A stretch of 64,000 nt of DNA, taken from the NCBI GenBank assembly GCA_036169595.1, contig CM069766.1:805001-869000 (forward strand), read 5' to 3'. Position 1 is the stretch's first letter; each line of letters starts with the position of its first letter. Positions 1 through 64,000 of the stretch are shown here, in pieces. The notes beneath the pieces were generated by a model. It saw only the letters and a list, made by a program, of their open reading frames with translations. It was not told the DNA's origin and made no database searches. The DNA is from Dictyostelium firmibasis (lineage: Eukaryota > Evosea > Eumycetozoa > Dictyosteliales > Dictyosteliaceae). A program made the translations under genes and the position numbers.

Positions 1-978
1 AAATTGAAAAAATTACAAAAATTCCAAGATGGCCAAAGTAAATGGATTAAAAATTTATATCAACAACATTTAATAGAATTCGATATGGAACCTTATTGTT
101 CGAAAAAGGATCATAACAATAATAACAATAATAATAGTATTAGTAGTAATAATAGTGGTTTTAATTGCCAAAATGGTGGCTCCAATTGTGATGATTCTTC
201 AAACTCCTCAACTCCTTCCCTAAGTTCGTATTCTAATGGAAATAACAAATATAATAATAATAATGATTCAAGTGAATCCGATGATGACGATGAAGATGAT
301 AACAATGAAGAAGATGATAATGATTCAATTGATTTCAGTATTTCTAAACAAAAAAATCAACAACATTTACAACAACAATTATTAAATCACCAATCAAAAC
401 AACAACAACAACAAAAAAATATATCATCAATAAATACCACTACTTCATCAACACAACCACAACAACCTGTACAATCACAACAAAACCAATCGAGTAATTT
501 TCAAAATTCATTTAATAGAGTTGTAGAAGCATTTAAAATTGTGCCAGAATATGAAAGAAAAGAAATTATTACAAAGATGGTTGAACAATTACGATCTGAT
601 GATTTAGAGCAATTAGTTGCCACATTTATGGATGAACTTGGTGTTGGTGATGCAAATAGTGAGATATCAACAAAAGGCAACAACAATAACAATAATAATA
701 ATAATGGTGTTGGTTGCTTTTGTGAGAATTGTCCATCCAAGAGAGAATTAGAAAGATTTCAAGGTCTTTGTTTCAACTTATTCGTTCCACAATCATCTTC
801 AAATACAATGACCAATCAACAACTTTTGTATTCTTCATTGTTTTCGAATGATAGTAGCATTCCAACTCAAAGTCAAATGAGTAATTCGATCTCTGTAAAT
901 AATCACCATCATCATCATCACCATCAATCAAATAATTCAAACCTAACAAATGATTTATTACAATTACCAATAGTTTAA
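1..978 (+). CDS. CudA-like transcription factor, 3' part only
   Basis: The reading frame is open from the first base, so the start and upstream part lie outside the window; about 325 C-terminal residues are visible. They consist of Asn, Ser, Asp/Glu and Gln runs, then a compact helical segment (about 508-640, SFNRVVEAFKIVPEYERKE) with the same spacing of F, A, R and E as the C-terminal segment of the CudA-like gene at 5449-6984. A Cys-containing tail (CFCENC) and a His run follow. The shared helical block and the short distance between the two genes suggest paralogues. CudA-type proteins are nuclear DNA-binding regulators whose core resembles the STAT DNA-binding domain; that core is not in view here, so the family call rests only on the C-terminal block. 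A plain A/T 3' flank follows the TAA. Confidence 0.5.
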   Translation, partial: KLKKLQKFQDGQSKWIKNLYQQHLIEFDMEPYCSKKDHNNNNNNNSISSNNSGFNCQNGGSNCDDSSNSSTPSLSSYSNGNNKYNNNNDSSESDDDDEDDNNEEDDNDSIDFSISKQKNQQHLQQQLLNHQSKQQQQQKNISSINTTTSSTQPQQPVQSQQNQSSNFQNSFNRVVEAFKIVPEYERKEIITKMVEQLRSDDLEQLVATFMDELGVGDANSEISTKGNNNNNNNNNGVGCFCENCPSKRELERFQGLCFNLFVPQSSSNTMTNQQLLYSSLFSNDSSIPTQSQMSNSISVNNHHHHHHHQSNNSNLTNDLLQLPIV

Positions 979-1282
979 TATTACCTACCTATAACAATAC
1001 CATTTGTATTAATATTTATTTATAAAAAAAGAATTTTTTTAAAAATAAAAAAAAATAAAAAAACCTATATAAATTTTTGTATATATATTACAAAACTTTA
1101 TATATTATATTATTTTGTTTTCTAAAATAGGAACTGGGTGTTATCTCTTTTATTTTTCAATTGAAAAAAAAAAAAAAAAATTGAAAAAAAAGTTGAAAAA
1201 AGGAATTGAAAGGTATTAAGCTTTTTTTTTTGACTTTTTTTTTCTTTTTTTTTTTTCATTTTGTTTTTTTAAAAAAAAAAAA
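979..1282. other. Intergenic A/T spacer
   Basis: About 300 bases of A/T sequence with homopolymer runs. It holds the 3' flank of the CudA-like fragment and the presumed promoter of the next gene, with an oligo-A stretch directly before the ATG at 1283. I see no gene here. Confidence 0.7.
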
Positions 1283-4217
<2,935 letters not shown>

Positions 4218-4291
4218 ATAGAATTATAATAATAAAAATATTAAAAAAATGGATGGGATAAATAAAATTGATAATAATTTAGATTTGTATG

Positions 4292-4330
<39 letters not shown>

Positions 4331-4561
4331 CAGATAAAAAAGAAAAAAAGTCATCTTTTTTTTTATTTTATTTTAATTTACAAACATTTTTTTATTATTT
4401 TATTTTAATTTACATAAATGGTCCTACATCTTCCATTTATTTGAAAATTAATTCACACAACCATAATTTAAAATAAATTTTTTTTTTTTTGATTTTATTT
4501 TTTAACCATTGCTATCTCACTACACTTTATTTTTCTTGTGTGCGGTCTAAATTTAACTTGG

Positions 4562-4594
<33 letters not shown>

Positions 4595-5448
4595 GCCAAA
4601 CGTATTGCCTCGCAATAGTGTTTTAAGTTTTAAACAAAACTTGTCCAATTTATTTATTTTATTTTTTTTTTTTTTTTTTTTTTTTTTTATTTTTTATTTT
4701 TATTTAATTTTTTATTTTTATTTAATTTTTATTTAAATTTTTTTTTTCCGCAAAAAAAAAAAAAAATCTTTATTAACGTTTATATGTTAAAGTCGAATAT
4801 AACCAAAAAAAAATAAAAATAAAAAAAAATAAAAAAAAAATAATAATAAAAATAAAAAATTTGTGATTTTTTTTTTTGATTTTTTTTTGATTTTTTTTTT
4901 CTTTCAATATTTTTCCCTTACACATCATTTTTTAAAATACACACAATATCAAATAGATAATAAAATAAAAATATAAAAATTTAAATATAAAAATAAAACA
5001 ATAAATTAATTTAAAATAAAAAAAATAAATAATTGGTGAAAGCCTTATTGGTGTGTATTTTTAGGTTTTTATTAAATAAAAAAAAAAAACTAGTTAAAAT
5101 TATTTTTTTTTATTTTACCATTTTTATAAAATTTAAGCCTCATTTAAATATCACACACCCCCCATTATAAAAAAAAAAAAAAAAAAAAAAACTTTATTAT
5201 TCAAATAAAAAAAGTAACACACACACACACACACAATATAATCTCTTTAAAAATTGAGTTGGTTTTTTTTTTTGAAAAAATAAATTGTTTTTTTTTTTTT
5301 TGGTGATTTTTTAATAATTCCAACCAATAAAATAGAGAATCTACTTCTCTCAGTTATTCAAATAATATTTTTTAAAATTTAAATTATTAACTTATTTTTT
5401 TAAAAAAAAAAAAAAAATATAATAAAAAATTTTAGCATTTTTAAAAGA
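4218..5448. other. Intergenic A/T region with a short CA repeat
   Basis: About 1.2 kb of homopolymeric A/T sequence. It contains a short (CA)n run at about 5216-5234 and one less A/T-biased patch near 4592-4650. The open frame at 4249-4476 is built of Lys and Phe homopolymers and has no coding character. The distal part is the likely promoter of the CudA-like gene starting at 5449. Confidence 0.7.
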
Positions 5449-6720
5449 ATGATTAATAATTTTGATCAACAAATTCAATACATACCACAGTTTCAGCAAA
5501 TGCAGCATCAAATGCAGCATCAGCAGCAACAGCAGCAGCAGCAGCAACAATTACAACAACCACAACAAATGCAAATTCAATTACCAACACTTGAAGAGAG
5601 ATTAGAATTATCATCACAATCTTCACCATTTGAAGAAAAAGTAACATTGAATGGGTTACAAAAGAATATTAAGGTCGTTATAAAGAATAGTCCATTCAAT
5701 GTTCAATTGAGATTAAAGAAAGCAAATGAAATCGATTTGAATTGTGTTGCCTTTGAATCAACATTGCTCTACGACTGTGACACCAATGAAGAGAAGGAAG
5801 TAGATTTCGTAAAGGTGAAACCGGTCGAGCATAAAGCATCTCCAAATGAAACTGGTGAGATGGTAAACATTGAATTGCGTATTAAAGTATTAACGTCACA
5901 ACATGAAGATATGTTCTTTCGTGTGAAGATTGAAGGACAGGACCCTATCACTAAAGAGCCAATCAAAGGACTCTACGCATTAACTCACTCTATCAAAGTT
6001 ATCTCTAAACCTGAACAATTAAAAAAAAAGCAACCTCCTAAAAAGCGTACTTGGAATGATATCCTATTGGAGTCTGTCTCAAAAATTCAACACCAACAAC
6101 ATGAACAACAAAAATTAATTGAAAAACTTTTACAACAACAAGCAGGTTTAACTACCAATGGCACCAATAGTACAACTACAACAACCACTACAACCACATC
6201 CCCAACTAACATCACATCTTCGTCTGCAATTAATATACCTTCCCCCCCTTCTTCAACTTCATCCTCACCATCATCTTCCCCATCATCTTCACCAACCCTT
6301 GTAAATTCTCATTTATTAACCCATGCATCATCATCATCATCATCTTTAAATAATACAATTTCAGCAAATATTTTAAATTCTTCATCAAACACGTTAAATA
6401 ATAGTAATAGTAATGATAGTAACAATAATAACTGTAATATAAATAACAATAATAATAATAATAATAATAATACGGGCTTTGAAGAAAGTTTTAAACAAAT
6501 GATGAACGCTTATATACAATTAGACCCAAGACAAAGAGCAGAAAAAGTTAGAAGAGTATTTCGTAATGCATCAACTAGAGACTCGGAAACTTTGAGTGAA
6601 TTATTGGATCTTTTTATAACAGAGGGTGTAGGTGGACCATTGGGTACTGCCGTTGCACCATTACCAATTTCACCACCTCAAAATCCTCTATCAAACTCCT
6701 CTGCTCAAATTCAAAATAAC

Positions 6721-6754
<34 letters not shown>

Positions 6755-6813
6755 GCAGCAATAACAATAGCAATAATAATAATAACAATAATAATAATAA
6801 CAATAACAATAAC

Positions 6814-6848
<35 letters not shown>

Positions 6849-6984
6849 AATTCCAAACAATCCTTTCATGTCTTCACATTCAAATAATGGTGATCCATAT
6901 CCATTCTTTTCGAATAACTCTTTTGACAACGACTCATTCAATTCCTTTGGCGGTTCTTCAAGTACTGAATTTATACCATATTAA
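5449..6984 (+). CDS. CudA-like transcription factor
   Basis: Intronless 511-residue protein. A Gln-rich N-terminus (15-45) is followed by a folded core (about 46-190). This carries KVVIKNSPFNVQLRLKK, then VNIELRIKVLTSQHEDMFF and RVKIEGQDP, an immunoglobulin-like beta pattern recalling the STAT-type DNA-binding domain proposed for Dictyostelium CudA. A basic patch (KKKQPPKKRTWNDIL) and a Gln-rich helix follow, then Thr/Ser/Pro/Asn low-complexity sequence, a helical block (about 345-395, FEESFKQMMNAYIQLDPRQR) and an Asn-rich tail. The ATG lies after an oligo-A leader and is the first in frame. It is probably a nuclear, DNA-binding developmental regulator. The family name comes from memory of CudA relatives; the fold call is inference. 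Confidence 0.65.
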
Positions 6985-7215
6985 AAAAAAAAAAAAAACT
7001 CCAACCGATAATTTTCTCTATATAATACCAGTATTTCATTGTTTATAAAAAATTTCATTAATAAAAAAAAATATAAAAAATATAAATTTTAAAAAAAACA
7101 ATACCCATCAAAAATTTTTAATGGTAATATAAATTTTAATAAAATAAATAAATGAAAATCGATGGATAATTTATATGGTATTCATCTAATTTATCCTTTA
7201 AAAATTAAACAATTG

Positions 7216-7246
<31 letters not shown>

Positions 7247-7347
7247 CTAAATAAAATAGTTGCACTGTTGTAATGTTTTTTTATTATTAAAATTTTTTTT
7301 TCCTTTTTTTTCTCACTAACCATCATAATTCAAAGTATTTTCCGATT
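6985..7347. other. Convergent intergenic region
   Basis: A/T spacer between the convergent ends of the CudA-like gene and the minus-strand mL45-like gene. It has several AATAAA-type stretches that could serve as polyadenylation signals. No gene is visible. Confidence 0.6.
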
Positions 7348-8510
<1,163 letters not shown>

Positions 8511-9597
8511 TTTTTTTTTTTTTTTTTCAATCAGTCAATCAGGTGTTTTCGTTTATTGAAAAAAAAGCAAAAAATAAAAAAATTAAAAAAAATGAAAAAA
8601 AAATAAAAAAAAAATTATAAAAATTTTTTTTTGCATATGAAATTTCTTTTACAATTTATTACTATTAATAATTTGAAATTAGTGTAGGTTTTATGACTTT
8701 ACATGTTTTTTTTTTATTTTTTTTATATAATTAAATTATTTTAAGTTAAAATTCATAAAGAATATAAATAAAATTTTTGGAAAATAAAACATAATTTTTT
8801 GAAAAATAAAAAAAAAAATATCAAGTGACTAATATTTTTTTAACCAATATTCAAAATCAATTAACAATATGTATATTTTTGTTTAAAGTTTTTATTTCAC
8901 ACAAAAAAAAATAAAAAAAAAACCCCGAAATGTGGTTTTCTACTTTAATTTATTTTATTTTATTTTTTTTTTTTTGTGGTATTAATAAAAAGTTAACCAC
9001 ACACCCGGATTGATTTGTTTTAATTTAAAATTTATTTATGATTTTGTTGTTCAAAATTCCTTATATAAATATCTATTTTTCCTTTACAATAATAACAATA
9101 ATAAAAATTAAAAATTAAAAAAAAAAAAAAAAAAAATTAAATGGGTCGCATGGGATTCTGTCGTTATAAATATCCAAAAAGTTTTTCAATTGTTGGCAAA
9201 AACGAAATTTCTTTTTTTATTTTTTTTATTTTTTTTTTATTTTTTTTATATTTTTTTTTATTTTTTATTTTTTAAATTTTTTTTTATTTTTTTAGTTGTT
9301 GAAAACACACTTCAAAGAACTAAAACACAAATATTTTGATAATTGTTAATATATATCTCTAGTTATTATATTGTGAGTATTTTAAATATATTTAAATTAA
9401 TTTAACTATTAAAAACATTTTTATTTTTTTAATTTTTTTACATAAAAAATAAATAAAATAAAATAAAATTTAAAAAAAAAGATTAAATATGAAATATATA
9501 CATATATTGGTTTTATTTGATTTGTTTTTTCTTTTAAAAAAGGATTACTAAGAAAAAATATAAATAAAAATAAAAATAAAAATAAAATAAAAAACCA

Positions 9598-9637
<40 letters not shown>

Positions 9638-10023
9638 AAAAAAAAAAAAAATATTAATATTAATAATAATATTTGTATTTTTAGATAGCAGATATAATAA
9701 CAGTTTTATTATAAATACCAAAATAAAAAAAAAATAAAATTTTTTTTAAAAAAAAAAATTAAAAAAACTTTAAAATAATTTTTTTTAAAAAATATAATTG
9801 TAATAATAATTAATTATAAAAAAATAGAAATAGTAAAAATAATATAATAATAGTATTTTATAATAAATCGACGAGTTTTTATAATAATAATAATAATAAT
9901 AGTAATAGTAATAATAATAATTTCAATTGAAAAAAAAAAAAAAAAAAAAGAAATTAGAAAAATTAGAATAGTGGTATACAACAGCATAACAATAATATTT
10001 ATAAAACACTGTACAATTTAAAA
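8511..10023. other. Divergent promoter region
   Basis: About 1.5 kb between the starts of the mL45-like gene (minus) and the CK2-like kinase (plus). It is mostly A/T homopolymer. Two patches of more complex sequence stand out: an AACCACACACCC stretch near 8993 and a mixed-composition patch around 9140-9215, which opens with an ATG and codes about 22 plausible residues before running into poly-Phe. No gene model can be supported. Confidence 0.6.
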
Positions 10024-10260
10024 ATGGGAAATAATTATTACCAAGTTTTATTTTTAATTTATTTACTATGTATTTTATATGTAATTTCGTGCGGGTATAT
10101 TAATCCATACTCGCCCTATTCTAGTCCGTGTTTATTCGCACCAATAATTGGATATTTCTATATGGGAGGATCACTCTCTTTAAATTCTTCAAATACTAAT
10201 AAAAACAATGACAAAAACGATATTAATAATAGTAATAATAATGATGAATCAAAATTAAGC

Positions 10261-10348
<88 letters not shown>

Positions 10349-12104
10349 GTAATAATAATAATAATAGCAATAATAGTAATAATAATAGTAATAATAGCAA
10401 TAGCAATAGCAATAATAGTAATTATAATGATAGTGGTAATAATAATAATAATAATAACAATAATGTTAATGATAGTGGGAGTAAAAATAAACATCATCAC
10501 CATGGTAACTACAGAAATCGAAGAGGAATCAGCAAAAATAATAATAGTAGTGACAATGATAATTGCTCAAAATGCAATAAAAGTAGACAACATACTCAAT
10601 CATCATCATATGACACATCAGAGCTACATCAATCGGTTAGTAGTGGATTGGGTGGTAGTATCGGAAGTGGTTCACAGATTCAAACCGACATTGAAAAGGA
10701 TATTAATGAATTTATGAATGCAAACCCTTCCCACTCTTTAAATAAACAACAAATTCAACAACAAAAACAACAACAAAAACAACAACTTCTTGCAGAAAAA
10801 CAAAGAAGAGAACAAGAAGAAACTGAAAAGAAAAAGTTATTGAAAGAACAACAAGAATTAGAAAAACAACAACAATTACAACAACAAAAACAGGAACAAC
10901 AACAACAACAAAGTGGAAATTTAGATGAAGATATGATGGAAGGTAGAATTTTAAAAAATATTTCAAAAATTTATAGGGATTTTAATGAAAATCAACCGAA
11001 ATCATATTATGATTATGAGAGTTATCGTATCAATTGGAAGAATGTAGATAGATATGAAGTGATTCAAAAGATTGGTCGTGGTAAATATAGTGAGGTTTTC
11101 AGTGGTATAGATACAGAAACAGGTGATGAAGTGGTGATCAAAGTTTTGAAACCAGTTCAAAAATTAAAAATTCAAAGAGAAATTAAAATTTTGGAAAGTT
11201 TAAATGGCGGTCCAAACATTATACCACTATTGGATGCAGTTAAAGATCAATCATCAAAAGTTTGTAGTTTAGTTTTCCCTTTTGTGAATAAAACAGACAT
11301 TAGGGAATTGGTTTATACTTTAGAAGATTATGATATTAGATATTACATTTTCGAACTATTAAAAGTATGTTAATTAGATTATCATTTTCTATAAATATCA
11401 CTATTAACTATTATATCACAATATTAATATATTCTATTATTATTATTTTGAAGGCAATTGATTATACACATTCAAAAGGTATAATACATAGAGATATAAA
11501 ACCATTAAATATTGCAATAGATCATTCAAAAAAGAAATTATCATTAATAGATTGGGGATTAGCGGAATATTATCATCCAGGAAAGAATTATAATGTTAGG
11601 GTTGCATCTAGACATTATAAACCACCGGAATTATTAGTGAATATGTATGATTATGACTATAGTTTAGATATGTGGTCTTTGGGTTGTTTATTCGCTGGTT
11701 TAATTTTAGATAGAGATCCTTTCTTCAACGGTGATAACAATACCGATCAATTATTAAAGATCGTTAAGGTTTTAGGTACTGATGATTTATTTAACTTTTT
11801 AGATAAATTTGGTTTATCTTTAACTGATGAACAATCTTCTTTAATTAAACCGTATGTGTTATAATATCCTTTTTTATTTATTTTATATTTTTACTAATAT
11901 TGTTTTTTTTTATTTTTTAAAAAAAAAAGACGACAAAAAAGTAATTGGGAAAGATTTATACCATATGAAAATGATGATATTGCACAACCTGATGCAATTG
12001 ACTTTTTGGATAAATTATTACGTTATGATCCAACAGAAAGATTAACAGCAAAGGAGGCAATGAAGCATCCTTATTTCAAAGATTTCAATCAATCAGTTTT
12101 ATAA
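10024..12104 (+). CDS. Casein kinase II alpha-like protein kinase with N-terminal hydrophobic segment
   Basis: Exons 10024-11364, 11454-11851 and 11930-12104 give 637 residues. The C-terminal 325 residues are a CK2 catalytic domain: [10 protein letters not shown]-loop, VIKVLKP lysine, HRDIKPLN catalytic loop, the CK2-type DWG in place of DFG, and NVRVASR followed by PELL. The [10 protein letters not shown] lead-in resembles the N-terminal segment that activates CK2. The four-lysine cluster of human CK2-alpha (74-77) reads QKLK here. Upstream is a hydrophobic stretch (residues 8-23, [16 protein letters not shown]) suggesting a signal peptide or anchor, then about 80 Asn/Ser-rich residues, HHHH, and a Gln/Glu/Lys coiled coil. 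Starting at Met47 (10162) would expose MGGSLS, a plausible N-myristoylation site. Location in the cell is unproven. Confidence 0.85.
10262..10482 (+). repeat. AAT/AGT-rich repeat coding poly-Asn/Ser
   Basis: A pure AAT run passes into AAT/AGT/AGC mixtures and codes the Asn/Ser linker of the CK2-like kinase between its hydrophobic N-terminus and the coiled-coil and kinase parts. Confidence 0.9.
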
Positions 12105-12785
12105 GAATTTTTGTCCTTTTAGTTGAGAAAAGAGTTTTGACTTGGTTTTTTTTTTCTCCTCTTTTTTTTTTTTTTCTTTTTCATGGCGTCTTTTAAAAAA
12201 AAAAAAATCACAAAATCATGCATTTATGTAAAGAAGGCGCATATTTAATTTTTTTAAAAATAATACGAAAAAAATGTATATAATAAAAGATTGTATTTGT
12301 GTAAACCCACTCTTACATTTATAAAAAAAAAAAAAAAAAAAAATATCTTGATTGCACCATATGGCTCAAAAAGAAATTAGAAATTTTTTTTTTTTTACCG
12401 AAAAAAGAATATCCAAAAAAAATGCCCGTTTTTTTTAAATTTGGCTAAAAAGCAACAGATTTTGTAGATCTTTGAGATCACATTTTGTGATAGCCGTTGA
12501 CAATAAAAAAAAATACTGTATAAAATGAAGATTTTAGAATAGAGTTTTTTTTTTTTCTTTTTTAATTTTAATTATTATAATCATATTTTTTTTTTTTTTA
12601 TAATTTTTTTTTTTTTTTTTCTGGGGTATAATTCTGACAATTTGATTAAAAATAAAAAAAAATAAAAAAAAAAACAAAAAAAAAAAATAAAAAAAAGTAA
12701 CAACAAAAAACACCTTCACACATCAAAAAAATATTAAAAAAAAAAAAAAACAGTAAAAACAGGTGTAGAAAAAAAAAAAAAAAAA
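12105..12785. other. Intergenic A/T region
   Basis: 3' flank of the CK2-like kinase gene and 5' flank of the DJ-1 gene. It has a few mixed-composition patches (around 12340-12365 and 12470-12500) and many homopolymers. The minus-strand open frame at 12534-12719 is Lys/Phe homopolymer and is not credible. Confidence 0.7.
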
Positions 12786-13109
12786 ATGACAGTCCAAGTT
12801 GCAATGATTATTTTTGATGGTTTCGAGGAGATTGAATGTGTAACTACCATTGATCTATTAAGAAGAGCAAATATTAGAGTTGATTTAATTTCAATTGATA
12901 ATGAGAAGAAATCAATTAAAGGTTCTCATTATATTGAATTGGTAACAGAATATAAATTTCAAGATTTCCTTGAAACTCTTTCAAATTATAATGGTATAAT
13001 TATTCCTGGTGGACCTGGAATAGTTCAACAATTATCAAATCAAAAATTAATTGATGTAATTAAAAGATTTGGTTTATTATATTCAATAGCACAACAATCT
13101 TCAAATGAA

Positions 13110-13148
<39 letters not shown>

Positions 13149-13448
13149 TATAATGATAATAATAATAATAGATTTTTAGCAGCAATTTGTGCTGCACCAC
13201 AAATATTGGCTAAAAGTGGATTGTTAAAAGGTAGAAAGGTAACTCATTTCCCAGGTTGTAATCAATTTATGCAAGATTCAATAGAATTGTTGGATCAATC
13301 TTTAGTTATTGATGGAAATATTATTACAGCTTCTTCTGCTGGTGTCACCATCCAATTCGCTTTAAAAATAGTTGAATACTTAAAAGGTATTGACGCTTCA
13401 AATTTATTATATTCACAAATAAATCCAATTCAAACAAAATCACCATAA
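12786..13448 (+). CDS. park7: DJ-1/PARK7 family protein
   Basis: Single-exon 220-residue protein of the DJ-1/PfpI superfamily. It opens with VQVAMIIFDGFEEIE, which contains the conserved Glu (Glu18 in human DJ-1). The IIIPGGPG loop follows at about 71-78. The nucleophile elbow AAICAAPQILAKSGLLKG carries the oxidisable Cys (near residue 134; Cys106 in human). VTHFPG and the ASSAGVTIQFALKIVEYL C-terminal helix complete the fold. Human DJ-1 has 189 residues; the extra length is an Asn-rich insertion (about 106-128) directly before the strand leading to the catalytic Cys. The family is linked to oxidative-stress defence and glyoxal/deglycase-type chemistry. The ATG follows an A-rich leader and is the only sensible start. 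Confidence 0.93.
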
Positions 13449-13725
13449 AAAAAAAAAAAAAAAAAAATTTAAAATCAAATAATTATAGAATACATGTATT
13501 ATGAAAAAAAGTAATATTTTTAATAAGAGAACCAAAACAAACTTTTTTTTTTTAATTTTAATTTTTTTATTTTTAATTTTCTTATTTTTGGCGCGCCCAA
13601 ATAAAAAAAATTTTATTTTTTTTATTTTTTTTTTATATTTTTTTTTTACTTTCATATTTTTATTTTATTTTATTTATTACTATCTTTTTTTTTTATTATT
13701 ATCTTTTTTTTATTATCTATTTTAA

Positions 13726-13763
<38 letters not shown>

Positions 13764-13783
13764 AAAAAAAAAAAAAAAAAAAA
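13449..13783. other. Intergenic region holding a GC-rich palindrome
   Basis: Short A/T spacer between the DJ-1 and FHA-like genes. Its only non-A/T block is the GGCGCGCC element at 13590-13597, listed separately. Overlapping Phe/Lys homopolymer frames on both strands are not genes. Confidence 0.7.
13585..13601. promoter_or_regulatory. Candidate E2F/DP-type site
   Basis: The sequence tttttggcgcgcccaaa is near-palindromic and fits back-to-back E2F half-sites (TTTSSCGC on both strands). It stands alone in hundreds of bases of A/T, about 185 bp upstream of the FHA-like gene start. This is a motif match only, and the Dictyostelium consensus is assumed to resemble the animal and plant one. Confidence 0.4.
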
Positions 13784-15073
13784 ATGACATCACCATTTTT
13801 AGGTGAAATTATTATTTTATCAAGCAATCAAAGTGGTGAAGATATTGAGATTGGATCAATTGAAATTACAAAAAATACATTCTTTTTAGGAACATCTCCT
13901 GATTCTTGTTTAGTTGTGATTAAAAATAAAATAAAACCAATCATTAATGGAGCTGATAGCAATAATAATAATAATGATACAAAAGAGACATCAACTCAAG
14001 ATATCTCAAATAATATTTCTGATAGTAGCTGTATTGGTAATGAAGCACCAATTGCAACAACAACAACATCAGTAACTACTTTTACCACAATAACTCCCAC
14101 CACTACCACTACCGCATTAAATCAAGATATAAATTATGATGATGGTGAAATTTATAAAAAGCACTTAAAGATTAAAGTGTATACAATAAAAGGAAAAATT
14201 GAAAAATGTTACCTTGTTGATAATGTTGGTAATGGTAGTGTTCAATTGGGTGGTATTAAGAACTACTTTAAACAATTGGAGATTGAACTAAAACCATCAA
14301 CTATTCTCACAATTGGTGAACATCGTTTTATTTTTTCAAATGTACCAACAAACTTAAATAGAGATTTCATTCATCCTTTTATCTCTGTTAATAAGAATAT
14401 TGGCCCCTCAACTCCAAAGAAAACCAACTCAACAACAACAATAACAACGAAAACAACACCAACAAAGCCAACACCAACAACACCAACACCAACAACACCA
14501 ACAACACCAACAACACCAACACCAACAACACCAACAACACCAACAACCTCACCAAAATCAAAACCTGTAACTCCAAAAAATAAGAATATTACAACACCAA
14601 CAAGCAACAATAATATATCCAAAACAATAATACCAATGTCACCAACTACAGAGAGTCCAACTAAATCATCGATTAAAACCAAATTACAAAAATCATTAAA
14701 CCACCAATCTAAAAAATCAAACGAATCTTCAGATCAAAAAATGAAAGAGGTTGAGCACTTAGAATATGAGGATGAGGAGGAAGAAGAAAGACCAAAAAAT
14801 TTACTCAAAAGAAAGTCATTGAGTTCAATTCCTTCAAGTAACCAAGAGAGATCCAATAAAAATTTAAAACGAAAATCTGTAGACTCAACCATGTCTTGGG
14901 AAAATCAAAATAAAAAAACGATCATTGAAAAAACTACAACAAAAACAACAACCACTACCTTTCCACAAAGGGTCACAAGATCAACTCAATATTCTTTTAA
15001 AAATGTTTTCGGTGAACCGAGTGAAAGTGCCTTTTATAATCAACAAGAAAAGATAAAAAAATATTTTAAATAG
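13784..15073 (+). CDS. FHA-like domain protein with Thr/Pro-rich linker
   Basis: Single-exon 429-residue protein. The N-terminal 195 residues look like a forkhead-associated fold split by an Asn/Thr insertion: a strand ending in TFFLGTSPDSCLVV, then IYKKHLKIKV (the usual S-x-x-H position reads KKH), LVDNVGNGSVQLGG (like the D..S.NGT.vNG turn) and ILTIGEHRFIF. FHA domains bind phosphothreonine, often in cell-cycle or DNA-damage proteins. A (T)P-T-T repeat (about 225-262), basic and acidic low-complexity sequence and a conserved-looking tail (YSFKNVFGEPSESAFYNQQ) follow. The Ser of the phosphopeptide-binding motif is not evident, so binding is uncertain. The possible E2F site upstream would fit a cell-cycle role, which is inference. 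Confidence 0.6.
   Translation: MTSPFLGEIIILSSNQSGEDIEIGSIEITKNTFFLGTSPDSCLVVIKNKIKPIINGADSNNNNNDTKETSTQDISNNISDSSCIGNEAPIATTTTSVTTFTTITPTTTTTALNQDINYDDGEIYKKHLKIKVYTIKGKIEKCYLVDNVGNGSVQLGGIKNYFKQLEIELKPSTILTIGEHRFIFSNVPTNLNRDFIHPFISVNKNIGPSTPKKTNSTTTITTKTTPTKPTPTTPTPTTPTTPTTPTPTTPTTPTTSPKSKPVTPKNKNITTPTSNNNISKTIIPMSPTTESPTKSSIKTKLQKSLNHQSKKSNESSDQKMKEVEHLEYEDEEEEERPKNLLKRKSLSSIPSSNQERSNKNLKRKSVDSTMSWENQNKKTIIEKTTTKTTTTTFPQRVTRSTQYSFKNVFGEPSESAFYNQQEKIKKYFK
14457..14550 (+). repeat. ACACCAACA-type repeat coding Thr/Pro
   Basis: Imperfect array of ACACCAACA and CCAACAACA units coding alternating Pro-Thr-Thr in the linker of the FHA-like protein. Confidence 0.9.
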
Positions 15074-16049
15074 TAATAAATAATAATGTGCACTATAAAA
15101 ATTGCACAATTTTGTGCTTTGATATTGCTTTCAGCGAAAAAAAATAAAAATAAAAAAAAAATAAAAAAAAAATATTTTTGACATCATCTCCCAGGAATAA
15201 ACCAACAGTTTTTTTTTATTTTTTTTTTTTCCTAAGAGAGTGTTGTTTTTTACACACCAAAAAAGAAACTTTGATCAGTTTTTTTTTTTTTTTTTTTTTT
15301 ACCTTTTTTGTACCCACACAAAAATTAAAAAAAATAAAAATTAAAATAAAAAAATATAAAAAAACAATAATTTAATTAAAAAAAAAAACAAAAAAGTTAA
15401 TGAGCGCTTTTTTTGTTTTTTTTAGTATCCAAAATATCGCGACTTTTTTTTTTATTTTTTATTTTTTATTTTTTTTTTTCATTTTTTTTTTTCCAAATTT
15501 TCAGGTCTGCACATTAGTATTATTCATTATAATATTATTGTCGGTTTGTTTTATGTTTGTAGAACAATAAGCAATAAATTAATAAGCATTATTATAAATT
15601 TATATATAATTTATATAAAATAACGAAAGCGATTACCAAAAATAAAAAAATAAAAAAAATAAAAAAGAAAACAATAAAAAAATAAAATAAAAACAAAAAT
15701 AATAAAATAAATTATAAAAAACTGCACACATGTTATTGGTTTTACATAAAATTCATATCCTCATATTCAAAATTTTATTATAGACTTTTAATAAATAACA
15801 AAAAATAATATAGCGATACCCCCTTCAAAAAGGAATAATAATTATAATTATAATTAATATTAAAAAAAAAAAAAGCATTAATACTCTATATTTTTCACAC
15901 CAAGTGTATATAATTTTAATTAGTAACATTAATAATTGTACCATAATAATAAAACAATAATATTATAATTTTTATTTATTTAAATTATTTACTTCCCAAA
16001 AAAAAAAAAAAAAAAAAGTAGAAAAAAAAAAGAATTAAAAAAAAAAAAA
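15074..16049. other. Intergenic A/T region
   Basis: About 1 kb of A/T sequence between the FHA-like gene and the PI4-kinase. Small mixed patches occur near 15400 (gagcgc) and 15437 (tatcgcgac). Paired ATTATAATTATAATTAAT and TTATATATAATTTATATAA inverted stretches occur around 15600 and 15840. No gene is seen. Confidence 0.6.
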
Positions 16050-17012
16050 ATGACAACCATTGATAATATTATTGAGCAACCAATTACATATGCATCAAAT
16101 AAAAGATGGGATAATGAAGAAGTCATTATAAAAAAGAAAAATAATATAGAGATTGGTGATATCGCAGATAATGGTGCTGATGAAGCTGATGAATATAACA
16201 ATAATAATGAAGAGAGTATAAAAAATCATGAAAAGGCAACAATAGCAACAACAACAACAACAACAACAACTACAACAGCAACAACAACAACAACAACTAC
16301 AACAGCAACAGCAGCAACAACAACAACAACAACAACAGCAACAACAGCAACAACAACTACCAATACCAACAATAACAATAACGAAGAAAATGATGATGGT
16401 ATAGTTATAGTTAGTAAATTTTCAAAAAAACAAAATAATAACAACAATAATAGTAACAGCAACAACAACAATAGTAATGGTAATAGTAACAATAATAGTA
16501 CATTTGTTACATTTACAACAGGATCAAGTAGTTGTGGAAGTAGTAGTTATAGTAAAACATTTAGTAGTCAGTTCAAAGAATCATCATCAATTGATCTTTG
16601 TATGATGTGGTTACAAAAAAGTATTGAAAAAAATACATTACAAGAGCATATTTGTGAGAGAATCTTAAAATTGCCCGATAAAGATTTTCAATTTTATTTG
16701 CCTCAGATAGTGTATGTTTTAATTTAGTGTTTTTTTTTTAGATATCAAAAAAACACTTGATATAGAAATTTCTATAAATTAATATTAAAATTTTTTTTTC
16801 TTTTTTTTAAAGTCATGTTTGTGTTGTATATAATCATGAACCAATAGTATTGATGTTATTAGAGAAATGTAGAGCATCGTTTATTATAGCGGCACAATCA
16901 TTTTTTTTAATAGAATCAATTGTAAAGGATAATCATACAAAAACATATAATAATGCGAGATATTTATGGAAAAGATGTGAACTAGCTTCAATTGGTCATG
17001 ATAATTTTTATG

Positions 17013-17067
<55 letters not shown>

Positions 17068-19546
17068 TAACAATAATAACAATAACAATAATAGTAATAT
17101 TAATAATAATGGTGGCAACAACAATGATATATCATCAGCAAATGATTTAAATAATAGAAGGTACACAACAACAACATTACCATCATTTGATTTAAGGAGA
17201 AAAGAGAAAGATCCCGACCAATTATCTGATAGTTCAACTTTAATCATTGATGATTGGATAGAACAACAACAACCAAAACAACAACAACTACAACAAGAGC
17301 AGTCCTTATTGGATGATATCGTAGAAGATTTTGTAAAAATTTCAATACCCGAATATAATAGTTCTCAGCAACAACAACAACAAGAGCAACAGCAAGAGCA
17401 ACAGCAGCAACAGTCATCACCAACATTATCACCATCGATGAGTAATAATAATTTTAGTTATAGTACATTCATTAATAATCCATCAAAGAATCAAACTGAT
17501 AAGCCAATTTTAGCATCAACATCTTCAAATGCATATAATTTCTTTTTCGATTTATTACTTGTTGAAACCCAAGATCCTCAACAAACCGAAATTTCTCCAA
17601 ACACAAATGAAAATGGTTCCTCAACATCAGATATTCAGTCCCCAAAAATACCATCTTCATTATTTGGTGGTCCATCATCACCATCATCAACGTCACCTTC
17701 AACTTCAACTTCTTCTTCAACTTCTTCATATAAACAAACCACAACAAATAATAACAATAAGTCAAACGAAGCCACAACAGCATTAAATAGTGTTGTTATA
17801 CCAACTAAAAAGAGATTTAATTATAGACAATTTTATTCAGAGGTTCATTTTATAAATATATTATCAAGAATTGGAGGATTTTTACTTACAATTCCAATGG
17901 TAACCGATAAGGCTAAACAAAGAGATATGAGAAATGTAACGTTAAGGGTTATATTGAAACAATTGAATGATCAAATGTTTTCAGATGATAATAAGATATT
18001 CTTACCAGTTTATCCACCATTTTTGGTTTTATCCATTGTACCTGAGGAGGCGGTTTGTTTAAACTCAAGAGATAGAATACCGTTTTTAATAGTATTGGAA
18101 GTTAAGAAGAGTAGAGATTCATTACTCTATCAAGATCCAAACTATCAAAAAGATACTGATGAAAAATTATTTGAAGAAGAAGAAGAGGAGGAAGAAGATG
18201 ATGGTCACGATGAAGATGATGAGGATTACGATGAATCATACGATGAATGTCAATCATCTACAACCAATCAACAACAACACCACCAAGAGATTGAGATTGA
18301 AGAAGAAGTCGAGATTGAAGAAGAGGTGCCATTATCACCTGAATTACAACAGGAATTACAACAACCACAACAAATTCAAGAAGATCAATTAATTATTTCA
18401 AATAATAATAAAACAAATGTTCAAAAAGAAGAAGAAGAAAAAGAAGAAAAAGAAAAAGAAGAAAAAGAGGAAGAAGATGAAAACATTAAAAAATCAATTA
18501 GTTCATCAAATTTAAATATATTTTCACCATCATCATCATTATCATCAGGATCATCAAATAATATCATAACAAAGAAAACCAAGAGATTTATAAAGAAAGT
18601 TATCACCATAACCAAGAATACATCCAAGAGAAAGAGGAAACCAAGAGATTTATCAAGTCCAATCTATACTATTTTCGGTGAGTTATGGAAGCAAAAAGAG
18701 AATAGAATCTATAAGACATCAATGATGTCACATCATGACGGATGGGGTTTAATATCCTTTATTGTAAAGAGTGGTGACGATTTGAGACAGGAGCAATTGG
18801 CGATGCAATTGATCACTCAATTTCATAGAATTTTCAAACAGTGTAGACTACCACTTTGGCTTAGACCTTATTTGGTGATTGCTACCGGTCATGACTCTGG
18901 TTTAATTGAAACAGTTCCCGATACGATCTCATTGGATAATTTAAAGAAAAAGGATACGGCATTCACCAATCTATTGGATTATTATATCCGTTGTTATGGT
19001 GATATAAATTCCAAATCATTTGCAAAGGCACAAGCATGTTTCATAGAGTCATTGGCTGGTTATTCATTGGTTTGCTACTTTCTTCAAATTAAGGATAGAC
19101 ATAATGGCAATATTCTAATTGATACGCGTGGTCATCTAATTCATATAGATTATGGTTTCATTTTTTCAACAAGTCCTGGTTCAATGAATTTCGAAAAGGC
19201 TCCATTTAAATTGACAAAAGAGTTTATAGATTTAATGGGTGGTGTCGAAAGTGATCGTTTCGAATATTTTAGAAAATTGTTGGTGGCTGGTTTCGTGGAA
19301 ATTAAAAAACACTATGAAGAGTTTAAAATGATGATAGAGCTTTTATTGCCTCATACAAATCTTTCCTTTATTGTAAAGGCTGGTGAATCCTCTTTGGACT
19401 CTTTCAAAGATAGGTTTAAATTGGGTCTCACCACTGTTGAACAATGTGAACAATTTGTTTTGGGTTTAATTGATCAATCTTTAAATAATTGGACAACTTC
19501 TTCTTATGATTCTTATCAATATTATACAAATGGTATTAATATTTAA
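16050..19546 (+). CDS. pikD: Phosphatidylinositol 4-kinase (type III beta class)
   Basis: Exons 16050-16711 and 16813-19546 give 1131 residues. The split codon at the junction restores LPQIVHVCVVYNHEPI, typical of the lipid-kinase unique region. The C-terminal 290 residues are the kinase: SPIYTIFGELW, GWGLISFIVKSGDDLRQEQL with the ATP-contacting Lys, DRHNGNILID catalytic loop, and HIDYGFIF in place of the usual DFG. It ends with the PI4KB-type FVLGLIDQS region. Long Thr/Ala, Asn, Gln and acidic stretches separate the parts, which is usual in this species. It would make PtdIns4P on Golgi membranes. The symbol follows my memory of the Dictyostelium PIK4 gene and is less certain than the family. 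Confidence 0.93.
17012..17110 (+). repeat. AAT-rich run coding poly-Asn in the PI4-kinase
   Basis: AAT/AAC run coding about 30 Asn residues inside exon 2 of the PI4-kinase, between the unique region and the kinase domain. Confidence 0.9.
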
Positions 19547-19810
19547 ATATTTTTAATATTCATTACAATAATAAATAACATAATTTTTTTTTTTTCTTAA
19601 TAACATATTGTTTTTTTACTTTAATATAAAACCATATTAATAATAAAAAAAAAGATAATAATTAATTTTTTTTAAATAAATAAATTTATTTTTTAATTTA
19701 GTTCTATATTTTTTTTTTTAATAATAAATAACATATAGTTTTTTTATTATAATAAATAATAATAAATAAGTGTCGAATTCTTTTTTTTTTTTTTTTTAGA
19801 TTTTTAATTT

Positions 19811-20040
19811 TCAACAGTTGAATAATGGTCTAGTGAAAATGCAAACATATTTTGAGCTGTTGTTTGAATTTTTATTTAAATCACATTTCAAAACTTCAAA
19901 TTTGTCTATATTTGAAATATTAACATTTTTTGAAGTTGGCATTTTGTTTAAGGAAATGATTGATTCTAATAATTTAAATTTGATGTTAATAAATCTTTAA
20001 AAATTTTAAATTTTTTTTTTTTTTACTTACTTAATAACAT
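19811..20040 (-). CDS. Tiny two-exon gene, 54 residues (small-exon family, member 1)
   Basis: Minus strand. Exon 1 is only 10 nt (20040-20031, ATGTTATTAA). A 65-nt intron (GTAAGT at 20030, TAG at 19968-19966) leads to exon 2 at 19965-19811, ending in TGA. The join gives a 54-residue protein starting MLLKSIISLNKMPTSKN and ending CIFTRPLFNC. Exon 2 aligns with that of the gene at 21452-21717 right after the acceptor (AATCAATCATTTCCTTAAA against AATCAATTATCTCTTTAAA), and both end in a x-F-T-R-P motif. Its composition (Ser/Asn/Lys, with Cys) is unlike the flanking A/T. Dictyostelium has several families of very small genes of this build; I cannot name this one. No function is proposed. Confidence 0.6.
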
Positions 20041-20560
20041 TTTATTTGTTTTTTTTTCTTTGGTTCTATTATTAATGATTGATTTAGTTATTTTTAAAGA
20101 TTGATTTAGTTTTTTTTTTTTTTTTTTTATAGTTGGTTTTTTTTTTTTTTTTTGTTTTTTTTTTTTCAAGTTTCAAATAATTTCCATATTCTACCTATAA
20201 AATTTTTTTCTTAAATTCGATTGATAGTGTATGGTTTGATGTGGTATATTGAAAATTATATGGAGTTTAATTAATAATTTTGATATTTATTTTTGAAAAT
20301 TACCATACAAGTATATTAGTATTGTATTTTTTTGTATACACATATAACCAAGTATTGTTTTTTTTAAATATTTTTTACATACACCACACAAGTATTATTG
20401 ATATTATTTTTTTTTTATTTTACATTTGTTACTATTATTTTTTTTTAAAATTTATACCAAGGATTAAATTAAAACTTAATCTAGATTTAAATAGTTTGAA
20501 TTTACTATTTTTTAACTTGTACTTTTAAGTAAAATTTAAAAAGTCATTGTCAAAAACATA

Positions 20561-20609
<49 letters not shown>

Positions 20610-21451
20610 TGTAACAAATATTAAAAAAAATGAATTAGGAGGGAGTTGTTTTTTTTTTTAATTAAAATATGATATTAAAAATATATTAAATAACTTTTTT
20701 TTTTATTCAAAGAAAATTCCAAAGTTAATAACTATTGATATAAAAAAAAAGAATAAATTTTTGAAAAAAGAAAAAATTTAATTAATTTTAATTTAAATTA
20801 TATAACAACAACAAATCATTTTTTTTTTTTTAAAAAAAGAAAGAATGATTTTTTTTTCAAAAAGAATATGTTCATAGAGTTTGAAAAAATCATAAAAAAA
20901 CAAAAAAAACAATACTATATTTGGTTTTTGATTTTAAAAAAAACTAATAATTATTCAAAGAAATAGATTTTACCCAAGGTAATGATTCAGTTGGTGACAG
21001 AAAAACAATGGGTTACTTGTATAGCAACATTTTATAAATTATTTAAATATTAATATTTTTCTTAAATAAGTTAAATGGTGTATTATTGTATTTACTTGTT
21101 GTATAAATGTTTAACTATACTATTTTGGTGTTTGATTTATTTTTTTAAAATAATCAGAGGGGTTGATACCACACTAAACCCAATTAAGAAAAATACTAAT
21201 TTTTTTTTTTTTTCTAAAAGTAAAAAACCACTCAAATAATAATAATTTCACCAAAAAGATATTAAAAAAAAAAAAAAAAAAAAAAAAGAATTAAAATAAT
21301 AAAATAATTTAAAAAAAAATATAAATAGGATTAATTTTTTTTTATTTATTAAAAAAAAATAAAATAAAAACTATCATCGCAAATTATAAAATCTTTTTAT
21401 TTATTAATTTATTTATTTATTTATTTATTAAAACTAATTAAATCTTTTAAA
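20041..21451. other. A/T region between two tiny paralogous genes
   Basis: Divergent spacer of 1.4 kb, presumably containing the promoters of the tiny genes on either side. Mixed-composition patches lie at 20270-20400 (including attaccatacaagtat and caccacacaagtatt, which share an acaagtatt core) and at 20960-21040. The open frame at 20280-20528 is Phe/Tyr-rich and not credible. Confidence 0.55.
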
Positions 21452-21717
21452 ATGTTATTCAGTATGTATTATAATATGATAATGTTAAATTTTATTTATA
21501 AATAATTAAATGATTATTTTTTTGAAAATTCTAATTTTTAATTATTTTTTATTAATATTAAAATTTAGAATCAATTATCTCTTTAAAAAATAAAACCTCT
21601 TCAAACAATAATTTAATCAATGGAAATGAATCCTCAAACACTATAACCTCAATTAACCAAACATGTGATAAAAACTTCTTTAAGGGATTTTTTACACGTC
21701 CATCTTATGAAATATAA
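21452..21717 (+). CDS. Tiny two-exon gene, 52 residues (small-exon family, member 2)
   Basis: Exon 1 is 10 nt (21452-21461, ATGTTATTCA). The intron runs 21462-21568 (GTATGT..TTTAG). Exon 2 at 21569-21717 ends in TAA. The spliced product is 52 residues, starting MLFKSIISLKNKTSSNN and ending FFKGFFTRPSYEI. The first ten residues match the minus-strand gene at 19811-20040 at eight positions, and the C-terminal FTRP motif is shared. Phase closes only if the 10-nt exon is used, which supports the model. A mixed-composition patch in exon 2 (acatgtgataaaaacttc onward) contrasts with the A/T on both sides. It is too short to be noticed as an open frame without splicing. Confidence 0.65.
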
Positions 21718-22220
21718 ATATTTATACTACAAAATTTAAAAAAACTTATTTATTTATATTATCGATTACTATTTTTTTATTATTTTTTTTTTTAAAAAAA
21801 AAAAAATACAAAGAAATTGAACAAAAAACCAATTAAAATTCCTATTTATTTTAAATAAAAAAAAACTTAATTTAAACCATACTTTTTTATTTTTTTTATT
21901 TTTTTATTTCATTCTAATAAAATTTGTGACAAAAAAACATTACCAAAACACCAAATAACACCCCTATTTAGGAACTGGATTTGTAAGATCTTTTTTTCAC
22001 AGCACAAATTTTTTTTTTTTTAAAAAAAAATTCAAAAATATTCAAAAAAATTCAAAAAAATTGAAAAAAAAAAAAATTGTATTTTTTTTCATTTTCGCTT
22101 TTCTCTATCTATTTCTCTAAATTTGTACATATATTATTTTTTAATTTGGTTAGACAAGAATATACAGGAATTAAAATAAAATAAAATAAAATAAAATATA
22201 ATAAAATAATAAAAAAAAAG
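21718..22220. other. Intergenic A/T region upstream of prefoldin 3
   Basis: 3' flank of the tiny gene and promoter of the prefoldin gene. Shortly before the ATG are (AATAA)n-type runs and a TTTCTCTATCTATTTCTC pyrimidine tract near 22098, a possible transcription start environment. No gene is seen. Confidence 0.6.
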
Positions 22221-23083
22221 ATGACAACTACCAACACAAATGAAGATCCATATAAAATATTATTTGAACAAGATATAAAGACAGCAACCAATATTCCAAT
22301 GGTTACTTTCATTTCAAATGTAGAGGATTTCGTTAAAGATAAAGATATTGAAAACGTTTTCAAACAATTACAAGAAGCATATCAAAAATATAAATTTTTT
22401 GAATCAAAACTTTCAAATAATATTTCAATGTTAACTCAAAGATCAAAACAATTACAAGAATCTTTAGATATTGTTAACCATGTTGAAAATAAATCTGTAT
22501 AGTATTCGTTATTTATACCATTAAATTCTTAAACACCACCAATACCAATCTTAACAACACCATCACCATCACCATCACCATCACCATCACCATCACCATC
22601 ACCATCACCATCACCATCACCATCACCATCACCATCACCATCACCATCACCATCACCATCACCATCACCATCAATATTATACATCAATAACATTTGTATG
22701 ATTTTATAAAATTAGCATACTTACAGAATTTTATGATATCACTATGTTTTTTTTTTTTTCAGAGTGAATCATTTTCAGTACAATACGAACTTTCAGAAGG
22801 TGTTTACTCATCAGCAGAAGTAAATGAACCAAAATCAATTTATTTATGGTTAGGTGCAAATGTAATGTTGGAATACTCCTTTGAGGAAGCAAGAGAGGTA
22901 TTAAGAAAGAATAAAGATTCTGTTGATCTTCAACTTAGAGAGAGCATTCAAGATTTAGGTTTTGTAAAGGATCAAATCACTACAACTGATGTTAACGTTT
23001 CACGTGTTTACAATTATGATGTCATTCAAAAAAGAAAATTAAAACAATCAGGTAAAAGTACTGAAGAAGAAGAAGAAAAATAA
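22221..23083 (+). CDS. pfdn3: Prefoldin subunit 3 (VBP1 homologue)
   Basis: Exons 22221-22496 and 22763-23083 give 198 residues, phase 0 at the junction (donor GTATAG, acceptor TTTTCAG). The protein is an alpha-class prefoldin: two coiled-coil arms (about 30-90 and 135-180) around a beta hairpin. The central [16 protein letters not shown] and the later [17 protein letters not shown] match human VBP1 ([33 protein letters not shown]). Prefoldin is the cytosolic hexamer that passes nascent actin and tubulin to the CCT chaperonin. The C-terminus is a short Glu run. The intron carries a (CACCAT)n repeat of about 120 nt. Confidence 0.95.
22555..22673 (+). repeat. (CACCAT)n hexanucleotide repeat
   Basis: About twenty near-perfect CACCAT units inside the prefoldin 3 intron. 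It is by far the most GC-rich tract of this neighbourhood. Confidence 0.97.
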
Positions 23084-23681
23084 ATAAAAAAAAAAAAAAT
23101 TGAATAAATAAAAATTAAAATTAAAATCAGTCAAAAAAAAAAAAAAAGAAAAGAAAAAAAAAGAAAAGAAAAAAAAAAGAAAAGAAAAAAAAATATAGGT
23201 AATTTTAGGGTTTTATATTTATTTAAATAGATTATTGTGTAATATGTATTGATGTTTCGTTTTTTATTTAAAAAGAACGAATGATGGCATTATTTTTTTT
23301 TTTTTTACAAAAAAAAATTGGGAAAAGGAAAGGCAGGGTTTATTTGAAAAAAAAAAGAGAAAATGGTAATTGATTTTTTTGTTATGTTTTGTTTTTTTTT
23401 TGTTTTTTTTGTTATGTTTTGTTTTTTTTTTTTGTTTTTTGTTTTGTTTTTTTTTTTTTTTGGTTGTATCGGTAAAACCTAAAAAAAATTAATTTTTTTT
23501 TGATTGAGTTTTCATTATTATTTATTTTTATTATAATCTTTTCTCTGTTATTTTTTAGTTTAGGTAAATTTTTTTTTTTTTAAAAATAATTTTATTTGAT
23601 TAATTCAATCTTTTTTTGAAAAGAGGAAAACAAAATTGGAGGAAGCTATTTACAATAATAAAAAAGATTGAATTATCTCTT

Positions 23682-23714
<33 letters not shown>

Positions 23715-23718
23715 TTTT
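23084..23718. other. Intergenic region with oligo-A/G and T/G repeats
   Basis: Convergent spacer between prefoldin 3 and the minus-strand tiny gene. It holds a purine array of AAAAGAAAAAAA units (about 23125-23192) and a TTTTGTTATGTTTTG array (about 23383-23460). No gene is seen. Confidence 0.7.
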
Positions 23719-24006
23719 CTAACCCAATCTTTTAAAAATTGGCATTTTCCTCTCAATTTCATTGTGAGGAATAATAGCGGTACATATTGATTTTTCAAAT
23801 ATATTTATTATAAACGGTGATTGCTGTATTATAATGTTATTATAATTATTATTATTGGTACTATTTATTTTATTTATATTCATCGATGAGTTTGAAAATT
23901 TAGTTAATGATTCTATAATTTTAAAAAAAAATTTCTTATATCAGTAAATTTTTTTTTTCTTTCTTATGATTTATTATAAAAAAAAATATTTACCTAAAAT
24001 CGTCAT
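23719..24006 (-). CDS. Tiny two-exon gene, 68 residues (short first exon)
   Basis: Minus strand. Exon 1 is 13 nt (24006-23994, ATGACGATTTTAG). The intron is 23993-23913 (GTAAAT..ATAG). Exon 2 at 23912-23719 ends in TAG. The product is 68 residues, starting MTILESLTKFSNSSMNIN, Asn/Ile-rich in the middle, with an ending that carries ERKMPIFKRLG. The MTIL-x-S-(L/I)-T/S-x-F/I-S-N opening recalls Dictyostelium HssA-type small proteins, though the Gly/Cys-rich tail of that family is missing. It has the same architecture as the genes at 19811-20040 and 21452-21717 (very short first exon, single A/T intron), but its sequence is not clearly homologous beyond the first residues. No function is proposed. 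Confidence 0.55.
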
Positions 24007-24311
24007 TTTATAAATAAATATTTGGGTAATGGTATAATTTTTATTTTTATATTTATTAATATTTGTTTTTTTATTATTTTTCTATCTCTTTTATAAAAAA
24101 AGAAAAAAGAAATTTGATTTTTAATTTCTTCTAAAATTTATAAATTTTTTTTCTAAAAAAAAAAAAAAAAATTATTTCATAAAATTAAATATATACATAT
24201 AGAAAATAATTAGGTATATAAGGGAAATAATGAATTTAATTATTAATATTATTTTATTGTATTTTAAAATAAGCAACGAAATAAAAAAAAAAAAAAAGCA
24301 AAAATTAAAAG

Positions 24312-24351
<40 letters not shown>

Positions 24352-24508
24352 AAATAAATTTTTTTTTTTTTTTGATTAATATATATTTTAAAATTATTTA
24401 AAAATTATTTTATTTTATTTTATTTTTGGATTATGAAAATTATTATTATTATTATTTATTATAAATTAATATTTACTTTTAAAAATGTATAATTAAAATA
24501 ACAACAGC

Positions 24509-24547
<39 letters not shown>

Positions 24548-26012
24548 AAAATAAAAAAAACCAATTTTTTAATTTTAATCAACAAATTAATTCTTTTTAA
24601 AAAGAAATATAAAAATTTAAAAAAACAATTGCAAATATATTAGATTATTATAAAAATGTGAATTTAAGTGATTTGATTTGATTTGATGATGCTGATGATG
24701 AAATAAACTTATTAATAATATTCTGAATAGCTACCATAATTAATTTTTTAATTTTTATTATTATTTTTTTTTATAATAAAGTTAGAGGAGTGGTGGGTAT
24801 ATATAATTTAAAAAAATAATATTAACGATAATAAAATAATTATTTAAAAAATAAATAGTGCATACACAAAAAGAACAAACTAAAAAAAAAAAACATACTA
24901 TCAAACAAAAAAAAATAAAAAAACACATACAATTTTCCCACTGAATCTATTGCTCTACAATGGAAAAAATTAAATTAAACATATTAACACATTAAAACAA
25001 CTTGATTTGTTTTCACACACTATTTTAATAAATACCCCACCCCTAAACCCCCTATCATATAAATATGGAAATATGGTTTGTGTGTATAAAAAAATTGTTG
25101 TTGTTGTGGGTGGTGGTTATTGTAGTGGTGGTGGTGGTGGTGGTGGTGGTTTGTCTATGTATTTTTAGTTTTATAAATACAATAAAAGTCTTAAAAATTT
25201 TTTATTACTCATTATCTGTTCACAATCCACTCTTATCTAATAAGTATTTACCATTTTTCATTGAGGAGGTTTAAATATATTTTTTTGATTGTTTTTTTTT
25301 AAAAGTGAGGTAATGCCCACATATGTGATATGGTATGTCTTTAGAGCGGTTTATATTGTTATTTTATGTGGAAGGGGTTTGTGTAAGTGTGGGATGTTGT
25401 CAAAAAGTGATTTTTGATTTTTTAAATGACTTTATTTTATAAAAACAGTATTGATGACGAAAATGACGATGAGGATGATGATGAAATGTGACTTTTTTAT
25501 ACATAAAAAAGATATCACTAGATAATTAATGGTTAAAAGTAACTAAAAGAAAAAAAATTCAAATTGTACTATAAAAATGTGGATGGTGGGGTTATTTTGT
25601 TTTTTATTGAAATGGTTAAATTCTTTGATTTATCAATAATAACTTTAATAACAATTTTATTAATAGAAAAAAAAAAAAAAAAAAAAAAAAAAAATTAAAT
25701 AAAAAAAAAAAAAAAAAAAGAGGAAATAATATAAAGATAGACTTATATATTTTAGGTTGTTACTGTCTCTAAATAGTACATTAGTAATAATATTATTCCA
25801 TATTTTTTTATAATTTAATATATATATACACATTTAAATCTTAATAAATAAATAAAAATTAATTAATTTTAGACGTTATATAATTATATTAAAATATTTT
25901 ATGATTTGTGAGAAAGTGTCTCTTTTTTTTTTTTTCTTTCTCGTTTTCTCTAAATTAATATTTTTTTTATTTTTTACTTGTTTTTCTACTTTTTTAAAAA
26001 AAAACAAGGGAA

Positions 26013-26048
<36 letters not shown>

Positions 26049-26627
26049 TGGAAATAATAAATTTCTAATGAAATTTTAAAAAAAAAATATAAATAAAAAT
26101 TAAAAAAAAAATTAATAACAAATGATTAAAAAAAAATCTTCTTGACAAAATTAAATTAAATTTAAATCGAAAAGTTTTTTATTTTTTTAATTATTATTAA
26201 GTAGTAAAATCAAAATCAGGATTAAAATTTTTTAATTTTTATTCATCAGTTATTTTTTTTTTTAATTTATATTATTTCTTCTGTTTCTATTTATTTATTA
26301 ATATATAATATTTGTTTTTAAAAGTGGATTATTGCGAAAAAAATAAATAAAAAAAAATAAAAAAAAATAAAAAACAATAAATAGTTTGAGTTATTTCTCC
26401 TAAAAAATAGATATTAATTTTGTTTTTTTTTTTTAATTTTTCTTATAAAAAAATAAAAATAGTGATGTGGTGCCTGCTTTTAACTGAAAGAGACGGAAAA
26501 AAAAACTTGAAAAACTATATATTTTTTTATTTTTAATTTTTTTTATTTTTTTTATGTTTTCGCAACAAAATTTCAAGCATTTTTTTAGGGCAATTCAAAA
26601 TAATTGTGCGATGAAACAAAAGAATCA
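24007..26627. other. 2.6-kb gene-poor A/T region
   Basis: Mostly homopolymer. Points of interest: a minus-strand 29-codon frame at 24737-24648 (MVAIQNIINKFISSSASS...), which has coding-like composition but no supporting context; a GT-rich block at 25088-25150 with (GGT)n; a G-rich patch at 25330-25410; and an acidic frame at about 25450-25491 preceded by an aaaacag acceptor-like site and ending in TGA. The last part is the promoter region of surface protein copy A. I cannot build a gene model from these pieces. Confidence 0.55.
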
Positions 26628-30732
<4,105 letters not shown>

Positions 30733-30915
30733 TTTTTTTTAAATAAAAATTATAAATGTTTTATGATTTATATTTTTGTTTGAAAAATTTTTTTTATCGT
30801 TTTTTTTTTTCATCGATCTTCTCGTCTATTTTACATATTTTTTTCATATTTTTTTTTTTTTTATATTTTTTTATTTTTTTTTTACATTTTTAATGCATAT
30901 ATCTAAAAACACTGA
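30733..30915. other. Short spacer between copies A and B
   Basis: Only about 180 bp of T-rich sequence separates the stop of copy A from the start of copy B, so terminator and promoter must be very compact. Confidence 0.7.
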
Positions 30916-31346
30916 ATGAGTTCCATCTTTAAAAAAGTGATTATTCTATTATTCATTTTAAAATGTCTAAATTTAATAAACTGTCAAGATCTTCTTTTAC
31001 CATCAGAATGTATGTATTTTTTTTTTTCTTTTTTTTTACATAATTTATTAAAAAATAATAAAAAAGAACTAAAATAAAAAAAATAAAAAAAAGATAACTG
31101 TACATTGAATTTATTTAATATTTTAGTTTTAAATGTATCATTAGAGTTTAAAAAATATAATTTCAGTTTTTATGATTTCTGTGATTATTCATTAGACTCA
31201 TCTTACAGCAGAATAATTTGCAATGAAACTGATGGAACTGTTTCATCAATAAGGGCAAAACATAAAAATGAAAACAATTTTTTATCTCCAAATGATCTTA
31301 AATGTTTTTCTTCAATTAGTTATATGTATGTAATTTATATTTATTA

Positions 31347-31396
<50 letters not shown>

Positions 31397-34158
31397 TTAT
31401 TTTTTTTTTTTTTTTTTGATTTTATTTTTTTTTTTTTTTTTTTTTTTTTTTAGATCTGTTGATATTACAACTAACAAAAAAAATTAAAATATTAGGAGAA
31501 TTGATAATTTTAGAGTTACCAATAATTTTTTATTAGATTTACCAGATTCATTAAAATCATTAGTTTTATTGTATGGAAATTCATCTTTATTTAATTTTAA
31601 AAATGAACATGTTAATAAATTTTCATCATTAAATAGTTTATCAGTGACAGTATTCCTTTCAGAAGATTTAAATTTTTATTTTTCAAAATTTATAAATTTA
31701 AAAATACTTATACTATCCACTCAATCATTTGACACAAAATATAAAATAAATTTCATAAATGATTTAAATTATTCATCACCATCATTATTATCATTTGAAA
31801 CAATTAATATACACTCACATAATATACCATCAATGAATAATATTAAAGTTGAAACACTGTAAGTTTAAATATTTAATTTTTAATTATTGGTAAATTAATC
31901 TCTAACTTAAAATTAAAAAAAAAAAAAAAAAAAAACGATCTATTACCCTTTTGACAGATTTTGATTTAAATTCATTTTCAAATTTTAAGAGTTTTTCAAA
32001 TATTCTTTATTTCTCTTTGCAACCATCGAATTCAACTCAAATTTATCCATTCCCATATGGAATTAGTGAGATACCAATTAGTAATAATAATAATCATGGT
32101 TTGTGGGTTTTTTTTTTTTTTTTTTTTTTTCAATTATTTTTTTCTATTTTTATCATTTATTAATAAGTTCATTTAAAAACAATAGTGCTTTATATTATAA
32201 TATTGAAAAACCATCAAATTTTATTGATTTATCAAACTATAATGATAGTCTATCAGCTTCAATGTATGTATTAAAAACCTACCTAAATTTCTTGTTTGAA
32301 TTTTTATTAATAATATATTTTAATTATTACTTGTAATTAACTTTTAGATCAGTTCCTAATGTGGGTAATTTATTTAATATAAATGGTAAATTTCCTTTTT
32401 CAGTGTTACCCAGTAATTTAAAATCATTGTAATTATCATCATTTCAAATCCTTCTATTAGTATATCATATATGTATATTAACGCAAGTTCAAATTTAGTA
32501 AATTTTCAAATGGCAATATTACAGAGTATTTAAATATTAGAGAATATTTTAAAGAGAGAACTTTATATTTAGGTTTATTTAATAGTAGTATTAAAGGTAA
32601 AATACCAACTTCTATAGATGTTTCGGGTAAAAGTTTTGAAATTAATGACAATCTATTAACAGGAGAAATGGATGATAGTTGGTGTAGAAATGAGTTTAAT
32701 GTTAGAAATAATTTAATTGGTGGTAAAGCACCAACATGTTTAGTTTGTCATTACCTTTTATCAACTAATAGATTTATTGTTGAGGGTAATAAATTCACAA
32801 ATTTGGATATTGGTAATTTAGAAGATTGTACAACCATTCAACTGAATTTATCATACGACAATTCAACAGATACAATGTTACTATATGGTAGAGATCTTGG
32901 TTTTCAAGTTAGTTCATTCTCTTTGGATAGAAGGTTTGGAATTTATAATTTAATCCCAAATACAATGTTTCAACTTTCAAAGAGTGTATTTAATGAAAAT
33001 AGTCCTTTGGCGAAAGGATTCAATATTACATTTCCATTTTTACCACAAGGTCCAAGAACTTTTGAAATTACAGCATATAATCAATTCATACCACAAATTA
33101 ACTATATAATTAGATATTCAGATTACTTCATTATCGATGGTAAATACTTTGCCTATAATAAAACAATAATCAACGTTTTAATTTCAAATCAACCTTGTTT
33201 AATATTATCAAGTAATTTCAACCAAATTCAATGTTATCTTTATAATTCAAATAAAATCATTATAGACAGTAATGGTAGTAGTATCAGTAGCAACAATAAT
33301 AATAATCAGATTAATGGATTTGTTCAAGTTATGAATGTATCTAGTAGCTTAAAGTTTAATGTGAATGAAATTTGTGATGGTAATAATTGTCTAATTCCAA
33401 ATTGTTCTAAAAATGGTGTATATAATTATGATAGAGGTGTTTGTGATTGTTTATCGAATGAATGGATAGGATATTCTTGCGAATTGAAATCATTAAAATG
33501 TTCACCAGAATGTAATGATGAAAATGGTAGCATCTGTAATATTATTAATGGCGAATGTGAATGTAATGGTGGTTTAGGATGTAACAATCAAGGTGTTTGT
33601 AATCAAATGATAGGTCAATGTAATTGTACAGATCAATGGATAGATTCAATGTGTAATACACCCAAACATATAGTATACTCACAACAACTACAACGAGATA
33701 ACCTTGATATTCTATTGATATTAAATGGCTGGTTTGGTAATATTCATATAGATCTATCAGTAACAGTTAATAGTAAACAATGTGATATCATTTCAAGTAC
33801 TCAAGATGAAATTAGATGCTTTCCACCATCAGATATTAAATGTAATGATAACAACCAACTATCAGTAATTCAAAACAATCATAAATGGAGTGGTAATTAT
33901 AATCCTATAATTTTAAATGACATTAATAACAAAAATGAAATATGTATTGATGATAGAAGTAATGAAACTAAAAATAACATTAGCAATAATAGTAGTGAAC
34001 ATTTTACAGGAAACCCTTCATTGTCACTTTTAATAACGATTCCAGTTTTATTCTCCCTCATTTTATTTTTTATTTTTATTTTTTTCTTTCACAAAGTTCT
34101 TTTAAAAAAGTTAAAGTTTAGACAAGAAGAAAATAAGTTTCACATCCCTCTTGAGTGA
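30916..34158 (+). CDS. Surface protein copy B (one splice acceptor lost)
   Basis: By homology, exons are 30916-31009, 31094-31325, 31496-31858, about 31935-32102, 32168-32263, 32348-32428 and 32499-34158 (897 residues if all are used). Order: signal peptide (VIILLFILKCLNLINC), LRR-like, TIG-like, two EGF-like Cys clusters, second TIG-like unit, transmembrane helix, short basic tail. Every exon is open and in phase, but intron 3 has no AG where copies A, C and D have AG|AC: the site reads only A's before acgatc. The nearest in-frame AG downstream (31990-31991) would drop 19 residues; the AG at 31956-31957 leads to an early stop. The donor of intron 4 is an unusual GTGGGT. So this may be a gene with altered splicing or an early pseudogene. 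A base-call error in the A-run cannot be excluded. Confidence 0.7.
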
Positions 34159-34878
34159 ACCTATTTGTAATAATTAACAATAATAATTATTGATGGTAGT
34201 AAATAAATAATACAATAAGTTTAGTTCTATTGTATTAAAAAATAATATAAAAATAATATAAAAGAAGCAAAATTAATAAAATTTTAAAAATTATCCATTT
34301 TTAACCAAATTTGTAAAAATTTTTTATGTGTTTTTTATTTTTTTTAAGGAACTAAATGGATTTTTGTTAGTTTTTAAAAATAATATATTTTAAAAAAAAA
34401 CAATTTAAAAAAATACATTTTTTCCAATATTTTGGTTGCTGAGATCATTATTTTCTCAGTAGATTTTTTGAAAATTTTATAAGGAATACCATTTTTTGAA
34501 ATAAATTTTTGTGCATTTTTTTTTTGTATTTTCAATTATAACTTTATTATATTTTTCTGTTTTTAATTTTTCTCTTTTATTCTTTATTTTTTTCATTAAC
34601 CTTTTTTTAAAATTTTTCTCTACTCTTATTTGAATAATTAAAATTTAAATCAACTCAAAGAAATACAACAACAAATAAAATTAAATAATATGTACTATGT
34701 AATTTTTTTAATATTATTATAAATTTAGAAAAAATTTAAAAAATAAGGTAGATTTTTTTTTTTTATTTAATTTTCTTCGATTTTTTATTTTAAGTTTTTT
34801 TTTTTTTTTGACACACTTTTTTTTTTAATTAAATTTTCAAATTTATTTTTTTTTCACCCACCTTTTTTATTTTTTTAA
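34159..34878. other. Spacer between copies B and C
   Basis: About 720 bp of A/T sequence with patches of mixed composition at 34433-34480 (ggttgctgagatcattattttctcag). No gene is seen. Confidence 0.65.
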
Positions 34879-38391
<3,513 letters not shown>

Positions 38392-39073
38392 TCATCAATT
38401 TTATTTGTGCTCTGGTTATTTTCTTTTTTTTTTTTCATATTAAAATTTTTATGTGGTGTGTTTGTGAATAAAAAAAGAATTAGATCCACGAAATGGTGCG
38501 ATAAAAACCTTTTTGAAACTGTTCCAACCAAAATAAAAATATCTTAAAAATTTTTTTCGCAAAAATCAGAGTTTTCTTTTTTTTTTTTTTATTTTTTTTT
38601 TTAAAAAAAAAAACATTTTTAAAACCAGTTTGTTATCTTTGAAAAAATCTAATGGCATCAATTTGGGTGTGAAATGAAATTTTCATAATAAATTATGTTC
38701 ATATGGCCAACAATAAACCAAACCATTTTTTTTTATTGGGATGAAAATGGAATATAAATTTTTTATTTTTTTTATTAAATTTTTTTAATGCATTAAAACA
38801 ATAATTTTTATTGAAAAATTTTATTTAATTATAATTACTTTTAAAAATTTCAACTAAAACTATTATTAAGTAAAAAATTATCTGCAAATTTGTGGCCAAA
38901 AAAATCAATTTTTTATTTTATTTTCTTTTTATATTTATTAAATTTTTTTTTTTTTTTTTTTTTTTTCATTTTTTTTTTTCTGTTTCTTGTTCTGAAAGTT
39001 TTTAAAGTTTCAATTTTTTTTTTTTTTTTTTTAATAATTTATTTCATATGATACATAAAATACAAAATATATA
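38392..39073. other. Spacer between copies C and D
   Basis: About 680 bp of A/T sequence with mixed patches near 38480-38530 and 38640-38730. No gene is seen. Confidence 0.65.
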
Positions 39074-41359
39074 ATGTATTCATTCAAACCCTACTATGTA
39101 GTATTATGGGTAATATTATTATTTGTTCGAGATGTAATTTCCCTCTCTCCATTAGAATGTAAGTTTTAATTTTTTAATTTTAATTTTTAAATTTTCTATT
39201 TTCTAATTATTAATCCAACCGTGCACAGATCAATGTACTCTTAATTTTTTCAATAGAACTTTAAATGTTTCTCAGAATTTTAAAATTGATCCAAACACTC
39301 TCCTTTATGACTTTTGTGACGGTTCATTAAAACCAACTGATGCTTTGGTTATTTGTGATGGACAATCGGTCAATCTCATAAGAACAACTCAAACAACCAA
39401 TAAATTAATAACACCATCGGATATTCAATGTTTTTCATCCATCAACACATTGTAAGTTTGAGACTTTTCTTTAAAGTTTTAATAACAACAGATTGTTTTA
39501 CTAACATTAAAAATAAATTTTTTAGAAATATTGATACGTTTAAAGTCTCTAAAAACTTTTTACTTGGACCATTTTCCCAATCCCTATCAACAGTTTCTTT
39601 ACATAATGGTAATTCATCAATATTTGATATTGATATTGGTATCGGAAAATCAATTCCAATTCCAAATTTAAACATCAAATTATACCTCTCTGGACCACTT
39701 AACATTTATTTCTCAAGTCTTTTAATGGTTAATAATTTATATCTCATCACTCAAACACTACAACCAAAATATAAAATCAACTATATTAATGATTTAGTTG
39801 GTATTTCAAAATCATTTGAAAACATCTTTACATACACTCATTTCATCCCATCAATGAATAATATTTTAGTTAATTTATTGTAGGTTATTTTAAAAAAGCT
39901 ATCAATGTTAAAGAAACTAATATTTAATATTATAATTAAAAAAAAAAAAAAAAGACAACTTACCCTTTTACCAGGTACAAACTTAAGTTCATTCTCTTCT
40001 TTTTCAACCTATGGTAATGTAACAAGTTTTAGCCTATCCCCTTCTAATAGCGCGGTTTATCCATTCCCAATTGCATTGGCATCAATTCCAACTTGTAAAA
40101 ATAAAAACACTGGTTTGTAAGTATTTTTTTTTGTAAAAAAAAAAAAAAAAACTTGTTTTAACTCTTTTCTAAAATAGCTCCCTCAACTATCAAATCGACA
40201 CTCCAGTTGGATTCATTGATTTATCAAATTATAATGAAACCGTTGATGTTACTATGTATGTATTTCAATATAATTTATAAAAAAATTAAAATTCCTATTA
40301 ATCATTAATTTAAACAGTTCTTTGCCGAACGCAGGAAATCTTTTCAATGTCAATGGCCAATTCCCATTCTCTGCCTTACCAAAAAAACTAAATATTTTGT
40401 AAATATTTTTAATATTAAGAAATTCTGCCAATACTTTTAAATTTATTTACTAAAGTTTCTTTTTTTTTTTATTTGTTTCTTTTTTTTTTTTTTAAAGAGA
40501 ATTCCAAAACGGTAACTTTGCCCAATTTAATTTCGACCAATTTTTAAATAAAAACTCTAAAATTATTAAATTGGGAGATAATAACATGGGTGGAGTATTT
40601 CCAACAAGCTTCCCAACCAACTTTCTATCAAAGGATGTAAGTTTATATGTAAATGATAATCAATTAACTGGTCAAATCGATGAAAGCTGGTGTGAAATTG
40701 ATTTAGATATTAGTAATAATTTAATTAGTGGTCAAGCACCATCATGTGTAGTTTGTCATTATTTACAACCATTCACCAATTCAATATTTGGTGGAAATCA
40801 ATTCACAAATTTAAATGAAAATTGTACAACCATAGAACTCAATTTATCATACGATAATGAAACCAAATCGCTATTATTATACGGAAAAGACCTCGGTTTC
40901 TCTGCAAACTCTTTCACATTAGACAATCCAAGGAATTGGGCAACCTCACTTGTGACAACTAATAAAGAATTCCAAATTAAAAAGAATTTGTTTGCAACTG
41001 GTCCAATTGCGAAAGGATTCAATATTACATTTCCTTATCTACCACAGGGCCCAAGAACATTCGAAATCACTGCATACAATCAATTTTCTCCAGAAATTAA
41101 CTCTGTTACCGAAAACTCTGGCGTTTTTACTATTATAGGCAAATACTTTGCATACAATTGTAATGTAATCAACGTTTTAATCTCTGACGAAATCTGTTTT
41201 GTATCGTCATGTAATTTTAATCAAATTCAATGTAGTTTAAATAGTTTGACCCAAACAAATAGTGATAGTAGTTATGATAGTTCAAATAGTTCTACTATCA
41301 TAGTCAGTGTCATGGATGTTTCATCAACTTTTGTTTTCTCATTAAATCAAAATCTTTGA
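39074..41359 (+). CDS. Surface protein copy D, short form without EGF-like and membrane parts
   Basis: Exons 39074-39158, 39229-39451, 39526-39879, 39955-40116, 40178-40255, 40318-40398 and 40498-41359 give 614 residues, all in phase. A signal peptide (VVLWVILLFVRDVIS) is followed by the same N-terminal and LRR-like regions and the first TIG-like unit (IIGKYFAYNCNVINVLIS). The protein then stops (VFSLNQNL, TGA) at the point where the other copies continue into VNEICDGNNC and the EGF-like clusters. No transmembrane helix remains, so the product should be secreted. Exon usage is otherwise intact, and codon choice is slightly more C-rich than in copies A-C. It may be a functional soluble version or a truncated copy. 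Confidence 0.82.
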
Positions 41360-41401
41360 ACTATTAATAAAGAATACTTTTTTTTAAGAATCGTTTTCAT
41401 T

Positions 41402-41440
<39 letters not shown>

Positions 41441-41511
41441 ACATTATTTATAATATTTTTTTTTTTATTACTATCACTTTATTTAGAATTATTATTATTT
41501 TTATAATAAAA

Positions 41512-42535
41512 TCAATGTGTGTGATCATATTTGGTGGCAAGTTCTAACTCTCTTAATTCTTTTTCTTTTTTATCGATTGTTTCAACTAAGTTTCCATAAT
41601 CTTCCTTTGGGAAGTTATTTCTTCTAAAGAGTTTATCTTGTCTCTTTGAGAATAATCTATGATTTAAAGCTTCGTATGTGAATTCAGTTTTTGTCATTGT
41701 AAAATAGGTGTAACCAATCAAAACACTGCCAAATGTTAAAAAGTATGAGACTGGTTCAATGATATCCCATGATAAATCCCACCATGTTAATCTAGCTAAA
41801 ACAGCTGCTTGAACAAAGCAATAACCTAAACCTGTCCAAATAATTGCAGTTGCTCCTCTTTGTGCCTTTCTATCAATAAGTTGTTTTTGTTGTTCCAATG
41901 GTTGAATTTTTTGTCTTAAATTATTAATTTCTGATTTCTTTGATTCAATTAATTTATTTAAACCGATACCTTTATTTTCAATATCTAAAACACTTTATTG
42001 ACAGACAAAAAAAAAATAAAAAAATAGAGTAAATAAAAAAAAAAACCAAACATTAATATTTTTATAATTTTATAAGAGAGTTTTCTTGTTTTTTTTTTTT
42101 TTTTACTTACTGTTCTAATGATTGGTAAATATGGGTTGGTTTAATGAATACGCTTGTCTTTAAATTTTCATTAAGGCTATTTGGTAAGTAGATGATTGAA
42201 CCAGATTGAGCAAGCGCATTTGAAACTGGGTTAATTTCATTTTCTTCGATTCCAAAATCTTTGGCAATACCTTTAAACTCGGTGAATGTAATTTTACTTC
42301 TTGGGTCCAATTGAAGTCTTTCTTGTAACTTTGATACTTTTGCCTGCTTTAAAATGGTCTTTAATTCACCTTCTAAATTTTGAGCTAAATAATAAAAAAG
42401 AAAAAGAAAAAAAAGTTAAAAAAAAAAAAAAAAAAAAAAAAAATTTATTCTTTAATAAATACTCGAGGTAGTGAAAAATCTGGTATTGATAGTTCTAACT
42501 AATCCAAAGCTATTTCTAATAACAAATGAATTCAT
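41512..42535 (-). CDS. mcu: Mitochondrial calcium uniporter MCU
   Basis: Minus-strand exons 42535-42463, 42384-42111 and 41992-41512 give 275 residues. The last acceptor is AAAG at 41996-41993; the nearer TTTTAG would cause a stop. A mitochondrial presequence (MNSFVIRNSFGLVRTINTRF) leads to the matrix domain, a coiled coil (KKSEINNLRQKIQPLEQQ) and two membrane helices around the pore motif SWDIIEPVSYF (the W-D-x-x-E-P selectivity filter, with I in place of M in DIME). A second coiled coil ends the protein. MCU forms the Ca2+ channel of the inner mitochondrial membrane. The Dictyostelium protein is known to conduct without an EMRE partner. Confidence 0.95.
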
Positions 42536-42972
42536 TTTATATATTTATTTATTTGTTTTTTTTTTTTTTTTTTTATAATACTAATAATACAACAACAATA
42601 ATAAAAAAATTAAAAAAAAAAAATTAAAAAAAAAATTAAAAAAAAATGATAATTTTTTTTTTTAGGTTGATCATGAAAAAAAATTAAAAAAAATTGGAAA
42701 ATATCTTTTCAAAAAATTCGTTCAAAGAATATTTAATGTTGTCACCATAAAACTTTGGGGCTTATCTGTTTTGTGCCATATTTTTTTTTACTTTGTATTT
42801 TCTTTCCTTTATTTCAAACAAAACAAATAAAAAAAAAAAAAATGAAAAGAACTATTTCAATTATTTATTATACTATTTATTGTTTATTTTTTTTTTTTTT
42901 TTTTATCTTTTTGTTTTTTATTTTGGGGAGGGGAACATTTTTTGATATATATATAGAGGGAGGAGATGAAAG

Positions 42973-43003
<31 letters not shown>

Positions 43004-43022
43004 GGACATATAATGATTGGTT
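42536..43022. other. Intergenic A/T region
   Basis: 5' flank of mcu and 3' flank of svkA (both minus strand). It has a G-rich patch at 42923-42975 (ggggaggggaac and gagggaggag). Phe/Lys homopolymer frames here are not genes. Confidence 0.65.
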
Positions 43023-44725
43023 TTATCTTTTGAGTGTTTCAATGATTTGAGCGATTAAACTGTGTGTGATACCAGGTTTTGCTTTTTCGGCATTATCAAA
43101 AGCCATTTTAAGTTGAGCCAAAGCATTGATAACATTTTCATCAGATGTATTTTTAAGTAATTTCGATAAAACTGGATAAATGACCGAGGTGAGGGCAGAG
43201 GCTCTTGGTGCTTGTTGTTGAGTGACAGCGGCACCATTTGGGGTTGTAGAGGTTGGTGCGTTTGATGTTGGTGTGGTTGCAGGTGCAGTAGTTGCAGCAA
43301 CGGTAGTTTTAACAGGCGTATTTTGTGAGTCTGATCTTCCTTTGGTTTCAGCTGGTGTTGTGGTGGTTGTTGTTACAGGTGGTTGAGATGTTGTTACAGG
43401 TGTTGATTGTTGTTCTTTGGTTGGAGTTGATGCTACAGTTGGTTTTTGTGGTGTTTGTTGTTGTTGTTGTTGAACAGTCACTGGAGATTTTTGTTTAATT
43501 GTTGGAAATTCCCAACCGTCATCTTCATCATTAGCCTTTGAATCTCTGTCTATATCATCATTTTCATCCTCAGCGTTATTTCCATTCAATTGTAACCATT
43601 TTTGTCTTCTCTCGATGAGATCAGTTAAACTGCTGGTTTTCTTTGCTGCCTTTATAAATTTATGTTTTAATAAATCTTTTGCTGTTGGTCTTTGGTTTGG
43701 ATCTTTATTCAAACAAAGGGCGCAAAACTCTTTAAATCCCTTTGAGAAATTACCTTCGAGTGTTGGTGGTGGGTCTTTTGGAATTAAAAACAATGCTCTC
43801 ATTGGATGTAAATCTGCTCTTGGTGGTTCACCCTTTGCCATCTCTAATGCTGTAATACCCATACTCCAAATATCAGCTTTTGAATCATATCCAGTTTGCT
43901 TGATAACTTCCTGTAAATATTAAAAAGTAATGAAACAAAAAAAAAAAAAAAAATTAATAAAGATTGTTTATTTGTTGATTTGTTGTGATTTGTTAAAAAA
44001 CTTACAGGTGCCATCCAAAATGGAGTACCAACAAATGTATTTCTCTTTGTCATTTGATCAGTTAATTGACCACTGACACCAAAATCAGCCAATTTAACAT
44101 CACCGCTTGCTGAAAGTAAAACGTTTGCAGCTTTAATATCTCTGTGAATTTTACCTTCTGAATGTAAATATTCCAAACCTTTTAATAATTCTCTCAAAAT
44201 AATTGCAATATATCCTTCATCGAATGGGCCTGGTTTCATCTTTTTTTTTTTTTTTTTTTTTTTTATATATATAAAAAAGATTAATATCAATCATTAAAAA
44301 TAGAAATATAAAATAAAAACAACATGAAATATTTACTAAATCTAAAACTGAACCACCTGCAAGATATTCCATAATAATCCACAATTTTGAACCTTTTAAA
44401 AATGAGCCATAATATTTTGTTACAAATGGACTTTCGCATTGAGAGAGTACATTGATTTCTTGTTGAATATCTTCAATTTCATCTTCTGCGTCCTCAAGAT
44501 CAATTGTTTTGATTGCTATTGTTTCATTTGTTTTTTTATTGATACTATATATAGATTCTTGAATTAGTTATTGTGAACGAGTATTATCAATTAATTAATC
44601 CACCTTATCATCGTCATCCTCAATCATTATCATCAAAATGATCGCAATCATTATCATTATAACTATCCCTCGCTGTACAATCGCTACATTATCATCCTCC
44701 TCCATCCTATTATTGTTGTAATCAC

Positions 44726-44758
<33 letters not shown>

Positions 44759-44927
44759 CGTCCTCTTATTAATTATTATCGTCATCAGACCATTATCAAT
44801 TACTATCTTCATAATCATCAATTTTAAAACATGATATATACCCTTTGAATACTTCACCAAAAGAACCTTTACCAATCTTTTCTTGTTTGATATAGAGCTC
44901 TTCTGGGTCACCTTTTTTGCTTGCCAT
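43023..44927 (-). CDS. svkA: Severin kinase, Ste20/GCK-III family
   Basis: Minus-strand exons 44927-44842, 44544-44337, 44239-44006 and 43910-43023 give 471 residues. The kinase domain is N-terminal: [13 protein letters not shown]-loop, [20 protein letters not shown] (the MST3/4-like lysine strand and helix), [11 protein letters not shown] catalytic loop, DFGVSGQL, and [16 protein letters not shown] activation segment. An acidic stretch, a Thr/Pro/Gln-rich linker and a conserved C-terminal helical region ([13 protein letters not shown]) follow. Severin kinase phosphorylates the F-actin-fragmenting protein severin and acts in cytokinesis and motility. Intron 1 (44545-44841, 297 nt) is less A/T-rich than usual and includes an AAT-type repeat and many GATGATGA-like stretches. 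Confidence 0.95.
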
Positions 44928-45244
44928 GTTGTTAAGTTTGGTTTTATATTTTACAAATTTGTATTTATATTCGTCGTATTAATTATTAGTGAAAAAAAAA
45001 AAAAGAAATCCTATAAAATGTTTTAAATTTAAGTTAAAATCGTATTCTTTTAAAAAAAAAAAAAAAAAAAGAAGGAAAAACAATATAAATAAATAAATAT
45101 ATAAAATGTCAATAAATAAATATAAAAGTAAAGATATACAATTATTCTCCCAAAACAATTTATTTTGTTTTACCCACTATATATATAGTATACTATTACA
45201 ATTGAGAAAAAAAAAAGTAATAGAACAAAAAAAAATAATAATAA

Positions 45245-45277
<33 letters not shown>

Positions 45278-45782
45278 ACAAAACAAAACAAAACAAAACA
45301 AAACAAACCCACACTTTCTACAATTTAATGACACAAAAAAAAAAATAAAAAAAAATAAAAAAATAAAAAAAATATAAAAAAAAAATAAATAAAAAAAATG
45401 AAACAATAACACTACCACCATTAATGTTGCCTGAAATTATTATAATGATAATCCAAAGAATCATTTTTAAATATAAAACACAAAAAAAAAAAAAAAAACA
45501 ATATAATTGAGAAATAAAAGTAAATCTTACTAATCCAAAAAGAAATAACCAAGGAAAAGAAAAGAATTTGGGAAATACAAAATAAAAAAAAGAAAGACAA
45601 AAAAAGCATAGTTATGTGGGAAAAAAAAAAAAACTGATTACATACTGTGTATATTTTTTTTTTTTTTTTTTTTCCTTTATATTACAGTTTTTTTTACTTA
45701 TATATTTAAATATAACTGCTACTACTATTACAAAATGTGTGTTATTATTTTTTAATATTATTATTGTACGTTTATGATTATC

Positions 45783-45814
<32 letters not shown>

Positions 45815-46063
45815 AAAAAAAAAAAAATTGAAAAAAAATTTTAAATTTTTTTTTCATATTTTTTTGTTTGTTTATTTATTTTTTCAATTTCTTTGTTGAG
45901 AACCAATTTAATTCATAATCTCATCTATTCAACATACAACGAATGCTTCAGATAATAAAAAAAAAAAAAAAACTAAAAAAAAAACTAAAAAAAAAACTAA
46001 TTTCTCTTTTTTTTTTTTTTTTTTTTTTTAATTTTTTTTTGCCAAGAATGCTTTTATTAATAA

Positions 46064-46105
<42 letters not shown>

Positions 46106-46113
46106 AATTTTTT

Positions 46114-46153
<40 letters not shown>

Positions 46154-46467
46154 CCACATTAATCATTTTTAATTTCGATAGTCTGACAACACTGAAAATT
46201 ATCATGAATTTTGGTTATTTATAATAATTCACAAATTCTCCTTTTTGATTTTTTTAATATGAAAAAAAAAAAAAAAATTTTAAAAAAAATTAAAAATATT
46301 ATTAAAAAAAAATATCTTTTAAGGTTAAATTGAATTTTTTTTTTTTTTTCTTTTTTTTCATTTTTATAATTTGTGTATGTAAATTTCTCTCTAAAAATTT
46401 TAAATAAATTAAATGTAATAATATTAATTTTTTTTCTTTTTCTTTTTCTTTTTTTATTTTTTAAATT

Positions 46468-46502
<35 letters not shown>

Positions 46503-46578
46503 TACCAAATTGGGGAAGGCAGAAAAGAAAAAATATTTACATAGAAATATATATATTCAAAAAAAAAAAAAAAAAGAA
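44928..46578. other. Divergent intergenic region with (AAAAC)n and long homopolymers
   Basis: About 1.65 kb between svkA (minus) and urate oxidase (plus). It holds an (AAAAC)n array, several poly-T runs longer than 20, and almost no mixed-composition sequence apart from 46030-46060 and 46165-46240. No gene is visible. Confidence 0.7.
45250..45306 (+). repeat. (AAAAC)n pentanucleotide repeat
   Basis: About eleven perfect AAAAC units upstream of svkA. Confidence 0.97.
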
Positions 46579-47442
46579 ATGGCAACATTAGTAGATAATA
46601 GATATGGCAAAGCTAGAGTTCGTGTATTAAGAGTATTTAGGGGACCAAATGATTATCATAAAGTATTTGATTTCGATTGTCGTGTATTATTAAGAGGACC
46701 AGAGTTCTCCGAAACCTATTTAACCGGTGATAATAGTAAGATAGTAGCCACTGACACCATGAAGAACACAGTCTATGTTATTGCACAAAAGGAGGAGTTC
46801 AAGAGTTTAGAAGAGTATGGTATTTTATTGGGTAAACACTTTTTAGCCACCTATTCATGGGTAAATGGAGTTGAGGTTGTTATGCGTGAGAATCAATGGA
46901 GTCGTATTAAAACCTCCAATGGCAAAGAGCAAGGTCACTCATTCCAACGTGATAGAGAGATTCACTCAGTTACAGTGACATCAAGCCGTGATAAATCACC
47001 AATTGTTATCTCTGGTATCGATGATCTTTTGATAATGAAAACCACTCAAAGTGGATTCGAAGGTTTCCATCGTGATAAATACACCTCATTGAAAGAGACC
47101 AAAGATAGAGTTTTTGCAACTGTTGTCACAGCAAATTGGACTTACAATACTTTGTCTGTAGATTACTCAAAAGTATTCGAACAATTTAAACTTTCTGTCT
47201 TTGACATCTTCGCTCAAACTTACTCTCGTTCTGTTCAAGAAACTCTTTTCCTCATCGCCAAAGATGTCATCTCAAAAGTACCACAAGTCGAACAAGTCCA
47301 TCTCTCCCTTCCAAATAAACATGCCTTTGGTTTTGATTTCTCTCGTTTGAATATCGAAAATAATCAAACAGTTTTCCAACCAGTTGAAGAACCATCAGGT
47401 TTAATTGAAGGTACAATCAAAAGATCACATTCAAGATTATAA
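46579..47442 (+). CDS. uox: Urate oxidase (uricase), peroxisomal
   Basis: Intronless 287-residue protein. The uricase signatures are present: YGKARVRVLRV at the start with the catalytic Lys region, the VATDTMKNTVYVIAQ motif with the catalytic Thr, the LLIMKTTQSGFEGFHRDKYTSL block, and LPNKHAF near the end with the conserved His. The C-terminus SRL is a type-1 peroxisomal targeting signal. The enzyme oxidises urate to 5-hydroxyisourate with release of H2O2. The start was chosen at 46579 after the A-rich leader because upstream codons are only Lys-rich leader sequence and MATLVDNRYGK matches the family start. Codon use is richer in C than in its neighbours, which suggests good expression. Confidence 0.96.
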   Translation: MATLVDNRYGKARVRVLRVFRGPNDYHKVFDFDCRVLLRGPEFSETYLTGDNSKIVATDTMKNTVYVIAQKEEFKSLEEYGILLGKHFLATYSWVNGVEVVMRENQWSRIKTSNGKEQGHSFQRDREIHSVTVTSSRDKSPIVISGIDDLLIMKTTQSGFEGFHRDKYTSLKETKDRVFATVVTANWTYNTLSVDYSKVFEQFKLSVFDIFAQTYSRSVQETLFLIAKDVISKVPQVEQVHLSLPNKHAFGFDFSRLNIENNQTVFQPVEEPSGLIEGTIKRSHSRL

Positions 47443-47569
47443 ATTTTATACAACAAAAAAAAAAAAAAAAAAAAATAAAACATACAAAATTATATTAGTA
47501 ATATATGTTGTTTATTGTATTGAATTGTTTTTTAATTTTATTTTAATGATAGATTTTATCTTTTTTTTA

Positions 47570-49466
47570 TTAGCTTGATTGATCATCATAATCATCATCA
47601 CTATAAATATTTAGTGATTTTGTTTTTTTAGTTTTTCTATTATCGCTACCATTTTCATCATTATTGGAATTTTCGTTATTATTATCACCATTTATATTAT
47701 TATCTTGATTATTATTGTTGTTGTTTTTAGGAGATGGAGAAGGAGAAGGACTTCTATCCCTCTTTTCATTACTTCTACTTCTAGAGACAGATCTATCTCT
47801 ATTTTTACTTCTATCTCTATTTTTACTTCTATCTCTACTTCTACTACGACTATCACTGGTTCTATTACTTCTTGATCTACTTCTACTATTTTTATTTTGT
47901 TTTCTATCATTGCTTTTACTTCTATTTCTACTTCTACTTCTTGATCTACTTTTACTCTTATCGCGATATTCGGGAGTTCTTGATCTACTTCTATCTCTTC
48001 TCAAGGAAGAGGAAGAGGAAGAGGAAGTATAATGATCTCTGCTTGAGCGATAGTCTCTATCACGACTTGTTAAACCACTACTACTATAATGATCTCTACT
48101 GTCTCTACTACTTCTGTGGTCTCTGTCTCTATCTCTGCTGCTATAATAATCTCTGCTACTATCACGATAGTCTCTACTGTCGTGGTAATCTCTACTACTT
48201 CTATAGTCTCTACTATCTCTATAGTCTCTATCATAATAATCTCTGTCATCACGATAATCTCTACTATCGTAGTAATCACGACTTTTATGGTCTCTATCTC
48301 TGTCCCTTTCTCTATCTCTGTCTCTATCTCTATCCCTTTCTCTGTCTCTGTCTCTGTCTCTATCTCTGTCTCTGTCTCTGTCTCTATCTCTATCTCTTTC
48401 CTTTTCTCTATCCCTGTAGTCTCTTTCCCTCTCTCTATCCTTGTCTCTTTCTCTTTCTCTGTCCCTTTCTCTATCCCTTTCTCTTTCTTTTTCTTTTTCT
48501 TTATTTTCGGTTCTATTCTTTCTTGAACCTTTTAAATCTAAACTTGGATCTATATTAATCTCTGTTTTTGCTGTTATTACACCTGTTGTCATGGTTGTTG
48601 ATGGTTGTGATGGTATTTGTACATTGTTAGTTTGTTGATTTTTTGCTATTATTTGCGGTGGATATGGTGGTGGATGATCTGTAAATCTCTTTTGTGGTTG
48701 TTGTTGTTGTTGTTGTTGTTGTAAACCATAATTAATTGGTTGTTGTAGTTGTTGCTGTGGAGGAGGTTGTTGATAGGTTGGATTTCTAATATTAAAGTTA
48801 TTGGCTGTTGAATTCGATTGTTCAATCTTCTGTTTGGTTTTATCGATAGCTTGTTTAATTCTATTCTCTTCTTCTTTCGCTTTTTGTGATGCAAATTGAG
48901 CATCCTTTAAAAAATCTTCTGGTATGCCACCAACTGAATTTTGTGCATTTACCAATAGTTTCCATAATTTATCCATAAAGCTTGCTGCATCTTTGGTTAA
49001 AAATCCTGTAATATTAATTTGAATTGTTTTTGGATCTGGGTTATTGGTTTCCTTTAAGAAAGATAATAATAATAATAAATGGTATTTAATTGTTTATAGA
49101 CTATGTTAAAAAAATGAAATAAAAAATTAAAAATAAAAAGAAATGAGAATAAATTATTCTTGTTTATTTTTTTTCATTTTCTCTTTTATATTTGTTTTAT
49201 AAAAAAAATGTGGAAGACTTACACTTAATAGACCATATATGAAATCACAAACTATTTCATCTTCAAACTTTAGTATATCCAAAACTTGACTATTTATCCA
49301 TTTTTTGAATGATGGCAAATGTACTTTTGTCATATCAATTTTGGTATTGAAATGAGCTGGAAATTTCATAGATTTTAAAATCTTTTTTTGTTTATCACCA
49401 AATCTATCATCTTGTTCGGCTGAGGTACCCTATAAAATTGATAGTAATTAATTGGTCAATACTATT

Positions 49467-49501
<35 letters not shown>

Positions 49502-49582
49502 CTTTTTTTTGGGAATTATTATTATTATCAATTATAATTCAGGAATCTATAAACGTACTCTGAAAAAACTTCTTCCTTCCAT
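47570..49582 (-). CDS. srrm1: SRm160/SRRM1-like splicing coactivator (PWI + RS domain)
   Basis: Minus-strand exons 49582-49559 (24 nt), 49429-49223 and 49051-47570 give 570 residues. The first exons read MEGRSFFR then GTSAEQDDRFGDKQKK, which match the start of human SRRM1 (FFRGTSAEQDNRFSNKQKK) closely enough to fix the tiny first exon. The PWI domain follows (about 25-130: KVHLPSFKKWINSQVLDIL and GLLSETNNPDPKTIQINITG), binding nucleic acid. After a Gln/Pro-rich linker comes a long RD/RE/RS region (about 210-500) and an acidic/Asn tail. The family bridges spliceosomal components and links splicing to 3'-end formation in the nucleus. Confidence 0.93.
48285..48500 (-). repeat. Degenerate (CGAGAY)n repeat coding Arg-Asp/Arg-Glu dipeptides
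   Basis: Hexanucleotide-based array (AGAGAY on the coding strand) in the SRRM1-like gene coding alternating Arg with Asp or Glu, similar to the charged arrays of SR-related proteins. Confidence 0.85.
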
Positions 49583-49863
49583 TTTATTTATATTAATTTA
49601 TAAATTTATATGGAAATATAATGAAGTTAAAAAGTTGTGCCAAAACAGGGAGAAAGGATTTTATAAAATAAAATAAAATAAAATGAAAAAAAATGAAAAA
49701 ATATGAAAAAAAAAAATAAAAAAAAAATGAAAAAAAAAAAAAAAAAAAAAAAATTTTCCACCCTTTTTTATTTTTATTTTTCATATTTTTTTCATTTATT
49801 TTTTTATTATAAATTTTTTTTTTGTTTTCATTTATTTTTAAATAATTAGACGATTCAACCCAA

Positions 49864-51634
49864 ATGAATAGTGAATTTTCAGTTGGTTTAAGTAACACAA
49901 TATCGTCTCTATTTAAAGATGATGAAGATTATCAAATAGTTCAAGCATCAGAAATTTTAACATACTTGTCAAATAAAGGATTTTACCCACCAGAGTAAAT
50001 ATACTTTAATTCATAATATTTCAATGATAATATTTTAAATTATTTAAAAAATGGTCCTCTAATTTGAAGGTATCCAAAAAAGTCCAAAAATTCATCAAGA
50101 GATATATCTATTTTAAATAGTGATGTTAGGAACACCATTATTAAAATCAATAACTTATTATTTTTTATTATATTATTAGAGTAATTCAAAATGTAATGGT
50201 TGAAATTTTAAAATCTAAAAGATCAAATGATCCAGCAGTTGTTTATAATATTATTAAAGTTTTGAATAGTTTAAAAGATGAGGATTATTGGATTGAATCA
50301 GATAATTGGGACTTAATAATATCAGTGTTCATTTCATTGAATATTCATTTATCTGAATCTAATCCACCTAGTAGAACGAATAAAAAACAAAAAACCACAA
50401 TAACATCTTCATCAGTAGTTACGAGTTCTAGAGGTGTAAATACAGTTAGTGATAGTGTTGCCAAGGTACCATTTTTGAGTTCCAAAGTATTGGCAACCTA
50501 TTTCATTTCAATGTATGAATCAATGAATAGGTTGGGATCTTTAGAGTATAGTAATCACCCATTAAATCTTTTATTTAAAGTTGGTAATAGAGCTCATATT
50601 TTATTTAGTGAAATAATGTCAATCATCAATAATTGTGATCATGACACCTTAAAAGAAATGTCAAAATTTGTAACACTAGTTAGTATTCTTAATTTTTTCA
50701 TTATTATCATGTACAATCACAATCATAATCATAATCATAATCATCATTATAATCATCAAGTTTGATTCAAAGAGAATCGGAAACCATCGTCAGCATTGTT
50801 GTTATTTTTGTTAATTATTAACCCCATATTAATTTCAATTAGATTTATAGAGGTGGAAAAAGTTGGGAAGATAGTATATTACCATCAATAAGTCAAGGAT
50901 TTAGAAACATTAAAAGATGTTATAGAAGAGCATTATTTTGCCAATTGATGCCATTAGGTGGTGAAAAAACCAAACTATTGAAAGGAATGTTGGAATATTT
51001 TTATCCAACTGGATCAGGGAATGAGTTTGTTGGATTCAGCAAACGAAAAAGAGGTGTAAAGAGAGAATTGATCGAGGAGTTGACACCATGGTTCAAAAAA
51101 ATGAGTACAAAAGCAATTAAAAAATGTAGTAAAACCCCAACAACTGATGATCAAGATCAAGATAGCTACTATGAAGGTCAAGATGATGATGATACTAATG
51201 ATTTAAATTTAGAGAGTCCAATTGGTGAAGTAGAATTATTTGTAATTATGATTTGTCAACTTTATCAAACTACAATCATTACGTCAACACAAGAATATGA
51301 ATTAAATCATCAAAAACATTTATTAAAACTAAAAAATCAAATTCAAAATAAACAGAAACAACAAAAATTAAACAATGAAATTAATGCTGCTGATGATGAA
51401 AAGGATGAAGGTGAAACAGAGAAAAAATCTGAAAATGGTGAAGAAGATGACAACGAAGATGATCTATTGGATGTACCATATCAAGTTTCATGGCCAACTG
51501 TCTATGAACAATTTAAAGAATTTTCACAAACTATTTTATCAGCAAGTAAAAATAATTGTAAAAATCCAACTTTAATTGAATCCAATCTAAATGGTGTTGA
51601 AATAATATTAAAATTTAAATCTACTTCGCCATAA
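49864..51634 (+). CDS. Unrecognised four-exon protein, divergent from the SRRM1-like gene
   Basis: Exons 49864-49994, about 50070-50119, about 50182-50678 and 50843-51634. The first and last junctions close in phase (GAG split at 49994/50070; Leu|Ile at 50678/50843). The junction 50119/50182 is tentative because it needs a GTGATG donor and the second of two AGs. The protein starts MNSEFSVGLSNTISSLF and has a hydrophobic helical middle (VVYNIIKVLNSL, KVLATYFISMYESMNRL), a conserved-looking block (YRGGKSWEDSILPSISQGF, then RCYRRALFCQLMPLGG), a basic GFSKRKRGVKRE motif and an acidic C-terminal region. It looks like a nuclear helical-repeat protein. I do not recognise the family. Only 281 bp separates its start from the SRRM1-like start, so the two may share a promoter. 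Confidence 0.65.
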
Positions 51635-51781
51635 TATCTTTTGTTTTTTTCTTTTTTTTTTTTTTTTCAAAAAAAAATAAATAAATGTAAATTAAGGATC
51701 GTATTATTTATTTAAATTACTATTTTTTTTTTTTTCTTTTTATTAATATGTTTTCATTGTTCACTTTTTTGTATTATTTAT

Positions 51782-52098
51782 TTATTGTTCTCTTGCTTTA
51801 CGATTGACAATAACTTTTTGATCCTATAAATTGAAAATATTAGAATGAAAAATTGCCCAATGTATATATGTATGTATGTATCATGGATTTTATTTTAAAG
51901 TTAACTTACTTGTTGAATTTGACCTAAAAACATCCAAGTTAATGGGATGGCGCCAACTAAAAGAATTAAATTACGAACATTTTTTGGGGTAAACTTGAAA
52001 AATGCTTGATAGTTTTCTCTGTAATATTGAACTTTTTGTAATTTGTATGGAACTTTGATACCTGTTCCAAATGGTTCTGGCTTTTTGAATCCAACCAT
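51782..52098 (-). CDS. Small single-span mitochondrial protein, NDUFB4-like
   Basis: Minus-strand exons 52098-51910 and 51823-51782 give 76 residues in phase. The sequence starts MVGFKKPEPFGTGIKVPYK and has one membrane helix (about 43-62, LILLVGAIPLTWMFLG) and a basic tail DQKVIVNRKAREQ. The FxxTPKN motif just before the membrane helix resembles the equivalent point of complex I subunit NDUFB4/B15. If so, it would be an accessory subunit in the proximal membrane arm. The similarity is short, so the assignment is weak; a small inner-membrane protein is the safer statement. Confidence 0.6.
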
Positions 52099-52274
52099 TC
52101 TATTTTATATATATATATGTGTCTGTGGAATTTGAAAATAAAAAAAAAAATAAATAAAAATCAATACTTTGTGCGAAAAAAAAAATTAAAAAAAAAATAA
52201 AAAAAAAATTGTAAAAAAAAATTTTAAAAAAAATAATATTATTTTTCACATTTTTTTTTTTCACATTTTGTTTA

Positions 52275-53588
<1,314 letters not shown>

Positions 53589-53611
53589 TAAATTAAAAAA
53601 AAAAAAAAAAC

Positions 53612-53659
53612 AATTTAATTGTAGTTTATAGGCTACATCATATAAACTACAATTAAATT
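53612..53659. repeat. Perfect 19-bp inverted repeat (hairpin)
   Basis: Arms aatttaattgtagtttata (53612-53630) and its exact reverse complement (53641-53659) flank a 10-base loop ggctacatca. Flanking A and T runs could extend the stem beyond one mismatch. It lies 24 bp after the PSTK stop codon. Confidence 0.95.
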
Positions 53660-53751
53660 TTTTTAGAAAAAAAAAAACATTAAAAAAAAAAACAAACTCT
53701 TTTTTTTTTTTATTTTCACTGTTGCGTATATATTGAGAATCTTTATGAATC

Positions 53752-53870
53752 AAATCGGAATTAATGGATCAATCAATTATTTCAACCTGTGGCACACTCA
53801 TCAGAAAAGATTTTTCAATTGAATTATTAAAAAGAAATTTGAAAATTTTTTTAATAATTAAGAATTAGAA
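53752..53870 (+). pseudogene. Collapsed cytochrome P450 relic
   Basis: Two short pieces match the intact P450 gene downstream. About 53759-53796 resembles its exon 3 around codons LMDQLIIST (53763 aatggatcaatcaattattt against 55697 aatggatcaattaattattt). About 53799-53860 resembles the last codons HPKDFSIKLTKRN and the start of the 3' flank. Everything between these pieces in the intact gene (about 800 bp) is missing. This is a tandem copy reduced to about 110 bp. Confidence 0.7.
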
Positions 53871-54741
53871 AAAAAGAAAAGAAAATATTGGAAAAAAAAA
53901 AAAAAAATAAATACACGTGTGGAACTTTTTTTTTTTTTTTTTTTTAAATAATATTAGGCCGAGATACAAATTTATTTTAATAAAAAAAAAAAAAAAACGG
54001 TACCTGAATTTTTTATATTCACCCAACAGCAAATATCGCACTCACATTTTTTAATTATTTCTGTGTGATTTTAGATATTGGCAGTTTTTTTTTTATTTTT
54101 TATTATAATAAATTTAAAAGAATTTTTAAATTATTTAGGTACGAGTCATTAATTTTTGGTTTTTTATAATTAAATATCTCTACAACTTATTATTTTTATG
54201 GTTATGTATTGTGTGAAATTTATCATAGTAGAGATATTATTTAAAACTGTTTTTGTTTATAAAATTGGAACACCTGCTCAAAATATTTATTATTATTATT
54301 TTTTTTATTTAAAAAAATTACAGAAAAAAAAAAAAAAAGGTATTAATATTATTCTTATTAATTTTAATATTCCTCTAAAACATAGGACTTTATTAAAAAA
54401 AATTTATAATAATAAAAATAAAAAAAAGTTGAAAGACACATAAACCCAGCCGATAAAAATAATCAATTGTTTAATGGGGCTTGACGAAAAAAAAAAAATA
54501 TCAAAGTGTATGAGAAAAAAAAAAAAAACGTATTAGATTTTTTTTTTTTTCAATTAATTACCTTATATTATTGGGGATAGGTTTTTTTTTTTTTTTTTTT
54601 TAATTAATATTTTTAAAGTTTTTTCAAAAATAAAATCTTAATTTTCAAAATCACTTTTCAAAAAAAAAAAAAAAACATAAAAACACAAAAAAAAAAAATA
54701 AAAATAAAAAAAACTTCAAGTAGTATCGAAAGCAACATAAA

Positions 54742-55828
54742 ATGGCAATCACTTTATTTCTTTTTTATTTAATAATTGGATTATTGGTATATGATTTTGT
54801 ATGTAATTATATTTATTTTATTTATCAATAATTATATATTTATCTTTAATATTAATTTATTGTTAAAAAACAGGTAAGAAAAAATAAAATTGGTAAAAAG
54901 GATCCAAGACAACCATGGGCCTTACCAATTTTAGGACATTTACATTTATTTGGAACACAACCTCATCGTTCTTTTACGGAATTGGCCAAAAAATATGGTG
55001 GAATTTTCACAATATGGATGGGTGATGAAAGATCAGTGGTTATTACCGATCCAAATATTCTCAGGGAATTATATGTAAAAAACCATTCAAATTTTTATAA
55101 TAGAGCTCACACCAACAGTATTAAAATTTACAGTGGTAAATATGTTGATTTGTCATTTTCAAATGACGAGATATGGAAAAATAACCGTAGATTGGTCTCA
55201 GCAGCACTTACAAAAACAAAAATTTTAAATGTTATTAACTTGGTTGAACAACAAGCTGCATTTTTAATAAATTCAATGAATTATTATTCCAAAAGTGGTG
55301 AAGCAGTAAGTATCATTATAAAAAAACAATTTCTAATTTTTGAAAATATATTAATGTTTATTATTATCATTTTTTAATAATAATAAAAAGTTTTATCCAC
55401 ATAAATATTTCAATAAATACACAATGAATATTGTTACTAGCATTGGATTTAGTAAAACAATATCTGAAAATGAAAGTGTAGATGAAGGTCCAATCTCCCA
55501 GTTATTAGTACCATTTAATAATATTTTAGAGGATCTTGGTTCAGGAAACCTTGGAGATTTCGTTTGGTACACAAGACCATTTTTTTATTCAAGAAATAAA
55601 AATTTGGGAAAAGATGTTAAGAAAGTATATACATTCTTAGAGGTACTATACAATCAACATATTGAAACTCTTGATGAATCAAATCCAAGGGATTTAATGG
55701 ATCAATTAATTATTTCAACTGGTGGTAAACAAAAAGATATGGTAATTCATGTTTCGATGGTATGTTAAAAATATTATTATTATTTATTGTTTTAAAAAAA
55801 ATAGAGAAGAAATAAAACTAATTAAATT

Positions 55829-55866
<38 letters not shown>

Positions 55867-56532
55867 TTCATATTAGCAGGTAGTGATACAAATGGAAGTA
55901 CACTTGAATGGTTTTGTATTTTTTTGGCCAATAATCCAGATTTCCAAAAGAAAGCATATGAAGAGTTAATATCAGTTGTTGGTAAAGATTGTAAAGCTGT
56001 AACCACTAAAGTCAGAGATAATTGTCCATACATAGTTGGAGCAATTAAGGAGACCCTTAGAGTACGTACACCAGCACCATTAAGTTTAATTAGAGTTGCT
56101 AATGAAGATTTTACAACCTCAGAGGGAGTATTCATTCCAAAAGGTACTCAAATCGTTCCAAATATTTATGGTATTGCCCAAAACTTTGTTGATGATCCTT
56201 CAACTTTTAAACCAGAAAGATGGGTTGAATATTATAAAAACAAAAGTCCAACTAGAGAAACTGAAGCTAATAGTAATGATTTGAAACCAACCAATACAAA
56301 TGAAAAAATATTACCAAATGATTTGGATAAAGTTGTTTTACCATTTTCAATTGGTGCTCGTAACTGTCCAGGTAATATTATTAGTGAAATTAATTTATTC
56401 TTAGCTTGTTCCAATATATTATTAAATTTCGAAATAACCACCACTAATGGTAAAAAAATAGATGAGACTGAAGTTTTCGGTCTTACAATTCATCCAAAAG
56501 ATTTTTCAATTAAATTAACAAAAAGAAATTGA
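54742..56532 (+). CDS. Cytochrome P450 monooxygenase
   Basis: Exons 54742-54798, 54874-55305, 55391-55759 and 55864-56532 join in phase 0 throughout and give 508 residues. An N-terminal membrane anchor (MAITLFLFYLIIGLLVYDF) comes first. A basic/proline hinge ending PWALPILGHLHLFG follows. The I-helix oxygen-activation motif is AGSDTNGSTLEW, the K-helix is KETLRVRTPAP with ExxR, the PERW-type motif is FKPERW, and the heme loop PFSIGARNCPGN carries the Cys ligand. It is an ER-anchored oxidase of unknown substrate. The overall style fits the amoeba-specific CYP families (such as CYP508 and relatives), but I cannot give the family number. A relic of a second copy lies upstream at 53752-53870. Confidence 0.94.
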
Positions 56533-56912
56533 AAAAAATTTTAATATTTTTTATTTTTAAAAAAAAAAAATTGTTATTCATTATTCCAAAATTAAAACAA
56601 AATAAATATTCTAACTAATAAATATTCGTCCATTTTCTTTATTATTTTTGTTAAAAAAAAAAAGTGAAAAAAAAAAAAATGAAATAAAAAATCAAAGGCT
56701 GTTTTCAATTTAAAATAATTGGGAAAAAAAATAAAAAAAAAAAAATTAAAAAAAAAAAAAAAATTTTAAATTAATTATCACTTTCGCACACTTACGCACA
56801 CACGAACGTTCTCACGTAATATACGAGAGATAAATATTTTGCATACAAAGATATCAATTAAAAAACTTTTTATATATTAACCTTATACAATTTATATCAT
56901 ATATAAAAAAAA
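56533..56912. other. Intergenic A/T region
   Basis: 3' flank of the P450 gene and promoter of the STRAP gene. A mixed-composition patch at about 56776-56835 (tttcgcacacttacgcacac and cgaacgttctcacg) stands out about 100 bp before the STRAP start and may be a promoter element. Confidence 0.55.
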
Positions 56913-58215
56913 ATGAGGCAACCCCTTATTTGTTCAGGTCACTCAAGACCAGTTTCAGATTTAGCATTTAGTAATGAAAATTCAGACGGTAGCTTTATAG
57001 TTTCAGCTTGTTTAGGTTTGTATTATCTTTTAGAATGAAAAAAAATAGAAATAAGATAAATTAGAAAGTTAAAAAAAAAAAAAATCGATAATCACCATAT
57101 GATTATCGATTTTTTTTTTTTCTTTCAGATATTTTAAGAATATTGGTAGTTAAATTCATCACATTGGACATATTATTAATATGAATTTTTGAAAATAGAT
57201 GGATCACCAATGCTTAGAAATGGTGAAAATGGTGATTGGATTGGAACCTTTGAAGGTCATAAAGGCGCAGTTTGGTCGTCAAGATTTAATTCTACAGCTT
57301 CTCAAGCATTAACAGCATCTGCTGATTATACAGTGTAAGAAAATACAATTATATACAATAATGGTTTTATAACAAGACAGAGAATTACTTTAAAGTGCAG
57401 AAAAAGAAATCCACATTAATTAATGCATATAATTTTTATTATAATCATTATTATTATTATTATTATTATTATTAGTAAATTATGGGATACATTAAATGGT
57501 AGTGAAATACTTTCAATAGAGCATCAATCTATAGTAAAGACAGCAGACTTTTCAAATAATAATAGTCGAGTAGTTACAGGTGGTAGTGAGAAGATACTAA
57601 GAATATTTGATTTGGAGAGACCAAACGATCCATTACTTCAAATCTCTGGACATACAAATACGATTAAAACAGCAACATGGAGTGTACATAATGATGATAT
57701 TGTCTTGAGCGGTGGTTTAGATGAAGTGATTAGAATATGGGATTTAAGAAGTGGCACACAGGTCTCTTTATGTGCAAAGTCTTCAATCACTAGTATGGAG
57801 TTTAGTAAAGATAGAAGGTTTTTGGTTACAACCGCTGGTAATGAAGTTACTTTTTGGGATGCTCAATCGTAGGTTTTCTAAAAACTATTAATAATAATAT
57901 ATATATTTATATATTTTTCCATTTATTCACTGTACTAATCGATGGGTTGTAATCGTTTTTTGTAGATTTTATCCATTAAAAGTTTATTCATTACCATTTG
58001 AGGTTAACTGTGCATCATTACACCCTGATAACTCTAAATTTATTGCCGGTGGTAGTGATTTCTGGGTTCATGTATATGATTTTGGCACTGGTAATGAAAT
58101 TGAAGTGAATAAAGGACATCATGGACCTGTTAATTGTTGTCGTTTCTCTCCAGATGGCGCCTCATTTGCAAGCGGATCTTTGGATGGTACTATAAGATTA
58201 TGGAAAGGGATGTAA
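56913..58215 (+). CDS. strap: STRAP/Unrip WD40 protein
   Basis: Exons 56913-57015, 57199-57334, 57476-57868 and 57966-58215 close in phase and give 293 residues. Seven WD-type blades are visible, for example [81 protein letters not shown] and [10 protein letters not shown]. The opening residues and [17 protein letters not shown] match human STRAP (GKPMLRQGDTGDWIGTF). STRAP associates with the SMN complex and TGF-beta receptors in animals; here the SMN/snRNP-assembly role is more likely. The protein stops right after the last blade and lacks the human C-terminal tail of about 50 residues. Intron 1 contains a 21-bp hairpin and a second possible acceptor. Confidence 0.93.
57073..57121. repeat. 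Perfect 21-bp intronic hairpin
   Basis: Oligo-A plus tcgataatc (57073-57093) pairs exactly with gattatcga plus oligo-T (57101-57121) around a 7-base loop (accatat), inside intron 1 of the STRAP gene, six bases before an unused TTTCAG acceptor-like site. Confidence 0.93.
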
Positions 58216-59490
58216 AAAATCAAAGAAAAAATATGTCCGACTTTATATTATTTAGTTTAACTCTGTATTTAAAAAAAAAGAAAAAAAAAACCATTTGCCA
58301 AAAAAAAAAAAAAAAAAAAAAAATGGGACCAGTAATTATTTGTAAATAGGATAATTCTTCAACTCATTAAATTAAGTAAAATAAATAAAGAGAAATAAAT
58401 TTTGAAAATAAACAATAAAAGTGGAAAACTTAAATTTATTCAGTTCAGTTTATTTGGAGGAGACATTAAAAAAAAAAAGCATTTACTAGAACTTTTTTCT
58501 TTCAAATACTAAAATAAACATAGGGTTTGTTCCAAAATCTGATTAAAATATGAATTAACTTTATTTTCACCCATATATTAGTTTTTTTAATAACAAAATA
58601 CTTTTAATGATCTTCATTTTCATTATCATCAAAAATATTGGTTTTAGTTTCTGTTTATTTTTAGTTGGTGTTTTGTTAGTGGTGTTAATTGATGCTTGAA
58701 ATAGTATTTTTATTGATTCTCTTGATATTGTTGATTCTGATTGAAAAGTATTTGGTGTTCTTCCTGTATTGTTTCAATAGAGATGATGTTATTTTTTAGT
58801 ATTCCAGGTTAGCATTTTAAAAATGTAAAAAGCTTTGTATTAAAGTGTTTCCTAAACAAACTTTTTCATTAACTGTTTTTAATAACGAATGATTGTGTTT
58901 CTTGGTTTAATTGGTTTAATACTGGAAACAAAAATGCTGAATTCATTGTACAATATTCAATATAGTGGTTGGATTATTGGTGCTGATATGAGACCATCTA
59001 TTTTTATATACTGCAGATAACGTGAGATTAACGGTATTACAGTGTGAATCAACACGATCTCTAGAGAATGACTCCTCTATTGTTTACATTCGTGGTTTTT
59101 CAATGATGAAAAAAAGATACCAATAGAAGTTATTAGTTTTTTTTGGGTGAAAATTTTAATTGTTTGTATTTTGCAATTATAACGATTGAACAAACAAGTT
59201 GCACAAAACTATTTTTTTAATTTTTTTTTTCTGCAACATAAGAAAAAAAAGAATGGTTATAGTATATTTCAAATATTTGTTTTTTAATTTTCAAATTTGT
59301 ATACTTTTGCCATTGGTTTTCGCTAAAAAGAAACAGAGTGGAATCTTTAAAAAAAAAGAAGAAAAACTAAATGATATTTTTTAAAATTTATTATTTTATT
59401 TGTGTTTTTTTTTTTATTATTTTGTTTGTGTTTTTTTTTTATTAATATTATTGTTTTTTTTTTTTAATTACGAAGAAACATCAAAACAGT
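58216..59490. other. Convergent intergenic region between STRAP and mhcA
   Basis: About 1.3 kb. The first 250 bases and the last 350 bases are A/T homopolymer. The middle (about 58560-59130) has clearly higher sequence complexity and is described as a decayed coding tract. Confidence 0.7.
58560..59130 (-). pseudogene. Decayed coding-like tract, minus strand
   Basis: Read on the minus strand, this tract has gene-like base composition and stretches that translate sensibly in changing frames, for example RDRVDSHCNTVNLTLSAVY near 59060-59000, NTGRTPNTFQSESTISRES near 58770-58715, and an acidic end IFDDNENEDH followed by a stop near 58606. No single frame stays open. It looks like the remains of a host gene, but I do not recognise the family and cannot rule out another origin. 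Confidence 0.45.
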
Positions 59491-62400
59491 TTAAGCTTTG
59501 AAACCACCAAAGAAATCGGCCATCTTTCTTTGGATTTCGTTTTTGCTGGCAGTTTCACCTTCCAATTCACGTTTGGTCTTATCATGATCACGTTGTAATT
59601 TGTCGATGGCATCTTTGAGTAATGAGATTTCACTGAGGTGTTTACGGAGATCGTTTTCGACGGTGAGACGTTGTTGTTGTTCGTCTGAAGCTTCTTTCTT
59701 GGCTCTCTTGAGATCGGTTTCGAGTTTTTCGACAGTGAGGTACTCTTTGGTCTTGGTCTTTTCTGATTCGCCGAATTTCTTTTTGTATTCCTTGAGCTCG
59801 GTTTCGATCTTCTTGTTTTCTTTGATTTGTTGGTTCTTTGCTTTTTGTTCAGCATCAACTTGAGCGGTGAGAGCGTCAATTTCAGCTTCGAGTCTCTTTC
59901 TTGAACGATCAGAGTTGGTACGAGCGATGGTTTCTTCTTCGAGACGACCTTTGGCTTCGACGATTTCACGTTGGAGAGTTGATTTAGCATCTTCAGCGAT
60001 TTCTTTGGCGTCGATTTCTTTTTGGAGATTACGACGAGCATCTTCTAATTCTAATTCAACTAAACGTTTAGATTGTTCGGCTTCGGATTTGCTATCTTCA
60101 GCTTCTTCAACGTTTTCTCTCAATTCTTCCAATTCACCTTCGATGGCACGTTTTTCCTTTTCTAATCTCATCTTGATCTTGCCTTCGTCTTCGATTTGAG
60201 CACGTAAGTTGTCAATTTCACCTTCTAAAGTCTTCTTGCTCTTATCAGATTGAACACGGAGGGTTTGTTCTTGTTCAAGTTTAGAACGTAACTCTTCGAT
60301 TTGGTCTTCAAGTTTGGCGGCACCAATTTCGGTTTGAGTCTTGGTGGCGGCTTCGTCGTTTAATTTGAATTTGGTATCCTTGAGATCCTTTTCGTATTTC
60401 TTACGATCCTTTTCTAAACGAGTACGGTTCTTAACTTCAGCTTCAAGTTTGGCAAGGAAGTCTTCGTTTTCGGATTCTAAACGTTTCTTGGAACGTTCAG
60501 CTTCGTTCAATTTCTTCTTCTCATCCTCTAATTGTTTCTTGAATGTATCGACTTCTTCGGTGAGTTTCTTCTTGGCTTCGTCCAATTTGGTGCTTTGTTC
60601 AACTTCAGCGTCGTATTTCTTCTTAATTTCTTCGACTTCAGTGGTGAGACGACGTTTGCTGTCCTCCAATTCTGAACGTGAATCTTCTTCCTCTTCTAAT
60701 TGATCTTTGATTTCCTCCAATTCAACTTCGAGGGCACGTTTGGCTTTGACCAATTTGTCTTTGGCGAGGATTTCATCTTCTAATTGTTCTCTAACTTCAT
60801 TGACTTCGGCGAACAAAGATTTGATCTTCTTTTCAGAAGCGTTGAGAGCAGCACGTTCACTGTCTAATTGAGCACGTAACTCATCAACCTCTTGCCAGAC
60901 TTGTTTACGAATTTCTTCATCAGCAGCCTTGGATGAACCTTCTTCAGCGGCTCTTCTTTCAGCGAGAGATTGTTCGAGTTTCTTCTTGCTCTTCTCAATC
61001 TTTGAACGAGCTTTGGTTTCAGCGTCCAATTGAGTTGATAAATCGATGATATCAGATTCGAGTTTCTTCTTTAATCTGTCGATGGTGGCGGCTTCACGTT
61101 GAGCTTCTTCAACTTTGGCTTCTAAATCGGCGAATTGTTTACGAGTGTTCTTCTTGTCTTCGTCAGATTTGACACGGCTTTCAGTTTCTCTTTCGAGACG
61201 AACACGTAAATCGTCGATTTCAGCATCCTTCTTACGGATTTGCTCAACATTGACGGTACCAGATTTGTCTTCCAATGACTCTTCTAATTCGGCGACACGA
61301 ACTTCCAATTCCTTGGATTTTCTTTCGGCTTTGGCCTTGGCGTTGTTAGCAGCATCGATTTCATCCTTCAATGATTCCAAAGCAGATTCAGCGGTCTTCT
61401 TGGCTTTGACGGCAGTGTTGCAACGTTCGTCAGCTTCCTCTAAGACACCACGTAATTCAGAGAGTTCTTCATTGAGACGTTTGATTTGAACGTATTGTTC
61501 TGATGAAACGTTCTTGGCATCATCCAATTCAGATTTGGTGGTACGGTAATCAGTTTCGGCCTTCTTCATTGCTTTTTCGGCTTTAACTTTCTTGCCAGTT
61601 TCCTCTTCTAAATTCTTGATGGCTTCTTCCAAGTCGAATTCAGCTTTCTTTTTGCTTCTTTCAGCACGATCTAATTGACCTTCGGCTTCTTCGGCGGTGT
61701 TTCTTAATTCCTCATTCTTGGCTTGTAAGGCTTTCAATTGTTCAACAGATTTATCACGAGATGAAACAACATCAGCATATTGTCTCTTGATTTCATCGAG
61801 TTCTGACTCTTTCTTGTTCTTGGCTTCGTTGACAGCTTTCTTGGCGGCAACTTCTTCCTCGATTTGATCTTTGAGTTCAGAAACCTCTTTTTCTAAATCG
61901 ACTTTACGTTTTTCGTTTGATTCTTTTTGTTTCTTTTCTTCCTCTAATTGTTCATTGACATGCTTCAATTCAGATTCTAAACCAAGACGTTTCTTTTCGA
62001 GGGCTTGTTTGGCTTTTTGTTCAGCTTCCAATTCTAATTTGAGGTTATTGAAAGAGGTTTCCAAGTGTTTGTTGGTGGAGTCAGAGTTGATGTTTTTGTT
62101 GTTTGATTCAGAGAGTTGAGTTTGAACTTCGGATAATTCTTGTTCTAATTTCTTCTTTAATTTATCCAAAGCTTGTTTGGCGGCGGTTTCTTCAGCCAAT
62201 TGAGCGGATTTGTCTTCCAAATCTAATTCAACTTTTTTCTTTTGTTTTTCAACGTTTGCTTTGGCGGCTTGTTCAGCTTCCAACTCACCTTGTAAACGTG
62301 AAACTTCACCTTCTAAGGTGGATTTGATCTTCTCTAATTTGGCGATGGTTGATTGGAGTTCAGAGATTTGGTTACGTAAAGCATCCATATCTGATTCTTG

Positions 62401-64000
62401 TTTGACTTTGAGGTCATAGAGTGATTTCTTTTCACCACCAGTTGATTCCAATTGATCTTTCATCTCCTCTAACATGGCGTCCAAAGCTTTCTTCTTCTTT
62501 TCAAGGGCATCACGATTCTTCTTCTCTTCATCTAATTCGTTGTTGACGGTGGCCAATTGACTTTCGAGAGTCTTTTTGGATTTTTCAACATTTGAACGAG
62601 CAGTGACTTCAGAGTTGAATTTTTCGTTCAATTCGGTGTATTCACCTTGTAATTTCTTGTTGGCGGCTTCTTGGGCTAATTTGGCAGCAGTTTCAGCGGC
62701 AAGGGCGTCTTGAACTTGTTTGAGTTCTTCTTCGAGTTTCTTCTTTTGACGAAGTAATTCGGATTTGTCCTTTGTTTCACTGTCTAATCTTACGGTTAAG
62801 TCATCCAACTCACCTTGTAATCTTACACGAGTCTTTTCCAAAACACCTTTATCTTTGGATTCCTCTGAGAAGTTTTCAGTTAATTCTTCGACTTCCTTTT
62901 GTAACTCATCTTTGATTTTCTCTAAACGGGTGATGGTGTCGGATTGACCGTCATTGACACGTTTCATTTCTTCTAACTCTTCTTCATATTTCTTCTTTAA
63001 TTTCTCGAGGGTGGCACGTAATTTTTGTTCCTCTTGTAATTCTTCTTCCAAGTCTCTGACTTTTTCTTCGACTGAACGTTTTTGGTTATGGAGGTTTTCC
63101 AAGGCCAATTTCTTTTCGTCGAGTTCAGATTCCATATCTTCGACACGGATTTCCAATTCACGTTTTTGTGATTCTAAGGCATCCTTGCTATCGTACATAG
63201 CTTTGAGTGATTCCTTTTCAGATTTGAGTTGACGTTGGAGATCGAGGACATTGGATTCAGTGTCTTTGAGAGATTTTTCTAATCTATCCTTTTGAGAGGT
63301 AGAGTCAGAGAGGTTGGATTTGAGTTCTAAGATTTCTCTCTCCTTTTCTTTGATTTCCTTTTCAAAGTTTCTTCTCTTTAATAATGGACGAGCCTTTGAG
63401 AAGAGTTTCCACCATGGCCATGATTTGAAGTCAATGTAGGCACGGAGATTTTGTTGAATGATACGAGCAGCAACAGTGTGTTCACGAGCTTGCTTGTAGG
63501 CTTTACGAGCGATCCAACCACGAGTGGCAGCTTGGATGGCTTTGATGATCTCAGAGATACGTTGTTCACGAGCTTCTTCGATACGGGCTAATTGACCAGC
63601 ACGGAAGAAAATCTTAGTGATACCGAAACGGTATTGTTCTGGATCGATGGCAAGATGTTTAAGAACAGCATCGGTAGCTTTTTGAGAGTCTTCAGCGTCT
63701 CTTGGAACGTTTGGAGCTAAAAGATAATAACGTTTGACGAAATCGGCATAGATAATACGATTTGGGAAACCTTTACGAGTGATACGAATACCTTCGAGGA
63801 CACCATTGCAACGTAATTGGTCGAGTACAACTTTATCTTCGAGTTTGGCTGGTAATTGTTTGTTGTTTGGAATGATACAACGAACGAAATGTGGGTTGGT
63901 GGTTTCAAGGGTGGCCATGAGTGAGGCTAATTGTTCCTTGTATTGAGCAGCAACGGTGATAAAGTTAGCACCCTTCTTGGCACGACTGGCAATGTTTGGA
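59491..64000 (-). CDS. mhcA: Myosin II heavy chain, C-terminal 1502 residues (5' end outside window)
   Basis: Minus strand, open to the window edge. Counting back from the stop (…ADFFGGFKA), the window covers residues about 615-2116. It includes the SH2/SH1 region (VLDQLRCNGVLEGIRITRKG) with Cys678 and Thr688, where most myosin IIs have a Cys. The converter follows. IQ motif 1 is IQAATRGWIARKAY (essential light chain) and IQ motif 2 is IIQQNLRAYIDFKSW (regulatory light chain). Then comes the uninterrupted coiled-coil rod with 28-residue charge periodicity and the C-terminal assembly region. In this rod, threonines 1823, 1833 and 2029 are the known heavy-chain kinase targets that control filament assembly. 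No intron occurs in this part. Codon use is strongly biased to C/G-ending optimal codons, unlike all other genes here, consistent with very high expression. Confidence 0.99.
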   Translation of the reverse strand, partial: PNIASRAKKGANFITVAAQYKEQLASLMATLETTNPHFVRCIIPNNKQLPAKLEDKVVLDQLRCNGVLEGIRITRKGFPNRIIYADFVKRYYLLAPNVPRDAEDSQKATDAVLKHLAIDPEQYRFGITKIFFRAGQLARIEEAREQRISEIIKAIQAATRGWIARKAYKQAREHTVAARIIQQNLRAYIDFKSWPWWKLFSKARPLLKRRNFEKEIKEKEREILELKSNLSDSTSQKDRLEKSLKDTESNVLDLQRQLKSEKESLKAMYDSKDALESQKRELEIRVEDMESELDEKKLALENLHNQKRSVEEKVRDLEEELQEEQKLRATLEKLKKKYEEELEEMKRVNDGQSDTITRLEKIKDELQKEVEELTENFSEESKDKGVLEKTRVRLQGELDDLTVRLDSETKDKSELLRQKKKLEEELKQVQDALAAETAAKLAQEAANKKLQGEYTELNEKFNSEVTARSNVEKSKKTLESQLATVNNELDEEKKNRDALEKKKKALDAMLEEMKDQLESTGGEKKSLYDLKVKQESDMDALRNQISELQSTIAKLEKIKSTLEGEVSRLQGELEAEQAAKANVEKQKKKVELDLEDKSAQLAEETAAKQALDKLKKKLEQELSEVQTQLSESNNKNINSDSTNKHLETSFNNLKLELEAEQKAKQALEKKRLGLESELKHVNEQLEEEKKQKESNEKRKVDLEKEVSELKDQIEEEVAAKKAVNEAKNKKESELDEIKRQYADVVSSRDKSVEQLKALQAKNEELRNTAEEAEGQLDRAERSKKKAEFDLEEAIKNLEEETGKKVKAEKAMKKAETDYRTTKSELDDAKNVSSEQYVQIKRLNEELSELRGVLEEADERCNTAVKAKKTAESALESLKDEIDAANNAKAKAERKSKELEVRVAELEESLEDKSGTVNVEQIRKKDAEIDDLRVRLERETESRVKSDEDKKNTRKQFADLEAKVEEAQREAATIDRLKKKLESDIIDLSTQLDAETKARSKIEKSKKKLEQSLAERRAAEEGSSKAADEEIRKQVWQEVDELRAQLDSERAALNASEKKIKSLFAEVNEVREQLEDEILAKDKLVKAKRALEVELEEIKDQLEEEEDSRSELEDSKRRLTTEVEEIKKKYDAEVEQSTKLDEAKKKLTEEVDTFKKQLEDEKKKLNEAERSKKRLESENEDFLAKLEAEVKNRTRLEKDRKKYEKDLKDTKFKLNDEAATKTQTEIGAAKLEDQIEELRSKLEQEQTLRVQSDKSKKTLEGEIDNLRAQIEDEGKIKMRLEKEKRAIEGELEELRENVEEAEDSKSEAEQSKRLVELELEDARRNLQKEIDAKEIAEDAKSTLQREIVEAKGRLEEETIARTNSDRSRKRLEAEIDALTAQVDAEQKAKNQQIKENKKIETELKEYKKKFGESEKTKTKEYLTVEKLETDLKRAKKEASDEQQQRLTVENDLRKHLSEISLLKDAIDKLQRDHDKTKRELEGETASKNEIQRKMADFFGGFKA

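Follow-up and report, generated by a model that had tools for sequence, protein, structure and literature searches.

A 64-kb stretch of Dictyostelium firmibasis DNA, which we call the window, contains three minute spliced reading frames, and the question it raises is whether they are genuine genes and, if so, to which kind of gene they belong. The window lies within contig C2 (5,080,278 bases) and has a G+C content of 24%. Genome-wide pattern searches covered 31,455,843 bases in 12 contigs, which is the number of contigs given for the D. firmibasis assembly in the available text of PMC11193728. An earlier note on this DNA had claimed that three spliced models close in phase into proteins of 54, 52 and 68 aa, and we reproduced all three exactly at the following positions:

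20031..20040, minus strand: model 1, exon 1, 10 nt, ATGTTATTAA, donor GTAAGT; the same exon-intron-exon grammar occurs elsewhere in the genome
19811..19965, minus strand: model 1, exon 2 with stop, 54-aa protein MLLKSIISL...IFTRPLFNC
21452..21461, plus strand: model 2, exon 1, 10 nt, ATGTTATTCA, donor GTATGT
21569..21717, plus strand: model 2, exon 2 with stop, 52-aa protein MLFKSIISL...FFTRPSYEI
23994..24006, minus strand: model 3, exon 1, 13 nt, ATGACGATTTTAG, donor GTAAAT
23719..23912, minus strand: model 3, exon 2 with stop, 68-aa protein identical to the annotated RB653_000296

For each model, a scripted frame search returned one solution of at least 45 aa. The introns measure 65 nt in model 1, 107 nt in model 2 and 81 nt in model 3, and the N terminus of model 3 reads MTILESLTKF. 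In all three models the acceptor is TAG and exon 2 opens with AATC; the intron therefore splits a codon for Lys or Glu, which is followed by Ser and then by Ile or Leu. Head to head and 1.4 kb apart, models 1 and 2 form a divergent pair. The description of these as small genes with first coding exons of 10-13 nt held (10, 10 and 13 nt), whereas the statement that they are not seen as open frames needs correction: exon 2 lies in an open frame of 61 aa in model 1 and of 73 aa in model 3, and it is the start that stays hidden.

On sequence grounds, models 1 and 2 belong to a multigene family of roughly 25 very small genes, for which we coin the name FTRP family. We defined it by a coding first exon of 10 nt followed by a phase-1 intron, together with a start that is typically MLFKS[LI]IS and the sequence [FY][TS]RP near the end, a combination found in models 1 and 2 but not in model 3. 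The genome was searched with a grammar pattern made up of the 10-nt exon, the donor, an intron of bounded length, the TAG acceptor and the codons that follow, and the reversed pattern served as the control. Three intron ranges gave 5, 7 and 1 places, and a looser pattern with fewer exon-2 letters gave 24, against 0 in every reversed control. The union of these searches comprised 27 distinct places, models 1 and 2 included, so the same opening with a 10-nt exon, which the earlier note had proposed to look for, does recur within this genome. Exon 1 and its donor alone matched 51 places compared with 15 in the control, and part of the 51 is therefore chance. A first degenerate pattern matched no place in the genome because it ignored the intron.

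We read 23 family members: 14 in a cluster at 3182-3213 kb on contig C4, 6 elsewhere on C4, 1 at 486 kb on C2, and models 1 and 2. One gene of the C4 cluster, located through its C-terminal match, starts at position 3188548, has a 7-nt exon and opens with MYKLITSI. Five neighbouring pairs in this cluster are divergent at 0.75-1.5 kb, and the pair that holds the 7-nt-exon gene is 0.88 kb apart. Starts vary within the family (MLSKS, MIFKF, MIFNS and MLFKY), as does the middle of the protein. Near the end, [FY][TS]RP was present in every one of the 17 models with a 10-nt exon that were read with no demand on the C terminus; five further members were taken in through an [ST]RP filter. In an alignment of 17 genes, five of them selected with that filter, the R and P were present in 17 of 17 and the T in 15 of 17. 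A separate alignment covers 13 of the 21 members other than models 1 and 2 and omits, among others, three genes with the ends FSRP, YSRP and YTRP, so its invariant FTRP overstates the conservation of F and T. The C-terminal pattern [FY][ST]RPNF occurred at 22 genome places compared with 3 in the control, with 17 of the 22 falling in family genes that were read.

We also searched protein databases with models 1, 2 and 3 as queries. The only protein returned for model 2 was D. discoideum DDB_G0286475 (51 aa, 83% identity, E 3.2e-17). Model 3 was 100% identical to D. firmibasis RB653_000296, which is already annotated, and 76% identical to D. discoideum DDB_G0286439. The two D. discoideum proteins, both annotated as hypothetical, match models 2 and 3 over the whole or nearly the whole length and are likely to be their orthologues; we know of no function for either. 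Models 2 and 3 are conserved in two species, with in-frame length changes between them, and the D. discoideum proteins each lie on a contig with a length of 5,450,249 bases, in line with a conserved neighbourhood. The protein search with model 2 returned no D. firmibasis record, so this gene is probably absent from the deposited annotation. Model 1 had no homologue in the protein database search and no paralogue by tblastn of the genome; model 3 likewise had no paralogue in the genome, the next match having an E value of 0.58. The suggestion that these genes had been missed thus applies to models 1 and 2, neither of which returns a D. firmibasis record, but not to model 3. The 10-nt-exon FTRP family seems to be undescribed in the literature that we searched. 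That literature contained no mention of the names DDB_G0286475 and DDB_G0286439 or of the peptide strings, which is weak evidence of absence, as such strings are rarely printed and supplements were not covered.

Tiny first exons in small genes, to which the earlier note had drawn attention, are real, but they are already a published hallmark of Dictyostelium (PMC2257962 and PMC6198379, in the text available). According to the available part of PMC2257962, the coding first exon is 13 nt long in 89 of 96 sigN-like genes of D. discoideum, and the proteins have fewer than 120 aa; the 13 closest sigN-like genes lie in clusters and divergent pairs with GBF-like promoter sites, and the two promoters tested showed prestalk activity. 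In the available part of PMC6198379, the first exon of hssA genes is 13 bp long, and nine of these genes are highly expressed in cup cells. Induction during development, often in prestalk or cup cells, is a trait of the hssA/2C/7E/sigN family. Our models are an addition to this published dictyostelid gene style and not a new kind of gene. We found 35 loci of the hssA/2C/7E/sigN family (PF05710) in the D. firmibasis genome and examined 20; in 19 of them the first exon is 13 nt long and the start follows the same style (locus L016 gave no such model); the proteins of these 19 models are 76-93 aa long.

It is possible, although on balance we doubt it, that the three models are diverged true members of PF05710 that have lost the Gly/Cys-rich body. 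Both groups have small proteins, two exons with a short intron and a phase-1 junction, and a similar start M[TS]hh-x-S[IL] (M[TS]hh-x-S or -A in the PF05710 family), and both occur in clusters and divergent pairs. However, none of models 1-3 matched PF05710 at E values up to 10, in a tool that discards most matches with an E value above about 0.1. Models 1 and 2 have the FTRP end and a 10-nt exon 1, not the 13 nt of the PF05710 family, a length that model 3 does have. The bodies, Gly/Cys-rich in the PF05710 family, appear unrelated when compared by eye.

Model 3 is placed by its sequence outside the FTRP family (profile E 0.74) and outside the Pfam hssA family. A 13-nt pattern matched 22 genome places compared with 2 in the control, many of them PF05710 genes. 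A spliced frame of at least 45 aa with [AED]-S-[IL] was present at 21 of the 22 (L066 had none), with starts such as MTILASISSIG, MSLFASISSIS and MTLFESLKSIS. Model 3 has the 13-nt exon and the x-S-[IL] across the junction that characterize the M[TS]hh-x-S group without PF05710. The likeness between model 3 and models 1 and 2 is limited to the general style of the start. The three models had been presented as one local cluster, and this did not hold, as models 1 and 2 fall in a dispersed family and model 3 in another group. The sole Pfam match of the three models, PF00763 for model 3, was rejected as sub-threshold (E 0.15, 12.8 bits against a cut-off of 32.8 bits), and an Rfam scan of the window was empty at gathering scores.

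The position of model 1 was assessed with a profile built from 17 family genes without models 1 and 2 and run on 18 entries, namely 15 spliced candidates from the window, which include the three models, and the three models entered once more. The top entry was model 2 with 31.4 bits (E 2e-10), followed by model 1 with 14.5 bits, an E value of 4e-5 and a composition bias of 13.5 bits; the next entry had an E value of 0.16. Models 1 and 2 are 35% identical in a three-row alignment. The assignment of model 1 leans on its two ends. That models 1 and 2 are related, as had been noticed from their openings and ends, is supported by the shared family grammar, by these starts and ends and by the two profile scores, and model 1 is likely to be a diverged member of the FTRP family. 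We consider it improbable that model 1, alone among the three, is a decaying copy and no longer a working gene. The failure of sequence searches to find a homologue or paralogue, together with the weak profile score and strong composition bias, would fit such decay, but the donor, acceptor, frame, length and both ends of model 1 are intact.

Among three close paralogues of the FTRP family there are signs of purifying selection: dN/dS was 0.12, 0.12 and 1.04. One gene is common to both pairs at 0.12, which are therefore not independent, and the value of 1.04 comes from about 8 changes. It is very unlikely that RNA rather than peptide is the main product of these genes and that the transcripts regulate development, given that dN/dS is 0.12 for two of the three pairs, that length changes between species are in frame and that the ends of the proteins are conserved.

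We also asked how often such frames close in simulated sequence, requiring a strict donor, a TAG or CAG acceptor, an intron of 50-120 nt, a first exon of 10 or 13 nt and a protein of 50-120 aa. Four ATG starts in the 64-kb window passed, three of which are models 1-3, compared with a single start in total in 12 first-order Markov simulations (mean 0.08). The fourth start, at 48965 on the minus strand, begins METIELNKL and lacks the motif. Adding an N-terminal motif filter, which was picked after the models had been seen, left 3 observed starts and 0 in the 12 simulations. A chance origin of the frames in A/T-rich DNA, which the low G+C content of the window and the 15 reversed-control matches of exon 1 and donor alone might favour, is already refuted for models 2 and 3 and is negligible for the set in view of the close D. 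discoideum relatives, the genome-wide family with zero controls and the simulations. The evidence as a whole is best explained if the three models are genuine D. firmibasis protein-coding genes of the dictyostelid miniature-gene style, a reading that we hold with high confidence.

Upstream of models 1 and 2, we noted two weak candidate elements:

20233..20247, minus strand: possible promoter element of model 1, ATACCACATCAAACC, 193-207 bases upstream of the ATG
21166..21180, plus strand: possible promoter element of model 2, ATACCACACTAAACC, 272-286 bases upstream of the ATG

The motif was chosen after both copies had been seen, and 5 of 100 shuffles equalled its match count at up to 2 mismatches, so that the case for a promoter element common to models 1 and 2 is weak. 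By eye, the two copies are partly G-box-like, but neither fully matches the GBF consensus as quoted in the available text of PMC2257962. Another word, GACATACA, occurred in 9 of 20 upstream regions compared with 1.3 expected, a count to be read knowing that many words were tested and that divergent pairs share upstream DNA.

In this gene style, the first exon carries just 3-4 codons, a short phase-1 intron interrupts the codon before the conserved Ser, and the rest of the protein comes from exon 2. By analogy with hssA and sigN genes, they may be switched on in development, and stage-specific expression is plausible. The products would be small, largely unfolded proteins; in the FTRP family, a short hydrophobic stretch at the start is followed by a rapidly changing middle rich in Ser and Asn and by the conserved [FY][TS]RP end. 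The N terminus may contact a membrane or a partner, and the FTRP end may act as a short binding motif. Secretion, raised as a possible role in the earlier note, gains no clear support from hydropathy: within the first 30 residues, hydrophobic runs reach at most 2-3 residues, and the best 11-residue hydropathy is 0.58-0.85. Structure predictions for the relative of model 2 and for model 3 reached a mean pLDDT of 59.2 and 54.0, respectively, too poor to support a mechanism. The prediction for the model 2 relative contained no structure, and that for model 3 contained a low-confidence N-terminal helix at residues 3-20 (pLDDT 73 over the first ten residues).

Much redundancy might be expected among the copies, and redundancy among FTRP genes is likely by analogy with related cases. 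A further small Dictyostelium protein for comparison is the 88-aa polyglutamine-aggregation protein, which we take to be SRCP1. In the available text of PMC8554618, this protein counters polyglutamine aggregation and is also a small, developmentally regulated member of a large class, a likeness drawn from description only; the same text reports no developmental phenotype when six small-protein genes were deleted singly. Antibodies against one sigN group broke up mounds, and deletion of 13 Group 1 and 2 sigN genes gave no developmental phenotype, as far as the available part of PMC2257962 reports.

These results bring to light a multigene family whose tiny proteins can escape gene finders; no D. 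firmibasis record was returned for model 1 or model 2. In this family, the coding first exon has 10 nt, against the 13 nt already published, and the FTRP end is conserved. A tentative idea, to which we give only limited credence, is that the micro-exon start, comprising the promoter, 3-4 codons, the phase-1 intron and the M(T)hhxS N terminus, is a portable module placed on several unrelated second exons. The second exons meant are the Gly/Cys-rich hssA bodies, the FTRP proteins and lone genes such as model 3. If the module is real, otherwise unrelated small proteins would share one start and possibly one mode of expression and targeting, and this would point to a way in which dictyostelids generate new small developmental genes in large numbers. 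Should the FTRP genes be only a side branch of hssA, they would still offer a simple rule with which to search for genes and complete the annotation of dictyostelids.

In the FTRP family of very small genes, the member at locus L054 of the D. firmibasis genome has a first exon (ATGTATA) of merely 7 nt, which is followed by the donor GTAAGT, and its spliced product is 52 amino acids long (MYKLITSI...FFTRPNFVNF). Matches to the exon 1 and donor pattern for 10-nt exon starts formed three other groups on contigs C2 and C4, listed here below L054:

C4 from 3188548, + strand: FTRP family gene, L054, 7-nt first exon
C2 3250-3254 kb: 4 places, exon 1 + donor pattern
C2 4279-4282 kb: 4 places, exon 1 + donor pattern
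C4 1381-1394 kb: 8 places, exon 1 + donor pattern

The genes read from these three groups, all from the C4 1381-1394 kb group, ended in [IL]FTRPxMYxF in three out of three cases.

A perfect tandem array of CACCAT hexamers (window 22558-22673, 19.3 copies, 100% match) apparently lies within an intron of what the earlier note labelled the prefoldin 3 gene.

Upstream of the family genes, a word enrichment count found GACATACA in 9 of the 20 regions (1.3 expected), some of which overlap each other, as one of many words tested. GACATACA may be a promoter site.
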